A stretch of 64,000 bases of DNA from Rubeoparvulum massiliense (GTDB taxonomy: Bacteria; Bacillota; Bacilli; Rubeoparvulales; Rubeoparvulaceae). Made by a program: the position numbers and the translations under genes. The notes under the pieces are model-generated. The model did no database searches. It saw nothing but the letters and a program-made list of their open reading frames with translations, and had not been told where the DNA came from. Positions 1 through 64,000 of the stretch are shown here, piece after piece. The stretch spans positions 124,001 to 188,000 of the forward strand of contig NZ_CVPE01000004.1 in NCBI RefSeq assembly GCF_001049895.1, written 5' to 3'. Every line of letters starts with the position of its first letter. Position 1 is the stretch's first letter.

Positions 1-3000
1 GTCACCAAACTCTTTTTCATAGTCTTCTCTTGTACCGAGTTCCTGCCAAAGTATCTTTTCAAAATACTTAATATCATCTTCTGTTAAAGGTTTATTATTT
101 CTAAGTTTATAGATCACCATGTCATTCTGGTGGTCCATTAAGTACTTATTGACCTTTTTACGATAGCTCTGCATGTCATTGACTGAATATTCACCAGGGC
201 TTTCTTTTGTTTCCATAATTTCATCAGTAAAATTAGTATAGTAAATTTCGCCCGACTTGCTATCTAGGTATTTGATTAAGTCCCTCAACGCTTCACGGAC
301 TTCTTCATGGTCAAAAATATCTGCTGCTTCCCAATATTCATTGGTCTGAACTTTATAGATCAGTTCTTCTTGCTGTTTGACCTTCTCAATGGTGCCTTTG
401 AATGTGAGTTTTTCTGCTGTACTTACAACACGATTCTTAGGCTTTGAAGCTGGTACGCGCTTAATATCAGCATACTCGATGGTATACATTAAATAATCAA
501 ATCGCTTGGCTAATTCGTCATCATCGATGGCTGGTACAAGTGGCGCAATGTGTTCTTCAATATCTCTTACATCAGCATCAGATAGACTTTCAAATCCGCT
601 TTCTTGATTGAACTTATGAATGATTTGAAGTTTCATTCTTGCATTGAACTTACTCTCATCAATGCTCTTTATTTCCTTCAAAACACCTTCAATCAGAGCA
701 TTTCTATGCTCAATGTATTCTTCAGTCTGATAATCCATGATTTGCAGCTCTTTTATGATGCCAATACGGATATTGAAAAGATTTTCTGTGAGTGACTTCA
801 TCATCTTGGCTTCTTTACCGTTTTTATTGGTTCTAAAGAACTCAAAGTTACCACAGTAGTCAAAGATTCTAAAGCCTTCTTTATCCAATCCCACACCATA
901 TAAATCTTCACATAATCTAGTGCCACGGCCAATCATCTGCCAAAACTTAGTTTTTGAACGCACCTTTTTGAAGAAAACAAGATTTAGTATCTCAGGAATA
1001 TCAATACCAGTATCCAACATATCCACAGATACAGCTATTTGCGGCAGCTTTGTTTTTACTTCAAAGTCATCCATAGTACTTTCTACATAATTGATACCCG
1101 TATAAACAAGTTTAGCAAAGTTACCATGGTATTCAGGGTAAAGGCTATTAAAGCGTTTTACGATAAAGTCTGCATGTTTTTTATTCTTGGCAAAGATAAT
1201 GGTTTTGCCCAGCTTGTCGCCACCTTCAACTTTTAATCCTTTTTTCATCAGTTCTTGAAGGACTGTATCAATGGTGTTGTCATTAAACAGGAATGAATTC
1301 AATGCTTCCCCACTGATGTCTTTTACATCATCATCAAAGGTTTCTTCAAACTGTTCTTTTTCTTCATCTGTCAGGTCATCATAATGAATGCCTTCTTCAA
1401 GGAATTTCATCTTAGTTTCTATGGTATGATAAGGCACCAAATAGCCATCTTCAATAGCTTCACCTAACTCATATGCATAAGTAGGTACATTATTTTCAAG
1501 TTCAAAAATGGTATAGGTGTTCTTATCAAGGTCATTTTTAGGTGTTGCTGTAAGTCCTAATAAAATGGCATCAAAGTAATTGAAAATATCCTGATATTTT
1601 TTATAAATACTTCGGTGACTTTCATCAATAATAATCAGGTCGAAGTGTCCACTAGTAAAAAGCTTTTCACTTCGTTTGTTTTTTACATCATCAATGGCAT
1701 TCATCATTGTTGGATAAGTTGAAAACACCATCCTACTTTCTGGGTTGTCCTTACTGTCTAATAGGTTACAAAGAGACAGTTCCGGTAACAGTGCCTTAAA
1801 ATTCTTCTTTGCCTGTTTTACTAATGCTGTACGGTCAGCAAGGAAAAGAATATTTTTAACCCAACCTCTTTTAATCAATACATCTACTGTTGATATGGCG
1901 GTCCTTGTCTTTCCTGAACCTGTTGCCATAACAAGTAGAGCCTTACGATTGCCTTTTTCAAGGGTATCACACACCGCTGTAATAGCCATCTTTTGATAGT
2001 GACGATTGGTGATATCATCGTTTATTATAGGGTCTTTCAAAGATGATTTGTTTTCTCGTTTAAAGTGTAGCCACTCCAGTTCTTCTTTCGTATAAATACC
2101 TGATACTAAGCGCTCTGGATAGCTGGCATCATCCCATAAATAATATTCAAAACCGTTCGTGTAGAAAATTGCCGGTCTAACCTTGTACTGTTTTTCTAGG
2201 CAATCTGCATAACGCTGCGCTTGTATCTGACCTACACGTGGATTTACACTGGTTTTCTTGGCTTCAATAACTGCCAGTGGTTTGCCATTATCACCAAAAA
2301 GGACATAGTCTACATAACCTAGACCTGCTTGATTAGGCATACCTTCCACTTCAACTTCCTCTAGACAATCCTTGCCGATAATCCAGCCGTTAAGCTCAAT
2401 TTCTAAATCAATATACATCTTCCTTGTCTTGAATTCAGAAATCTCATCAACTTTAAACTCACGGTTTTTCTTATTATCAATACGCTTGGCTGCATTAGTA
2501 CGCCTTAGTTCTTCATTTTCCTTGATAATCTCTTCAAGTTTACGGTCTTTAGCACCCAATCGGTCATAAAGGTCTTTTAGCTCATCTCTTGTCTTTTTCT
2601 CTTTTTCATTATCTCCAAGTAAGCTTTCATCGAAGGCAATCTCTTCATAAACATCTGAATAACAATAATCAATCCACGAAATAAATTCAAATAGATTGTG
2701 AAGGGCAAGCACTGCCTGCTCTCTTGTAATAGGTGCAGCCGAATGGACTGCTTTATTGCCGATTTGTTGAATATACTTAATCATTGGGAAGAGTTTCGTA
2801 TCAATAATCCCTTTAAACCGATAATCATGAATCAAAGATGCTAGATTATCCTGATAAGGTGCTTCAAGTTCATGGTCATAAGAAAAGACCCACTTAACAG
2901 CCAATTCCAAGGCTCTACGTGCAAGAATCGCTGTACTGGCATAGGAAACCACCAAGCTCTTTTCAGCTTCGATACAGGCGTATGTAAAGTCCTTATATTT

Positions 3001-3036
3001 TTCTTCTTTTTTCAGGAAATCAAAGTTGTAGCACAT
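1..3036 (-). CDS. hsdR: Type I restriction enzyme R subunit HsdR (3' end beyond window)
   Basis: ATP-dependent translocase/endonuclease subunit of a type I restriction-modification complex. About 1,012 codons are visible; the C-terminus lies left of position 1, so this is partial only because of the window edge. The start ATG at 3036 follows a strong AAGGGGG ribosome site. Visible parts in order: a DUF4145-like N-terminus (about residues 15-110), an HSDR_N nuclease domain with 'VIEAKK' near residue 255, Walker A 'ATGSGKT' near 370, DEAD-type 'IIDESH' near 469, and helicase motif VI 'MIGRGTR' near 702. It is the last visible gene of the hsd operon, 19 nt after the HNH gene. Base composition is clearly more AT-rich than the core genes to the right, which suggests transfer. 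Confidence 0.97.
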   Translation of the reverse strand, partial: MCYNFDFLKKEEKYKDFTYACIEAEKSLVVSYASTAILARRALELAVKWVFSYDHELEAPYQDNLASLIHDYRFKGIIDTKLFPMIKYIQQIGNKAVHSAAPITREQAVLALHNLFEFISWIDYCYSDVYEEIAFDESLLGDNEKEKKTRDELKDLYDRLGAKDRKLEEIIKENEELRRTNAAKRIDNKKNREFKVDEISEFKTRKMYIDLEIELNGWIIGKDCLEEVEVEGMPNQAGLGYVDYVLFGDNGKPLAVIEAKKTSVNPRVGQIQAQRYADCLEKQYKVRPAIFYTNGFEYYLWDDASYPERLVSGIYTKEELEWLHFKRENKSSLKDPIINDDITNRHYQKMAITAVCDTLEKGNRKALLVMATGSGKTRTAISTVDVLIKRGWVKNILFLADRTALVKQAKKNFKALLPELSLCNLLDSKDNPESRMVFSTYPTMMNAIDDVKNKRSEKLFTSGHFDLIIIDESHRSIYKKYQDIFNYFDAILLGLTATPKNDLDKNTYTIFELENNVPTYAYELGEAIEDGYLVPYHTIETKMKFLEEGIHYDDLTDEEKEQFEETFDDDVKDISGEALNSFLFNDNTIDTVLQELMKKGLKVEGGDKLGKTIIFAKNKKHADFIVKRFNSLYPEYHGNFAKLVYTGINYVESTMDDFEVKTKLPQIAVSVDMLDTGIDIPEILNLVFFKKVRSKTKFWQMIGRGTRLCEDLYGVGLDKEGFRIFDYCGNFEFFRTNKNGKEAKMMKSLTENLFNIRIGIIKELQIMDYQTEEYIEHRNALIEGVLKEIKSIDESKFNARMKLQIIHKFNQESGFESLSDADVRDIEEHIAPLVPAIDDDELAKRFDYLMYTIEYADIKRVPASKPKNRVVSTAEKLTFKGTIEKVKQQEELIYKVQTNEYWEAADIFDHEEVREALRDLIKYLDSKSGEIYYTNFTDEIMETKESPGEYSVNDMQSYRKKVNKYLMDHQNDMVIYKLRNNKPLTEDDIKYFEKILWQELGTREDYEKEFGD

Positions 3037-3055
3037 GGTATTCCCCCTTTTATAA

Positions 3056-3997
3056 CTATAATGCTTCTAAAGTCGCTTTCTTTATAAATTTATGATCTTG
3101 CATTTTATTTGATTTACATCTTTCTATTTCAGCATTTTTTGCTGTTTCTAAATCAATATTGTAAATACCAACAGCTTCAGAAACATTTGACATCCATCCA
3201 CTAAGATTTACTTCAGCAAAATTTCTTATCCGATCTTTAATTCCAAACACTTCATTCCAAGTCTCTATCTCACCTTGAAAACGCTGGCTATTTATTTCAA
3301 GATTTTCAATAACACCAGTTCGAATAGTAAAAACAGGCTCACAGTCATTATCGTCTCTCGTAAATGGATAAAACACTTTACCATAATCTCTAGGATTCTT
3401 ATCACCTTTATATGTAGAATTACACGTATGACAAATAGGAAAAAGATTTTTCCTCAGTAATGAAACGAATGGATATTTTGATCGTGGTAGATAATGATCA
3501 AAAGCCTCTCGAAATTGGTCTTTTGACGTTAGCATAGGTTCTATTCCACAAAATGGACAAACATATTCTATTGATTCATCATAAAACTTTTCATAATAAT
3601 TTTTGAGAGTTCCTACTTCTTCAACAAGACCCTTTAGTTTCAATAAATTATCATATAAATAGTCCTGTATTGTTTTTAAAGCCCTTATACATTGTACAAA
3701 ATCTTCGCTTGATCCACTAAGTAAACCCTCATAAGAAATCGGATCAATGGTCATATTACATATATTTTCAACTTGAATATTCTTTCTGAAGGCATCCGCT
3801 AACTTATCTTTTTCCACTTGCTGACTTAACTCAAACTTACCTTTAAACTCTTCAAAATCACTTTTGAGTTTGATCTCATTCATCCAGCTTGGATACTTAA
3901 ACACTACAGATGAGAAAATATTAACGAATACACTATTTATTTGGTTTATAAGACTCTCTAATTTTTCATTTTCAAATTCATTATAAAAGTACCACAT
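3056..3997 (-). CDS. HNH endonuclease, PtuB-like, embedded in type I RM operon
   Basis: A 313-residue putative nuclease. The N-terminal half (about 1-140) shows no recognised domain and looks helical. The HNH/zinc core lies at about residues 146-205: 'CPFCG', then 'DHYLPRSKYP' carrying the presumed catalytic His, an Asn in 'KNLFP', then 'CHTCNSTYKGDKNP'. This C-x2-C / DHxxPKxxYP / NLxxxCxxCNxxYKGDK layout is the one known for PtuB/TIGR02646-type HNH proteins. The start ATG directly follows the stop codon of the ATPase gene, with the ribosome site inside the ATPase gene's end, so the two are probably co-translated. The pairing with an ABC-type ATPase matches Septu. The biological target is unknown; it could cut DNA or RNA. 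Confidence 0.85.
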   Translation of the reverse strand: MWYFYNEFENEKLESLINQINSVFVNIFSSVVFKYPSWMNEIKLKSDFEEFKGKFELSQQVEKDKLADAFRKNIQVENICNMTIDPISYEGLLSGSSEDFVQCIRALKTIQDYLYDNLLKLKGLVEEVGTLKNYYEKFYDESIEYVCPFCGIEPMLTSKDQFREAFDHYLPRSKYPFVSLLRKNLFPICHTCNSTYKGDKNPRDYGKVFYPFTRDDNDCEPVFTIRTGVIENLEINSQRFQGEIETWNEVFGIKDRIRNFAEVNLSGWMSNVSEAVGIYNIDLETAKNAEIERCKSNKMQDHKFIKKATLEAL

Positions 3998-5536
3998 TTA
4001 CATCATCCTCTTTTGAATCTCAATGATCAGCATCAAGCGTTCTGATGAATCGCCTAGCACATTTTCAATTTCATGCTTAAGTTCCTCTAAGTCTTGATGA
4101 CTAGTAGTTTGATTAATTTTGTTCCTAAATATATTGATTTCCTGTTTAGCCAATTCTGCCACAGTGTTTCTCTTGTCAAATAAATTTGCACTTATCATAT
4201 TTGGATTAGCTCCAAAAGTCTCAATTTGCAATCCACTTTGCACGCCTCTCTTCATGCTAACAACACTTGTTTTTCTTAAATCTGTTATTACTTCCGGATT
4301 ATGTGATGAAAATACAACTTGTGACATTGGATTAAGCATTGATTTTACTTTTGAGACAAACAAAGACTTCCAACTTGGATTAAAATGTGTCTCTGGCTCA
4401 TCTAATAAAAATAAAATGTTACTTCCGTAAAAGATACTGAGTATGCTAATCAGTTGTAGCACTTGGTACTCTCCATCAGAAAAATTTCTCAATTCCAGTT
4501 CAGAGCCGTTTTCAGTTTTGAAGGTCATTTCAAGTAGTTCAAACACTCTATGATTTGCAATATTCCAATCGACTAAAGATTTCTTGCTTTTTTCATTCCC
4601 GTATATGATTCTGTTTAGAGTCCTTTTCTTAATTTTATAAATATTGTAGTCATAAAGCCTTTGCAGTCCTTCAAAAAAGGCTAATAAGGACATTTGTTCC
4701 CGGTCTCTATTCTCTGGTGCATGAAACTCATAATACTCAAATCCGTTTTCATTTACATGAACTGTATTTGCATAGCTCATAATTTCATTTAATAGATATG
4801 AAGCCTTCTCATCGAAGTAAATATCCTCATCATATATATCTTTCTTATCCAATCTTATCTTAAAGGAAGTCACTAATGCCTTTTCAAAAAATTCTGATAG
4901 AATTCCTTGATATTCAGACTCAAACATAAATGAAGTAAGGATAGCCAATTTACTTATCGTATCATCAAAATAGTAAAACAATTCATTGTAGCGATCAAGA
5001 ATACCCTTATTGATAACCTCGCCGTAATTATTCTTCTTAATCTTCTGACTGTCCTTTTCTGCCAAAGAGTAAAGCTTATAGTTAATGATTTCATCACTAA
5101 TTCCTTCATTATGACCAGATGAGTAAACCACAATCTTTCTGGGAAAGAATACGTAATATATGTTAATGTTTTTTATTTCAAATTCATCTCTCCCATTTGA
5201 AATTATCATTTTGAAATGCTGTGATTGATTTTCTAACTTAATTAACACATAATCAGTAGCTTCCCATTGCCCACCTATTCCTACTAAAACGCTTTCAATC
5301 ATATGATCTTTCTGCAATGAATAAATAGCTTCATAGCTTATATCACTTGAGTAATTCTTCTGAGTTATTTGGTTACTAGCATCAACAAATATTTTGGATA
5401 TCAGTTCAAGTAGAATTGATTTGCCACTGCCATTTATGCCAACTATTCCAAGGGTGGAGTCATCGCCAAAAACAAATTCTTGATTCTGCTTGAAAAGCTT
5501 ATAATCACTCAGCATTTTTATTTTTATTAGTCTCAT
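3998..5536 (-). CDS. ABC/SMC-like AAA ATPase, PtuA-like, restriction-associated
   Basis: A soluble ATPase of about 512 residues with Walker A 'GINGSGKS' (about residues 33-40), an ABC-type signature 'FSDGE' near 355, Walker B 'LFLLDEPETHF' near 377, and a His-switch 'FSSHNPE' near 405. The middle is helical, as in RecF/SMC/PtuA-type proteins. No TOPRIM (OLD-type) or anticodon-nuclease motif was seen. An in-frame TTG lies at 5554, but the ATG at 5536 has GGGGTGGAG just upstream and is preferred. hsdS ends at 5555, so translation is probably coupled. By analogy with Septu PtuA it would sense a phage or DNA state and control the HNH protein encoded next. It could also report on the restriction complex, as PrrC does for EcoprrI. 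Function is inferred. Confidence 0.85.
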   Translation of the reverse strand: MRLIKIKMLSDYKLFKQNQEFVFGDDSTLGIVGINGSGKSILLELISKIFVDASNQITQKNYSSDISYEAIYSLQKDHMIESVLVGIGGQWEATDYVLIKLENQSQHFKMIISNGRDEFEIKNINIYYVFFPRKIVVYSSGHNEGISDEIINYKLYSLAEKDSQKIKKNNYGEVINKGILDRYNELFYYFDDTISKLAILTSFMFESEYQGILSEFFEKALVTSFKIRLDKKDIYDEDIYFDEKASYLLNEIMSYANTVHVNENGFEYYEFHAPENRDREQMSLLAFFEGLQRLYDYNIYKIKKRTLNRIIYGNEKSKKSLVDWNIANHRVFELLEMTFKTENGSELELRNFSDGEYQVLQLISILSIFYGSNILFLLDEPETHFNPSWKSLFVSKVKSMLNPMSQVVFSSHNPEVITDLRKTSVVSMKRGVQSGLQIETFGANPNMISANLFDKRNTVAELAKQEINIFRNKINQTTSHQDLEELKHEIENVLGDSSERLMLIIEIQKRMM

Positions 5537-5554
5537 CACTCCACCCCGTTTCAA

Positions 5555-6667
5555 TTAAAATAATTTTCCAACGAATGCCTTTTGCATAATTGAAGAATAG
5601 CTATCTTCATAATCTCTGATTGATTCACTAAGTTTTTTTCTTTCTTTTTCTATTTTAGATACAATAGCTGCGAAATCGTTCTGTAAATCTATTGGTGGCA
5701 GATTTATTCTTATCTTCTTTAGCTCTTCAGCATTAATATTAGCCATCCCAACAATACTTTTTGCCATATTTAATAAAGTAGCCTTGCCATGTTTAGAATT
5801 CAAGTATGCAGAAATATACTCTGTATTCCCTCTTGTGTTTGTTATAAGTTTGACCAAGTATCCTGCATAAGCCATTGGTTTATTTTCTCTATATACAGCT
5901 GCCTTACCAACAAGCTCTTTGCTATTAGTCCTGTTAAATAGCATTTCTCCTTCATTAACCAAATATTTTTCTAACTCTTTCTCATTTAAATCTACATATT
6001 TTAAACTTGAAAAATCCCATCCCCCAGTATAAGTAATATTATTCATTCTTAACACAGGATACTCACCGTCAGTTTCATGTGCTTTTTTGCTTGTGCCATA
6101 TTGTGTTTTCGATGTTAAATCATTAATAGTCCCAGTTTCCCACCCCTTCGAATTTGTCACAGGATCACCAAACATTTCATAAAACACCGACTGAATCAAC
6201 TCATCCATCAGCCTAATTTGCTCTTTTCGTGCATCAATAAGCCCCTGAGCCTTGTCCAATACTTCAACGATTTTCTTTTGGATTTCGAGGGGTGGTAACG
6301 GAATTTGAGCATCTGTAAGAGCACCCAATTTAATATACTTGATTACTCCACCAATCGAATTATTTCTAAGGATGTCAATGTACTTATTCATGAAGTAGTA
6401 CAAAAATCTTACATCAAGTACTGTCTTATCATTTGACTCAACTATATAAGTCCTCTGATAGGCATTAAACTTTCCTTCATAATATTTAACATTTAAATCG
6501 CCATTCCCAGCAATTAATACACATTCACAATCATATGCAAAATTATCAATCCAAAGATTGTTCACTGAGCATGTAAAGAATGGATACTCTCCATTCTCGC
6601 TACTAGCATTAGCATCTAATTTCCCTGTTTTGATCTTTACATAATCACCTAGACGTTTTAGCTCCAT
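5555..6667 (-). CDS. hsdS: Type I restriction enzyme specificity subunit HsdS
   Basis: DNA-recognition subunit that gives the HsdM/HsdR complexes their sequence specificity. The 370 residues split into two target recognition domains: TRD1 at about 1-130 and TRD2 at about 175-325. Each is followed by a conserved helical spacer ('LPPLEIQKKIVEVLDKAQ' near 124 and 'LPPIDLQNDFAAIVSKIE' near 325), and the protein ends in the typical 'MQKAFVGKLF'. Length is slightly short of the usual 380-450 residues but both TRDs are present. It starts 3 nt after the hsdM stop. The bipartite target site cannot be deduced from the sequence. Confidence 0.95.
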   Translation of the reverse strand: MELKRLGDYVKIKTGKLDANASSENGEYPFFTCSVNNLWIDNFAYDCECVLIAGNGDLNVKYYEGKFNAYQRTYIVESNDKTVLDVRFLYYFMNKYIDILRNNSIGGVIKYIKLGALTDAQIPLPPLEIQKKIVEVLDKAQGLIDARKEQIRLMDELIQSVFYEMFGDPVTNSKGWETGTINDLTSKTQYGTSKKAHETDGEYPVLRMNNITYTGGWDFSSLKYVDLNEKELEKYLVNEGEMLFNRTNSKELVGKAAVYRENKPMAYAGYLVKLITNTRGNTEYISAYLNSKHGKATLLNMAKSIVGMANINAEELKKIRINLPPIDLQNDFAAIVSKIEKERKKLSESIRDYEDSYSSIMQKAFVGKLF

Positions 6668-6670
6668 ATT

Positions 6671-8134
6671 TTACACCATCCTCTCAATGTCATTAAGACC
6701 ATCAAGAATCTGCTGTTCTAACTCTTTGATTCTTTGAATAATAATCTTTGGTGCTTCATACTCCACTTCGTCATATTCAATTTCTTTATATCTATTGATA
6801 GATAAGTCATAATCATACTTTACAATTTCCTCTTTAAGAACATAGAATGACTTCTCCGTACGCTTTCTATCCTTTTCATTTTCAAGGTTATGGTAACGGC
6901 TGATAATATCAGGAATGTCGTTAGCATCCACTGGTTGACGCTTATCATCAAGGGATAAGCCATCTGCCTGCATATCATAAAACCAGACTTTATCTGTACC
7001 GCCTGCATCAGTCTTCGTGAAAATCATAATAGCAGTTGAAACCCCAGCGTAAGGCTTGAACACGCCACTAGGCATGGAGATAATTGCTTGAAGCTGATGA
7101 TTTTCAACAATTTCTTTACGAATGGATTTATGGGCATTAGAGCTACCGAATAATACGCCATCTGGTACGATAGATGCACATCTGCCGCCTTTTTTAAGAA
7201 TTCTTAAGAAAAGGGCTAAGAATAAAAGCTCTGTCTTCTTAGTTTTTGTCACTTTCAATAGGTCTGCCGATACACTGTCATAGTCAAGCGATCCTTTAAA
7301 AGGTGGATTTGCTAGGACAAGTGTGTATTTTTCTCTATCTTTATTGCTTTCTGATAATGAATCCCTATATTCAATATTTGGTCTATCAACACCATGAAGC
7401 ATCATGTTCATAGCACCGATACGAAGCATAGTTCTGTCCATGTCATTACCGAAGAACATGTCATTGTGATAATGGTCCTTCAGTTCTTTAATGGTGAACA
7501 TATCCTCATTATTTCGTTTTAGATACTCCCCTGCTTCAACAAGGAATCCTGCTGAACCGGCTGCAGGGTCAACAATAATATCCGTAGGTGTTGGCTGCAT
7601 CAAATCCACCATCATTTTGATGATGTGTCTAGGTGTTCTAAACTGTCCATTTGTTCCTGCTGTTGCTACCTTAGAAAGCAAATACTCGTATAAATCCCCT
7701 TTGGTATCATCTGTTGTATTGCCTTCTTTAACAGGTAGTCCGTCAATATTTGTAACAATCTTTTCTAACATCTGTGGTGTTGGAATCATAAAGATGGCAT
7801 CATCCATGTATTTGGTAAAAGCTGAATCCTTATCACCATGCATAGTCTTGATAAATGGAAACACTTTTTTTGAAACTGTTTCATACATGTCAGAAGCACT
7901 CATTTGCTTGAATTTATGCCATCTTAGGTTTTGCTGATCATCATTAAATATTTTATTAAAGTCTGTACCTACAAACTCCGCCAGCTTTTCTTCTTCCTTT
8001 TGCTTGTCATCAAGTCCTTTTATAAATAAAAGGTAGGTAAACTGCTCAATAACAGACAGCGGATTGGTAATCCCACCGGTCCAAAATATCTCCCATATTT
8101 TATCTACCTTACTTCTTAACTCACCTGTAATCAT
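6671..8134 (-). CDS. hsdM: Type I restriction enzyme methylase subunit HsdM
   Basis: N6-adenine DNA methyltransferase subunit. In 487 residues it shows an HsdM N-terminal helical domain (about 8-140), SAM motif I 'DPAAGSAGF' near residue 190, and catalytic motif IV 'NPPF' near residue 276, the normal family layout and length. GGGAGGG lies 8-9 nt before the ATG. It is the first enzyme gene of the operon, following the small XRE regulator by 34 nt, and is followed by hsdS. It acts with HsdS as an M2S1 methylase and with HsdR as the restriction complex. Confidence 0.97.
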   Translation of the reverse strand: MITGELRSKVDKIWEIFWTGGITNPLSVIEQFTYLLFIKGLDDKQKEEEKLAEFVGTDFNKIFNDDQQNLRWHKFKQMSASDMYETVSKKVFPFIKTMHGDKDSAFTKYMDDAIFMIPTPQMLEKIVTNIDGLPVKEGNTTDDTKGDLYEYLLSKVATAGTNGQFRTPRHIIKMMVDLMQPTPTDIIVDPAAGSAGFLVEAGEYLKRNNEDMFTIKELKDHYHNDMFFGNDMDRTMLRIGAMNMMLHGVDRPNIEYRDSLSESNKDREKYTLVLANPPFKGSLDYDSVSADLLKVTKTKKTELLFLALFLRILKKGGRCASIVPDGVLFGSSNAHKSIRKEIVENHQLQAIISMPSGVFKPYAGVSTAIMIFTKTDAGGTDKVWFYDMQADGLSLDDKRQPVDANDIPDIISRYHNLENEKDRKRTEKSFYVLKEEIVKYDYDLSINRYKEIEYDEVEYEAPKIIIQRIKELEQQILDGLNDIERMV

Positions 8135-8168
8135 TATTATAACCCTCCCATATTTTCATCTATTTAGT

Positions 8169-8381
8169 TTAATAATCCAGTAAATGCTTAATCAATACTT
8201 CATCCAATCCTTTTTCTTTGCAAAAATCATAAAGTGATTTCTTTGCAAGCATATTGGGGCTGTTCTTTCCATTTTCCCACCGATTCACCGTGGCAAAGCT
8301 GACATGAAGCTCTCTAGCCAGCTGTTCCTGACTCATATTCAGTTTTGTTCTAATCTCTTTTACTGTTTGGGCAAAATCCAT
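8169..8381 (-). CDS. XRE-family HTH regulator of the hsd operon
   Basis: A 70-residue Cro/CI-type DNA-binding protein consisting almost only of a helix-turn-helix: 'MSQEQLARELHVSFATVNRWENGKNSP' region at about residues 16-42. An in-frame GTG lies 18 nt further upstream, but the ATG at 8381 has GGAGGTG at good spacing and is chosen. It heads the hsd operon and sits directly behind a 26-bp palindrome (8407-8432) that is a likely binding site, so autoregulation is a reasonable inference. Comparable small XRE proteins are often found before hsdM; a C-protein-like timing role is possible but not shown. Confidence 0.85.
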   Translation of the reverse strand: MDFAQTVKEIRTKLNMSQEQLARELHVSFATVNRWENGKNSPNMLAKKSLYDFCKEKGLDEVLIKHLLDY

Positions 8382-8406
8382 TCCATACACCTCCAGCACG
8401 TCACTT

Positions 8407-8432
8407 TATATTATAACAAATGTTATAATATA
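8407..8432 (-). promoter_or_regulatory. Palindromic operator overlapping the hsd promoter
   Basis: Perfect inverted repeat with 12-bp arms (TATATTATAACA / TGTTATAATATA) and a 2-bp centre, 26 nt upstream of the XRE start. The arms themselves contain TATTAT and TATAAT -10-like hexamers, one with TTTCCA about 16 bp upstream on the minus strand. A 2-nt loop is poor for a hairpin, so a protein-binding site is more likely than an RNA structure. Probable target of the adjacent XRE protein. Confidence 0.6.
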
Positions 8433-8461
8433 TGCCCACCTTAATTTGGAAATAATTTCAA

Positions 8462-8493
8462 AGAAAAATCCACCGATATTATACCAGTGGATT
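8462..8493 (-). terminator. Rho-independent terminator after rlmCD copy 1
   Basis: Read on the minus strand, AATCCAC and GTGGATT arms enclose a mostly complementary centre and are followed by TTTCTTT. It lies about 155 nt beyond the stop of the methyltransferase gene and just upstream of the hsd promoter. The gap 8494-8647 holds no gene; it has two copies of TTACGATAATTT (about 8550 and 8578). Confidence 0.55.
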
Positions 8494-8647
8494 CAAATTT
8501 AGTATTTAGTTTCTTATATCCCTACATTTCACATCCAAAAGCCAAGTCTTACGATAATTTCATCTTTCAGTTCTTTATTACGATAATTTGCAATATTCAT
8601 CTTAAAGGTGAAAAGCTTGGTTTTTAGCGGTATATAGGCAAATATGA

Positions 8648-10201
8648 TTAGTCTTTTTTGTATAGTGCTACTATAGTCTCAACATGGCTCGTCATCGGAA
8701 ACATATCCACCGGCTGCACCTCGGCCACTTCATATCCGCCTGCTACCAGCTCTGCCACATTCTTTGCGAGGGTAGAAGGATTACAGGAGACGTAGACCAT
8801 GCGCTGCGGTTGGACTTTTAGGATCGTGCGGATCAGACTGGAATCGAGTCCTGTCCGTGGAGGGTCTACGACGAGTACATCGGGAATGAAGCCCTCTTCC
8901 ACCCAGGCAGGGAGGACCTCTTCAGCTTTGCCTGTTAGAAACTGTACGTTTTTGATCCCATTCCGCTCTGCATTGGCCCAGGCATCTTCAATGGCCTCTG
9001 GGGTAATATCCATTCCTCGTACCTCAGCAGCATCTTGGGCTAGCCAGAGAGCAATGGTGCCAGAGCCACAGTAGGCATCCACGACGTTTTCCGTTCCTGT
9101 TAATTGTGCTTGGCGCTTCACCTCATGGTAGAGGTGCACGGTTTGCTGTGGATTCAACTGGAAAAAGGAACGTGGAGAGAGGGCATAGCTCAGTTCGCCT
9201 AGTCGCTCTTCTATCTGCTCTTGACCCCAGAGAATACGCGTATCATTCCCGAAGACGAGGGAAGTCTTGATGGGATTGATATTTTGGGCAATGGTGACTA
9301 ACTCTGGGAGCTGGAAGCGCAGCTCTAACACCAATTCCTTGAGTCGTGGAAGATTGTCGGTGGCGGTTACCAATGTTAGCTGCGCTTGATTCGTGGCAAA
9401 GGCGTAGCGGGCTACAATGGTTCGGATCACACCAGTATCCTTCCGTTCATCATAGGGAGGCACCTTGAAATCTGCCAATAGCTTCTTCGTCACATTCAAG
9501 ATGTGGTTCAGCTTCGGATGATGAACCTGACAAGATGACATCTCCACCAGGTTATGGCTCCCCATTTCGTAGAGACCTGTGAGTAGCTCGCCCTTGGCAC
9601 CTCGTCCTACCTGAACCTGTATTTTATTACGATAGCCCCAGGGATTCTCCATTCCCATGGTAGGCTTCACTTCGACATGGAGATTTGGAACATATTTTTG
9701 AAAGGAGTCGATAACGATCTGCCGTTTTGCCTCCAATTGGCCTGCATAATCAAGATGCTGAAGCTGGCAGCCTCCGCATGCTTCATACTGTTCGCATGGA
9801 GGGGTAAGGCGCTGTGATGATGGGTTTTTAATACTGACCAGCTTACCCCGGGCAAACCTCTCATTCTCATCGATAACCATCACCATCACTTCTTCCTGGG
9901 GAAGTGCACCCGGTACGAAGATGATCTTCTTCTGGTAGTAACCAATTCCCTCCCCATTGATCCCGATGCTTTTAATGGTAATGGGAAGGTATTTCCCGAC
10001 GATGGATTCCCGTTTGGAATACCGCTTCGAACCTTGACCATGCCGCTGTTTCTGTTCTCTTGGTTCTCTTGATTCTCTTGGCTCTCTCTTATCCCTGGTC
10101 TCTTTGCTATCTCTTGGGCCTCTTGACTTTCTTGGTCCACTTGTTGGTCTTGATTGATTTGATTTTCTACCCTGTCCTCGACCTGTTCCTGCTGGAGTCA
10201 T
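8648..10201 (-). CDS. rlmD: 23S rRNA (uracil-C5) methyltransferase, RlmCD/RlmD type (copy 1)
   Basis: TrmA/RumA-family SAM-dependent enzyme that methylates uracil in 23S rRNA. After a charged tail comes a TRAM RNA-binding domain (about 70-130), a 4Fe-4S cysteine set ('CEQYEACGGC' near 135 plus a Cys in 'SSCQVHH' near 225), a SAM-binding motif 'VDAYCGSGT' near 380, and the catalytic loop 'VSCNPSTL' near 475. The first about 65 residues are unusual: rich in Arg, Glu, Pro, Gly and Ser with repeated RE(P/S)RE units. This tail could be a disordered RNA-binding extension or a start chosen too far upstream. A shorter-tailed paralogue lies at 46447-47901. The 3' end borders the AT-rich hsd segment. 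Confidence 0.93.
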   Translation of the reverse strand: MTPAGTGRGQGRKSNQSRPTSGPRKSRGPRDSKETRDKREPRESREPREQKQRHGQGSKRYSKRESIVGKYLPITIKSIGINGEGIGYYQKKIIFVPGALPQEEVMVMVIDENERFARGKLVSIKNPSSQRLTPPCEQYEACGGCQLQHLDYAGQLEAKRQIVIDSFQKYVPNLHVEVKPTMGMENPWGYRNKIQVQVGRGAKGELLTGLYEMGSHNLVEMSSCQVHHPKLNHILNVTKKLLADFKVPPYDERKDTGVIRTIVARYAFATNQAQLTLVTATDNLPRLKELVLELRFQLPELVTIAQNINPIKTSLVFGNDTRILWGQEQIEERLGELSYALSPRSFFQLNPQQTVHLYHEVKRQAQLTGTENVVDAYCGSGTIALWLAQDAAEVRGMDITPEAIEDAWANAERNGIKNVQFLTGKAEEVLPAWVEEGFIPDVLVVDPPRTGLDSSLIRTILKVQPQRMVYVSCNPSTLAKNVAELVAGGYEVAEVQPVDMFPMTSHVETIVALYKKD

Positions 10202-10337
10202 CTTCCTTAATCCCCCTGTGATGATATTTTACGATCTATTTTATATGGTCTCATGGTACGGATTGATTTAGTCACTTGTTTCCTCATTGCACCTCGAAGC
10301 CACTTAGGTACACGCATTAAGTATACGCAAGAAAAAG

Positions 10338-10391
10338 TCAAAAAACATCCCCCGCTTCGAGACAAATTCATCTCGTTCACAGGGGCGTGAT
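10338..10391 (-). terminator. Terminator after proline dehydrogenase
   Basis: On the minus strand a GC-rich stem (GCCCC / GGGGG outer, CGAGA / TCTCG inner) is followed by TTTTTT and a second T-rich stretch. It lies 26 nt beyond the proline dehydrogenase stop. Confidence 0.75.
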
Positions 10392-10416
10392 GCTGCGCAT
10401 AAAGATATAGCCTTCC

Positions 10417-11340
10417 TTATTTTTTAAACATACCTTTCAACACAAAGGCCACGTTGGCTGGACGTTCGGCTAAACGGCGCATGAAGTAGCCATACCAGTC
10501 ATTACCATAGGGCACATAGACACGCATCTTATAGCCTTCCTTCGCCAATTCCAGCTGTCGTTGGGAGCGGATGCCATAGAGCATCTGGAACTCGAAACGA
10601 TCCAGAGGAATCTCCTCTTCCGCTACCACCTGCTTCGTATACTGAATCATCGCCTCATCATGGGTGGCGATGGCGGTATAGGCACCGCTTAAGAGATGCA
10701 TGCGGATGATCTTCTTATAATTCTCGTCTACATCGCCTTTCTCTGGGAAGGCGACAGTAGCTGGCTCCTTATAAGCTCCCTTCACCAGGCGGAGATTGAA
10801 ACCCTCCTCCCCTAATGCCTGCACATCCTCTGCTGTTCGATATAGATATGCTTGAATTACGGTCCCTACATTCTCATAACCTTCCTCACGAAGCTGGCGT
10901 AAGATGGAGAGGGTCACCTCTAAATGGGAATAATCCTCCATATCGATGCGGACGAAATTCCCATGGGAACGGGCGGTATCTAAGATCCCCCGCATATTAC
11001 GGATGCAGAGCTCCCGATCAATATCCAATCCTAAGGAGGTCAGCTTTAAAGAAAGATTGCTCTTCACCCCATGTTCGTGGATCGCCTCTAATGTACGAAT
11101 ACACATAGTAGCCATCTCCTCTGCCTCCTCCACCTTGGAGACAAACTCCCCGAGATAGTCCACCGTACATTCCAGGCCTTGTTCATTCAATTGGCGGATC
11201 TTCTGGATCACCTGATCCACCGTTTCCCCTGCCACAAAGCGGGCTGCACCAAACTTCAAGCCCCATTTTTTTGCCGCTTGATTTAATGTCCGATTTTTCG
11301 ACATGAATAAGAAAAAATTCTTCATCAACTGTTCTGCCAT
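10417..11340 (-). CDS. Proline dehydrogenase
   Basis: FAD enzyme oxidising L-proline to pyrroline-5-carboxylate, first step of proline breakdown. The 307 residues match the compact Gram-positive PutB/FadM type; a TIM-barrel PRODH domain covers about residues 30-300, with 'IDMEDYS', 'LVKGAYKEP', 'ATHDEAMI' and the C-terminal 'YGNDWYGYFMRRLAERP' substrate/FAD motif. An ATG at 11346 overlaps the GAGGAGG ribosome site, so the next ATG at 11340 is the better start. It is a single gene with its own terminator. The second enzyme of the pathway, PruA, is 45 kb away at 56412. Confidence 0.93.
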   Translation of the reverse strand: MAEQLMKNFFLFMSKNRTLNQAAKKWGLKFGAARFVAGETVDQVIQKIRQLNEQGLECTVDYLGEFVSKVEEAEEMATMCIRTLEAIHEHGVKSNLSLKLTSLGLDIDRELCIRNMRGILDTARSHGNFVRIDMEDYSHLEVTLSILRQLREEGYENVGTVIQAYLYRTAEDVQALGEEGFNLRLVKGAYKEPATVAFPEKGDVDENYKKIIRMHLLSGAYTAIATHDEAMIQYTKQVVAEEEIPLDRFEFQMLYGIRSQRQLELAKEGYKMRVYVPYGNDWYGYFMRRLAERPANVAFVLKGMFKK

Positions 11341-11530
11341 CTCCATCCTCCTCTACCTAGATCCAAGGGGTTCTCTCTATAGCCACTCCAACCATCAGTG
11401 TGCTTTTTTCCCTAGCCTTTCGACGTTTTGTAACCGCTTTCATCAATTCTTATTTATTATTGTACATAATATGGTTGGAATGGTGCAATAGCTATTCAAT
11501 TCCTACTTATTCCTTTTTGAACCTAGGGAG

Positions 11531-11565
11531 AAAAAAAGAAGGCCGCTCCCAATGCTAGCGCCTTC
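11531..11565 (-). terminator. Terminator of the arginine operon
   Basis: On the minus strand a stem pairing GAAGGC with GCCTTC is followed by seven T residues, just after the argD stop codon at 11573. Confidence 0.75.
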
Positions 11566-11572
11566 TCAATGG

Positions 11573-12721
11573 CTAGTTCATATACTCTTTCCAAGCCGCC
11601 ATAATCCGATCCACCGCTTCATCCATCTCCTCCTTCGATACAATGATTGGAGGTAAGAGACGGATCACATGAGGACCTGCGCCCAATGTCAGTAGTTGTT
11701 TTTCCCGCATTATAGCAAGGAGTGGCGCTACCTCAAACGAGGTCTCAATCCCCAGGATTAAGCCTTGCCCCCGGATCTCCTGCAAGCCTGGTAAACCAGC
11801 AAGCCGCGCTTCTAATTGCTTTTTCAGATACTCACCTTTTGCCACCACATCTTGGAGAAAGCTCTCTTCAAAGATCACTTGCAGGGTAGCATTAGCTGCT
11901 GCCATGGCTAAAGGGTTCCCGCCAAAGGTGGAGCCATGACTTCCTGGACCAAAGGCCTCCAATAGCTGTTCCTTCCCAATCACTGCGCCCACTGGAAAAC
12001 CATTCCCTAATCCCTTGGCCACGCTGATGATATCTGGAGATATTCCATAATGCTGATAGGCAAAGGGTTTACCTGTTCTCCCGATCCCTGTCTGCACCTC
12101 ATCTACAATGAGCAAGGCTCCATACTCTCTGCACAGCTGCTCTGCTGCTTGGATAAAGGAGGGATCCCCAGGATTCACGCCGCCTTCCCCTTGAATCACC
12201 TCTAACATGATGGCTGCTGTTTCCTGATCCATCGCTTGCTGAAGCTGTTCCACATCGTTATAGGGGACATAGACGAAGGTAGGTAACATGGGTCCGTAGC
12301 CAACCTTCACCTTATCCTGACCGGTGGCAGCCATGGTCGCGAAGGTCCTGCCATGGAAGGACTGCTCGAAGGTGATGATTTTCCATTTTCCTGTTGCCTT
12401 TCGCGCTAGTTTAATCGCCGCTTCATTGGCTTCTGCCCCACTATTGCAGAAAAAGACCCGATCACCAGAGCTATGCTGAACGAGACGCTCTGCCACCTCC
12501 TCTTGCAAGGAATTTTGAAAAAGATTGGAGACATGCCATACCTGATCTAATTGGGCATGGACTGCTTCAAGCACCTTCGGATGACGATGGCCTAGATTAC
12601 AGACGGCAATACCTGCGATAAAGTCAAGATAGCGTTTCCCATCACGGGCGGTGACCCAAGCACCCTCCCCATGGGTAATCTCTAGATCCCAGCGCTGATA
12701 TGTTGGAAATAACGCACTCAT
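11573..12721 (-). CDS. argD: Acetylornithine aminotransferase
   Basis: Class III PLP aminotransferase converting N-acetylglutamate semialdehyde to N-acetylornithine. 382 residues, normal for ArgD. Visible motifs: '[15 protein letters not shown]' near residue 95, '[13 protein letters not shown]' near 210, and the PLP lysine in '[15 protein letters not shown]' near 240. Its ATG overlaps the argB stop (ATGA), so argB and argD are translationally coupled. Last gene of the argCJBD operon. Specificity for acetylornithine rather than ornithine is inferred from the operon. Confidence 0.95.
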
Positions 12722-13509
12722 TCTAGCACCCCCGTACTCTTCTTAATGGTTGTTCCCATCATTTCTCCTCCTACCATTAGACTGCTTAATCCACTTACAA
12801 TCATCGCTTCATGGATACCACCCTGGAGACTGTGGAGCGCTGCCTCCACCTTCGGGAGCATCCCGCCATAGATTGTGCCATCAGCAACCATGGCATGGAT
12901 ATCCGCAGTGGTCACTTCCTCGATGACCTGATTATTAATGATGATGCCTGCCACATCAGTGACGAAGAGGAGCTTGCTGGCACCTAGAGCTGCTGCAATA
13001 GCCCCAGCGGCCGAATCGGCATTAACATTGTAGCGATCGGCACCGTCTAGCCCCATGGCAACTGGAGCGATGACTGGAACCATCTCCATGGCTAGCAACT
13101 GATGGAGGAAGGACGCATTCACCTCCATCACTTCACCAACGAGACCTAGTCGCTCCACATCCTTGGCCTTCGCCTTGAGGAGACCGCCATCATATCCTGA
13201 AAGTCCCACCGCAGCCACCCCTGCCTTTTGTAAACGACGAACCAGCATTCCATTCAGTTCTCCTGATAGAACCAGATCCACCACACGTAGCACCGCGGTC
13301 GATGTTTTTCTCAGCCCATCCACGAATTGACTCTCAATCTTTAACTGTTCCAGCAGCTGCTGAATGCTTGGTCCGCCACCATGAACGATGATCGGTTGCT
13401 TACCTGCCTCCTTTAATGCTTTGATGCTTTGGAAAAACTCATCAGATAGGCTCTCTAATACGCTCCCTCCACATTTGACGATAATGATCTCGCCACCAAT
13501 TTCGCCCAT
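12718..13509 (-). CDS. argB: Acetylglutamate kinase
   Basis: Phosphorylates N-acetyl-L-glutamate, the second step of arginine synthesis. 263 residues of the amino-acid-kinase fold, with the phosphate loop '[10 protein letters not shown]' at the N-terminus, 'HGGGPSI' near residue 43, and '[13 protein letters not shown]' near 160 for substrate and ATP binding. No N-terminal helix of the arginine-sensitive hexameric type was seen, so feedback inhibition is uncertain. It follows argJ after a 75-nt gap and overlaps argD by 4 nt. Confidence 0.96.
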
Positions 13510-13584
13510 CTCATCCTCTCCCTTCTACGCCTCTTGACCAATCTTTGCTTTCCAAGCACCTTGAGCACATTAACACCGCAGACC

Positions 13585-14808
13585 TCACGTTGTATAACTG
13601 GCGTTGATGCGTACATAGGCATAGGTGAGATCGCAGCCCCAGGCCTTTCCATAGCCCTCTCCTTGATTCAAGTGGATGGAGATCTGAATCTCCTCATTGG
13701 CTAAATAATGACGAATCCCCTCGTCTGAAAAAGCGAGTGGTTGACTACGATTTATCATCTGAAACGGTCCAATGGCGATATCCACGAGATCAGGATCGAT
13801 GGGAACACCACTCTTTCCAATAGCCATCATGATCCGCCCCCAGTTAGGGTCTTCCCCATAGATGGCGGTTTTCACAAGATCGGAGCCCACCACTGCCTTC
13901 GCCACCTTCCCTGCCTCCTCATCCCCCTCAGCACCGAAGACCTCTACCTCAATCAGTTTCGTTGCCCCTTCACCATCGCGGGCGATCATGCGAGCTAAAT
14001 CCTCGCATACCTTGAGGAGAAGCTCCTCAAACTTCCACCACTCCGTATGGTCTGGCGTTAACGGCTCGTTACCTGCAAGGCCATTGGCCATGACGATGAC
14101 CATGTCATTGGTTGATGTATCTCCATCCACCGTGATCCGGTTAAAGGTTACATCCGTCACCACTCGGAGCTCCTGCTGCAGTACATCATGCTGTATGACC
14201 GCATCGGTGGTAATAAAGGCGAGCATGGTCGCCATATTAGGTGCAATCATCCCGGAGCCCTTGGCGATGCCCGCTAAGGTTACGAGCTTTCCATCAATGG
14301 TTGTCTGGTAGCATGATGACTTCTCCCTTGTATCGGTGGTAAGAATGGCCTGGGCAAACGCCTCTGCAGCGAGATCATCCACTTCCGGATGTAATTGGGC
14401 AATTCCCGGTACGATCTTCTCCATGGGCATGGCCTGACCGATCACCCCTGTGGAGGCAACAGCCACATGATGTTCCTGCAGGGAAAATTGCTGGGCGGTC
14501 ACAGCCCGCATGGTATAAGCATCGGTAATCCCTTGCTTCCCTGTGCAGGCATTGGCATTCCCACTATTGACAATCACCGCTTGTAGCCGGCCTTCCTGCT
14601 GAAGACTAGCCTTGGTTACGCCAATGGGAGCTGCCTTCACCCGATTCATGGTATAGACCGCTGCCGCCTCAGCGGGTACCGTACTAAGAAGAATCCCTAG
14701 ATCGTTTCGTTTTCGCTTCACCCCCGTATGAAGCCCTGCTGCTGAAAAACCCTGAGGTGTAATGATGGAGCCGTCCTCTACTTTGATCACCTCATCCATG
14801 GTGTTCAA
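13585..14808 (-). CDS. argJ: Glutamate N-acetyltransferase / amino-acid acetyltransferase ArgJ
   Basis: Recycles the acetyl group from acetylornithine to glutamate and may also make acetylglutamate from acetyl-CoA. The 407-residue precursor normally self-cleaves before a Thr; here the site is 'PNMATMLAF' with the Thr nucleophile near residue 195, giving alpha and beta chains. The chosen start is a TTG at 14808 because GGGGAG lies 7 nt upstream; the ATG three codons later is too far from it. The presence of ArgJ with no argA or argE nearby fits the cyclic pathway. Confidence 0.95.
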   Translation of the reverse strand: MNTMDEVIKVEDGSIITPQGFSAAGLHTGVKRKRNDLGILLSTVPAEAAAVYTMNRVKAAPIGVTKASLQQEGRLQAVIVNSGNANACTGKQGITDAYTMRAVTAQQFSLQEHHVAVASTGVIGQAMPMEKIVPGIAQLHPEVDDLAAEAFAQAILTTDTREKSSCYQTTIDGKLVTLAGIAKGSGMIAPNMATMLAFITTDAVIQHDVLQQELRVVTDVTFNRITVDGDTSTNDMVIVMANGLAGNEPLTPDHTEWWKFEELLLKVCEDLARMIARDGEGATKLIEVEVFGAEGDEEAGKVAKAVVGSDLVKTAIYGEDPNWGRIMMAIGKSGVPIDPDLVDIAIGPFQMINRSQPLAFSDEGIRHYLANEEIQISIHLNQGEGYGKAWGCDLTYAYVRINASYTT

Positions 14809-14833
14809 TTGCTTTCTCCCCTTTCCTTGGGTG

Positions 14834-15865
14834 CTATGGATAGATGGGCGTGAAGTTCAAACCTAACGCTTCATCCCATCCACACATCAGGTTGGCATTT
14901 TGAACGGCCTGCCCTGCTGCACCCTTCATTAAATTATCAATGACACTAACAACCGTGATCCGTCCTGTCCGTTCATCATAAGCGAGCCCAAGGTCACAAT
15001 AGTTTGAGCCTGTCACTTCCTTCGTGGCTGGGAAGGTTCCTGCTCGTCGTAAGCGGATAAAGGGCTCGCCTGCATAATAATGAGCATAGAGCTGCCATAG
15101 GCGTTCTGCTGTCATCTCTTGATTCACTGTTGCGTAGATGGTCGCCATAATTCCCCTCGTCATGGGTACAAGATGCGTGCTGAAGGTGATGGGCTCTTCA
15201 TCCCCCCATTTTTGCAACATCTGCTCAATCTCTGGGATATGCTGGTGGGCATTCACTTTATAAATTTTTAGATTCTCATTCACCTCACCATAATGATTAC
15301 CGAGGCTAGGTGTACGCCCTGCCCCAGAAACCCCTGATTTAGCATCGATGATGATGGAGGCAGGTTCCACAACACCCTCCTGAACAAGGGGAGCCAGTCC
15401 CAGTAAGGTAGCGGTAGGATAGCATCCTGGATTGGCCACAAGACATGCGTCTTGAATCTCTTCCCGTTCCCACTCGGTTAAACCATACACTCCTTCATCA
15501 ACCCAGCCCTTCGGTGCTGCCCCATAGCCATACCAGTGTTCATATAATTCAGTCTCCTTTAGGCGAAAATCTCCGGATAAGTCCACCACCCGGCAACCTG
15601 CCTCCAACAGATGGGGTACTAATTGACTGGAGACCCCACTCGGCGTTGCTGTGAACACCAGATCCGTCTGCTTCGCAATGACTTCCGCATCAATTGCTTC
15701 CAGCGTTCGATTCACCCCAGCCAAGTGAGGGTAAATCTCATCCAAGCGTTGCCCCTCCTGCGAGGATGTGTAGACCGCCGCTACAGAAAACTGGGGATGA
15801 GCTAAGAGTAATCGCAGCAGCTCCGCACCTCCATACCCTGTCACACCAATCACGGCCACTTTCAA
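14834..15865 (-). CDS. argC: N-acetyl-gamma-glutamyl-phosphate reductase
   Basis: NADPH-dependent reductase, third step of arginine synthesis. 343 residues: an N-terminal Rossmann motif 'GVTGYGGAELLRLL' (about 7-20), active-site Cys in 'NPGCYPTATLLGL' near 147, and a semialdehyde-dehydrogenase dimerisation domain with 'SGVSGAGRTPS' near 190 and a His in 'STHLVPMTRG' near 233. It starts at TTG 15865, supported by GAGGTG seven nt upstream; the nearby ATG is out of frame. First gene of the arg operon. Confidence 0.96.
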   Translation of the reverse strand: MKVAVIGVTGYGGAELLRLLLAHPQFSVAAVYTSSQEGQRLDEIYPHLAGVNRTLEAIDAEVIAKQTDLVFTATPSGVSSQLVPHLLEAGCRVVDLSGDFRLKETELYEHWYGYGAAPKGWVDEGVYGLTEWEREEIQDACLVANPGCYPTATLLGLAPLVQEGVVEPASIIIDAKSGVSGAGRTPSLGNHYGEVNENLKIYKVNAHQHIPEIEQMLQKWGDEEPITFSTHLVPMTRGIMATIYATVNQEMTAERLWQLYAHYYAGEPFIRLRRAGTFPATKEVTGSNYCDLGLAYDERTGRITVVSVIDNLMKGAAGQAVQNANLMCGWDEALGLNFTPIYP

Positions 15866-15898
15866 ATTTCATCACCTCAAAAAATGATATTAAGGCTT

Positions 15899-15940
15899 AT
15901 TATAATGATGTATAAATATAATTGCAATAGTATATTTATA
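15899..15940 (-). promoter_or_regulatory. argC promoter with overlapping ArgR/AhrC-like operator
   Basis: On the minus strand TTGCAA (15922-15927) and TATAAT (15899-15904) are separated by exactly 17 bp, a strong sigma-A promoter. A perfect inverted repeat (TATAAATATA at 15911-15920, TATATTTATA at 15931-15940, around an ATTGCAAT centre) covers the -35 and spacer. AT-rich palindromes of this kind overlapping the promoter fit the ArgR/AhrC family, which represses arg genes with arginine; the exact match to the known ARG box is only partial. Confidence 0.65.
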
Positions 15941-15964
15941 AATAATCTGTTTATTACAGCAATT

Positions 15965-16055
15965 TAAAAAAGAAAATAAAAAAGCACCCCTTTTGAACCG
16001 CATCTCAATCGTTGGGTATTCCAAACCATTGAAGATGCAGTTCTTGATCGGTGCT
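15965..16055 (-). terminator. Long-stem terminator between ytpB and the arg promoter
   Basis: On the minus strand an imperfect stem-loop of about 70 nt begins AGCACC and closes GGTGCT, with inner paired blocks (GAAC/GTTC, GCATC/GATGC, CAAT/ATTG, TTGG/CCAA), and is followed by TTTTTTATTTTCTTTTTT. It would stop transcripts coming from ytpB before the arg promoter. Confidence 0.65.
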
Positions 16056-16141
16056 CCTTGCATTGCATAGCATTAAACTTTGAAATATTACAAATCCCAT
16101 TCGTCTAAAGGTTAAATCTCCGCATCATTTATTTTATTCAG

Positions 16142-16181
16142 AACCCCATTGAACTTGAAACTGTCCAAGTCCAATGGGGTT
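16142..16181. other. Hairpin after ytpB without T-tract
   Basis: AACCCCATTG ... CAATGGGGTT arms with a further ACTTG/CAAGT inner pair. It starts 11 nt past the ytpB stop but is not followed by a T-run on either strand, so it may stabilise the mRNA 3' end rather than terminate. Confidence 0.45.
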
Positions 16182-16191
16182 GATGACAGAA

Positions 16192-17238
16192 TTATGAATG
16201 GGTTAACTGGCGAATCAGCTTCCCCTGCCATGCAAAATATCGGGTTCGCCAGCCTGCTTCACTCAGGAGTTGACGTGCAACTAGTGCCACATCCTCCTGA
16301 CCAGCTACCTTCCGATCAGAGAGATAGATGGCTAGCAAGCCATCAACAATGAGGCGATGAAAAGGATGGAGCTGCTTCGCTTTCTTCTTCGCCTCCTGAA
16401 CAAAGAGCCGAAGACGCTCGATGATCTCACGAGGGTTGGCATAATAATGGACAAAATTGAGATCGCCACCCTTGCGATCCTCCTCCTGATCAATGAGGTA
16501 ATCTAATAAAATATGTAAGCCTGTGATGGCTGGAAAATAGGCGTTGCAGAGTTCCTCTACCCCTTCAGTTGCCAAAGAGGGGTTGGTGGCTTTTGCAAAC
16601 AGCGCGAACATCCCTAATGTGGAGCCGGTGGCTGCAGCAAACTCCTGCCAATAGAGTTGAGGATAAATCGGCTGATACCGCTGCCACCACTTCAACAATA
16701 GCGCTTCCCGCTGGCTCCGCTCTACATGCTTATACACTTGTAGATGAACATAGTTATTCACCTGCTGCGTCACCTGCTCCTGAACCAACTCATAGCTCGG
16801 TAGCAATGCGATCATTTGGCGACAGTTCTCTACCAAAGCGGTTAGATACCCGCCATCTTCTCGTTCCGTTCCCAGCGCATAATAATCCTGTATTGATCGC
16901 TTAGGATCTACAGCATCTAGCATCGCCTGATGAAGCTGATGAAAATGGGCACCGTCCATGGAGGTGCTACGATCACAGAGATTATCGAGATAATCACTAA
17001 TGGTCTGCAACGCAACGATAAGGCGGATCAAAGAGGGGCGCCACTCCTTAGCTACTAACGCAGCATAGACCGTCCCTCCCTGACAGTGAAAATGTTTGGT
17101 CTGAATACTAGCGATGGCTTGCTTTCGTAGTTCCATTGAAGGTATCATCTTTGCTCGCTCTAGCCAGCCATCAAGCTCCTCTTCGGTATGAGGAAGAACT
17201 GATTTCTGGATGATTCGAATTAATCTAAACGGTCCCAA
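16192..17238 (-). CDS. ytpB: Tetraprenyl-beta-curcumene synthase family protein (YtpB, DUF2600)
   Basis: A 348-residue DUF2600 protein. The family prototype, YtpB of Bacillus, makes cyclic or linear C35 terpenes from heptaprenyl diphosphate. The fold is all-helical; Asp-rich patches at 'ISDYLDNLCDR' (about residue 88) and 'LLDYLIDQEEDRKGGD' (about 245) are the likely diphosphate/Mg sites. The gene stands alone. The terpene made here cannot be told from sequence. Bacilli use these lipids in membranes and in spore resistance. Confidence 0.88.
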   Translation of the reverse strand: MGPFRLIRIIQKSVLPHTEEELDGWLERAKMIPSMELRKQAIASIQTKHFHCQGGTVYAALVAKEWRPSLIRLIVALQTISDYLDNLCDRSTSMDGAHFHQLHQAMLDAVDPKRSIQDYYALGTEREDGGYLTALVENCRQMIALLPSYELVQEQVTQQVNNYVHLQVYKHVERSQREALLLKWWQRYQPIYPQLYWQEFAAATGSTLGMFALFAKATNPSLATEGVEELCNAYFPAITGLHILLDYLIDQEEDRKGGDLNFVHYYANPREIIERLRLFVQEAKKKAKQLHPFHRLIVDGLLAIYLSDRKVAGQEDVALVARQLLSEAGWRTRYFAWQGKLIRQLTHS

Positions 17239-17301
17239 TCTACCTCACCCTTCCTGCTTCTCTTACGATTGATTATCGAGCCTTACCATCCTATCACTTG
17301 A

Positions 17302-18912
17302 TTAACTTAACCCCATTCCATACACCCATTGCCCTGCCACCATAGTTCCTTGTACCTGCACTTGAAGGAGTTGGTCGGGCTCTGCTGCCATGGATGGACT
17401 TAATAGATTGTGAGAGAGCACGGTAAAATCGGCACTGTATCCCGGTGCAATTTTTCCGCGATTTCCTTCCATCATGGCTGCATAGGCACTCCCCTGTGTA
17501 AAAAGTCCAATGGCTTCGCGGATGGATAGCTTCTCTTGGGGGAAATATCCCTCATGAGTCTCATCAGGATGACGACGGGTTACGGCAGCGTGAATGCCTA
17601 ACAGCGGATCCAGTGGTTCAATGGGAGCATCAGAGCCTCCCGCGCAGGGAATACCGGCATCTAGCAAGGTCTTCCACGCATAACCATATTGTAACCGTTC
17701 CTCCCCTAATGCATCCACAGCCCAAGGAAAATCACTAGCCACAAAGCGCGGTTGAATATCTGCAATCACATAAGGAAGAGAAGCCAATTGCTGCACCAGC
17801 TCTTGGCGTAAGACTTGGGCATGAACAAGGCGATGGCGCCCTTGCTGTGGGGGATGCTTTGCAAATGCTTGAATCACTTGGGCTGCGGCTGCATCACCAA
17901 TGGCATGAACCGCTACAGGTAAGCCTGCTGCTACAGCCTCCGCCACATGCTGAGCTAGCTCTTCATCGGTAAACTGGGAGATCCCTCGATTACCAGGACG
18001 ATCTAGATAGGCTTCGGACATCCATGCTGTTCTTCCACCGAGGGCACCATCGGCAAAATATTTCACCGCACCCACGGAGAAGTTAGGAGATAGTGGACCA
18101 TAGGAGACCCCTGCATCCTTTACCTCTTGCAATCGTTGGGAATCAATGAGCTCATGAATATGAAGTGGATGCTGGGCAAGCACCTTCCCATAGAGCTGAA
18201 ATAGCTCCTGCCAAACTGGTAATTCTCGCAAATCATCACTATGGACACCCACCAGTCCCTTTGCCTGTGCCGCTGTCACTGCTGTGCATAATGCTTGGCG
18301 ATGCTCTGCCTTCGTCGGTCGAGGAATGGCAGCTGCAAAGAGACGATAAGCATGCTCATAAATATACCCATTCAGAGCACCTTCACCATCGCACCCAAAT
18401 TGGCCACCTTCGGGATTGGGCGTGCTCTCGATGATGCCCGCTTGCTCATAGGCCCGTTGATTCACCATATAGGTATGGTAGCAAGTACGCGCCAATAACA
18501 CCGGATGATCAGGCGCCCAACGATTTAATTCAGCCAGTGTGATGAATTCTCGATGAGGGAAACGGTTCTCATCCCAGCCACTTCCTACGATCCACTTGCC
18601 TACAGGTGTCATGGAAACACGCTCTCCAATAACGCGACGTAGCTCTTCCTTCGTCGTTACCTGGCGTAGATCGAGTTGCTGAAGATAATGACCATAGGAG
18701 AGGAGATGGAGGTGACTATCCACTAAACCAGGAAGCACATAAGCACCTGCGAGATCATACTCTACTTCAATCTGACTACCGCCTTGCAAACGTAAATCAC
18801 CGGTCTTGCCTACTGCAAGGATTTTATCGTTCTTGATCAGAATCCCATCGTATTGACAACCTGCTTGATCCAATGTCTCAACCTGTGCATTGGCCAGTAA
18901 TGTTAAGCTCAT
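17302..18912 (-). CDS. YtcJ-like amidohydrolase
   Basis: Metal-dependent hydrolase of the amidohydrolase superfamily, about 536 residues as in the YtcJ/NfdA group. Visible are 'LPGLVDSHLHLLSYG' (two metal-ligand histidines, about residue 65), a His in 'AVHAIGDAA' near 335, 'LVHAQVL' near 362, and 'AGGSDAPIEPLDPLLGIHAAVTR' with the metal Asp near 450. The reading frame extends nine codons further upstream, but the ATG at 18912 directly follows GGGGAG and begins the conserved part. The physiological substrate is unknown; relatives cleave N-substituted formamides or amides. Confidence 0.85.
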   Translation of the reverse strand: MSLTLLANAQVETLDQAGCQYDGILIKNDKILAVGKTGDLRLQGGSQIEVEYDLAGAYVLPGLVDSHLHLLSYGHYLQQLDLRQVTTKEELRRVIGERVSMTPVGKWIVGSGWDENRFPHREFITLAELNRWAPDHPVLLARTCYHTYMVNQRAYEQAGIIESTPNPEGGQFGCDGEGALNGYIYEHAYRLFAAAIPRPTKAEHRQALCTAVTAAQAKGLVGVHSDDLRELPVWQELFQLYGKVLAQHPLHIHELIDSQRLQEVKDAGVSYGPLSPNFSVGAVKYFADGALGGRTAWMSEAYLDRPGNRGISQFTDEELAQHVAEAVAAGLPVAVHAIGDAAAAQVIQAFAKHPPQQGRHRLVHAQVLRQELVQQLASLPYVIADIQPRFVASDFPWAVDALGEERLQYGYAWKTLLDAGIPCAGGSDAPIEPLDPLLGIHAAVTRRHPDETHEGYFPQEKLSIREAIGLFTQGSAYAAMMEGNRGKIAPGYSADFTVLSHNLLSPSMAAEPDQLLQVQVQGTMVAGQWVYGMGLS

Positions 18913-19117
18913 CCCGTTCTCCCCTTTACCACTATTCATTTCATCTTCCCAGTCTGTATGCGTACATTCTACCTTATGTAAGATTGCAATGTAAATTTTT
19001 TCATACTTCCATCATTCTTGCTTCTATCCCATGTTCTCACAGTCTACCTTGCCTTCACTTGTGAATTAAAGTACATTAAAGAGGGGAATACCCAATCTTG
19101 GAAGAGGAGGAATCATT

Positions 19118-19894
19118 ATGGGTCGTCTTGATGGAAAAGCTGCAATGGTTACAGGAGGCGCCGCAGGAATCGGGAAGGCAACCGCCACCCTGTTTGCTAA
19201 GGAAGGTGCCAAGGTTATCGTAGCTGATATTCAAGAAGCCGCTGCTCGAAAGACGGTTGATGAGATTCGGCAAAATAATGGTGAAGCCATCTTTATTCAC
19301 CTCGATGTCTCCCAAGAAGCTGCCTGGCAAAAGGCCATGGAAGAGGTAATCAGCACTTATGGAAAGCTCAATATCCTTGTAAATAACGCAGGTATCTCCC
19401 TCGCCAAAGATATTGTTGATACGACGCTGGAGGACTGGAATCGGATTATGACTGTGAACTCTACCGGTGTCTTCCTCGGCACGAAGTATGGCATTCTCAC
19501 CATGCGGGATAACGGTGAGCTCTGCTCCATTATCAATCGCTCATCCATTGATGGACAGATCGCTGAACCAGGGCTCTTTGCATACTGCGCCTCCAAGGGT
19601 GCTGTTACCATCATGAGCAAATCGGCTGCTCTCGCTTGTGGAGAAAGAAAATATACCATCCGTGTCAACACCGTTCATCCTGGTTATGTCCATACAGAAT
19701 TAACAGAAGAAGAAGCACGAGGCTATGGCTTAACTCCTGAAGAATACTTCAAAAAGGTAGGTGCCCAACATCCCATCGGCTGTATTGGTGAGCCCATGGA
19801 TGTAGCCTACCTTGATCTCTACCTTGCCTCTGATGAATCGAAGTGGGTAACCGGCGCTGAATTCACCGTGGATGGTGGCTGGACAGCCCAATAA
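19118..19894 (+). CDS. Short-chain dehydrogenase/reductase (SDR)
   Basis: NAD(P)-dependent oxidoreductase of the classical SDR family, 258 residues. The N-terminus has the cofactor motif 'TGGAAGIGKATA' (about 12-23) followed by 'VADIQ', an acidic residue that favours NAD. 'NNAGIS' is near 90, and the catalytic Ser and Tyr-x3-Lys are at about 141 ('NRSSIDG') and 155-159 ('AYCASKG'). The ATG follows AGGAGG at good spacing. The gene stands alone between terminators. The substrate could be a cyclic alcohol, sugar or 3-oxoacyl compound; the sequence does not decide. Confidence 0.9.
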   Translation: MGRLDGKAAMVTGGAAGIGKATATLFAKEGAKVIVADIQEAAARKTVDEIRQNNGEAIFIHLDVSQEAAWQKAMEEVISTYGKLNILVNNAGISLAKDIVDTTLEDWNRIMTVNSTGVFLGTKYGILTMRDNGELCSIINRSSIDGQIAEPGLFAYCASKGAVTIMSKSAALACGERKYTIRVNTVHPGYVHTELTEEEARGYGLTPEEYFKKVGAQHPIGCIGEPMDVAYLDLYLASDESKWVTGAEFTVDGGWTAQ

Positions 19895-19930
19895 CATGAC
19901 TGGAAATTCAATACTCTATCGTGTAAACGT

Positions 19931-19992
19931 GCAAAAAAGTCCCATCCATTGATTGAGGTGTTCAGCACTTCAATGGAATGGGGCTTTTTTCT
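19931..19992. terminator. Bidirectional terminator between SDR and bioY
   Basis: A long stem (AGTCCCAT ... ATGGGGCT with inner CATTGA / TTCAATG) has A-run on the left and T-run on the right, so it can end transcripts from both the SDR gene (plus) and bioY (minus). Confidence 0.75.
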
Positions 19993-20004
19993 ATTTGTGC
20001 TGCA

Positions 20005-20565
20005 TCATTTCCCCTGCATCTGCTGAATTAAGCGTGGATTGACGCGATTCAGCTGATAAGCAAGATAACTGGCGATGATCACCTTTAGAATATCCCCTGG
20101 GATAAAGGCAAGCATACCTACCATGGCCTGCTGTAATGATAAATCCGCCATCATGGCCATATAGGGGACACCAATGAGATAGATCACAAGAATGCCTCCT
20201 ACCAGATTAGCGACCAGTAATTGCACGAAGCCCTTACCCGCCTTCTTCCACCAGCCTAGACTTAACCAGCCGATTACAGCTGCAGCTACGGGCCAGCTTA
20301 GGAAGAAGCCGCCTGTTGGACTTACAATGGAGCCCATACCTGTTCTCCCGCCTGCAAGTAGTGGGAGATATAGGGCGATGAAAGCAAACAAGATCATACT
20401 GAGGAAGCCCTTACGACCTCCAAGCAAGCTCCCAGCCAACATAATTCCCAATGTCTGTAATGTAATGGGAACAGGGCTGAAGGGTAGAGGGATAGGCGGA
20501 AAGAGACCCATCACAGCCACAAGTGCAGCAAATAAGACCATATACAGCATCTGATTTATTTTCAA
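20005..20565 (-). CDS. bioY: Biotin transporter BioY (ECF S component)
   Basis: Membrane substrate-binding subunit of the energy-coupling-factor biotin transporter; it works with shared EcfT and EcfA subunits not in this window. 186 residues with six hydrophobic segments, including the conserved 'PLPFSPVPITLQTLGIMLAGSLLG' N-terminal region and 'GGRTGMGSIVSPTGGFFLSWP' near residue 75. The longest frame starts with TTG at 20565 after GGGAGTG; an internal ATG six codons later is an alternative. No clear BirA-type box was seen upstream. Confidence 0.93.
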   Translation of the reverse strand: MKINQMLYMVLFAALVAVMGLFPPIPLPFSPVPITLQTLGIMLAGSLLGGRKGFLSMILFAFIALYLPLLAGGRTGMGSIVSPTGGFFLSWPVAAAVIGWLSLGWWKKAGKGFVQLLVANLVGGILVIYLIGVPYMAMMADLSLQQAMVGMLAFIPGDILKVIIASYLAYQLNRVNPRLIQQMQGK

Positions 20566-20792
20566 TCTCTTTCACACTCCCGATTCCTATGTTATCCATT
20601 CTATCAAACCAATAGTCCATAAAATTATTACTAGGTCATAGGATTAACTTACATAGATTGAGCCTACACCAATTTGTACAAAAAATCCACCTTCTTTTTA
20701 CATGAACTTACTCTGTCCTTTACATTGGCTCATTACAATGGAGATGAACAATATGATTAACAGAGGAATCATCCATATAAAGGAGTGTGGAG

Positions 20793-22442
20793 ATGGAGAA
20801 TCAAATGGAAGTGAATCGTCGGAAGTTTTTGACCTATGTGGGAAGCGGCATGGCCGCCCTCGCTGTCGCTTCAACAGGACTCCCTGTCTTGGCCAAAGCA
20901 AAAGCAGATCCTGTCCCAGGTAAGGCTCCTCGTCAAGAATGGTTTCAGTTACCTGAGAAGAAAGGGGTTCGTTTTACCCCCATTCTTCCTACTGATGCAG
21001 ATGAATTGGTATTACCCCAAGGGTATACCTATGATGTGATTGCTGCCTATGGTGATCGGATCAACAAGGCTGGTGACACCTTTGGCTTTAATAATGATTT
21101 CACCTGCTATATTCCACTTCAAGGCTCCAATACACACGGTCTACTCTGGGTGAATCATGAGTATTCTAGCGAAATCTTCGTCCATGGAAAAAAAGAGAAT
21201 GGAAGCTATACGAAGAAGCAGATCGAGCAGCTTCTCTATGTTCAAGGTGGTTCCATTATTGAAGTGAAGCAAGTGGATGGAAAGTGGAAGATGATCACTG
21301 ATTCCCGCTATAACCGGCGAATTACAGGCTTAACACCCTTTCAATTAACCGGTGCTGCCAAGGGTAGCAGAGCAGTGAATGGTGCAACCACGGTGCAAGG
21401 TACCTTTGCCAACTGTTCTGGAGGCATTACTCTTTGGAATACCATCCTCTCCTGTGAAGAGAATTTTGAATATACCGCACGTGATGCGGCACTAGATCCC
21501 ACCCATTATGGCTGGGTGATTGAGGTGGATCCCTTCGATTCACAATTTGCTGTACGTAAGCACACTGCACTCGGCCGCTTTAATCATGAAAACACCGCCA
21601 TGGGTCTCTCTAAGGATGGACGAATCGTTGTCTATATGGGTGATGACAAAACTGGTGCCTGTGTCTACAAGTTTGTAAGTAAAGGAAAGTACGATGCTGC
21701 AAAAGATCGAGAAAATAGTCGCCTCTTAGAGGAAGGAACTCTCTATGCAGCTGATATGAGTAAGGGTGCTTGGATACCTATCACGGTAGAAGCAGTGCGC
21801 AAGAAGGCGACGGAGAAGAAAAACGAAGAGATGTTAGCGAAGTTTACCTCCCAAGCAGATGTGCTTGTTCATGTCCATGAGGCTGCCATCTTCCTTGGCG
21901 CAACACCGACTGACCGTCCTGAGGATGTGGAGATTCATCCAGATGATCACTCTCTCTATATCGCTCACACCAATAATAGTAAGCATGGCAATATCCATGG
22001 TCATATCACCCGCTTCATCGAAACGGATCATGACCTCGGTGCGTTGACCTTCGATTTTGAGATTTTTGCAGCTGGTGGACGTCAGAGTGGCTTCAGTGCA
22101 CCAGACAATCTCACCTTCGATGGTGAAAACAATCTCTGGACCGTTACCGATATCTCCTCAAGTAAGTTGAATAAGGGAGTCTACCAAAGCTTCATGAACA
22201 ATGGAGTCTTCGTCATTCCTACTAGTGGTGAGCGGATGGGTGACGCCTTCCAATTTGCATCTGCACCTGTAGAGGCTGAACTGACTGGTCCTTGGTTTAC
22301 ACCTGATGAGAAGACACTCTTCCTTGCTGTGCAACATCCTGGTGAAGAGACCAAGGATCCTGCACAACCTACAAGTAAGTGGCCTCATCGACCTGGCGAT
22401 CATATCCCACGACCAGCTGTAGTTGCCATTCGTGGATTCTAA
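20793..22442 (+). CDS. phoX: PhoX-family alkaline phosphatase, Tat-exported
   Basis: Secreted calcium/iron phosphomonoesterase family (DUF839/PhoX), about 549 residues. The N-terminus carries a twin-arginine signal, 'NRRKFLTYVG' followed by a hydrophobic Ala/Gly stretch ending 'LPVLAKAKA', so it should be exported folded by Tat. 'WVNHEY' near 120 and 'SCEENF' near 220 are the conserved metal-binding blocks of PhoX. The frame opens with GTG at 20787, but ATG 20793 is at the right distance from AAGGAG. It would release phosphate from organic esters outside the cell. No Pho box was recognised upstream. Confidence 0.88.
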   Translation: MENQMEVNRRKFLTYVGSGMAALAVASTGLPVLAKAKADPVPGKAPRQEWFQLPEKKGVRFTPILPTDADELVLPQGYTYDVIAAYGDRINKAGDTFGFNNDFTCYIPLQGSNTHGLLWVNHEYSSEIFVHGKKENGSYTKKQIEQLLYVQGGSIIEVKQVDGKWKMITDSRYNRRITGLTPFQLTGAAKGSRAVNGATTVQGTFANCSGGITLWNTILSCEENFEYTARDAALDPTHYGWVIEVDPFDSQFAVRKHTALGRFNHENTAMGLSKDGRIVVYMGDDKTGACVYKFVSKGKYDAAKDRENSRLLEEGTLYAADMSKGAWIPITVEAVRKKATEKKNEEMLAKFTSQADVLVHVHEAAIFLGATPTDRPEDVEIHPDDHSLYIAHTNNSKHGNIHGHITRFIETDHDLGALTFDFEIFAAGGRQSGFSAPDNLTFDGENNLWTVTDISSSKLNKGVYQSFMNNGVFVIPTSGERMGDAFQFASAPVEAELTGPWFTPDEKTLFLAVQHPGEETKDPAQPTSKWPHRPGDHIPRPAVVAIRGF

Positions 22443-22505
22443 TCGAATCCTTTAAAACGCAACATCAATTCTGTGTATCCCCCTCTCTTCCCTATTAATA
22501 TATAG

Positions 22506-22542
22506 AAAAAGCGATCTTCGACTTGTCGAAAATCGCTTTTTC
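22506..22542 (+). terminator. Terminator after phoX
   Basis: Stem AAAAAGCGAT...ATCGCTTTTT with inner TTCGA/TCGAA and a 4-nt loop, followed by T-run, about 65 nt after the phoX stop. Confidence 0.85.
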
Positions 22543-22656
22543 ATTTTGATCATCTCTATATCGACAAAAACCGTCTCTCGTACTATAATAAATTACTAAT
22601 CATGGTGTATATTGACTGTTATGGATAACAAAATCGTGTAATTTGGTGAAAGGGGT

Positions 22657-23364
22657 ATGATGATGCAGCGTACTCTCCTCTGGAGTAGCCTTCTCCTCCT
22701 TATCCTCTCCATCTGGCCCATTATCCAGTGGGTGCAAGAAGAGATCTACCTTACATCAATGCAAAACGACTATCTATTGCACACTCTCACCGAAGATAAG
22801 GAGAAGCTAAGCCAACAAGATTTGATTCACTTTAAAAACTATAATTTGACCCTCGTCAGTGAGCAAGCCAACCAGATTCAATATAACTATGAAGGGAAGC
22901 TCTATACTGTCGGTGACGTTGAATTGCTGATGAATGGGAAATCCCTCCGTCTCCTACATAATTGGCCCGTCTATGAGGAGAAGCAGTATCTGAGTCGCTA
23001 TATGACAGGGATTGAAATGATCCAGGTCTTAGAGAAAAGCGGCGATGAATATTTAGCCATCCTCATCCAGCGGACAAGCCCATTTCAGTCTCCCACCACT
23101 GCTGAAGAGTTTGATGTAATTAAAATCTATCCTGATGGTACGATCACAGAGGAACATGTGAATGAGGAGAACCTCACCTGGTTTTATACTTATCTGGGCA
23201 ATCGCCTTTCTTTAGAGCCTTCAGGCTTTTACACCAACCTACCCTATATGAATAGTCTCTTCATTCCCTATCTCTATCCTGTGCTACCTTTTCTCTATGG
23301 AGCACTGACACTCCTTGTAATCGGCTTTCGCCAGCTTTTCCGTAATCACGCGGTTTCTGTATAG
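22657..23364 (+). CDS. Hypothetical two-TM membrane protein
   Basis: Not recognised. 235 residues with one hydrophobic helix at each end (about 5-25 and 205-225) and a soluble middle of about 175 residues rich in Glu, Tyr and Leu, so both ends are probably anchored and the middle lies on one face of the membrane. AAAGGGG precedes the start; two further Met codons follow closely and either could be used. Its 3' end overlaps a convergent small membrane-protein frame (23261-23521, minus). Confidence 0.7.
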   Translation: MMMQRTLLWSSLLLLILSIWPIIQWVQEEIYLTSMQNDYLLHTLTEDKEKLSQQDLIHFKNYNLTLVSEQANQIQYNYEGKLYTVGDVELLMNGKSLRLLHNWPVYEEKQYLSRYMTGIEMIQVLEKSGDEYLAILIQRTSPFQSPTTAEEFDVIKIYPDGTITEEHVNEENLTWFYTYLGNRLSLEPSGFYTNLPYMNSLFIPYLYPVLPFLYGALTLLVIGFRQLFRNHAVSV

Positions 23365-23521
23365 AACTGGCGATGGGTCCTGCCATCGAATAGAATACCG
23401 ACAACCAAAGCGTGGGTGCCTCCAAAGTCACAATTCCCGCCCAGTCCAATATGAAGAGAAACAATGGGAAGGTTAAGCTACTTAGAATTCCTACTCCAAC
23501 CAAGAAAAGAAAGACTCTCAT
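23261..23521 (-). CDS. Possible small membrane protein overlapping the convergent gene
   Basis: Not recognised. 86 residues with two hydrophobic segments (about 2-27 and 35-53) followed by a charged tail. AAAGGGG at good distance precedes the ATG, and the frame begins 16 nt after the rsgA stop in the same direction, which supports a real gene. The charged tail is read from the antisense of the 22657-23364 gene, so the natural stop may have been lost or the tail may be fortuitous. Confidence 0.45.
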   Translation of the reverse strand: MRVFLFLVGVGILSSLTFPLFLFILDWAGIVTLEAPTLWLSVFYSMAGPIASSIQKPRDYGKAGESRLQGVSVLHREKVAQDRDRE

Positions 23522-23536
23522 TTACATTCCCCTTTA

Positions 23537-24607
23537 TCAGCGCTTTTTCCCTTTCTGCTTGATGTGTTTTGCAATCTGTTTATACCGTTGCTTTTCCACT
23601 TGCTGTAATTGCCGATTTTGTTGTCGTTCCACATAAGCCAGTTCCTTCTGAAGCTTAAGATAGCTTGCGTAACGATCAGCAGATAAGCGTCCATCCTGTA
23701 AAGCAGCCTGGATCTCACAACCAGGTTCCTGTTGGTGGTGACAGTCACGGAAGCGACAAGCTTGAGCTAAAATTGCAATATCTTCAAAGACATGCTCAAT
23801 GCCTGTGCTACCCTCCCACAAACCCAACTCGCGCATTCCTGGCGTATCGATGACCATCCCTCCTGCAGGGAGAGTAATCAATTCACGATGGGTAGTGGTA
23901 TGTCTCCCCTTATCATCACCGTCTCGAATTTGTTGAACACGAAGCAATTCTTGCTCCGCTAGTTTATTGACCAATGTGGATTTCCCTACTCCGGAAGAAC
24001 CTAGAATCGCTACAGTTTTTCCTGCTTGAATATAAGGCTGAAGTCCTTCAAATCCTGTATCCAGATAAGAACTAACTACTTGGACATCCACACCCACTGC
24101 TACTTCCTCCACCTGATGTACCTTCACATCTACATCGGTACAGAGATCGGCTTTACTCAGTACGACCACAGGAATAGCTCCACTTTCCCATGCTGTGATC
24201 AGATAGCGTTCCAAGCGACGTAGATTAAAATCCTGATTCAAGGCAAGGAGCAACCAAACAGTATCGAAATTAGCAGCAACGACCTGCTCCATCACCTCTG
24301 TTCCCGCTACCTTCCGTGAGAACTTTGATCTCCGTGGAAATATACCGTGGATAATTCCTTTACCTTCACCTTGAAGGATCTGAAGAACCACCCAATCTCC
24401 CACGGTTGGTAAAGTGCCATCTATGCCACCTGTATAACGCAACCGTCCTGATAATTGTGCTAACACTTCTCCCTCATTAGTTGCTACACGATAAAGCTCT
24501 TGATGGGCGGTGATTACCCGTCCTACCTCCATATCCGTACCCTTTTCAATAAAATTCTCATACTGTTCCTGCCAGTACTGATTCCACCCATATTGGATTA
24601 ATTTCAA
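23537..24607 (-). CDS. rsgA: Ribosome small-subunit GTPase RsgA (YjeQ/YloQ) paralogue
   Basis: Circularly permuted GTPase that helps mature the 30S subunit. About 356 residues: OB-fold (about 40-105), G4 'LSKADLC' near 155, P-loop 'GSSGVGKSTLVNKL' near 203, G3 'DTPGMRELG' near 258, and a C-terminal zinc site with Cys and His in 'CRFRDCHHQQEPGC'. An ATG at 24622 overlaps the GGAGG ribosome site; the TTG at 24607 has proper spacing and gives the usual family N-terminus. It is not in the usual prkC-rsgA-rpe context, so it may be a second copy. An attenuator-like leader with a 12-codon peptide and two terminators lies upstream, suggesting induction under ribosome stress. Confidence 0.88.
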   Translation of the reverse strand: MKLIQYGWNQYWQEQYENFIEKGTDMEVGRVITAHQELYRVATNEGEVLAQLSGRLRYTGGIDGTLPTVGDWVVLQILQGEGKGIIHGIFPRRSKFSRKVAGTEVMEQVVAANFDTVWLLLALNQDFNLRRLERYLITAWESGAIPVVVLSKADLCTDVDVKVHQVEEVAVGVDVQVVSSYLDTGFEGLQPYIQAGKTVAILGSSGVGKSTLVNKLAEQELLRVQQIRDGDDKGRHTTTHRELITLPAGGMVIDTPGMRELGLWEGSTGIEHVFEDIAILAQACRFRDCHHQQEPGCEIQAALQDGRLSADRYASYLKLQKELAYVERQQNRQLQQVEKQRYKQIAKHIKQKGKKR

Positions 24608-24642
24608 AGGATATTCCTCCATATTATCGTAGTTTTAAGATC

Positions 24643-24674
24643 AAAAAAACCGTAGAGAGAATGTAACTCTACGG
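24643..24674 (-). terminator. Leader terminator T2, just upstream of rsgA
   Basis: Minus strand: CCGTAGAG and CTCTACGG arms (8 bp, loop 9) followed by TTTTTTT. It ends about 35 nt before the rsgA start, so transcription must pass it for the gene to be expressed. A second CCGTAG upstream (24744-24749) could pair with its CTACGG arm and undo it. Confidence 0.8.
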
Positions 24675-24698
24675 CGGTCCAATGCTTTTTTGGATACA

Positions 24699-24724
24699 AA
24701 AAAGCACGAGTACCTGACTCGTGC
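24699..24724 (-). terminator. Leader terminator T1
   Basis: Minus strand: GCACGAGT and ACTCGTGC arms (8 bp, loop 5) followed by TTTTTT. It lies between the leader peptide and T2, in the untranslated leader of rsgA. Confidence 0.8.
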
Positions 24725-24781
24725 CCGTGTAAACATCAATAGACTACGGCCGAAAGGTTCCCTTCTAGGTTAAGCATTCAA

Positions 24782-24820
24782 TTATTGCTCTAGCACCTCA
24801 ATGATCGTGGTTAGCAACAT
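24782..24820 (-). CDS. Leader peptide upstream of rsgA
   Basis: A 12-residue frame, MLLTTIIEVLEQ, with a strong AAAGGAG site eight nt upstream of its ATG, ending 58 nt before terminator T1. It is the only well-initiated frame in the leader. The bases just after its stop (AATGCTT, 24772-24778) are complementary to AAGCATT between T1 and T2 (24681-24687), so ribosome position on this peptide could change leader folding. No known leader family was recognised. Confidence 0.6.
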   Translation of the reverse strand: MLLTTIIEVLEQ

Positions 24821-24846
24821 ATTCACCACTCCTTTCGCCGTACAAG

Positions 24847-24905
24847 CATGTGATATTTTCTCACATGATTGACGAACTTTTCTTAATTTATATACTACCA
24901 ACTAT
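24847..24905 (-). promoter_or_regulatory. Promoter and 5' hairpin of the rsgA leader
   Basis: Minus strand: TTGCAA followed 17 bp later by TAGTAT gives a possible sigma-A promoter around 24880-24920. Within the transcribed leader a perfect CATGTGA / TCACATG hairpin (24847-24867) precedes the leader-peptide ribosome site. Confidence 0.45.
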
Positions 24906-24922
24906 GGATACATGTTGCAAGC

Positions 24923-26206
24923 CTAGATATACTGTAATACAAAGTTGAGCAAAAATAGGCTTGAAACAACATACAAGGGCATGGATACCTCATTCCCCTT
25001 CCCATTCACCAATTTGAGAATGGGGTACATGATGAAGCCGATGGCGATGCCATTGGCAATACTGTAGGTGAAAGGTATCATCACAATAATAAAGATGGCA
25101 GGAAAAGCTTCAGTTAAGTCATGCAATTGGATGTGGCGGATATTTTGCACCATTAAGCTCCCGATCACAATGAGGATGGGAGCAATGGCACTATCAGGGA
25201 TCCATTTCATATAGGGAATCAACGGAATGGATGCCAAAAATAGAATGCCTGTGGTGAGTGCAGTTAATCCTGTTCGTCCTCCTGCAGCAATGGCAGCCGT
25301 ACTCTCTACCGTGGCCACGGTTGGACTAGTCCCCAATAGCCCAGAGGTAAAGGTAGCCACCGCTGTCGCTTGTAAGGACTTACGATACTTCTCTGGTTGC
25401 TTCGCCATACTCACATGACTTTGGACCAGCCCGAGATTCTCGAAGACAAGCACCATGGTCATGGAGAAAACCGCTACCCAAAACGGAAACTGAGCAATTT
25501 GGTCAAAGGTGAAATGACCGAATACTTCACCATAGGGTGTTAAGTTCAATCTTGAAGGTTCCACCTGTGGTAGAATGCCAAAAGCAAAGGCAAGCCCTGT
25601 ACCAAAGAGAATACTCCATAAAAAATCTCCTCGTACACCACGGAGGAATAGGAGTAAGGTAAAGAGCAGTGTAAGGATGGTGGCAACCACCTTTAAATCA
25701 CTGAGATCACCAAGGGCGATAATGGCATCAGATCCACGGACCACAAGTCCACCTTTTTCCAAGCCAATGAGCATTAGGAATAAGCCCAGCCCTACACTAA
25801 TGGCCTCCTTGAGACTGGCAGGGATCGCTTCGTTTAGACGCTGCGCTAAACTGGAAAAAGCAATGAGCATAAAGGCAAATCCAGATACGAGCACAACAGC
25901 CAGGGCCTCCTGCCAGTGAAAGCCCATGGATTCCACCAAGGTATAGGTAAACATCGCATTAATCCCCATGCCTGGCACGATCAGAATGGGGGCATTGGCC
26001 CAGAATGCCATCACCAAACATCCGACGAAGGATGCTAGAATTGTTGCGAATACTGCTCCTTCAAAAGGAATCCCCGCCTCAGCGAGAATTAGTGCATTAA
26101 TCACCACAATATAGACGATGGTAAAAAATCCGATGCTTCCTGCCAGCACCTCACCTTTCATGGTGCTGCCATGAGAAGCCAGTTGAAATAATCCTTCCTT
26201 TGTTTT
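24923..26206 (-). CDS. pbuG: NCS2 purine permease (guanine/hypoxanthine, PbuG-like)
   Basis: Proton-coupled purine importer of the AzgA/PbuG branch, about 427 residues with roughly 12 membrane segments. Conserved parts: 'FWANAPILIVPGMGINAMFTYT' (about 75-96) and 'GLLGTSPTVATVESTAAIAAGGRTGLTAL' (about 285-315). The reading frame continues 46 codons upstream to 26344, but that part contains the promoter and lacks family similarity; the ATG at 26206 begins the conserved 'MKTKEGLFQL' region. No purine riboswitch was recognised in the short leader. Confidence 0.9.
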   Translation of the reverse strand, partial: KTKEGLFQLASHGSTMKGEVLAGSIGFFTIVYIVVINALILAEAGIPFEGAVFATILASFVGCLVMAFWANAPILIVPGMGINAMFTYTLVESMGFHWQEALAVVLVSGFAFMLIAFSSLAQRLNEAIPASLKEAISVGLGLFLMLIGLEKGGLVVRGSDAIIALGDLSDLKVVATILTLLFTLLLFLRGVRGDFLWSILFGTGLAFAFGILPQVEPSRLNLTPYGEVFGHFTFDQIAQFPFWVAVFSMTMVLVFENLGLVQSHVSMAKQPEKYRKSLQATAVATFTSGLLGTSPTVATVESTAAIAAGGRTGLTALTTGILFLASIPLIPYMKWIPDSAIAPILIVIGSLMVQNIRHIQLHDLTEAFPAIFIIVMIPFTYSIANGIAIGFIMYPILKLVNGKGNEVSMPLYVVSSLFLLNFVLQYI

Positions 26207-26281
26207 CATTGAAGTCGACTTACCTCTTACGTACAAATCCCTCTCCCAACCCGCTTCGCTTGGTGACACCAAGCAAGCCAC

Positions 26282-26320
26282 GAAATTCATTGTAGCAAAA
26301 AACATGGGATCCTGCCAAAT
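26282..26320 (-). promoter_or_regulatory. Promoter of the purine permease gene
   Basis: Minus strand TTGGCA, 18 bp, TACAAT (26289-26294). The leader of about 75 nt contains a perfect GCTTGGTG/CACCAAGC hairpin (26258-26274). The divergent ykvA gene starts at 26397. Confidence 0.5.
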
Positions 26321-26396
26321 GGTAATGTTGATCTTTTGCTCCATTCACCTTACCATGACCTTGAGCGTAAAAATACGAATAAAGGAAGTTCTGCAG

Positions 26397-26780
26397 ATGG
26401 ATATGAAGCAGTTAAAGTTAAAGGCTAAGGAACTCAAGTCTTCTCTAAGCATCATCTACCTCGCTTTTTTGCATCCGCAAACGCCATGGTATGCAAAGGC
26501 AGTGATCTTCCTTGTGCTAGCATATGCTCTCAGTCCTATCGATCTTATTCCTGATTTTATTCCTGTCCTAGGCTACCTCGATGATTTGATCTTAATTCCT
26601 GTTGGGATTACCTTAGCTATTAAGCTGATTCCACGAGATATTTACCAAGCATGCCAAACACAACAAAACGACCCCACCAAGACATCCCCCATGAAACAGA
26701 AGGGAATCTGGGGAGCCGTATTCATTTTGGCAATTTGGTTCTTCATTCTATATGCGCTGGGGGTCCTTCTTCTTCAATAA
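26397..26780 (+). CDS. ykvA: YkvA family membrane protein (DUF1232)
   Basis: A 127-residue DUF1232 protein. The family core 'YALSPIDLIPDFIPVLGYLDDLILIPVGI' lies at about residues 41-69 and is flanked by hydrophobic segments; a second helix ends the protein. Function in the family is not established. The start is the ATG at 26397 with AAAGGAAG eight nt upstream; the frame reads further upstream but through the divergent permease promoter. Its last 33 nt overlap the convergent TspO-like gene. Confidence 0.85.
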   Translation: MDMKQLKLKAKELKSSLSIIYLAFLHPQTPWYAKAVIFLVLAYALSPIDLIPDFIPVLGYLDDLILIPVGITLAIKLIPRDIYQACQTQQNDPTKTSPMKQKGIWGAVFILAIWFFILYALGVLLLQ

Positions 26781-27545
26781 CACATAGGCCATCCCAGCTA
26801 CAATGAGCAAGATGCATAGCGAGCTAGTTACGATAACTGAAGTATAAGCACTGTTGTATGTTTGAACCTGTTTCAGAATGATCCCGAGCAGTGCCCAGAT
26901 CGTGACAAGGCTATAAGCAAGGTCATGACGCTTCACGAGGAAAATGAGCGCAATAAAAGTTGCAACCAGCAATAGCATCGCTGTCCATACACGACCCATG
27001 GCATCAAAAGCATCCATGCCTGTTACGACGAGGTAAGTATTAAGATTAGCAAGCGTTGCCACCATGGTCCAGCTAAAGTAGATACTAAAAGGAATATGAA
27101 CAAACCACTTCTCCCGATTGGAGACGAGCTTGCGCCGCCGTAATTGCTTGTTAATCATCCCCAAGGTAATCAACAGGATAATCAATGTGAATAGGGACGA
27201 GAGAATTTGTTGATTATGCCAGAAGAGTAGCCAATTCACATTGGCAAGGGCAGATACGGTAAAGAGCCAGCCAACGTTAAAAACAAAATCGATTTGATCC
27301 TTACCCTTTCTGACGAAGATACCAAATTGGAATAAGATATACATGGCCAATGCCAGGTAGATCACACCCCAGATGGCAAAAGTAATATCTGCCGGCATAA
27401 AAAGATTGGGATAGAGCTTCGCTACTTCACTGGTGGTTATCCCATTGAAGGGCAGCGTGTCAGCCAGTACATTGATCACAATCATTAAAGCAAATGCTAG
27501 TAAATTGATAAGCTGATATGTCTTAAGCTTCTTTTGACGGTTCAT
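26748..27545 (-). CDS. TspO/MBR-like tryptophan-rich membrane protein
   Basis: 265 residues with about seven predicted membrane segments. 'PADITFAIWGVIYLALAMYILFQF' (about 50-74) and several conserved Trp residues resemble the TspO/tryptophan-rich sensory protein family, here in the longer form found in Firmicutes. TspO proteins bind porphyrins and other tetrapyrroles; what this one does is unknown. It stands alone and overlaps ykvA at its 3' end. Confidence 0.7.
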   Translation of the reverse strand: MNRQKKLKTYQLINLLAFALMIVINVLADTLPFNGITTSEVAKLYPNLFMPADITFAIWGVIYLALAMYILFQFGIFVRKGKDQIDFVFNVGWLFTVSALANVNWLLFWHNQQILSSLFTLIILLITLGMINKQLRRRKLVSNREKWFVHIPFSIYFSWTMVATLANLNTYLVVTGMDAFDAMGRVWTAMLLLVATFIALIFLVKRHDLAYSLVTIWALLGIILKQVQTYNSAYTSVIVTSSLCILLIVAGMAYVLLKKKDPQRI

Positions 27546-27682
27546 ATGCTCACGACCTTATTATCTAAAGTTAAAGGATTGAACAGTATTGCCCTTCCTC
27601 CAAGTATCCCCATATCCTCTAACGATAATCGAAATATGGCAACAAGCATAGCAGGGGAATCCCCTGCTTTTTCAAATCTTAA

Positions 27683-29083
27683 TTACTGGGAGATGAATTT
27701 TTTTCTCACAGATGATCTATACCCTACAACGGTAGTGATAAGCACTACGAACCAAGCAAACCAATCTCCCCATCGACTATAGGTGGTCTGTGTTGGTGAG
27801 ATTGGGACATCTGTAATAACTGATGCACGCTCCACTTCAAAGGTAGAGCTTTCGGCTAGGATTCGACCGTACTTATCTGAAACTGTGACAAGACCTTCCT
27901 TGGATGTACGAGCGATGGAGAATCCGTTTTCGATGCCGCGGACAATGGCCATGCGCGCATGAATCTCCTCTGCATGTAACCAATCCCAAGCAGGAACGAG
28001 AAGGAGGCCAACCTGTTCCTGACCGTAGCTACGAATCGTAGTTGGAAAATCGAGATCCTTGCAAATAGCGACGCCGATTCTTTGTTGAAAATCATTCAAC
28101 CACATCGCTCTCTTTCCATGGACATAATCACCCTCTAATCCTGGAATGAGATGAATTTTATCATACTGGATGAACCTTTCCCCAGTAGGTGCATAGACCC
28201 ATGCTACATTATGCAAACCATCGGGCTGCTCCAGCTTGATTCCAACTACTAGGTATACTTGATTATCAACTGCAGCTTTTGCAAAAATCGATTCTACCTC
28301 AACTTGATAATCAGAGGTAACATAGAATAGTTTCTCAGGAAGCACGACGATTTCTACACCTTGCTCCTTTAATAGGCCTATCTGACTCATAGACTCTTCC
28401 ACCAGCAGGATATTCTGCAAATCAATCTCTGAACGTACATGGGGCACCGTTTCATTAGCAGCTGTTAGCCCTACTCGCACCTGCGTATCATCTAAAGGCC
28501 CATGGATCCGGAAAAATCCCCAAGTTGCAGCTAATAGCAAGACAAGGATGATAAGTCCAGCTTTCCCCACCATCTTTTTATTCCATACCCTCTGTTGAAG
28601 AACGTATGCCAGTGCTGCTGGAAAAGAACAAACTAAGAAAACAACGCCAGAGCTGCCAAGAATCGCTGCATTTTGCAACAATGGTAGATAGTCCGTCTGG
28701 GTATAGACCACGCTTCCCCAGGTGCCATGCGGTGATAGCAACGTGACGAGAAATTCAAAGGCTGTCCACCCCAAGGGATAGAGCCAAACTACCTTACTGT
28801 TGCGAATCCATACCATCAGGGTTGCAAATACAAGCGCATAGATCATATGAAAGCTTAGAAATAAAGGAAAACTAAGAATGAAGCTCTCTGCCTTCCACCA
28901 GCTCAGACTGCCTATCCAATAGCTCAGCGTCGCCATCGCAAACAATGACCAACTTGAAAACCTTGACCCCAATAATAGAAAGGGAAGAGGCGCTAGCCAC
29001 GCCAGCCAACCAACTTCAACTGCATAATAAAAACTTCCCGAAGTTACGATGATTAATAGTAGAATGAGACTTCCTTTCTTCAT
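27683..29083 (-). CDS. Apolipoprotein N-acyltransferase-like membrane nitrilase
   Basis: A 466-residue protein in two parts: six or so hydrophobic segments (about residues 5-190), then a carbon-nitrogen hydrolase domain (about 205-440). The catalytic triad is visible as Glu in 'VVLPEKLF' (near 245), Lys in 'YDKIHLIPG' (near 315) and Cys in 'AICKDLDF' (near 350). This is the Lnt architecture, which transfers a fatty acid to lipoprotein N-termini. Lnt is classically Gram-negative, though Lnt-like proteins occur in some Firmicutes. A final hydrophobic helix (about 440-460) anchors the C-terminus. Substrate is inferred only. Confidence 0.75.
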   Translation of the reverse strand: MKKGSLILLLIIVTSGSFYYAVEVGWLAWLAPLPFLLLGSRFSSWSLFAMATLSYWIGSLSWWKAESFILSFPLFLSFHMIYALVFATLMVWIRNSKVVWLYPLGWTAFEFLVTLLSPHGTWGSVVYTQTDYLPLLQNAAILGSSGVVFLVCSFPAALAYVLQQRVWNKKMVGKAGLIILVLLLAATWGFFRIHGPLDDTQVRVGLTAANETVPHVRSEIDLQNILLVEESMSQIGLLKEQGVEIVVLPEKLFYVTSDYQVEVESIFAKAAVDNQVYLVVGIKLEQPDGLHNVAWVYAPTGERFIQYDKIHLIPGLEGDYVHGKRAMWLNDFQQRIGVAICKDLDFPTTIRSYGQEQVGLLLVPAWDWLHAEEIHARMAIVRGIENGFSIARTSKEGLVTVSDKYGRILAESSTFEVERASVITDVPISPTQTTYSRWGDWFAWFVVLITTVVGYRSSVRKKFISQ

Positions 29084-29148
29084 TAGTTACATCCTCCTTC
29101 GCTTGTTAGCTTAGAGGAAATGGCCATGGTTCGTTTGATAATTTTTGC

Positions 29149-30012
29149 TCATTTTATCGGAAGATGGATCTCCACACGCCACTTACCATCCCCGTCATGA
29201 TGGTATAGTTCCAACTCTGGTGCAAAGACTGGTTCATACTCTACCTTAGAAAACCAATGGCCAAAGAGATATTGATATAACAGCGGTACCTCAATCATTG
29301 AACCCTGATGAGAGCAGACCACATAGGTTTGTCTAGGAATCTCCAGGGTATCCAGCTTCTTCCCACTCTCTGATAATTTTAGTGGCAGATCTTCCGTCAT
29401 CCGTAGTCCTGCCAAATAATCATAGCGTGTACCCCCTATTGGAAGAATAACCCCCACCTGTTCACGTTGACGTTCAACTAAATGGCACAACTCATTCCAT
29501 AGCGCCTGAATCCTCCTTTGATTATGCTCCATGCTCGGTGATGACTCTACTCGTAGATTTCTTAAAGATAAACCGCATACTGCCATTCTATCTAAGCGAA
29601 GAATCTGTACCTCTGGAACTGGAAAGTGAGAATTCATCGAAAACAATTCATTCTCTGTAAAGGATAGCTTAGGGTACTGAAATGTAGCCTTTTCATCGAG
29701 TCGATATTGATCTGGTGTCACTCCAATCAACCGCTTGAACGAACGAGTGAAGGCTTCATGACTTGAGAATCCAAGACTCACTGCAATATCGATGATCCGA
29801 TGATCAGAATCTAATAGTCTCATGGCTGCTTGAGAGAATCGACGCTTCCGAATATACATAGCAGTGGTCTCGCCTACTAATAAGCCAAAGATTCGATGAA
29901 AATGCCAGGGTGATACATGAACATGCTTGGCAATATCTTTGAGGGTTATGGCATTAAGAAGATTATCTTCAATATAGTTAAGCGAATTCTGAATCACCTT
30001 TATATAGTTCAT
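29149..30012 (-). CDS. AraC-family regulator with GyrI-like effector domain
   Basis: Transcription regulator of 287 residues. Two AraC helix-turn-helix motifs fill about residues 8-105 ('LKDIAKHVHVSPWHFHRIF' and 'IIDIAVSLGFSSHEAFTRSFKR'). The C-terminal half (about 125-287) is a GyrI-like/BmrR-type small-molecule binding domain. It is divergent from the pxp operon, with 135 bp between, so it may regulate that operon, but the same domain set also serves multidrug sensors. Confidence 0.85.
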   Translation of the reverse strand: MNYIKVIQNSLNYIEDNLLNAITLKDIAKHVHVSPWHFHRIFGLLVGETTAMYIRKRRFSQAAMRLLDSDHRIIDIAVSLGFSSHEAFTRSFKRLIGVTPDQYRLDEKATFQYPKLSFTENELFSMNSHFPVPEVQILRLDRMAVCGLSLRNLRVESSPSMEHNQRRIQALWNELCHLVERQREQVGVILPIGGTRYDYLAGLRMTEDLPLKLSESGKKLDTLEIPRQTYVVCSHQGSMIEVPLLYQYLFGHWFSKVEYEPVFAPELELYHHDGDGKWRVEIHLPIK

Positions 30013-30061
30013 CTCAGCTTAAACCCCTTCAATTATTCTCTACGTTATTGTAACAAAGTAT

Positions 30062-30089
30062 TTGTATATTTTCAGAAATATGTTAAAAT
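30062..30089 (+). promoter_or_regulatory. Possible promoter of the pxp operon
   Basis: TTGTAT, 16 bp, TAAAAT about 60 nt upstream of pxpB in the AT-rich divergent region shared with the AraC regulator. Confidence 0.4.
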
Positions 30090-30147
30090 TACATCAATAT
30101 TTTTACTTTTTATTAACAATATTTTAATACGGAAGAGGTGAGTATGC

Positions 30148-30843
30148 TTGGATGACCTACATTTTTCTCCCTTAAGTGACACATCCATCATCATCGATTT
30201 TGGCGGTTCAATTTCCGTCGAGAAGAATCAACAAATTCTTAATTTCGTAGACGTAATATGCAGCGATCCTTTCCCTGGTTTTTTGGAAGCGGTTCCATCC
30301 TATACCACCGTCACCATCTTCTACGATCCACTTGTCATTCAGCATGCTTTTCCTTACGAGTATGTTTGCCAATGGGCAGAAGAAAAGCTGACAAAGCTGG
30401 TGGAACAAAAACGTCCAGCGTCAAAATTAGTGCAGATTCCCGTCTGCTATGACCAAGCATTGGGCCCTGATTTGGAGACGGTGGCTGCCTATCACCAGCG
30501 AACGACGGAAGAGGTGATTCACCTCCATACATCACAGCGCTACCATGTCTATTTCCTTGGCTTCTCACCAGGCTTTCCTTTCTTAGGTGGATTAGATCCA
30601 GCCATTGCTACACCCCGCAAAAGTACCCCGCGGCTAAAAATACCTGCAGGCTCGGTGGGAATTGCTGGTCAGCAAACCGGGGTGTATCCCCTGGAAACAC
30701 CGGGAGGCTGGCAGATTATCGGGCGGACTCCATTACGTTTATTCAGCCTAGAACAGGAGCACCCCACACTCTTACAGCCTGGTGATCAGGTTGAATTTAT
30801 CCCCATCACACGGGAAGAGTTCGAAGGCTGGGATCAATCATGA
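30148..30843 (+). CDS. pxpB: 5-oxoprolinase subunit B (KipI-like)
   Basis: Subunit of the ATP-dependent 5-oxoprolinase PxpABC, which opens pyroglutamate to glutamate. 231 residues of the carboxyltransferase-domain type, with 'FSPGFPFLGGLD' near 145 and 'RLKIPAGSVGIAGQQTGVYP' near 170, both family signatures. In Bacillus the homologue KipI was first described as an inhibitor of sporulation kinase A. Starts at TTG 30148, seven nt after GAGGTG; the nearby ATG frame stops after three codons. Overlaps pxpC by 4 nt. Confidence 0.95.
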   Translation: MDDLHFSPLSDTSIIIDFGGSISVEKNQQILNFVDVICSDPFPGFLEAVPSYTTVTIFYDPLVIQHAFPYEYVCQWAEEKLTKLVEQKRPASKLVQIPVCYDQALGPDLETVAAYHQRTTEEVIHLHTSQRYHVYFLGFSPGFPFLGGLDPAIATPRKSTPRLKIPAGSVGIAGQQTGVYPLETPGGWQIIGRTPLRLFSLEQEHPTLLQPGDQVEFIPITREEFEGWDQS

Positions 30844-31823
30844 AGGGAATTCGCATTACGAAGAGCGGTCTGCTTACCACCATACAAGATCTCGGACGAC
30901 TAGGCTACCAATCCCGTGGGGTGAACGCTAGTGGAGCTATGGATACATATGCAATGAAGCTAGCTAATCTCTTAGTGGGAAACAATGAACAAGAAGCTGT
31001 ATTAGAGATGACGTTGATTGGAGCCCATATGGTATTCGAGGAGGAGCGTGTGGTGGCATTGACAGGGGCTAATATGTCTCCAACTCTAAATCATCAAAAG
31101 GTAGAGCTAGGAATGCCCATCACTGTGAAGGTCGGAGATGAGCTACGATTAAAATCAGCATCCACTGGATGCCGCACCTATCTCGCTGTTCAGGGTGGCT
31201 TCGCTCTCCCCGATGTATTAAATAGTAAGAGCACCTCATTGAAAGCAAAAATCGGCGGGTTCCAGGGAAGGCCCTTAGAGGTAGGAGATGTTCTCCTCCT
31301 TCAAAGGTCCAGTCATTCAACCACTCACCTTAATTGGAAGCTGAGCCCCTGGCTCTTTCATTATATGGATGAGGAAATGCCTATCATTCGCTATATTCAA
31401 GGTCGACAATACCATTGGTTCACTGAGGAGACCCATCAGTTATTCAATCAAGCTTCCTTTACCATCAGTCCACAATCGGACCGCATGGGTTATCGCTTAG
31501 AAGGCCCTCCCCTGCAATTAAAGGTGCAGCAGGAATTACTGACAGAAGGTACTGCCTTTGGTACCATTCAAGTCCCACCCAATGGACAACCTATCATCTT
31601 AATGGCAGACCGCCAGCCTACAGGAGGATATCCCAAAATCGGGAATGTGATTCAAGTAGATCTTCCGAAGCTCAGCCAACTGCCGCCAGGGAGAAAGCTT
31701 CGCTTTCAAGAAGTCTCCATCCAAGAAGCACAGCAACTTCTACGCCAGCAGGACAAGCTATTACGCTGCATTTGTAGAGCAATTAGATTGAAGAAGGAGG
31801 AATATGGGCATGTGTCAGGTTGA
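30840..31823 (+). CDS. pxpC: 5-oxoprolinase subunit C (KipA-like)
   Basis: Biotin-dependent-carboxyltransferase-like subunit of 5-oxoprolinase, 327 residues. Conserved parts: 'TTIQDLGRLGYQSRGVNASGAMD' (about 13-35), 'YLAVQGGF' near 115, and 'ADRQPTGGYPKIGNV' near 265. Its ATG overlaps the pxpB stop and its end overlaps pxpA by 20 nt, so the three subunits are translationally coupled. Confidence 0.95.
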   Translation: MKGIRITKSGLLTTIQDLGRLGYQSRGVNASGAMDTYAMKLANLLVGNNEQEAVLEMTLIGAHMVFEEERVVALTGANMSPTLNHQKVELGMPITVKVGDELRLKSASTGCRTYLAVQGGFALPDVLNSKSTSLKAKIGGFQGRPLEVGDVLLLQRSSHSTTHLNWKLSPWLFHYMDEEMPIIRYIQGRQYHWFTEETHQLFNQASFTISPQSDRMGYRLEGPPLQLKVQQELLTEGTAFGTIQVPPNGQPIILMADRQPTGGYPKIGNVIQVDLPKLSQLPPGRKLRFQEVSIQEAQQLLRQQDKLLRCICRAIRLKKEEYGHVSG

Positions 31824-32565
31824 TCTCAATTGTGATATGGGAGAAAGCTATGGCCGCTACACGCTAGGGAATGATGAAGAAATGATGAAATATATCACCT
31901 CTGCCAATATTGCCTGTGGCTTTCATGCTGGGGACCCAAAAACCATGGATGAAACAGTGCAGAGAGCACTGCAGCATCAGGTCAGCATTGGGGCGCATCC
32001 TGGCTTTCCTGACTTGAATGGATTTGGCCGTCGTCTTATGCAGATTACCCCAGAAGAGGCATATCAAATCGTATTATACCAAATAGGTGCCCTACAAGGA
32101 TTTGTCCAAGCCAATGGAGGACAGCTTCATCATGTGAAGCCCCATGGTGCCTTTTATAATCTTGCAGCGGCCAATGCCTCGATTGCAGAGGCCATTGCAG
32201 AAGCCATCTATAAGCTCAATCCAGAGCTAATCCTCTACGGTCTAGCCAATAGTCAGCTCACCCTGGCAGGGGAAAAGCTAGGCTTGAAGGTGGCTCATGA
32301 AGTATTCGCAGATCGTACCTATCAGAAGGATGGGACGCTAACACCACGGAATCAAGAGCACGCCCTTATTCACGATCCGGAGCTAGCCATTCAGCAGGTG
32401 CTCACCATGATCAAAGAAAAACGAGTACACACTGTAGCTGGGGAAGAGATTCCTATCCAAGCAGACACGATCTGCATCCATGGCGATGGAGCACAGGCTC
32501 TCCAGTTTGTCATAAATATTTTCAACATTTTAAAGAGTGAGGATATTCAGATCCGAACAGTGTAA
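31804..32565 (+). CDS. pxpA: 5-oxoprolinase subunit A (LamB/YcsF family)
   Basis: LamB/YcsF-family subunit of 5-oxoprolinase, 253 residues. Family motifs: 'DLNCDMGESYG' at the N-terminus, 'NIACGFHAGDP' near 37, 'IGAHPGFPD' near 60, and 'HVKPHGAFYN' near 115, with His and Asp residues probably binding metal. GAAGGAGG lies just upstream of its ATG inside pxpC. Confidence 0.95.
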   Translation: MGMCQVDLNCDMGESYGRYTLGNDEEMMKYITSANIACGFHAGDPKTMDETVQRALQHQVSIGAHPGFPDLNGFGRRLMQITPEEAYQIVLYQIGALQGFVQANGGQLHHVKPHGAFYNLAAANASIAEAIAEAIYKLNPELILYGLANSQLTLAGEKLGLKVAHEVFADRTYQKDGTLTPRNQEHALIHDPELAIQQVLTMIKEKRVHTVAGEEIPIQADTICIHGDGAQALQFVINIFNILKSEDIQIRTV

Positions 32566-32654
32566 CATGGGGCAATCGTTTTTGAAATTACGCAATGAAG
32601 AAACTCGATGTGAATGATAAGGAGGAAATGCGATGGAACTAAACAAAAAACCAG

Positions 32655-33860
32655 TTGAAAACGTTACACCTAAATCAAAAAATGAAGGTAGATTGGTCCT
32701 TATTACTTGGCGCTGCCTTCTTAATGGCTACCTCAGCCATTGGTCCAGGCTTTTTAACTCAAACCACCGTCTTCACCCAAAATCTAATGGCTAGCTTTGG
32801 CTTTGTTATTCTCATCTCCATCATCTTAGATATTGGCGCACAGCTGAATATCTGGCGAATAATTGCGGTCTCAGAGAAACGAGCCCAGGATATTGCTAAT
32901 CAGGTGTTACCAGGTCTTGGCTTTTTCCTAGCCTTCTTGATTGTCCTAGGTGGGATCGCCTTCAATATCGGGAATGTAGGTGGGGCCGGATTAGGGATCA
33001 ATGTCCTATTCCCTTCCCTTTCCACTACGACAGGCGCAATCATCAGTGCTGCCATTGCAATTACCATTTTCCTCGTGAAAGAAGCAGGCAAGCTCATGGA
33101 TCGCTTCGCATTGGTAATGGGATTCGTCATGATTATCTTGACGGTTTATGTAGCCGTTGTCTCCCAACCTCCAGTAGGAGAAGCCGTTTACCGTTCCTTC
33201 ATCCCTGAGAAGATCGACTTCTTTGCCATCATCACACTAGTAGGTGGTACCGTAGGTGGCTATATTACATTCGCTGGTGGACACCGCTTGATCGATGCAG
33301 GCCTCAAGGGAAAAGCAGCGCTACCCCAGGTAAATCGCGGCGCAGTTTCAGCGATTGGAATTGCGTCAATCATGAGGATAGTCCTCTTCCTCGCTGCGTT
33401 AGGTGTGGTGAGTCAAGGGCTTACCTTGGATCCTAATAATCCACCTGCTTCTGTTTTTCAATTAGCTGCTGGAAATATCGGCTATAAAATATTTGGACTG
33501 GTAATGTGGGCTGCCGCCATCACCTCTGTGGTTGGCTCTGCCTATACATCGGTCTCCTTCATCCGTTCCTTCCATCCTGCTATTGAAAAGCATTATAAAT
33601 GGTATATTATTGCCTTCATCCTTCTATCTACATCGATTCTAGCAACCATCGGTCGGCCTGTTACCCTCTTGGTTTGGGCAGGCGCATTGAATGGCTTAAT
33701 CCTACCGATTTCACTAGGTGTCATGCTCCTCGCTGCTTATCGGATAAAGATCGTAGGCGAATACAAGCACCCGCTCTGGATGTCCATCTTTGGCTGGGTT
33801 ATCGTAATCCTCATGGCGGGCATGAGTCTCTATACAATCTATAATATGATCTTCGGCTAA
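32655..33860 (+). CDS. ycsG: NRAMP-family transporter (YcsG-like) of the pxp operon
   Basis: About 400 residues with 11 or so membrane segments, NRAMP/YcsG family; in Bacillus ycsG sits with the same genes and is thought to import 5-oxoproline or another pathway substrate rather than metal. 'GPGFLTQTTVFTQN' (about 30-43) replaces the classical DPGN metal motif of MntH, in line with a non-metal substrate. The start is uncertain: an excellent GGAGG-ATG at 32633 opens the wrong frame, and removing one base of the AAAAAA run at 32645-32650 would join it to this gene. As read, only a TTG at 32655 or an ATG nine codons later is available, without a good ribosome site. Confidence 0.8.
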   Translation: MKTLHLNQKMKVDWSLLLGAAFLMATSAIGPGFLTQTTVFTQNLMASFGFVILISIILDIGAQLNIWRIIAVSEKRAQDIANQVLPGLGFFLAFLIVLGGIAFNIGNVGGAGLGINVLFPSLSTTTGAIISAAIAITIFLVKEAGKLMDRFALVMGFVMIILTVYVAVVSQPPVGEAVYRSFIPEKIDFFAIITLVGGTVGGYITFAGGHRLIDAGLKGKAALPQVNRGAVSAIGIASIMRIVLFLAALGVVSQGLTLDPNNPPASVFQLAAGNIGYKIFGLVMWAAAITSVVGSAYTSVSFIRSFHPAIEKHYKWYIIAFILLSTSILATIGRPVTLLVWAGALNGLILPISLGVMLLAAYRIKIVGEYKHPLWMSIFGWVIVILMAGMSLYTIYNMIFG

Positions 33861-33896
33861 TAGCGTATTGTAAAATCAAGAATATGGAATAGCAAA

Positions 33897-33945
33897 AAGC
33901 AAGGAGTCTCAATCTAATGAATGGGACTCCTTGCTTTGCTGATAT
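33897..33945 (+). terminator. Terminator of the pxp operon
   Basis: AGCAAGGAGTC and GACTCCTTGCT arms with a loop of about 14 nt, followed by a short T-rich tail, 35 nt after the transporter stop. Confidence 0.7.
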
Positions 33946-33991
33946 GGCACCATCACCAGGAACGCAGTCTACTTCCCCAAATTAATCTTAA

Positions 33992-34055
33992 TAGCCGACC
34001 GCCTTTGTAGCGGTCAATGTGCCTGGAGTCGGCTGCAACCGACTCCTTTTCTATT
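33992..34055 (+). ncRNA. Structured RNA element with competing stems, ending in a terminator
   Basis: Three segments can pair in two ways: AGCCGAC (33993-33999) with GTCGGCT (34028-34034), or GGAGTCGG (34025-34032) with CCGACTCC (34039-34046), the latter followed by TTTTCTATTCTT as a terminator. A small ACCGC/GCGGT hairpin lies inside. This layout is like an attenuator, but no plus-strand gene follows, so it may be a small RNA or a decayed leader. Confidence 0.4.
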
Positions 34056-34148
34056 CTTATTATAACTTCCTGCATTTATCCCTACAAACGATACTAATCC
34101 TATTTTATCTAATTCACCTTATTTTTGTATAAAAAGCCAAGACTTGCT

Positions 34149-34680
34149 AAGTCGTTTTTTTACAGCGAATGAGGTACTCGATTGGTTAAGAGGCTGGCAA
34201 ACTTCCGATTCATGAAAGGATTCTCATACAAATGATCTAGCATCTCCATCCATTCGTCTTTGGACATCGCCATGTCCGCTTCGAATGCTACTAAGCCTAA
34301 CATCTCTTCCTCTTCATAGACGCGAAGAATATGCATGCCTACATCTCGTGGCGTACGGAAAAGATGATAATAGAAATGCGCACCTAATATTTAGGGAAAT
34401 TGATTGAACAGGCGCAAGCTGATAGCATCCACCGCATCCTTGCAGGATATTTCATCTAAATTCCAGGCTTCCTCTACCTGCTGATAGGTTTCTTTGAAAT
34501 ATGGTACAAACTCTTTAGAAGCTTGTGGAATCAAGGTAAGAGTCCAAGTGCAGCATAGATATTCGGATAGACGATCCATCCCAAATATCTGACTTCTCCA
34601 TGTTATGTCGCCAGAACTCATAGTAACGATATGTGTTCTTATTCAAAACCTCACCTTGTTTCAGCAATTTTTCTGTAAGA
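34149..34680 (-). pseudogene. Decayed hypothetical gene
   Basis: Coding-like sequence is spread over more than one frame. A stretch beginning 'NLTEKLLKQGEVLNKN' (from about 34680) runs to about 34590, then the reading continues in another frame as 'DRLSEYLCCTWTLTLIP' to a TAA at 34391, and after that stop the same frame continues as 'AHFYYHLFRTPRDVGMHIL' to a final stop at 34149. At least one frameshift and one nonsense change are needed to join these. The product is not recognised. It follows ydbC directly. Confidence 0.5.
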
Positions 34681-34902
34681 TTAGATCCCCATCCCATTCA
34701 GAATATCTCGTAGCTTCCGTAATTCCTCCGCTGTCATTGTTACACCCTTTCCCATCTTCTCGTGCTCAGGAGACCAATCTCGTAAATCATACTTCGGCTC
34801 TTTATCATTCCAGCTAATGAGATTTAGCTCCTTCTTCCACCCTTTTGCAGATTCAGAGAGAGCCCCATAAGCCTCTCGTATATCAAACTTAATTTCCGCC
34901 AT
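34681..34902 (-). CDS. ydbC: YdbC family protein (PC4-like ssDNA-binding)
   Basis: 73 residues matching the YdbC/PC4 family: 'KFDIREAYGALSESAKGWKKELN' then 'KYDLRDWSPEHEKMGKGVTMTAEELRKLRDIL'. The family relates to the eukaryotic coactivator PC4 and binds single-stranded DNA as a dimer. The frame extends eight codons upstream, but ATG 34902 is well placed after GGAGG. The cellular role in bacteria is not settled. Confidence 0.85.
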   Translation of the reverse strand: MAEIKFDIREAYGALSESAKGWKKELNLISWNDKEPKYDLRDWSPEHEKMGKGVTMTAEELRKLRDILNGMGI

Positions 34903-34971
34903 CTCCATTACCTCCATGGATTTCATGATCTACCCGTTCTTAATTCTTATATCATTATCCTTATATATTTC

Positions 34972-35958
34972 CTATATACTTGCTATTCTATCGTTGATTA
35001 TATGACGGAACAACCACACTTTCATCTGCTCCTTTAACTGAGGATGAAGAGGCTTATCTACATTGCCCTTGTACTGCTTTTTCAGATGGAGAATGGTTTT
35101 TTTCCCTTCATATTCTCTTAGTAGATGGTCCATATTGGCGATGATGGAGCAGATGATATTCTCTTTGCCCAGGGCTCTCACACGCTCTAAGTCCGCTGGA
35201 TTAGCCTGTACATCCTTATCCCCTGTTACCGCAAGAATTGGACATGCCGTCTCTTCAAGCATGTTCAGCAAATCTTCATCGGTGTATTGTAAATGTTCTC
35301 GCATCCACTTAGCTGGGAACTTCTTCAACTGAATCTTCATAACCTCCTCATCAGAGGCTAGGATCTTGTTGAAGAGTGCATTTTGCTTATGGTTCACTTT
35401 CTCCTTGGTCACCAATCTACGGAGAATGGCACCCTTGATGCCCTGCATCTCCTCAATCTCTGCAGCGACGCTACTGTTTTGCCATTCCATCGCCGTTCTT
35501 AAGCTGGATCCGGCACCTGCAATTAAGATAAGACCAGCAACAGGGTATTGTGTATTGGCGACAGTGGATAGGATAGCGCCTTCACTATGCCCTAATAAGA
35601 GGATTTGTTCCTGGGATACCTCAGGAAGGCTTTGTAAGTACTTCACATTGCTAATCACATCATCAACCAGATCCTTCATCCCTGTGTTATACGGATCCCC
35701 CTGGCTTTGTCCAATTCCTCGCTTGTCATAGCGGATAGTTATGAACCCGATGCTGGTGAGAAAAGATGCTAAGTGCTTGTAGATATTGGATGGTAAGCTT
35801 TTCATATTACCATCGCGATCCGCCCCTCCAGAACCACTCACAATAACGATAGCAGGATACTTGGTAGTCACATCATGCTCTTTAGGAATGGTTAAGGTTG
35901 CACTCAACTGGTATTCCCCTGCAACGATAACCTCTCTTTCAGTGAAATGCTCCTGCAC
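34972..35958 (-). CDS. Alpha/beta hydrolase
   Basis: 328 residues of the alpha/beta hydrolase fold. Visible: the oxyanion region 'IVSGSGGADRDGN' near 38, nucleophile elbow 'GHSEGA' near 123 with the Ser, an acid in 'VTGDKDVQANPAD' near 245, and the His in 'NMDHLLREYEG' near 277. Similar to the dienelactone hydrolase/acetyl-esterase-like peptidases (YitV/'prolyl oligopeptidase' group). No signal peptide; probably cytoplasmic. Single gene, substrate unknown. Confidence 0.88.
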   Translation of the reverse strand: MQEHFTEREVIVAGEYQLSATLTIPKEHDVTTKYPAIVIVSGSGGADRDGNMKSLPSNIYKHLASFLTSIGFITIRYDKRGIGQSQGDPYNTGMKDLVDDVISNVKYLQSLPEVSQEQILLLGHSEGAILSTVANTQYPVAGLILIAGAGSSLRTAMEWQNSSVAAEIEEMQGIKGAILRRLVTKEKVNHKQNALFNKILASDEEVMKIQLKKFPAKWMREHLQYTDEDLLNMLEETACPILAVTGDKDVQANPADLERVRALGKENIICSIIANMDHLLREYEGKKTILHLKKQYKGNVDKPLHPQLKEQMKVWLFRHIINDRIASI

Positions 35959-36132
35959 AAAACATGCCTCCTTTCTAATTTCACCACCACTTTCAATACA
36001 ATCTATGCTGCATCGACGATGACAATCATCAGTTCAAACCTATACAATCATATGATGCACAGTTCATCTCTTTGCATGATTCTATTTCTTTGAGTAAATT
36101 CCTACTGCATATAAGTAACCACTAATAGAATC

Positions 36133-36176
36133 GAGGGTGTCGTTAACTACTTTCTGAAGTAGTTAACGACACCCTC
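36133..36176. repeat. Perfect 20-bp hairpin after hcp
   Basis: Two 20-bp arms, fully complementary, around a TCTG loop, 34 nt beyond the hcp stop. No T-run follows on the minus strand, so it is not a standard terminator; it may protect the mRNA 3' end or still stop transcription through stem strength. Confidence 0.6.
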
Positions 36177-36209
36177 CCAAGATTCAATCGATTCATTTTT
36201 CAAACTAAA

Positions 36210-37859
36210 TTATGCTAAAAACATCGCTAAGTCATCATCCACCGTACTAATTCCTGCGATACCAAAGCTCTCCACAAGCACCTTGGTTACATTGGGGGAG
36301 AGGAAGCCAGGTAGTGTGGGACCGAGATGAATATTTTTCACGCCTAGATAAAGTAGCGCAAGCAGTACGATAACCGCCTTTTGTTCATACCAAGCAATAT
36401 TATAAGCGATGGGAAGTTCATTAATATCATTCAACTGAAAGACTTCCTTCAGCTTAAGAGCAATCAACGCTAAGGAATAGGAATCATTACATTGACCAGC
36501 ATCTAAAATCCTGGGAATGCCACCAATATCACCTAAATCAAGCTTATTGTAACGGAATTTGGCACAACCAGCTGTTAAGATTACTGTGTCTTTGGGAAGC
36601 CTTTCTGCAAATTCTGTATAGTATGATCTTGATTTCATCCTGCCATCACAGCCAGCCATGACGAAGAATTTTTTGATAGCGCCTGTTTTTACGGCTTGAA
36701 CCACTTGATCTGCGAGGGCAAACACCTGGGCATGGGCGAAACCGCCAATGATAGTTCCATGCTCAATCTCGGTGGGTGGTGCTAAACGTTTAGCATGCTG
36801 GATAATCTCACGAAAGTCCTTCGCCTGACCATCCTTGCGATCAGGGATATGTTTAAATCCTGGATACCCTGTTGCACCGGTGGTATAAACCCGATCGGCA
36901 TAGCTTGATTTTGGTGGGATAATGCAATTGGTAGTGAAGAGAATAGGCCCATTAAAGGTAGCAAATTCTTCATTCTGCTTCCACCAAGCATTCCCGTAAT
37001 TACCGACGAAATGCTCATATTTTTTGAAGAAGGGATAATAATGAGCTGGTAGCATCTCTCCGTGGGTATATACATCAACACCCGTCCCTTCTGTCTGTGC
37101 CAAAAGCTCTTCAAGATCCTTCAAGTCATGTCCTGAAATGAGAATGGCTGGGTTATTGCGAACGCCGATATTGACCTGCGTGATTTCTGGATTTCCATAG
37201 GCTGCTGTATTTGCCATATCCAATAGGGCCATCACATCCACACCATATTTACCTGTTTCTAAGGTAAGAGCGATTAGATCATTTACACTTAATGTATCAT
37301 CCAATGTAGCTGCTAATGCCTTGGAGATAAACTGATCAATCTCTGCACTCTTCTTGCCTAAATGGGCAGCATGCTTTGCATAGGCAGCCATCCCTTTTAG
37401 TCCATAGGTGATCAGCTCACGCAAGGAGCGAATATCTTCGTTCTCTGTGGCTAAAACGCCTACCTCCATAGAATTGGCTTTTGTGAGAATATCTGAATCA
37501 GAATTGGCTACCCATGTAGCAGCATCTGGTAGATTCACAAATTGGATACCATGCTTGATGCATTCCATCTTCATTTTCTCTCTTAATGCGATGGCTTCCT
37601 TAATTTTTTCGATAAACTTCGCTTCATCAAAGTTGGCATTGGTAATTGTCATGAATAAGCCATTTTGGATAAAGTAGTCTGTTTCAGATAGTGGAAGTCC
37701 TGCCTGGATTCCCGCTTGCTTAACGAAGGCAATCCCCTTCAATGTATACACCATGAGATCTTGTAAGTTTGCAAGCTGTGCACTTTTTCCACATACCCCG
37801 CTGATCGTACAGCCTGTTCCTTTGGCTGTCTCCTGACATTGGTAACAAAACATACTCAT
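36210..37859 (-). CDS. hcp: Hydroxylamine reductase / hybrid cluster protein
   Basis: Iron-sulfur enzyme of about 549 residues that reduces hydroxylamine or nitric oxide; part of nitrosative stress defence in anaerobic or microaerobic growth. The N-terminal cluster cysteines are in '[15 protein letters not shown]' and 'SGVCGK'. Hybrid-cluster ligands are visible downstream: '[12 protein letters not shown]' His/Glu near 245, 'NCIIPP' Cys near 310, 'AGCDGR' near 400, '[10 protein letters not shown]' near 428, '[10 protein letters not shown]' near 455. Of several close ATG codons, that at 37859 is best spaced from AAAGGGGG. A palindrome at -41.5 suggests control by a Crp/Fnr-type activator. Confidence 0.95.
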
Positions 37860-37909
37860 CATTAGTCCCCCTTTGATCATGAAATCGAATAGTTTACTTT
37901 GACATGCTT

Positions 37910-37952
37910 ATAATAGTTTAATTTCATGATCATTTCGGTAACTAATGTTACC
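37910..37952 (-). promoter_or_regulatory. hcp promoter with GGTAAC-N4-GTTACC operator
   Basis: The perfect palindrome GGTAAC-TAAT-GTTACC is at 37937-37952. On the minus strand 21 nt separate it from TATTAT, which puts its centre at about -41.5, the class II activator position of Crp/Fnr-family proteins. The same arrangement precedes the cupin gene. Confidence 0.65.
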
Positions 37953-38029
37953 AATAGCTATTTTTATTGCTGCATTAAAAAGCGAGAAAGCGATGATTGT
38001 AGCCTACCTTCATCTGAACCAAGTCTACT

Positions 38030-38371
38030 TTAGATATCTTGCGCATAGCGTTCGTCTGGAATATTGCTGAGGACAACATATAAGCTGACCTCTTTCTCCC
38101 CATCGTTAACAAAGGACAGCTCTTGCTTAGCTGTACAGAGTAGGGCATCCCATTCCTTCGCCTTGATTTCATTCTCATCAATCCGAAATGTTCCCTCTCC
38201 TGTGAGCACCAATAAATGAACATTACTGTTCGGATGTTTGTGAGGAGGAAGTTCCTGTCCCGGCATAAAGTTTAGTAAAAATGTGTTGCTTGCCCCCTCT
38301 TTAAAGATGATGCGCTTAGTCAATTTCGTCTCATCATATTCCATAAATTCCTTCACATGATGTAGATTCAT
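38030..38371 (-). CDS. Cupin-domain protein
   Basis: 113 residues forming one small cupin barrel; metal-ligand His residues in 'PPHKHPNSNVH' (about 42-52) and a Glu in 'TGEGTF'. Starts with ATG 38371 after AAAGGCGGG. It lies upstream of hcp on the same strand, 150 bp away, and its own promoter carries the same palindrome as hcp, so both probably respond to the same signal (nitrosative or low-oxygen conditions inferred). Enzymatic activity is unknown. Confidence 0.85.
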   Translation of the reverse strand: MNLHHVKEFMEYDETKLTKRIIFKEGASNTFLLNFMPGQELPPHKHPNSNVHLLVLTGEGTFRIDENEIKAKEWDALLCTAKQELSFVNDGEKEVSLYVVLSNIPDERYAQDI

Positions 38372-38474
38372 GAATAAACCCCCGCCTTTCCATTTTTATT
38401 AGCATGTCTTAGCCATAACAAATACATTCTTCTTTAGCACTTCACCTTCAAGCTATACATCCTGCTCTATCTTT

Positions 38475-38517
38475 AATGTATTATTTCCGCGTACAAAATT
38501 CGGTATCCGATGTTACC
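38475..38517 (-). promoter_or_regulatory. Cupin-gene promoter with second copy of the hcp operator
   Basis: GGTATC-CGAT-GTTACC at 38502-38517, one base different from the hcp copy and with the same flanks (TTC before, AA after). On the minus strand 21 nt lead to TACATT, the same spacing as at hcp. Confidence 0.6.
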
Positions 38518-38535
38518 AAGCAGCTTTTTTAAAAA

Positions 38536-38578
38536 AAGTGCATCCAAAATGGTTCCTCACCAATGTTGGTTGCACCTT
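38536..38578 (-). terminator. Terminator after the NUDIX gene
   Basis: Minus strand: AAGGTGCAACC and GGATGCACTT arms followed by TTTTTT, 23 nt past the NUDIX stop. Confidence 0.65.
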
Positions 38579-38601
38579 TACTGATTTCCACTTTGATCAA
38601 T

Positions 38602-39021
38602 TTATCTATGCTGTAAATGTTCAATGGCAGGACGTGTAAAGCTAGCAAGATTGGTAGGTAATGCATGAAGTGCGAACCACTGTACCGATCCAATGGCCCC
38701 ACCTTCCTCCATATTGCATGGCTCCCCACCTTGAATAGCTACTTCATAGATCGCTGAGACCCAATGCTCTGCTTTTTCTGGATGAATAGTTTCTGCCATG
38801 CAGAGCAAGCCTTTTATCTCCACATCGAGATTCACTTCTTCCTTAATCTCTCGCATAACACTGGTCTCCATTGGCTCATATACCTCTACTTTTCCTCCTG
38901 GAATACTCCATGTATCCTTCTCAGGTGCCCTGTTTCGGTATACCAAGAGTAGCTCATTCTTCTCGTTCAGGATTACAGCTCCAACGCCTAATCTGGGAGT
39001 TCCCGTACTCACCGTCATCAT
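38602..39021 (-). CDS. NUDIX hydrolase
   Basis: 139 residues; pyrophosphohydrolase of the MutT/NUDIX fold. The NUDIX box (GX5EX7REUXEEXGU pattern) is seen as 'GGKVEVYEPMETSVMREIKEEV' split around residues 43-64, with the 'SIPGGK' lead-in. It probably hydrolyses a nucleoside diphosphate derivative or a dinucleotide; the substrate is not readable. Single gene with its own terminator. Confidence 0.92.
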   Translation of the reverse strand: MMTVSTGTPRLGVGAVILNEKNELLLVYRNRAPEKDTWSIPGGKVEVYEPMETSVMREIKEEVNLDVEIKGLLCMAETIHPEKAEHWVSAIYEVAIQGGEPCNMEEGGAIGSVQWFALHALPTNLASFTRPAIEHLQHR

Positions 39022-39131
39022 GCTTCACCTTTTTTCTGTTAATTCTTCTTCCTTAAGTTTAACCAATACACCAAGCCAACAATTAGGGGTAAATTTAACT
39101 TTCTATAATCCTAATCGGTAGTGAATTCAGA

Positions 39132-39587
39132 TTACTTTTGAAGATCAAAATCCCTCCTCATATAGACCATATCAACAAGCTGAACGCCACCCTCATAGAT
39201 GGGATGGTCGTAATGATCCGTAAAAAAGTTTTTGATGTGATGGGATCTGGTAAATCCACAGCGTTCATAGAATGGGACTGTAAGTGGGCTATCGCCAGTA
39301 CCCACCAACATGGTTTTGCATCTACCTTGATAATACTCAAAGATGTATTCGATCAATCGCTTTCCATAGCCTTGCCCTTGATATTGTTCATAGGTGGCGA
39401 TGTTCTTGATCTCATAGACTCCCTCATCCTCCTGGGTTACGACACAGAGACTCTTGAGGTCACCATCATACAAAACAAACATCTCTCCACGCTCTAAATA
39501 CAGATCAATCATATTCTCTTGTTCATCTGCTAATAGCAGCAAATCAAGAAATCGCTTTTTGTTTTCTAAAACTAATTCTATTTTCAT
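39132..39587 (-). CDS. GNAT-family N-acetyltransferase
   Basis: 151 residues of the GNAT fold. The acetyl-CoA motif is 'YQGQGYGKRLIEYI' (about 70-83), followed by 'TGDSPLTVPFYERCGF' near 98-113. The C-terminus 'YEGGVQLVDMVYMRRDF' matches YjgM/YhhY-like acetyltransferases of Bacilli. The acceptor is unknown. Confidence 0.9.
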   Translation of the reverse strand: MKIELVLENKKRFLDLLLLADEQENMIDLYLERGEMFVLYDGDLKSLCVVTQEDEGVYEIKNIATYEQYQGQGYGKRLIEYIFEYYQGRCKTMLVGTGDSPLTVPFYERCGFTRSHHIKNFFTDHYDHPIYEGGVQLVDMVYMRRDFDLQK

Positions 39588-39938
39588 GAGAGCCTCCTAG
39601 CCATGATTAAAAGACATTGATCCAGTCCTCATCTACACGACCAACTCATTTCTCTAGAAAATCTGCCACTCTACATGACCAGATTAGATTATTAGAAAAT
39701 CCTTTCTTTAACAATATGTCATCTTAGAAGCGATGCTTCATGTTGTCCCTTCATCATCCTTATTTCGAAGCTTGACGGTATTTATCCTCTATCGATAGAG
39801 GTGAAGGTATGATTAATGCCATGAAGATAAAAAAGAGGTTATGTTTTTTAGTAACGAAAAACATAACCTCTAAAGTACCTATTAATAAATTGTTCTACTT
39901 GATCAATTTTTTTCTCCATGCCTTGGGATTACTCATCA
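39588..39938. other. Intergenic region with palindrome and terminator
   Basis: No gene was seen in these 351 bases. A perfect 16-bp palindrome, CCTCTATCGATAGAGG, is at 39786-39801, and the terminator of the DUF1259 pair is at 39829-39871. Confidence 0.6.
39829..39871 (-). terminator. Terminator after the DUF1259 pair
   Basis: Minus strand: AGAGGTTATGTTTTT and AAAAACATAACCTCT arms (15 bp) with an 8-nt loop and a TTTTTT tail. Confidence 0.85.
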
Positions 39939-40361
39939 TTAACCCAAAAAGGCAATAGAACGTTTTACTTTCCTTGCAAATGCAAGGGGGTTATCGATGG
40001 ACTCCCAGTGAACATACATAAGACGTGGATTTTCAAAGAGCCAATGATTATGGACTGCTGTTACTTTAATCCCATTCTTGCGGAGGTTTGATAGTAAACG
40101 ATTCACTTGGCTTTGGAAGAGCGCTGTTTCTCCTAAACAGAGTGCACGTCCTGAACGATCCAATGATTCAAACGAGAACAGTTGATAACGAATCAAAGGA
40201 GAAGTGGTACGTCTATTTAAAATGGAGGCGTTTACTTTCCGATTTCTACTAACAAAGCAAACAGGTCCTTTGGTAATTTCATGCTCCGTTCCACCTAAAA
40301 TGGTAGAAAATTGATTGCACAGTTTTCTAAAGTGGGCACTAGCTTTCACTTGTTCCGCCAT
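39939..40361 (-). CDS. DUF1259 protein (downstream copy)
   Basis: 140 residues, DUF1259/LppY-LpqO-like. It is a close paralogue of the 139-residue protein encoded 64 nt upstream: shared blocks include 'LCLGETA', 'QVNRLLSNLRKNGIKVTAVHNHWL' region near 85-108, 'YVHWESIDNPLAFARK' and the C-terminal 'SIAFLG'. The His-rich 'HNHW' and 'YVHW' motifs may bind metal. No function is established for the family. No signal peptide, unlike the mycobacterial lipoprotein relatives. Confidence 0.85.
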   Translation of the reverse strand: MAEQVKASAHFRKLCNQFSTILGGTEHEITKGPVCFVSRNRKVNASILNRRTTSPLIRYQLFSFESLDRSGRALCLGETALFQSQVNRLLSNLRKNGIKVTAVHNHWLFENPRLMYVHWESIDNPLAFARKVKRSIAFLG

Positions 40362-40425
40362 ACGAAATCATCCTTTCATGATAGGATAAAAACATAGGAC
40401 ATAGTTACTTCATCATTCAACTGTA

Positions 40426-40845
40426 TTAACCCAAGAAGGCAATGGATTCCTTGGTTTTTCTAGCAAATACAAGCGGATTATCAACTGCTTCCCAATGCAC
40501 ATATATGATGCGTGGATTTTCTTTTAGCCAGTGATTATGAAGTGCAGTCACCTTTATCCCACGTTTACGGAGATTGGACACCAATCGGTTAACCTGATTT
40601 TGAAGTACAGCAGTCTCGCCTAAACAAAGTGCGCGACCTGATTTATCTATGGATTCAAATGAAAACATTTGCATTTGGACGAGCGGGGAAAGCGATCTTC
40701 TTCCCAAAATCGTCGTCCTTAGATTGGTCATCCTCGTGACAAAGCAAACTGGACCTTCCTCAATTTCTGATTCGCCTCCAAGAATTTTCCCAAATTGAGT
40801 GCAAAGCCGTTTAAATTTTTGGCTTACCTTTACTTGTTCCGCCAT
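40426..40845 (-). CDS. DUF1259 protein (upstream copy)
   Basis: 139 residues, first of a tandem DUF1259 pair; roughly two-thirds identical in sequence to its neighbour by eye and equal in length without gaps beyond one residue. Starts with ATG 40845 after AAGGAGG. The pair shares one terminator (39829-39871) and is probably one transcript. The tandem duplication has begun to diverge mainly in the first half (residues 10-60). Confidence 0.85.
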   Translation of the reverse strand: MAEQVKVSQKFKRLCTQFGKILGGESEIEEGPVCFVTRMTNLRTTILGRRSLSPLVQMQMFSFESIDKSGRALCLGETAVLQNQVNRLVSNLRKRGIKVTALHNHWLKENPRIIYVHWEAVDNPLVFARKTKESIAFLG

Positions 40846-41005
40846 TCAAATCCTCCTTGAACCATTTTCTAAATATCTTATGAGCAAATAAGGAAAGTGA
40901 ACTGAGCGAATCCCTACAGTTACAATTGTCATACATACAATTTTTCGACTTTGTTTCTTTATGCACATACCTTAGTGGTAGATACATCTACTTGAGGGTG
41001 CAAAA

Positions 41006-41034
41006 AAAGGTATGGAGCTAAAACTCCATACCTT
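41006..41034 (-). terminator. Terminator after GNAT gene 2
   Basis: Minus strand: AGGTATGGAG and CTCCATACCT arms with a 6-nt loop and TTTTTTT tail, 20 nt past the acetyltransferase stop. Confidence 0.85.
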
Positions 41035-41054
41035 CAAAAAGCAATTATCCCGAT

Positions 41055-41495
41055 TCAATATAACCTCAAATTCATCATAATGTAACTTTCAGAGAAGCCC
41101 ATTTGCTTATAAAGTTGAATCGCTTGATTTTCGGCAAAAACTCCGAGACGAATCTCAGGATATCCCTCGGATTTTAGGTGCTCAATGGCACGTGCCATTA
41201 AGTGCTTAGCGATCCCTTTTCCCCTGAACTCTTGAATTACATATAGTTCATATATAAAGCCTATTATTTCATCAGAGAATTGATCTTTGCTTGGACCTAG
41301 TAGAATCCAGCCCATCAACTTATCTTCATCTGTAGCAATTAAGTAGTAACAACCCCTCCCCAAGAGTGGATCAATAAGTTGCTTGACTTTCTCATCTGTT
41401 GGTCTAGCTCTACCCAATGTTCCTTCAAATAAGGATTGTGGCGAGAGTTTCACAATGTTTTCTAATTCCATGTCGTTCGGTTTCCTAATCTCCAT
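41055..41495 (-). CDS. GNAT-family N-acetyltransferase
   Basis: 146 residues, GNAT fold with the acetyl-CoA loop 'EFRGKGIAKHLMARAIEHL' (about 94-112) and 'NQAIQLYKQMGFSESYIMM' at the C-terminus. No specific subfamily was recognised. Single gene at the border of the AT-rich segment that begins near 41500. Confidence 0.88.
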   Translation of the reverse strand: MEIRKPNDMELENIVKLSPQSLFEGTLGRARPTDEKVKQLIDPLLGRGCYYLIATDEDKLMGWILLGPSKDQFSDEIIGFIYELYVIQEFRGKGIAKHLMARAIEHLKSEGYPEIRLGVFAENQAIQLYKQMGFSESYIMMNLRLY

Positions 41496-41816
41496 TAAAT
41501 TGTTTTCACTCCTCTTTAATTGTCTTCACTCCTCTATGATAAAATTATAACAAAAAAGGGGGCTATATATTTCCCCCTTTACTATATCTCTATTTAATTG
41601 TCTTTCATCACTAACAGCATGCAACTCTCCACATGCCTTGAGGAAACAAAAAAGTTGCCGATTGAAACTGATATGATAACCCCTTGGTAACAGGGCATGT
41701 TTTCTTGAACATCTCATGGCTAAAGCTACGAGTGTTCTCGGCTATTCCATAAAACACATAAAATATAGCTGAATTTATAGTACCCTTTTTTAATTGGAGA
41801 TTATAAACTTTAATTA
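41496..41816. other. AT-rich stretch without supported gene
   Basis: A 63-codon minus-strand frame (41526-41717) lacks a ribosome site and was not called. Nothing else coding was seen. This marks the left side of a decayed, AT-rich foreign segment. Confidence 0.5.
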
Positions 41817-41858
41817 GTAAAAAAAAGAAGTATCAGTCTTGATTTCCCCGATACTTTC
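41817..41858 (-). terminator. Terminator after the decayed XRE gene
   Basis: Minus strand: AAGTATC and GATACTT arms followed by TTTTTTTT. It would have ended the now broken gene at 41870-42275. Confidence 0.6.
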
Positions 41859-41869
41859 TTTCTTATTTT

Positions 41870-42275
41870 GCTATTGTATTTATGATAACCATCAATGAAA
41901 AACTCATTATTGATTTCTACCGCACGCATGACTGATGCCAATAATATATCTTGATATCTTTCTGGTACATATTGCGATGCACCATCAATAGCAACATGAA
42001 ATATAGCGTGATTTTGGTCTTAATGTAAACAAGCTCTATGGACTCATACATATTAAAATTAAATGTACGGTGAATTATAAAGGCTATTTTAGGACTCATT
42101 GCATGGCCTTCACATTTTATTCCATATAGATGACGTTCTGAAATTTCAAGGTAGTTCGCAAATTATTTCCTAGATACTCCAGATAACTCACGAAAGTGCA
42201 TTACCGTCTTCCCAAAGTCATGCAAAAAATCTTCTGTATTCTCCTTTATCAAATTTATATACGGTGTACTTCTTC
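41870..42275 (-). pseudogene. Decayed XRE-type regulator
   Basis: Translation in changing frames gives 'TPYINLIKENTEDFLHDFG' then 'FRELSGVSRK', a stop, 'FANYLEISERHLYGIKCEG', 'AFIIHRTFN', and in another frame 'VPERYQDILLASVMRAVE'. The middle looks like a helix-turn-helix. At least one nonsense and one frameshift change break it. Similar phage or element regulators occur in Bacilli. Lies just downstream of the RidA gene. Confidence 0.55.
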
Positions 42276-42276
42276 A

Positions 42277-42672
42277 TTATCCCGCAGCCCATATTTCTAT
42301 TTCAATTTTTATTGCTTCCAAACCTAAAGCATTTACATAAGCAATTGTCATAGAAGGAGGGATTTCCCCGAAAAAATCACCATATATCTTATCGAAATAC
42401 TCCCAATCAATTTCTTCTTTTGACCATATATTTACCTTTATAACATTATCCGGCTCCAAGTCTACACTCTTAAGTAGATTTGATATATTTATAAATGTAT
42501 TCTTTACTTGTTGATTAAACTCTTCAGGAATATTTCCACCTAAATCTGCTCCAATTTGTCCTGAAAATGTATAAAACGTTGAATTAGGCTGTATTTTTGT
42601 TATATGAGTATAATTCCCTACTGCTTTGCTTATTCCTGATGAAGATAATCTTGTAACTACATTATTATTCAT
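42277..42672 (-). CDS. RidA/YjgF-family protein
   Basis: About 131 residues of the RidA (YjgF/YER057c/UK114) family, which in its main branch deaminates reactive enamine/imine intermediates. 'FYTFSGQIGADLGGNIP' near 34 and 'IWSKEEIDWEYFDKIYGDFF' near 84 are recognisable; the classical Arg of 'R.T.V' near the C-terminal active site is replaced in 'MTIAYVNALG', so this may be a non-deaminating subgroup. The frame reaches 42714, but ATG 42672 follows AAAGGA. AT-rich like its decayed neighbours. Confidence 0.8.
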   Translation of the reverse strand: MNNNVVTRLSSSGISKAVGNYTHITKIQPNSTFYTFSGQIGADLGGNIPEEFNQQVKNTFINISNLLKSVDLEPDNVIKVNIWSKEEIDWEYFDKIYGDFFGEIPPSMTIAYVNALGLEAIKIEIEIWAAG

Positions 42673-42755
42673 TCGATAGTATCCTTTCTCTATTGGATAA
42701 ATAATTTTTAACACTATATACCACCAACAATATATAGTTATCCACTGCTAGAAAC

Positions 42756-42824
42756 TTATCTATCAAAAACAGAGATGGAATGCTCGTTATTTTTTATATT
42801 GCTATTAATTAAAACCAATCTCAT
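42756..42824 (-). CDS. Possible 22-residue small ORF
   Basis: Starts with ATG 42824 seven nt after a strong GGAAGGAGG site and codes for MRLVLINSNIKNNEHSISVF plus two residues. It may be a small peptide or the surviving front of a truncated gene. No similarity recognised. Confidence 0.3.
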   Translation of the reverse strand: MRLVLINSNIKNNEHSISVFDR

Positions 42825-42887
42825 TCCGGCACCTCCTTCCGAATAATTATATAATTAACAAAATATTTTATCAATTATTTATTTACA

Positions 42888-43010
42888 AAACTGGCTGGCA
42901 AGCAGGACTTCCTTTCCCACCTGTGCCAGCCCTATACCTAAGTTGACACAGGTGGTTGTTTTGCCAACTCCGCCCTTTTGATTGGCGATGGCGATTACTT
43001 TTGCGTTCAA
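42888..43010 (-). pseudogene. ParA/Soj-type ATPase fragment
   Basis: Only the first about 40 codons remain: TTG start at 43010 after GGGAGG, then '[18 protein letters not shown]' with the deviant Walker A typical of ParA, then '[17 protein letters not shown]' before the similarity ends. The rest of a partition-type ATPase (usually about 255 residues) is missing. This is a relic of a plasmid or integrative element. Confidence 0.8.
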
Positions 43011-43100
43011 ATTCCTCCCTTCTTTTAATTTTTGAGTACAAAAAAGAAGTCAGATCTATAAACTAACTCCCATCAGTGAATTGGATCTACGTCAATATCT

Positions 43101-43122
43101 TGGACACAAAAAAGTTAAGTCT
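43101..43122 (+). repeat. IS left inverted repeat
   Basis: TGGACACAA-AAA-AGTTAAGTCT; agrees with the right repeat in 18 of 21 bases. Confidence 0.75.
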
Positions 43123-43123
43123 G

Positions 43124-43197
43124 TTTCAGAACAACATCCATTCATAGAGTATCCTGTATCCAGCGAAATACAGCTCATGGATGTCGTTCCGAAAAAA
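43124..43197. repeat. Imperfect 18-bp inverted repeat inside the IS left end
   Basis: TTTCAGAACAACATCCAT is mirrored by ATGGATGTCGTTCCGAAA with two mismatches; an inner CTGTAT/ATACAG stem makes a long hairpin of about 74 nt. No T-run follows. It lies between the IS left repeat and the end of the transposase gene. Confidence 0.6.
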
Positions 43198-43255
43198 TGT
43201 GTGGGTAGGGTAAATCAGAAAACCTAGTGAATTCTTCTAATTAGGCTGCTTTTTT

Positions 43256-44209
43256 TCAACACAAATCTTCCAATTGCTGCGGTGTTAGATAGTTGATTGC
43301 CCCATGAATTCGTTTTCGGTTGTACCACGATTCAATGTAGTGGAAAAGCGCCAATCTTGCAGCTTCAAAATCGATATAAATAGTTCGGTACTCTTCTTTC
43401 TTCAATGTCGCATGAAAAGACTCGATGTAGTCATTGTCATAAGGGCAGCCCTTACGACTGAAAGATTGTTTGATTTTTGCTTCCTGTAATGCTTTTTCAA
43501 AGTCTTCACCAGCCATCTCTTAATGTATTAATATACGTAATATCTGCAACCCATTTTTCATTGATTGTCGTTGTTTCAAAATCCTGTTCCAATAAATTTT
43601 CACGTTCTTCAACTTGTCCGGTGGAGGAAGCAGGTCGGAATTTTTTCACAATTGTTGAACGAATCCCTGCTTCTCTCATGATACGTTGAACTCGATTCAA
43701 ACTAACAGAGAAGCCTTCTTTTTCCGTTTAAATATGATGGATTTTTGGCGCGCCATAACGCCTCTTACTTTCCGTATGAATGATTTTTATGCGTGCTAAA
43801 ATTGCTTCGTTTTCAATTTCATACGAAGATTTTACTTTATGGAATGATTGATAATACATGCTTCTTGACACTTGAAGCACTTCACACATAAGTTGAACTG
43901 GGAAATTTTCTTTCTCCTGTTCGATATGGTCAATGATCTCTTGGTCGGTTACTTTCTTGCGAATATGGTCATCGCCTTTTTTAGGATTTCTACCTCCTGT
44001 TGAAGGCGAAGATTTTCCTTTTGAATTTCTGCAATTTCAGCAGGTGTTAAACCACCACTGTTTTCAATAGGGGAATACGCTCTGATCCATTTGTAAATCG
44101 TTACTTCAGATACACCCTACTCGCGGCTGAGATCACTTACAGATGTGCCAGATCTGTAGAGTTCGACAATTGTTTGTTTAAATTCTTGGTTATAGCGTTT
44201 TGGTTTCAT
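43256..44209 (-). pseudogene. IS3-family transposase OrfAB, inactivated
   Basis: OrfA begins at ATG 44209 ('MKPKRYNQEFKQTIVELY') with a helix-turn-helix broken by TAG near 44119 ('LSRE*GVSEVTIYKW'). OrfB continues with a HTH_21/IstB-like part and a stop near 43728, then 'LNRVQRIMREAGIRST', the first catalytic Asp region 'KWVADITYI', and after an internal deletion of about 50 codons (second Asp lost) the C-terminal 'CPYDNDYIESFHATLKKE' with the catalytic Glu. At least three lesions; it cannot make active transposase. Confidence 0.85.
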
Positions 44210-44240
44210 TCCGGACACGTCCTCTCTATTCTTAGGATAG

Positions 44241-44262
44241 AGACTTAACTAACTTGTGTCCG
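44241..44262 (-). repeat. IS right inverted repeat
   Basis: Partner of the repeat at 43101-43122; reads GGACACAA-GTT-AGTTAAGTCT on the minus strand. Confidence 0.75.
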
Positions 44263-44740
44263 TACATCCATACTTGCACCAATAGTATAATTTTTGTGCT
44301 TATAAAAAGACATTAAGATTTTTATCTTAATGCATTGAATATTCTTATATATAATTTGCATTTTAAGGTACCATATTTTTAAAATATCCTATGTCATCTA
44401 TAAAATGCCCTTAAAAACGGGGTCAAAAAGAGGTGTTTTTTCACTCATTTTTGGCCCAAAAATAGGGCTTCACCTACTATATGTTTTGTCTAAACTCCAT
44501 TTTTTAACATTCAAAGTACAAGATGTCATTAGAATTATCCTCTCAACATGGAACGAGAGGATAGAATGAATGTCTTTTGACCTGTCGTTCTCGGGAATAT
44601 ATCTACGGCACTTTTGGCACAATCAGTAGGTGGAAACATATCCACAGTCAATATCGCCCATATGAACATATCTACCCGTTAATATCATATAATTTGGTAT
44701 TTGAATCCAATAACAAAATCTATTCCATCTGGGATAAACT
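44263..44740. other. AT-rich spacer with rlmCD 3'-end-like remnant
   Basis: No intact gene. On the minus strand, 44545-44680 reads with three copies of a VDMFP-like motif ('VDMFIWAIL', 'VDMFPPTDCAKSA', 'VDIFPRTTGQK') and shares GGAAACATATCCAC with the 3' ends of both rlmCD genes in this window. It looks like a degenerated copy or copies of that gene end. Confidence 0.45.
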
Positions 44741-45652
44741 TCAATGTAAATAGCCCTCATATTTTTTACTTTTGTACTTTCTAATTAAATTTACAGCTGT
44801 TAGAAAAGCAATATACAAGGGAATCATAACCAATAATATTGCATAAAAATCCCGTGTTGCAGTATATGATGAAGTTGTAAATCCTTTAATAATCAAATGG
44901 CCTAATAGATAGGATACCGGTAAAAAGAAAAATTTCATTGTAAAATTAAACACTTTTTTATTACGATGCAATATAAGCATAATTAATCCACAAATTATAG
45001 CAGATACTATGGCAATAAGTGCGTAATAAGATAAGAATAGTCTTGGTAATGTAATAATCCCTCCGTCTGGATTTATATCTTTACCATACATCAATATATC
45101 TTCACTTCCATCTGTCTGGTAATAATATACAGAAACAACATTTTCACCATTCGGATTTAAAATAGTATTATTTACATTAGATTTTTTTATATTTCTATTC
45201 CATATGCTATTCCATGTAGTAATGTGATAGACATAACCAGAGTTGTCATATGTCGGATACCTTTTGATGTCATACCCATATACGGTATCCTCAAATTTAG
45301 CGAGCACCGACCCATTTCCAATCTCATTTATTGTTACACTTCTTTCGCTATATGGAATATACTCTGGCGCGGTCAAGAAAGCAATTGTTATAACAAAAAG
45401 CATAATTGAAAACATCATTGAGAATATTGCCGTCTGAATTTTCTTCTTGCGTAATGTTGATTTTATCTTTAGCAAAGGAGAGGTATTCCTATCTACTGGC
45501 ATTTCATTAAAAGTCCGCATCTCATCAAGATAATTCTTGCATTCCTGACACTGCTCAATATGTTCTTCAACCATCGTACATGAGTCATCACTAAGCATAT
45601 TTTCTAAATATAGAGGCAAAACATCTTTAATAACATTACATGTAACTTTCAT
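44741..45652 (-). CDS. Anti-sigma factor with zf-HC2 domain
   Basis: About 303 residues. The N-terminus is a zinc anti-sigma domain with 'HIEQCQECKNYL' (HxxxCxxC) at about 31-42. Four hydrophobic segments follow (about 75-95, 195-220, 230-255 and 265-290) with an extracytoplasmic loop of about 100 residues between the first two, so it can sense signals outside. The frame opens with TTG at 45655, but ATG 45652 overlaps the sigma gene's TGA and is preferred. It would hold the adjacent ECF sigma factor inactive. Confidence 0.85.
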   Translation of the reverse strand: MKVTCNVIKDVLPLYLENMLSDDSCTMVEEHIEQCQECKNYLDEMRTFNEMPVDRNTSPLLKIKSTLRKKKIQTAIFSMMFSIMLFVITIAFLTAPEYIPYSERSVTINEIGNGSVLAKFEDTVYGYDIKRYPTYDNSGYVYHITTWNSIWNRNIKKSNVNNTILNPNGENVVSVYYYQTDGSEDILMYGKDINPDGGIITLPRLFLSYYALIAIVSAIICGLIMLILHRNKKVFNFTMKFFFLPVSYLLGHLIIKGFTTSSYTATRDFYAILLVMIPLYIAFLTAVNLIRKYKSKKYEGYLH

Positions 45653-46134
45653 CAATAATCCCTCATTTCTTCTTTAATCTTATTTCTAGCTCTATGAAAA
45701 GTGACACAAGCCCAATTATCTGTTTTACCAAACAAACTGCCAATCTGCCTAAAGCTCAGCTCTCCAAAAACTCGTAGAGAAAACACTTCCTTATATGGCT
45801 CAGATAAATTATGGAGAATTTCATGAATTTTCATCGACTCTTCAGATGAAAACACCGATTTTTCTATATCAAAATCATCTTTCTTTTCAGGCACTGGGTC
45901 TAGCTCTACCAATTTCTTATGTTTTCTTATATATGAATAATATGTGTTTTTGGCTATTTGAATTAACCACACCTTGATATCACAGTTTCCTTTAAAGCTT
46001 TCAATAGATTTTACCGCTTTTATAAATGTTTCAGATGTCAAATCTTCTGCTATGTGTTTATCTTTTGATAGACTATATATGAAGAAGTAAACATCCTTAA
46101 AATAGTTATTATAAATCTCCTCAAGCTCTGTCAC
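45652..46134 (-). CDS. ECF-type RNA polymerase sigma factor
   Basis: 160 residues with sigma region 2 ('LSKDKHIAEDLTSETFIKAVKSIESFKG', about 23-50, then 'VWLIQIAKNTYYSYIRKHKK') and region 4 ('FSLRVFGELSFRQIGSLFGKTDNWACVTFHRARNKIKE', about 118-155), the compact ECF layout. It overlaps the anti-sigma gene by 1 base. The pair is AT-rich and sits between the dead IS and the second rlmCD gene, so it was probably acquired with this segment. The regulon is unknown. Confidence 0.93.
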   Translation of the reverse strand: MTELEEIYNNYFKDVYFFIYSLSKDKHIAEDLTSETFIKAVKSIESFKGNCDIKVWLIQIAKNTYYSYIRKHKKLVELDPVPEKKDDFDIEKSVFSSEESMKIHEILHNLSEPYKEVFSLRVFGELSFRQIGSLFGKTDNWACVTFHRARNKIKEEMRDY

Positions 46135-46176
46135 TTTTTCACCTCCTATCTATAAGACTCACGGGATTTAATAATC

Positions 46177-46230
46177 TTACAAGAAATTATAAAAAAAACT
46201 TAAAGTTTAAGTAATCCTTGAGATTTAAAA
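46177..46230 (-). promoter_or_regulatory. Possible promoter of the sigma/anti-sigma operon
   Basis: Minus strand TTACTT, 16 bp, TATAAT; the spacer contains the palindrome CTTAAACTTTAAG. The remainder of 46135-46446 holds no gene. Confidence 0.4.
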
Positions 46231-46446
46231 ATATATTTGGGACAAACACTTACATCTATTCTATCTCCATGACCCTACGGATGTTATCTAATCTGTCAAC
46301 TCAACCCGACGCATTTTTTTACAGTCGACATGTTTCCTCAATAAATAAAAATAAGGATTTTCAAGGTTAAAAGGTACTGCCCAACAATAAACAGTAATTC
46401 TTTTAACATCAGAAAACCCTTAATTTATCAATATTTTGAGTAGACC

Positions 46447-47901
46447 CTATTTCTCCACCCTTGACATCAAGACAACATTCTCCACATGATACGTCTGCGG
46501 AAACATATCCACCGGCTGTACCTTTTCCAGCTTATACCCATGCTCTACAAGATAACGAGCATCGCGGGCGAGGGTGCTAGGATTACAGGAGACGTAGACG
46601 ATTCGGGGTGGTTGCATGGTAGCGAGGGCTTCCAGGAGTGCTTCATCGCAGCCCTTACGCGGCGGGTCAACCACTACTACATCGGCATGATTGCCATCCT
46701 CCACCCATTGAGGTAGCCAGGTTTCTGCTTCTCCCACATGGAATTCCACATTGCTAATCCCGTTAAGCTCTGCATTCTTCTTCGCATCCTCAATGGCTTC
46801 CGGTACCACTTCCACGCCGATCACCTTCTTGGCCTGCTGAGCCATGTAGAGGCTGATGGTTCCGATCCCACAGTAGGCATCCACCACTGTTTCTTCACCG
46901 GTTAAGCCTGCGTATTTCCGGGCGGTTTCATAGAGCTTCTCTGTCTGCAGAGGATTCACCTGATAGAAGGAACGGGGTGAAATGGCGAAACGGATTCCGC
47001 TCAGCTCGTCCACGATCACCTCATTCCCCCAGAGAAGAATAGACTCCTTCCCCAGGATCACATTGGTACGTTGTGTATTGATATTCTGATAAATGCTGGT
47101 CAGGGCTGGCATAGCTTGCCGTATCTGCTCCACGAAGGCTGCTTGCTGCGGGAACTTCCGCCCATTGGTGACGAGGACCAGCATCAGCTCACCACTATGA
47201 ATACCGACGCGGGTCATGATATGGCGCAAGAACCCTTGATGCCGTTCCTCATCATAGGGAAGAATACCGAGTTGTTCTGCTACGGTCTTCACCTTCTGGA
47301 TCAGTTCATCATTAGTCTCATGCTGAATTAGGCAGCGATCCATCGGGATAATCTCATGGGAGCGAGGTGCAAAGAAGCCACTCACCCATTTCCCTTCCTG
47401 TAATCCCACTGGCACCTGTGCCTTATTGCGATAATACCAGCCTCGCTCATCATCCTTACTGTTGATATTGCTGTTACTATTATGAACATCGACCCCTGTA
47501 GGGTGAGCATCCATACCCAGGGTAGGATAAATCACCAGATCCTCTTCATGAAATCCACCAAGGCGAACCAGCTGCTGCTTCACGAGATCACGCTTTAAGC
47601 GTAGCTGCTCCTCATAGTTAAGATGCTGAAGAGAACAGCCACCACAGCGGTGATAGATGGGACAAAGTGGCTCGACCCGAGCAGGGCTGGGCTTGGAGAT
47701 GCTGAGCAATTTACCAAAGGCCATCTGTGGCTTCACCTTAACGATGAGAACTTCCACCTCTTCACCGAGATAGGCATTGGGAACAAAGATGGCATAGCCA
47801 CCTGCCACGTGACCGATCCCTACGCCTTCATGACTGATCCCATCAATGGTGAGCGTCAGCCTCTCATTCTTCTCGACAGGTGCTTCGCTGCATTGCTTCA
47901 C
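46447..47901 (-). CDS. rlmD: 23S rRNA (uracil-C5) methyltransferase, RlmCD/RlmD type (copy 2)
   Basis: TrmA/RumA-family enzyme, 484 residues, paralogue of the gene at 8648-10201 but without its charged tail. TRAM domain at about 10-70, 4Fe-4S cysteines in 'CPIYHRCGGC' near 80 and 'DRCLIQH' near 190, SAM motif 'VDAYCGIGT' near 345, catalytic 'VSCNPSTL' near 445 and the 'VDMFPQTYHVENV' C-terminus. An Asn/Ser-rich insertion ('HNSNSNINSKDDE') near 142-155 is unusual. It overlaps dagK by 4 nt. Which copy modifies which uracil cannot be decided here. Confidence 0.94.
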   Translation of the reverse strand: MKQCSEAPVEKNERLTLTIDGISHEGVGIGHVAGGYAIFVPNAYLGEEVEVLIVKVKPQMAFGKLLSISKPSPARVEPLCPIYHRCGGCSLQHLNYEEQLRLKRDLVKQQLVRLGGFHEEDLVIYPTLGMDAHPTGVDVHNSNSNINSKDDERGWYYRNKAQVPVGLQEGKWVSGFFAPRSHEIIPMDRCLIQHETNDELIQKVKTVAEQLGILPYDEERHQGFLRHIMTRVGIHSGELMLVLVTNGRKFPQQAAFVEQIRQAMPALTSIYQNINTQRTNVILGKESILLWGNEVIVDELSGIRFAISPRSFYQVNPLQTEKLYETARKYAGLTGEETVVDAYCGIGTISLYMAQQAKKVIGVEVVPEAIEDAKKNAELNGISNVEFHVGEAETWLPQWVEDGNHADVVVVDPPRKGCDEALLEALATMQPPRIVYVSCNPSTLARDARYLVEHGYKLEKVQPVDMFPQTYHVENVVLMSRVEK

Positions 47902-48818
47902 GATGTGGCCCCCCGTTCTGCTGTTAAGGATAGATCCTTCTTCATCAACACTTGAATATGACTAGGCATGGCATGGATTTCACAGGGTAAGGCTCCGCCT
48001 AACTCCCCATCTAAATTGACAAGAACCTCATTGGGGGAAGCTGCCTTCAAATACGAGGTTTGAAAATAGATGACACTTGGATCATTGGGATGCTCGCCAC
48101 GAAGAGCAGCAGCAGCTAAGCGAACTGCTTCCGCCAGGTTGGTCTTCTTCAGAAGGATGGCATCCAATAGTCCATCATTGAGTGAGGCGTTGGGAGCGAG
48201 ATGGGGAAAGCCACCTACCGATTGACTATTGGCCACGAGAAAGAGCATGATCTCTTCCTCCAATAAGAAGTTATCTGCTTCAATTCGCATCATCGTTGGC
48301 TTTAGCTTTGGTAGCATCTCGATTCCCTTCACATAGTAGGCCATCTGTCCAAGCAGCGTCTTTAGCTTAATAGGCACTTCATAGGTAAGAGTGGTCAAGG
48401 AGCCTCCACCTGCGATATTGATAAAGTAACGATCATTCATCTTTCCAATATCAATAGGCTGTGCAGTACCCTCTAGCATAAAGCGAATGGCTTCATCTGA
48501 CTTCTTCGGGATGCCAATGGCAGAAGCAAAATCATTGGTCGTCCCTGAAGGAATAATGCCTAGAGGAGGACGATTAGGATGGTCAGCCATGCCATTAATC
48601 ACCTCATAGAGTGTACCATCCCCACCTGAGGCTACGATTAAGTCATAGCCTCGTTCACATGCTGTCCGTGCTGCCACGGTTGCATCATCTTTCCCTTTGG
48701 TGGCATGAGCGCTTGCTTCATAGCCTGCCATCTCTAACTGATCCAGTAAATCAGGAAGCATCCGTTTGGCTTCCTCTCTCCCTGATGTTGGATTGTATAT
48801 GACACGTGCACGTTTCAT
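47898..48818 (-). CDS. dagK: Diacylglycerol kinase (DagK family lipid kinase)
   Basis: 306 residues of the DAGK_cat/YegS fold; recycles diacylglycerol, made by lipoteichoic acid synthesis, to phosphatidic acid. Motifs: 'NPTSGREEAKRML' (about 9-21), 'SGGDGTLYEVINGM' near 64, and 'IPSGTTNDFASAIGI' near 88. The dagK-rlmCD overlap next to gatCAB is the standard Bacillales arrangement. Single membrane-associated soluble enzyme, no membrane span. Confidence 0.95.
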   Translation of the reverse strand: MKRARVIYNPTSGREEAKRMLPDLLDQLEMAGYEASAHATKGKDDATVAARTACERGYDLIVASGGDGTLYEVINGMADHPNRPPLGIIPSGTTNDFASAIGIPKKSDEAIRFMLEGTAQPIDIGKMNDRYFINIAGGGSLTTLTYEVPIKLKTLLGQMAYYVKGIEMLPKLKPTMMRIEADNFLLEEEIMLFLVANSQSVGGFPHLAPNASLNDGLLDAILLKKTNLAEAVRLAAAALRGEHPNDPSVIYFQTSYLKAASPNEVLVNLDGELGGALPCEIHAMPSHIQVLMKKDLSLTAERGATS

Positions 48819-48862
48819 GCAATCATCCCCTATCTAAACAAACAATTATTCCTATGCCTAAA

Positions 48863-48904
48863 ATACTCTCCTTCTATTTTAATGAAAAATGGAAGGAGAG
48901 TATC
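48863..48904 (-). terminator. Terminator after gatB
   Basis: Minus strand: ATACTCTCCTTC and GAAGGAGAGTAT arms with an AT-rich loop, then TTTT. It separates gatCAB from dagK. Confidence 0.75.
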
Positions 48905-48966
48905 ATACTTTTATCGTCAACATTACCTGTTGATGATATTCATCTATCTAATTATACTGCTTCATC

Positions 48967-50400
48967 TTAACGTTGCGTAAGTCCTTCTTGGATCAATTGA
49001 TTGACCAATTGTGGGTTAGCTTTTCCTTTAGTTGCCTTCATAACCTGACCCACTAAGAAGCCCACGGCTCGATCCTTCCCTGCCTTGAAGTCTTCAATGG
49101 ATTGGGGATTCTTATCAAGAACCTCATCCACAATCTTCCGCAAGGTTCCCTCATCACTGATTTGAACGAGGCCCTTCTCCTTCACAATCACTTCAGGATC
49201 TTTACCTGTCTCCATCATTTCCTGGAAGACGGTCTTGGCAATCTTCGTGCTGATGGTGCCCTTTACGATCATCTCCAGCATATCACCTAATTGAGCTGCA
49301 GACATCTTCACATCCTGAATCTCTAACGCATTCGCATTGAGGTAGGCGAAGAATTCACCCATCATCCAGTTGGCTAGCCCTTTGGCATCACTAGTATGAT
49401 GAACACCCTCCTCGAAGAAGTTGGCAACTTCAAGAGAGGAAGTAAGAATGGTCGCATCATATTCTGGCAAGCTGTATTCGCTCACATAACGTGCACGCCG
49501 AGCATCGGGTAGCTCAGGAATGGTTTGGCGAATGGCTTCCTTCCAAGCATCATCAATATGAAGGTGCACCAAATCTGGCTCAGGGAAGTAGCGGTAATCA
49601 TGGGCAGCTTCCTTGGAGCGCATCATGATGGTCATGTTCTTCGTCTCATCCCAACGGCGGGTCTCTTGACGAATCACCTCACCCTTCATCAGCGCAGCAG
49701 TTTGGCGTTCCACCTCATATTGGAGCCCCTTCTCCACATGGCGGAAGGAGTTTAAGTTTTTCAATTCCGTTTTGGTACCGAATTTCTCAGCACCAAAGGG
49801 ACGCAGACTTACGTTGGCATCGCAACGTAGCGAGCCTTGCTCCATCTTCACATCTGACACTTGACAGAAGGAAAGAATGGCTTTTAATTTTTCAAGGTAT
49901 GCATAAGCCTCTTCAGGTGAGCGCATATCTGGCTCTGAGACGATCTCGATCAAGGGAACGCCACCACGGTTAAAGTCCACTAAGGAATAGTTGGTACCAT
50001 CCATGTGGTTTAGCTTTCCTGCATCTTCCTCTAGATGAAGACGGGTAATCCCAATTCTTTTCTTCTTCCCATGGACCTCAATCTCAATCCAGCCGTTTTC
50101 CCCAATGGGCTTGTCATACTGGGAGATTTGATAGGCCTTAGGTAGGTCCGGGTAGAAATAGTTTTTCCGGTCAAACTTCGTGTCGGTAGCAATCTCACAG
50201 TTCAGCGCGAGCGCTGCTTTAATGGCAAAATTGACCGCCTTTTTATTCAATACAGGCAACACCCCAGGATGTCCTAGACAGATCGGGCAGGTCTGCGTAT
50301 TGGGGGATGCACCAAAGGTATTGGAACAACCGCAGAAAATCTTCGACTCTGTAGCTAATTCGGCATGGACTTCCAAACCGATGATCGTTTCAAAATTCAT
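48967..50400 (-). CDS. gatB: Asp-tRNA(Asn)/Glu-tRNA(Gln) amidotransferase subunit B
   Basis: 477 residues, normal for GatB. The subunit phosphorylates the misacylated tRNA and transfers ammonia supplied by GatA. Conserved '[10 protein letters not shown]' N-terminus with metal-binding His/Glu, zinc-type '[24 protein letters not shown]' region near 22-45, '[15 protein letters not shown]' near 145, and the C-terminal YqeY-like tRNA-binding tail (about 330-477). Third gene of gatC-gatA-gatB. Confidence 0.97.
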
Positions 50401-50413
50401 TTTTCACTCCCCC

Positions 50414-51862
50414 TTACAATCCTGGCCTGTTGGTATGATGATCGGTGGCCTGTTCAAATGTATGAGCAACACGAAGAATGGTTGCTTCATCAAATTCTTT
50501 ACCCATGATCTGTAAGCCAACAGGTAAACCATTGACTAATCCAGCTGGTACGCTAATGGCAGGAATACCTGCAAGGTTCATGGGAATGGTACAGATATCA
50601 TTGGCGTACATCGTAAGTGGATCAGCAATCTTCTCGCCGAAGCGGAAGGCTGGTGTTGGTGTTGTAGGTCCTACCAGGACATCATAGCGATCCCAGAGTT
50701 GGTCATAATCTTGTTTAATTAACGTACGCACCTTTTGTGCCTTGAGGTAATAAGCATCATAGTAGCCAGAGCTTAATGCGTATGTACCTAACATAATCCG
50801 TCGCTTCACCTCTTCACCGAAACCTTGGCTACGTGAATTGATATAGAGGTCGAGCAGATTATCTGCATCAGCTTGAACGCCGTAACGAATGCCATCGAAA
50901 CGAGCAAGGTTGGAGGATGCTTCAGAGGAAGCGAGAATATAGTAGGCTGCCACTGCATATTTGGTGTGCGGTAGTGACACCTCTTCCCAAGTAGCCCCTA
51001 AGCCTTCAAGAGCCTTAAGGGCAGCTAGGACCTTTTCCTTCACTTCCGGTGCAATCCCTTCGCCCATAAACTCCTTGGGTACACCAATACGTAAGCCCTT
51101 CACATCACCTGTTAAGGCAGAGACATAATCATGAACTTCCACTTGGGCAGATGTTGCATCGTAAGCATCCTCACCAGCAATGGTTTGGAGGACATAGGCT
51201 GCATCCTCAACATTTTTCGTGATGGGTCCGATCTGGTCAAAGGAGGAAGCAAAAGCGACCAAGCCATAACGGCTCACACGGCCATAGGTAGGTTTTAATC
51301 CAACTACACCACAGTAGGCTGCTGGCTGACGAATGGAGCCACCTGTATCTGAACCGAGGGCGAAGTAGACTTCTCCAGCAGCCACACTGGCAGCAGAACC
51401 ACCGCTAGAGCCACCTGGTACATATTCTGGATTCCAAGGATTGCGTGTCAATTTCATGCTGGAGGTCTCTGTAGAGGAACCCATGGCGAATTCATCCATG
51501 TTCACCTTCCCCATGGTGACCACATGGGAATCCTTTAATTTTTGAATAACAGTCGCATCGTAAATCGGATCATAGTTCTTTAAAAATTGACTCGCACATG
51601 TGGTAGGAATGCCTTTGGTTACGATATTATCCTTAATGGCAACGGGTAGCCCAAAGAGCATTCCCAAGTCTTCCCCTTTTGCCACCTTTTCATCCCATTG
51701 TTGAGCAGTAGCGCGAGCGCCTGCTTCGTCCACATGGAGGAATGCCCCAATCTTTTCGTCCACTTGGGCAATCCGCTGTAATGAGCTGTCGGTCAATTCT
51801 TGAACCGAAAGCTTCCGTTCCTTTAGTTGTGTATGTATGGATTGTAATGATTGATCCAACAT
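50414..51862 (-). CDS. gatA: Asp-tRNA(Asn)/Glu-tRNA(Gln) amidotransferase subunit A
   Basis: 482-residue amidase-family glutaminase that releases ammonia for the tRNA-dependent amidation. The Ser-cisSer-Lys triad is visible: Lys in 'PVAIKDNI' near 78, and the Gly/Ser-rich '[16 protein letters not shown]' near 150 with the second Ser and nucleophile in '[11 protein letters not shown]' near 174. Begins 20 nt after gatC and ends 13 nt before gatB, all in one operon. Confidence 0.97.
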
Positions 51863-51882
51863 GAATTCTGGCTCCCCCTTTC

Positions 51883-52176
51883 CTACTCTTCAATAATGGT
51901 GGGAACTTGAAACATCCCATCTTTACTCTTTGCAGCATTCTTTAGTGCATCTTCTCGATCCAAGCTAGGCCGTACTTCATCTTCACGCATCACATTGACA
52001 AGCGGAACCACATGACTGGTTGGCGCAACATTGGTGGTATCCAACTCATTCATCTGGTCCATATAGTCAAGAATATTGTTCAACTGTGTTGTGAACTTTT
52101 CTTGCTCTTCCTCACTTAAATGTAAGCGGGCTAGTGCTGCAACATGGAGCACCTCGTCCTTGGTTATTTCGGTCAT
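51883..52176 (-). CDS. gatC: Asp-tRNA(Asn)/Glu-tRNA(Gln) amidotransferase subunit C
   Basis: 97-residue linker subunit that clamps GatA to GatB. '[20 protein letters not shown]' near residues 8-27 and '[24 protein letters not shown]' near 50-73 are typical. The frame extends to 52218, but ATG 52176 is preceded by AGGAGGTGGAACGG and gives the standard length. First gene of the gatCAB operon. Confidence 0.96.
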
Positions 52177-52367
52177 CCGTTCCACCTCCTGTATACTGCA
52201 ATTCAATAGCATGATCATAGCACAGTGAAAAGGAAAATCGCAACTTGTCTATAAAGATTGGCATCTGCCTATTTTTCAAAAGTTTAGCTGATCGAGATAC
52301 ATGCCTAACACCACTAATTCCTCAGGGACATACAATGATCACAACTTCACGCAAAGGAGGAATTGGA

Positions 52368-52460
52368 ATGAGCTTTATTAACAACGTTTTCGATGATTTC
52401 GCTTTGATTCTCGTGTTGTTTATCCTCTTGGTGATTATTGGCGCAGCCGTCTACAACTAA
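52368..52460 (+). CDS. YjcZ-family small sporulation-associated protein
   Basis: 30-residue peptide, MSFINNVFDDFALILVLFIL followed by ten more hydrophobic residues ending YN. The hydrophobic C-terminal half and length match YjcZ/YczN-type Firmicute peptides linked with sporulation. AAAGGAGG lies nine nt upstream. It is the only plus-strand gene in this half of the window and has its own terminator. Confidence 0.75.
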   Translation: MSFINNVFDDFALILVLFILLVIIGAAVYN

Positions 52461-52485
52461 AAAGGATAATCCTTACTGTGAAGTG

Positions 52486-52514
52486 AAAAAGGCTCCCTTG
52501 GGAGCCTTTTTCAT
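52486..52514. terminator. Terminator between yjcZ-like gene and YbjQ gene
   Basis: AAAAGGCTCCC and GGGAGCCTTTT arms with a 2-nt loop and T-run on the plus side, A-run on the minus side; can serve both strands. Confidence 0.85.
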
Positions 52515-52522
52515 CTTTATCC

Positions 52523-52891
52523 TTAATCGCGAATACGTACCGCAGTTCCTGTGGCAACGACCATCATCATACCCTCTCTTACCGTTTCAAAATCTAAATC
52601 CACACCCACAATGGCATTGGCTCCCATTTGAATGGCTTTCTCCTGCATCTCCTTGATGGCGATCTGGCGACCTTCTCCTAACTTGTCTTCATAAACACCA
52701 CTTCGTCCACCAATAATATCGGTGATGCTGGCAAAAATATCGCGGACCACATTGGCTCCCATAATGGCTTCGCCTGTTACAATTCCGTGGTATGATTCAA
52801 TTTGATGTCCTTCAATGTTTGGGGTTGTTGTAATAATCACAGGTGATTCCTCCTTCTCCTTGCGGAGCAATTTCGTTATATTCATATACAC
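52523..52891 (-). CDS. YbjQ/UPF0145 family protein
   Basis: 122 residues. The UPF0145 (DUF74) core covers about 18-120: '[34 protein letters not shown]' and '[19 protein letters not shown]'. The family forms pentamers and is loosely called heavy-metal-binding, without known physiological role. The frame opens at the TTG-rich N-terminus; an internal start just before '[11 protein letters not shown]' would give the usual 105-residue form and is equally plausible. Confidence 0.85.
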
Positions 52892-52930
52892 TCTTTATTA
52901 CGAAGGAGTTCTGCTTTTGTTTCATTGCTA

Positions 52931-53893
52931 TCAAATTAAATAGGCAAAAAACATATATAGGGAAAGAATGGAAAAGAAGAGACCACAAAGGTAGAGGACG
53001 AGCACCACCTGACGATGACTTAAGCCTGCTTGAAATAAGAGATGATGTAGGTGATTCTTATCGGCACGATACAGAGGAGTGCCTCTTCGCCAGCGTCGGA
53101 CCATCACTTGAACCATATCCACCAATGGAAGGCCCACAATCAGCAAGGTGGCTAGCAATGTAAACAGAGTAGGTCCCTTCATCATGCCACTTAGTGACGT
53201 GACCGCTACCACATAGCCCAAGAGCATCGATCCCGCGTCACCTAAAAAGGCTTGGGCAGGATGAAAATTATATCGCAAAAAGGCTGCAATGGCCCCAATA
53301 AAGAGTACTGCCATCAAAGCAAGCTCATGCTGATCCAGTGCCACAGCAATCACCATCATAGTAAGTAACGAGATGAGGCTGACACCGCTGGCCAATCCAT
53401 CTGCTCCATCCATAAAATTAAACATATTAATAAAAGCAGTAATCCAGAGGAGCGTTAAAATAAAGGAAATTCCCAAGGGGAACTGGATCATCCCCTCGTC
53501 ATTCCAAGGATAACTGATGCTCTGAAAACGGATTCCCAATAGGAAAGCGAGAAGACTTACCCCCAATTGTGCCAAAAGCTTAGGTAATGGCGAAAGCTCT
53601 CGTTGCTGACTCTTATACCAATCGTCGAGGACGCCAATGGCTACTAGGCCCCCTCCCCCGATTACCAGACTCCACAACAGTGAATCGGGAGGAACCCAGA
53701 GTCTGATCAGGAGAAGAAAGCAGCCATAGATGGTGATACCACCCGTTAAGGGGATGGGACGGATATGAATCTTTCTGCCATATGGTACATCCACAAGCCC
53801 CTTACTCACCGCCCATCGATTGATCAAGGGGAGGAACAACCAAACTAGCAAGAAGCTACTGAACAGCGGGAAGAAATAGGGAAGTAATGCCAT
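52931..53893 (-). CDS. WecA/TagO-like undecaprenyl-phosphate sugar-1-phosphate transferase
   Basis: 320-residue membrane enzyme of glycosyltransferase family 4 (MraY/WecA/TagO), with about ten membrane segments. Motifs: 'DVPYGRKIHIRPIPLTGG' (about 35-52), 'IGVLDDWY' near 86 with the metal Asp pair, 'NFMDGADGLASG' near 160, and the cytoplasmic loop 'HHLLFQAGLSHRQ' near 282. It should link GlcNAc-1-P (or a relative) to undecaprenyl phosphate to start wall teichoic acid or another surface glycan. No other glycan genes are nearby. Confidence 0.9.
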   Translation of the reverse strand: MALLPYFFPLFSSFLLVWLFLPLINRWAVSKGLVDVPYGRKIHIRPIPLTGGITIYGCFLLLIRLWVPPDSLLWSLVIGGGGLVAIGVLDDWYKSQQRELSPLPKLLAQLGVSLLAFLLGIRFQSISYPWNDEGMIQFPLGISFILTLLWITAFINMFNFMDGADGLASGVSLISLLTMMVIAVALDQHELALMAVLFIGAIAAFLRYNFHPAQAFLGDAGSMLLGYVVAVTSLSGMMKGPTLFTLLATLLIVGLPLVDMVQVMVRRWRRGTPLYRADKNHLHHLLFQAGLSHRQVVLVLYLCGLFFSILSLYMFFAYLI

Positions 53894-53959
53894 GCAATCC
53901 CTCTTCTCATAAATTCTGATGTTCTCTCTTCTCGCTTATTGTGACCTCGATTAGAAAAG

Positions 53960-53988
53960 AAAAACCCTCCGTTCACGGAGGATTTTTG
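53960..53988 (-). terminator. Terminator after the zinc-ribbon/TPR membrane protein
   Basis: Minus strand: AAATCCTCCG and CGGAGGGTTT arms with a 4-nt loop and T-run, directly after the stop at 53991. Confidence 0.85.
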
Positions 53989-53990
53989 GC

Positions 53991-56330
53991 TTAGTTGGGA
54001 AAACTTTGAACTTCAGTAGCCCATGTATAATCTTGGATTTCTACTCTTGCTTCCTCCATCTCTTCTTGATAGTTGGAATAGATGGTGAAGGTGGTCTTCT
54101 CTCCCCCTTGGACTGGGCCATCTGCATAAGCCCAGTCGGTGAGAACCACATCTCCATTGGCATCATAGTATTCAATGTAAATTACGATCTGTTCAATCAG
54201 ATTATCACTGCGGTTTACAATGGTTCCTACCGCATAAACATAGCCTTCATCATCGGCGTACCATTCCCAGTCAGGAAGGATCACTAAGGGATTTTGATCC
54301 ATGGATTCTTGAGCAGATTTTCCTTCGGTGATCGCATCGATCAGCACTTGGATCCGTTCATCCTCTGGTGCAAATTTCGCTGCATCCTTCAGAACATCCA
54401 TGGCACCTTCCACATCTCCCATGTAGAGAAAATTTTCCGCTACATAGAGAAAATCATTGATAATATACTCTGTTGCCTGATCCATCAGTTCATTCACTTC
54501 ACTGCTTTCGATGACTTCCGCAGCCAATTGTAGCTCTGCGAGGGCAGCCACTGGATCGTAATATAGGAGCTGCTGTGCCTTCATATAATGGTACATGTAC
54601 TCCACTTGCACCATCTTCTTCTGTACTTCTTCCGTATTTCGAATGCCTTGAGCTTTACGTAAGAACTTAATCGCTGCACCATAATCCTCTTTGAGGGAAG
54701 CTTTTTCTCCTAGCGCAATGAATTTGCGATACTCCGCTTCCTTTCGATTACTACGACTCTCGGCAGTATTTAAAAATTCCTGAGCCTTGTCAAACAGCGT
54801 GATAGCATCATCATATTTCCGCTGGCGAAGAGCATCATCTCCCTGCTTCATCCAGTATTCATAATCGCTTTTCTTGGCAAGCTCCTCCATTTCATGGAAT
54901 GGATCGATTCGGCTCGCCCAACGATAATATTGAGCAGCGTCTTCATACTTCCCAGCATCAAATGCTTGCTGACCATTGGTGGATAAGGTCCAATAGAGAG
55001 CAGCTTCACCTCCTACAACGATAAGCAGAAAAGCTAGCAGCATCAAGGTAGCCGCGAGAAGACGGGGACGTACAGGCTGGGTCGTCTTGGATTCGTACAC
55101 GAGTGCTTCCTGAGTGGAGGCAGCTTCAAGACCGATCTCTCCTTCACCTGTCTCCAAAGAACTCGCACCAGAAGAAGCTACATCATGATGGGGTGTTTGA
55201 TAATACCATGCCATGCAGTTTGCAATAAAATGAGCTGTATAAAAAGGACGGAAACCACGAACATTCCAAATGATCTGCTGATCATCCTTGAGTTGAAGGT
55301 GAAGCTGAACCTTGGAGCTGAAGGGTTTACTTGCGATCTCAAACACTCGAATCGCTTCCCAGGCGATCTGTCGATAGGGTGGATCCTTCGTCAAATTCCA
55401 ATAGCGAAATCCCGATGGTGTACAGAGGATTCCCCGCTTCATCTCCCGATCAGCCAAATGAATCATCAATAATGGCTCATCTTCAGGGACAATCCCTGAT
55501 TCCCGTAGTTCATCCATCTTGTCACAGTCTATGAACATCCGTTGTTGGAGACGAGGACGAATCGACCATAGCATGATGAGAAGGAGAAGACCTCCCACTG
55601 CATAATCAGGAAGATGGTAGACCTGATCCAACCAACTAGGAAGCCAAGCAAACTGATAGGCAATCTCCACAATGAGTGAATTTAAAAAAAGGATAAATAA
55701 TGCCCACATCACAGGCCGTTGAAGTAGTTTTTCCTTAATTAATATGGGGCGATCCATATCTAATACAAATTGCTGATCTGCATGTTGAAGCTGCCATTCT
55801 GCTTCCCGTTTTCGATAATACGGTTGCAATAGCCTTAATAAGATAAGGCTGGCAAAGAGATTAAATAATAGGGTGAGTGGATTGAAAAGCAGATGAAAAA
55901 CCTGCCACAAGAGGTTCTCTTCCGTCACCAACCACAAACCGCCATGATTGGTCCAAAACATCAAGCTCAAGAATAATCCATTTAACAAGAGCAGACTAAT
56001 TGGAACCCAATAATGCTTCCGAATCGTCCAGCGTCGTAGTAAAACGAATGCAATAATGGCTGATAACCATGGCCCAAGCCATGTACCAAGCGCAAAGCCA
56101 ATCAGGGGTGAGGTTGGTCTTTTGATCGCAGGACGCTCCTCCTTCAATTCTTGCTGAACGGGACAAGGCTCCTCCATCTCTACATGCGTTGCACGATCTA
56201 CATGATCATCTATTTCCTCATGAATTTCATGAGCTGCATGATCTTCATGCTCTTCATGTAAAGTGGCTCCACACTGTGTACAAAAGCGATACTGGCCTTG
56301 TTCCTCATGACCACATTGTGGACACTGCAT
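53991..56330 (-). CDS. Zinc-ribbon, multi-TM, TPR and FxLYD-domain protein
   Basis: 779 residues, not a named family. Order of parts: an N-terminal zinc ribbon ('CPQCGHEEQGQYRFCTQCG', 3-21); a His/Glu-rich stretch (about 25-55); five hydrophobic segments (about 75-250); a soluble part (about 255-410); a sixth hydrophobic segment (about 425-447); TPR-like helical repeats (about 455-660, e.g. 'AGKYEDAAQYYRWASRIDP', 'QRKYDDAITLFDKAQEFL'); and a C-terminal FxLYD-like beta domain (about 690-775, 'GTIVNRSDNLIEQIVIYIEYYDANG'). The topology suggests a cytoplasmic zinc ribbon and an outside TPR/FxLYD region. The start follows GAGGGGGG. Function unknown. Confidence 0.8.
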   Translation of the reverse strand: MQCPQCGHEEQGQYRFCTQCGATLHEEHEDHAAHEIHEEIDDHVDRATHVEMEEPCPVQQELKEERPAIKRPTSPLIGFALGTWLGPWLSAIIAFVLLRRWTIRKHYWVPISLLLLNGLFLSLMFWTNHGGLWLVTEENLLWQVFHLLFNPLTLLFNLFASLILLRLLQPYYRKREAEWQLQHADQQFVLDMDRPILIKEKLLQRPVMWALFILFLNSLIVEIAYQFAWLPSWLDQVYHLPDYAVGGLLLLIMLWSIRPRLQQRMFIDCDKMDELRESGIVPEDEPLLMIHLADREMKRGILCTPSGFRYWNLTKDPPYRQIAWEAIRVFEIASKPFSSKVQLHLQLKDDQQIIWNVRGFRPFYTAHFIANCMAWYYQTPHHDVASSGASSLETGEGEIGLEAASTQEALVYESKTTQPVRPRLLAATLMLLAFLLIVVGGEAALYWTLSTNGQQAFDAGKYEDAAQYYRWASRIDPFHEMEELAKKSDYEYWMKQGDDALRQRKYDDAITLFDKAQEFLNTAESRSNRKEAEYRKFIALGEKASLKEDYGAAIKFLRKAQGIRNTEEVQKKMVQVEYMYHYMKAQQLLYYDPVAALAELQLAAEVIESSEVNELMDQATEYIINDFLYVAENFLYMGDVEGAMDVLKDAAKFAPEDERIQVLIDAITEGKSAQESMDQNPLVILPDWEWYADDEGYVYAVGTIVNRSDNLIEQIVIYIEYYDANGDVVLTDWAYADGPVQGGEKTTFTIYSNYQEEMEEARVEIQDYTWATEVQSFPN

Positions 56331-56353
56331 GTTGATTCCCCCCTCTAACTTTC

Positions 56354-56386
56354 AACCTCCCGTATCATTGGCGATACGAGAGGTTT
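56354..56386 (-). terminator. Possible weak terminator after pruA
   Basis: AACCTCCCGTATC and GATACGAGAGGTT arms (one mismatch). A pyrimidine-rich tail exists only on the plus side; on the minus side, where it is needed, the tail is not T-rich. Confidence 0.4.
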
Positions 56387-56411
56387 CTTCCTTTTACCCA
56401 TAGTATATCAT

Positions 56412-57959
56412 CTAGAATGCTTCAGAAGTGAGTTTAGCTTGTAAGAATTGGTAAAGATAATCAGGACCACCTGCTTTAGAATCGGTACCCGACATATTAA
56501 AGCCACCGAAGGGATGAACACCGACGAGAGCACCTGTACACTTCCGATTGAAATAGAGATTGCCCACATGAAGCTCTTCCCGTGCCCGTTCAATGGATTC
56601 ACGATTCCGCGTAAACAATGAACCTGTTAACCCATATTCTGTGCCATTGGCAATGGCAAAGGCTTCATCTAAATCAGAGAAGGGAGTGAAAGCAACCACA
56701 GGACCAAAAATCTCCTCCTGCATGATCCGACTGGCTGGAGCAGCATCACGGAAGATGGTGGGCTGGATGAAGAAACCATTCAATTCCAAAGCATTTCCTC
56801 CTGTGACCAGCTTGGCTTCCGCTTTGCCGATAGCAATATACCCTAAGATTTTATTCATTGCCGACTGATCAATGACTGGTCCCATATACGTTTCTTGCTG
56901 GCGAACATCGCCGACCTGCAGCTGCTCGGTGATTTGAGTGACCTTGGCTAATACCTCCTCATACACATCCTCATGGACGATGGCCCGCGAGCAAGCAGAG
57001 CACTTCTGTCCAGAGAAACCAAAGGCGCTGGTGACGATATTGCGGGCTGCCCCATCTAGATCCGCATCATGATCCACAATGATGAAGTCTTTTCCACCCA
57101 TCTCTGCAATATAACGTTTTAACCAGATTTGATTGGGCTGTACCTTAGCGATCCGCTCATAGATACGCACGCCTACATCCCGTGAACCCGTGAAGGAGAC
57201 GAATCGCGTCAGGGGGTGATCCACAAGGAAGTCACCAACCTCACTACCACTGCCAGGTAGGAAGTTTAATACCCCATCAGGCAGTCCTACTTCCTTCATC
57301 AGCTCCACGAACTTCGCTGCGATCACTGGTGTCGCACTAGCTGGCTTCAAGACCACCGTATTCCCTGTAACGATAGCAGATACTGTGATCCCCACCATAA
57401 TTGCTAAGGGAAAATTCCAAGGTGGGATGATCACCCCTACACCCAAGGGAATATAGTTCTGCTGGTTATCCTCACCTGGGAAATGTACCAGTTCTACAGG
57501 CCGATTGATGCGAATCATCTCCTGGCCATAGTATTCAAGAAAATCGATGGCTTCCGCTGTATCAGCATCTGCCTCTGCCCAGCTCTTGCCTGCTTCATAG
57601 GTTAACCATGCTGAGAAATAATGCTTACGCTGACGTAAAAGGGTAGCTGCTTTCAAGAGGTAACGGGCACGATGCTCCGCAGGAACCCTCCTCCATTGCT
57701 TAAAAGCCTGTGAAGCTCCCTGAATCGCTTGCTCTGCATGTTCAAGATCTGCCTTGGTAACACGACCAACTACTTGATCCTTTTGTGATGGGTTATAGGA
57801 GGTAATCCACGCTTTCCCGTAAATGGCTTCCCCTCCAATGATCAAGGGATACTCCTGACCCAGCTCCTGCTCCACCTGTTGAAGTGCTGCTTCATAGCCC
57901 TTCACCTCATTCTCCTTGCTAAAATCGGTAAATGGCTCATTACGAAATGGTACAACCAT
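56412..57959 (-). CDS. pruA: L-glutamate gamma-semialdehyde dehydrogenase (P5C dehydrogenase)
   Basis: 515-residue aldehyde dehydrogenase of the RocA/PruA type, oxidising P5C-derived glutamate semialdehyde to glutamate with NAD. Catalytic Glu in '[12 protein letters not shown]' near 288 and nucleophile Cys in '[15 protein letters not shown]' near 322; the NAD loop '[16 protein letters not shown]' is near 251. The group-1 N-terminus '[19 protein letters not shown]' is typical. It completes proline breakdown begun by the enzyme at 10417. No proline permease is in the window. It is inserted between camS and the TPR protein with its own ribosome site. Confidence 0.95.
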
Positions 57960-58022
57960 CGTACAACCGCCCCCTTCCTTTTTTTATCTATTTTACTCTA
58001 GATTCCCTTTTTACTCAATGAA

Positions 58023-58049
58023 AAAACCGTGGCTTCAGCAACCACGGTT
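58023..58049 (-). terminator. Terminator after camS
   Basis: Minus strand: AACCGTGG and CCACGGTT arms, loop of about 9 nt, TTTTTT tail, 7 nt after the camS stop. Confidence 0.85.
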
Positions 58050-58055
58050 ATCCGA

Positions 58056-59159
58056 CTAATTTCGATAGATATGCATATAATCTTTTCCTTCAATAGGGCG
58101 TACATAGAGGGCTTGCGGTTTATTGACAGAGGAAACATAAAGATTGATATGGACCGACTTAGGAAGGGTATCCTTCAATTGCTCACCAAGATACTGCGTC
58201 AGCTGAATTACCTCGGTCTTCGACTCAAAGGAAGCATTGGCCTCCACGGTCAGTTCCACCAGTTGCTTATTCACAAAGCGACCTGTTCCCACTAAACTTA
58301 CATAATTAGGAAAAAAGTCCTGAGCATTATCGGAGATTGTATTAAATTGATCCTGAAGATCCTCATACTTTGTAGCAAGCTCACCGCTTGGGAAGATCAA
58401 GTACTCTTCACCAAGGTCCTCCCACTCACTGATTTTTTCCTCCTTCGCCTTCACCTTACCCACTGCCACGAAATTCCCTGGCAGGAAGGATTGGGCTGGC
58501 TGTGTATAATAGAGGGCAATGATGATGGGCACGTCGATCCCTTGATTACGAATACGTAGTGTCACTTCCTGGGCGATGCCCTTCCCCTTCTCCAATTGCT
58601 GCTGTAGAAGGTGTGCCCGCTCTTGGGCATCCTTCACCTTGGCAGGTGGCGCAATAGAAAGGCCGATCACCATCCCAGCCAGCGTTCCATCACGTTGCAC
58701 ATAATCATGCTCGAGCAGGTGAAGAAGAAATAGAGGCTCCTGTTTTTCCACCTTGGGATTCTTCGCAGGATTAAGGCCCTCCGGATTCTCTGCAGAATTG
58801 CGCTCCAACCAGCGAACGACCTGCTCACGCTTCAACATATTCCCCTCTTGAAAATAGACCTTCTCCCGATCAAAGGTCTGCTGGGCAATATCTAGCATCC
58901 CTAGCTCAAGATGGTTCCCATCCACACGTCCAATTCTCGAAGCGAGCAAGCCTCTCGTCTCGTTCGTATGATAGGGAAGCAAGCTATTAAAATATTGTTC
59001 TCCCGCTTCTAAGGAAGTGGTCACACTCAGATCCAGCACTTGATCCTCTTGGGAGGTATCCTCTGGTGTAGTACATCCGGTTATCATAGAGGTACCAAGA
59101 AGTACACTACAGAATAGAAGAAGAAGACGGCGTAAGCGATTGAGGTTGATTTGATTCAT
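58056..59159 (-). CDS. camS: CamS-family lipoprotein
   Basis: 367-residue exported lipoprotein. The signal peptide is followed by the lipobox 'SMITGC' with Cys at about residue 29. The rest matches the CamS sex-pheromone/adhesion lipoprotein family, with 'GTLAGMVIGLSI' near 165 and the C-terminal 'VSSVNKPQALYVRP'. In staphylococci and enterococci, the signal peptide of CamS-like proteins yields peptide pheromones. Its place after ligA is conserved in Bacillales. Confidence 0.9.
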   Translation of the reverse strand: MNQINLNRLRRLLLLFCSVLLGTSMITGCTTPEDTSQEDQVLDLSVTTSLEAGEQYFNSLLPYHTNETRGLLASRIGRVDGNHLELGMLDIAQQTFDREKVYFQEGNMLKREQVVRWLERNSAENPEGLNPAKNPKVEKQEPLFLLHLLEHDYVQRDGTLAGMVIGLSIAPPAKVKDAQERAHLLQQQLEKGKGIAQEVTLRIRNQGIDVPIIIALYYTQPAQSFLPGNFVAVGKVKAKEEKISEWEDLGEEYLIFPSGELATKYEDLQDQFNTISDNAQDFFPNYVSLVGTGRFVNKQLVELTVEANASFESKTEVIQLTQYLGEQLKDTLPKSVHINLYVSSVNKPQALYVRPIEGKDYMHIYRN

Positions 59160-59176
59160 TGAATTCTCTCCTCCTG

Positions 59177-61243
<2,067 letters not shown>

Positions 61244-63421
61244 TTATGCTTTCTCAATGGGGGCGAATTTGGCTAATAGTTTCTTAATTCCCATCCCAGG
61301 GAAAGCGATATCCAATTCTAAATTATCCCCTTCACCCTTACAACCAACGATGGTACCAATACCCCATTTCCCATGCTGTACCTTCTCTCCCACCTTCCAT
61401 GATAAGGTGAGATCAGCTCCCGGATGGATCCGCTGCGAACGTAATGATGTGGAAGACCTGAACATCGCTTGCTGTTGCTTCTTGCCATCCCGTTCTAGTA
61501 GCTCCTCAGGAATCTCATCGATAAAGCGGGATGCTGGCATGGACTGGATCCGTCCATAAATGGTACGGCTACGTGCATAGGTGAGATACAGCCCCTTCTC
61601 TGCACGGGTGATCCCCACATAAGCAAGACGACGCTCCTCCTCCATCTCATGCTCATCGCTGAGCGCTCGATTATGAGGAAATAATCCTTCCTCCATACCC
61701 ACTAAGAAGACATAGGGAAACTCCAAGCCCTTGGCACTATGCAAGGTCATGAGGGTAATCCGCTTTTGTCCTTCATCCCATTGATCCACATCGGCCACCA
61801 GTGCAACGTCAGAGAGGAAGCTGATTAAGGAATGGTCCTCACTCTTCTTTTCAAAATCAAGGGTAACCGAGAGAAACTCTTGAATATTTTCGATCCGCGT
61901 CTGTGCTTCAATGGTCTTCTCCTGTTGTAGCTCCTCAATGTAGCGAGAGCGTTCTAGCACTTGCTCTGTCAGTTCATGTACCGATTGATAATCCACCTGT
62001 CCGCTCAATTCTCGAATCATTTCAGCAAAGGCGCCCAGTTGTCCAGCTGCTTTCCCGCTCACACCAGCCTCTTCTGCCGAGGAAGCTGCTGTATAGAGGG
62101 AGATTCCTTGTTCAAAAGCATATTGACTCAGCTTATCCAACGAGGTGGCACCAATACCTCGTTTGGGAACATTCACAATCCGTTTAAAGCTGGCATCATC
62201 ATGGGGATTCGCCACCAGCTTCAGATAAGCCATCACATCACGAATCTCTTTCCGCTCATAGAAGCGCGTGCCGCCCACGAGCTGATAAGGATGGCTACTC
62301 TTAATGAGCACTTCCTCAATGATCCGTGATTGGGCATTGGTTCGATAGAGAATGGCAAAGTCTTGATAGGAGGCACCTTCCTGCAGCTTCTTCTCCAGCT
62401 GCTCTACGATGTAGTATGCCTCATCATGCTCCGTCTCTGCCTCATAGAGCTGAATCAGAGGGCCATCCTCATTCTCTGTCCATAGGTTTTTCTCTTTCCG
62501 CTCGGTATTATTGCGGATCACCTCATTGGCTGCCTGAAGGATGCGCTTGGTGGAGCGATAATTCTGCTCCAGCAAAATCACCTGTGCATCAGGATAATCC
62601 TCTTCAAAGCGTAGAATGTTGGTGATATCGGCGCCGCGCCAGCTGTAGATGGATTGGTCTGTATCGCCAACCACACAGATATTCTGGTGGCTTGCTGCCA
62701 ATAGATGCACTAGCTGATATTGCACCGCATTCGTATCCTGGTATTCATCCACATGAATATAGCGGAACTTCTTTTGGTAATATTCTAGTACTTCTGGTAC
62801 CTTCTTAAAGAGTTGAACAGTGACCATTAATAGATCATCGAAGTCCAAGGATTGGTTGGTTTTCAAGCGCCGTTGATACTCCGTATAGACATCGCTAACC
62901 ACCTTCATAAATGGATCGCCTACAAGGTTGGCATACTCCTCTGGTGATTGTAATGCGTTCTTCGCTTGACTAATGGTGGCCAGAATGGCTCGAGGATCGA
63001 AGCGCTTGGGATCGATGTTAAGTACCTTCAGGATATCCTTCACCTGACTGAGCTGGTCTGTGCTATCAAGGATGGTGAAACGAGAGGAATAGCCGATCCG
63101 CTCAATATCTCGACGTAAAATCCGGACACACATACTGTGGAAGGTGGAGATCCAAATATCCTCTGCATCTGCTCCCACCAATTGAGATACCCGTTCCTTC
63201 ATCTCACGGGCTGCCTTATTTGTAAAGGTAATGGCTAGGATGCTCCAGGGAGCCACCCGCTTCTCCGCCAATAAATACGCGATGCGCTGCGTTACCACAC
63301 GCGTCTTGCCACTCCCTGCACCTGCTAAGATTAAGACAGGGCCTTCCGTGGTGAGTACTGCTCGTCGTTGTTCAGGATTAAGTCCAGTAAGAATACTTGA
63401 TTGCTCCATATGTACTTCCAC
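61244..63421 (-). CDS. pcrA: ATP-dependent DNA helicase PcrA
   Basis: 725-residue UvrD/Rep-family superfamily 1A helicase, essential in Gram-positive DNA repair and for removing RecA and R-loops. Motif I '[10 protein letters not shown]' near 34, 'VDEYQDTN' (motif II) near 225, '[14 protein letters not shown]' near 250, 'LEQNYRST' near 285, '[15 protein letters not shown]' near 560, '[14 protein letters not shown]' near 605, and the C-terminal Tudor-like RNA-polymerase-binding domain '[17 protein letters not shown]' near 677. Starts at GTG 63421 after AAAGGTG. It is followed at once by ligA, as in Bacillus. Confidence 0.97.
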
Positions 63422-63445
63422 AATGCCACACCTTTCCTCTTCAGA

Positions 63446-64000
63446 TCAAATTGATGATGGTTGTTGAGGTACGGTTTCCAACGCTCGTCGCCAATCCTCA
63501 TAGATCAAATTGCCAACGACGATGGTATCCGCTCGTTCACTCATCACCTGTGCTTGCTCTTGATTCCCAATTCCTCCTCCATAGAAGAGGTGGGAATGGG
63601 TTGTTCGACGTTGCACCTGCTCTATCCAGCTCGGGTCACCATAGATTCCGCTATACTCGAGATAGAGAATCGGTAGCTGCAGTAGGCGATCAGTCAACGT
63701 AGTATATACGAATAAGTCATCGATACTATTGGGCTGAACACTGGCAGTTAAACGACCGACCTTGGAATCCGGATTAAGAACCACATAGCCTTCCACCGTC
63801 AGCTCATGCCAAGGGATCAAACGTCCATATTGCTTAATCGCCTCCATATGTGGCTGTAACAGCCATTCTGCTCTACCAGCATTGACCACCAGTGGAATGA
63901 AATAATGATCGAACCCAGGAACCACAGCATCCAAGCGGGAAACCTCTTGGATACAAGGAATCGCATAGCTACGTACCCGCCCTAGCAATTCTGTTACGTT
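63446..64000 (-). CDS. pcrB: Heptaprenylglyceryl phosphate synthase PcrB (5' end beyond window)
   Basis: TIM-barrel prenyltransferase that joins heptaprenyl diphosphate to sn-glycerol-1-phosphate, making an archaeal-type ether lipid in Bacillales. About 185 residues are visible; the first about 45 are right of the window. Conserved 'DAVVPGFDHYFIPLVVN' near the start of the visible part, 'EGYVVLNPDSKVGRL', 'YLEYSGIYGDP', and the phosphate loops 'LFYGGGIGNQEQA' and 'ADTIVVGNLIYED'. The frame opens at the window edge without a start codon. Neighbour of pcrA as in Bacillus; the glycerol-1-phosphate dehydrogenase partner (AraM) is not in view. Confidence 0.95.
   Translation of the reverse strand, partial: NVTELLGRVRSYAIPCIQEVSRLDAVVPGFDHYFIPLVVNAGRAEWLLQPHMEAIKQYGRLIPWHELTVEGYVVLNPDSKVGRLTASVQPNSIDDLFVYTTLTDRLLQLPILYLEYSGIYGDPSWIEQVQRRTTHSHLFYGGGIGNQEQAQVMSERADTIVVGNLIYEDWRRALETVPQQPSSI

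Follow-up and report, generated by a model that had tools for sequence, protein, structure and literature searches.

A PtuA-like ABC ATPase and a PtuB-like HNH nuclease are encoded directly behind the specificity gene of a type I restriction-modification (R-M) operon in Rubeoparvulum massiliense, and the same linkage recurs across at least eight phyla. We consider it evenly balanced whether these genes represent a conserved kind of composite defence, with a Septu-like ATPase-HNH effector belonging to the type I HsdM-HsdS complex and HsdR present or absent. Joined to a type I methyltransferase in an arrangement where HsdR is optional, the Septu-like pair has the look of a second weapon integral to the operon and not of genes that landed there by chance.

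The stretch of DNA analysed (the window; 64,000 nucleotides, C4:124001-188000) belongs to a host genome of 2.84 Mb. The operon lies on the minus strand within the first 8.1 kb of the window, in the order hsdM-hsdS-ATPase-HNH-hsdR, with the following genes and motifs.

6671..8134, minus strand: hsdM, type I DNA adenine methyltransferase, 487 aa, motif LANPPF (Pfam, PADLOC)
5555..6667, minus strand: hsdS, specificity subunit, 370 aa (Pfam Methylase_S 4e-31, PADLOC Specificity_I 2e-106)
3998..5536, minus strand: ABC-type ATPase, PtuA-like, 512 aa, divergent member of the TIGR04435 lineage (PADLOC, NCBIfam, AlphaFold)
5417..5440, minus strand: ATPase Walker A GINGSGKS, aa 33-40; G33, K39 and S40 invariant in 41 ATPases
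4469..4480, minus strand: ATPase ABC signature SDGE, aa 353-356; S353, G355 and E356 invariant in 41 ATPases
4376..4414, minus strand: ATPase Walker B and D-loop LFLLDEPETHFNP, aa 375-387; D379, E380 and H384 invariant
4301..4303, minus strand: ATPase switch histidine H412, invariant
3056..3997, minus strand: HNH nuclease, 313 aa, PtuB-like core and long family-specific N-terminal region (PADLOC)
3407..3559, minus strand: HNH core C147xxC150...D167H168...N184...C189xxC192N193...K197 (conservation, hhalign)
1..3036, minus strand: hsdR, type I restriction/translocase subunit, running off the window (Pfam)

The initial annotation had read these nearly touching genes as one operon, and the intergenic distances agree with it: 3 bp between hsdM and hsdS, 18 bp between hsdS and the ATPase gene, 0 bp between the ATPase and HNH genes, and 19 bp between the HNH gene and hsdR. 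The single operon stands, but its extent was underestimated, as it continues past the window into an Mrr gene. An alternative TTG start of the ATPase gene at 5554 is weaker. All three type I R-M subunits are present with their key domains. HsdM matched Pfam HsdM_N (1.1e-14) and N6_Mtase (4e-66) and PADLOC MTase_I (1e-192), and HsdR, which is complete in the host genome (1107 aa, L034:8713-12036), scored above the cut-offs of Pfam HSDR_N, ResIII, SWI2_SNF2 and EcoEI_R_C. The Mrr-type restriction endonuclease gene (Mrr_N, Mrr_cat; L034:7779-8720) lies just outside the window, at about -1221 to -280 in window coordinates, and shares 8 bp with the end of hsdR; the operon may therefore carry a third restriction activity. 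Genes for a serine recombinase, a RhuM-family protein and a MobC-like small protein were also found beyond hsdR (L034:2719-6616), which suggests that the R-M operon is part of an integrated mobile element.

Assignment of the ATPase and HNH genes to the PtuA/PtuB type was borne out. The ATPase matched the PADLOC PtuA1 model over residues 1-432 (E=1.7e-32) and, more weakly, AriA (E=1.4e-16). Its AlphaFold model (mean pLDDT 76.5) matched PARIS AriA and the PtuA proteins of retrons and Septu with a probability of 1.0, at low TM-scores of 0.3-0.4, so the match shows the fold class only. The ATPase and HNH motifs named from the sequence are all present and intact; ten ATPase motif positions were checked and found invariant across 41 ATPases, and the core of Walker B and the D-loop reads DEPETHFNP (residues 379-387). 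The proposed comparison with restriction-associated AAA families was partly rewarding: TIGR04435 was the best NCBIfam model for the window ATPase, but at 172.5 bits the match fell below the cut-off of 300. The cut-off was passed in nine of ten genomes holding an ATPase relative, with scores of up to 833 bits, and the window ATPase does lie in a restriction operon, as the TIGR04435 name implies.

Similarity of the HNH protein to known families was confined to its core. The best PADLOC match was to PDC-M01B (E=2.4e-14), followed by PtuB1 (E=5.2e-8, residues 125-207 only), and the PDC-M62B model also matched the core. Both PDC-M01 and PDC-M62 are candidate systems, as yet unpublished, whose calls overlap with those of Septu (PMC11811056). 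A Pfam search gave no family, and the HNH protein has no curated family. Against TIGR02646, the PtuB model proposed for the search, the protein scored 14.2 bits with a cut-off of 52.15, and the curated PtuB level of Septu was not reached; the best TIGR02646 match among members of the HNH family had E=8e-5. Alignment of the core to two canonical PtuB proteins by hhalign gave a probability of 94.4. A structure search with the HNH model, the core of which was modelled at low confidence (pLDDT about 59-84), returned no match. The catalytic His and metal residues are present in the core, as in Septu nucleases: D167, H168, N184, N193 and three of the four zinc cysteines are invariant among 42 homologues, the exception being C189, which is replaced in two. 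Outside the zinc knuckle, C80 (window 3758-3760) is kept in 36 of the 42 and lost in the most divergent lineages. Existing annotation names the HNH partner 'HNH endonuclease' in E. coli and 'hypothetical protein' in others.

We examined how far the linkage to hsd genes extends. Nothing close was found within the window's own class when a single window protein was used as query. Plasmid searches with either protein gave matches in a cyanobacterium, Priestia and a Sphingobium plasmid, and on all three plasmids the ATPase-HNH pair lies directly behind hsd genes. An HNH profile was built from the window protein and these three relatives, and its scan of a collection with one genome per species yielded 25 loci, distributed over Pseudomonadota, Bacteroidota, Bacillota, Cyanobacteriota with Sericytochromatia, Chlorobiota, Nitrospirota, Thermodesulfobacteriota and Fermentibacterota. 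As a sample independent of both gene context and the HNH protein, two phyla (398 and 247 genomes) were searched with TIGR04435; all ten new loci had hsdS directly before and the HNH gene directly after the ATPase gene. All loci were scanned with our own HMMs for HsdM, HsdS, HsdR, the ATPase and the HNH protein.

The ATPase is present at 43 loci in at least eight phyla, with hsdS upstream in 41, although the 43 are not independent events, since some are close relatives and L061 and L064 are of the same type. The conserved co-occurrence with hsd genes thus reaches far beyond close relatives, and chance adjacency was rejected because the linkage spans at least eight phyla. Both exceptions are damaged or incomplete: L044 sits at a contig end and starts inside the ATPase gene, and L065 has lost its hsd genes at an IS3 insertion/deletion, with the start of the ATPase also altered. 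With R, M and S for the hsd genes, A for the ATPase and H for the HNH gene, the orders at all 45 loci were R-M-S-A-H (28), M-S-A-H (9), M-S-A-H-R (2), S-A-H (1), S-A-H-M (1), A-H (2) and an HNH fragment (2). The placement between hsdS and hsdR described by the initial annotation does not generalize; it was found only in the window and its close relative L035, and the usual arrangement is hsdR-hsdM-hsdS-ATPase-HNH. Stop and start codons at the hsdS-ATPase and ATPase-HNH junctions are a few bases apart or overlap at nearly all loci. L054 and L055, considered as HNH genes lacking an ATPase, were rejected as truncated fragments.

As controls, PtuB-like loci found by weak similarity to the HNH protein or to canonical PtuB were inspected, and none of the 14 had adjacent hsdM or hsdS, although they do carry ATPase and/or HNH genes; one of them (L032) has hsdR and a piece of hsdS 6 kb away on the opposite strand. 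By gene context, with hsdS upstream at 41 of the 43 loci, the pair studied here is not a free two-gene system of the Septu kind. No relative of the pair was found in the viral contigs and phage genomes searched.

Several loci carry additional genes or are rearranged. A second N6-methyltransferase-like gene lies between hsdS and the ATPase gene on a Herpetosiphon plasmid (L062:5356-7227), the sole locus with an insertion at this point, and genes for 8xMP (octameric membrane protein) and GIY-YIG/DUF4357 proteins lie between hsdM and hsdS on the Sphingobium plasmid (L013:4824-6541). On the Priestia plasmid a Schlafen-group-3 helicase gene (L012:3025-4908) precedes the HsdR-less M-S-ATPase-HNH operon. 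The rearranged hsdS-ATPase-HNH-hsdM locus L081:6852-12485 may be a broken copy, its ATPase being read in two frames that overlap.

The pair has also been inherited with its neighbours. Pairwise distances of the ATPase correlated with those of HsdM (r=0.87), HsdR (r=0.86) and the HNH protein (r=0.92; permutation p=0.0005 for each), and the HsdM-HsdR correlation was 0.97. Members linked to hsd genes occupy one side of a branch in the ATPase tree, requiring one change compared to 10.9 in shuffles; this split has an SH-aLRT of 90 and is not starred, and the deep part of the tree is of limited reliability because of its long branches. The same label required two changes on the HNH tree, compared to 11 in shuffles. 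Between the window and L035, HsdM is 96% identical, HsdR 98%, the ATPase 93% and the HNH protein 87%, whereas HsdS (window 5555-6667 and L035:5380-6573) is only 37% identical, indicating an exchange of specificity in which the pair was retained together with M and R. Specificity exchange is usual in type I families. Ratios of dN/dS relative to L035, the nearest relative, were 0.086 for the ATPase and 0.153 for the HNH protein, indicating purifying selection; given these low values and the intact motifs, recent decay of the pair was rejected.

The pair had been described as tied to the R-M genes, and this holds for hsdS and hsdM but not for hsdR, which is dispensable. On four branches of the ATPase tree hsdR was lost while hsdM, hsdS, ATPase and HNH genes stayed. 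The five examined M-S-A-H loci with no hsdR nearby are L064 (an E. coli tRNA-Asn island), L063 (a Hymenobacter plasmid), L012 (the Priestia plasmid), and L088 and L089 from related genomes. No HSDR_N gene occurs anywhere on the Hymenobacter or Priestia plasmid. No HsdR resembling the usual partner is encoded in the L089 genome, and only weakly similar ones in the L088 genome, but both genomes hold other, unlinked type I hsdR genes. The HsdM motif NPPF is kept in all 39 full-length sequences, those of the five HsdR-less systems included. As the HNH and ATPase motifs are likewise kept, the methylation genes and the pair are conserved where HsdR restriction is gone, and the pair goes with the methylase-specificity complex rather than with HsdR.

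Among 5426 E. coli genomes, the pair was found in 96, a cognate hsdM in 95 and a cognate hsdR in 10 (hsdM and hsdR counted at 80% coverage or more; that the 95 hsdM genomes are pair genomes rests on the counts and coordinates rather than on comparing the complete lists). The 85 HsdR-less E. coli copies are at least 99% identical and therefore represent one lineage or event, not 85. In the tRNA-Asn island (L061/L064) the HsdR-less operon adjoins a conjugative T4SS and an ArdC anti-restriction gene, and the element carrying it in 85 of the 5426 genomes looks like an integrated one. The hsdM frameshift of E. coli 51008369SK1 consists of one base in a G run, possibly a sequencing error, and was left out of the evidence.

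Gene order, linkage and co-inheritance are shown by the data, as are the catalytic motifs and the fact that hsdR can be dispensed with; how such a system might work we infer from them. An M2S complex would mark self DNA and sense foreign or blocked DNA, and its state would be relayed to an ATPase oligomer by direct contact or by local DNA events. The resting oligomer may hold the HNH nuclease inactive and, once switched, would free it to cut nucleic acid, either DNA as for Septu or tRNA as for the PtuAB of retron-Eco7. Reports describe action on nicked DNA for Septu PtuAB and depletion of tRNA-Tyr for the retron-Eco7 PtuAB (PMC11555353). HsdR, where present, would be a parallel first weapon and not a guarded object. 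Against this explanation, HsdR may be supplied in trans in the L088 and L089 genomes. That HsdM-HsdS commands a Septu-like effector instead of or beside HsdR, such that the restriction arm was supplemented and repeatedly replaced and a distinct type I-derived class arose, is a reading we hold tentatively and at somewhat less than even confidence.

The main rival, which takes up the initial annotation's idea of release when restriction is blocked and which we regard as possible but rather unlikely, follows the example of PrrC: the Hsd complex would silence the pair, and anti-restriction proteins of the Ocr, Stp or ArdA type that block or reshape the complex would free the nuclease, aborting the infection. 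Such a guard would not need HsdR, as it is the M2S core to which DNA-mimic inhibitors bind. The fold of AriA, which has also been solved with Ocr, is among the best matches of the ATPase, and there is a precedent in PrrC, which lies in a type I locus and is released when T4 Stp inhibits EcoprrI (PMC12707154). Yet hsdR was lost four times and the pair kept, and in E. coli EC-107 (L094:3171-6049) an IS3 element breaks hsdS while hsdM, ATPase and HNH remain intact, the latter two being the same sequence records as in intact strains. Loss of the complete Hsd complex therefore did not force loss of the pair in EC-107, where silencing by the IS is possible; this strain is a natural test strain for the guard model.

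The pair could instead be an independent passenger, a stand-alone Septu-like system sharing only a promoter and mobility with the type I operon. It is a general tendency for defence genes to be embedded within other systems: TgvAB sits in a type I locus and protects without the hsd genes (PMC11411939), and DarTG2 is likewise found inside type I loci (PMC12255303). Over such evolutionary distances, however, a passenger would be expected to escape or vary in position, whereas the linkage is near-perfect in at least eight phyla, with the pair in a single fixed position behind hsdS, no intact free-standing relative was seen among the loci examined, and the distances of the pair track those of HsdM; we consider this explanation improbable. 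We give very little credence to an accessory nuclease that assists HsdR by cleaning up or amplifying DNA broken by the type I enzyme. Septu's reported action on nicked DNA and the presence of hsdR at most loci would suit such a role, but a linked hsdR is missing from four lineages, and HSDR_N genes are absent altogether from the two HsdR-less plasmids.

Should HsdM-HsdS command the pair, the methylation-based self/non-self sensor of type I R-M could drive effectors besides HsdR, and restriction would be connected with ATPase-gated nucleases of the PtuA/AriA class. HsdM-HsdS genes now annotated as 'orphan', without a restriction subunit, would then in some cases be parts of complete defence systems. 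A compact system occurs in E. coli, including a natural HsdR-less form, which makes the role of an endonuclease-less M-S complex directly testable.

The ATPase belongs to the lineage of TIGR04435, the NCBIfam 'restriction system-associated AAA family ATPase', a name which shows that curators had noticed its tie to restriction systems. It covers the ATPase alone; the HNH partner falls outside it, as do the fixed gene order and the forms lacking HsdR. Our literature search, which did not extend to bioRxiv, so that earlier notice in a preprint is possible, found no paper naming TIGR04435 and none on a PtuAB-type pair in type I operons; the description of the pair as under-described was fair, as the ATPase has a restriction-associated name and no functional paper was found.

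MADS is likewise associated with methylation and resembles the operon in that an ABC ATPase is combined with a methylase and a specificity protein in a single system. It is an eight-gene set, however, and scores here were far below the curated cut-offs for MAD2 (102 of 720 bits), MAD3 (19.5 of 420) and MAD5 (42.7 of 400), so this identity was rejected. PARIS (AriA-AriB) is similar in its ATPase, AriA being among the best fold matches, but AriB is a TOPRIM nuclease and the partner here is of the HNH type; to our knowledge, PARIS is not built into hsd operons. PrrC, with the type IC system EcoprrI, likewise couples a nucleotidase to a nuclease inside a type I operon. It is one protein, in which an ABC NTPase is joined to a tRNA anticodon nuclease, whereas here separate genes encode two proteins, the nuclease is of the HNH type and hsdR can be missing. 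TgvAB and DarTG2 are also defence pairs inserted in type I operons but belong to unrelated nuclease families, and TgvAB does not depend on the hsd genes.

The same ATPase-HNH pairing is found in the PtuA-PtuB effectors of type I-A retrons (Ec78/Eco7, Ec83), which rank, in both sequence and fold, with the closest of the solved structures. No reverse transcriptase was recognised among the neighbours read, the flanks being hsdS and hsdR, and the pair was accordingly rejected as a Septu type II/retron I-A system; in place of the reverse transcriptase/msDNA gene, a type I methyltransferase is the neighbour. Septu itself shares the order of an ABC ATPase followed by an HNH protein, the PtuA-type sequence and fold, and the PtuB-type HNH core. 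The HNH protein described here differs in being longer, similar over the core only and below the TIGR02646 cut-off, and whereas the canonical pairs tested lie without adjacent hsdM or hsdS, this pair is fixed behind hsdS.
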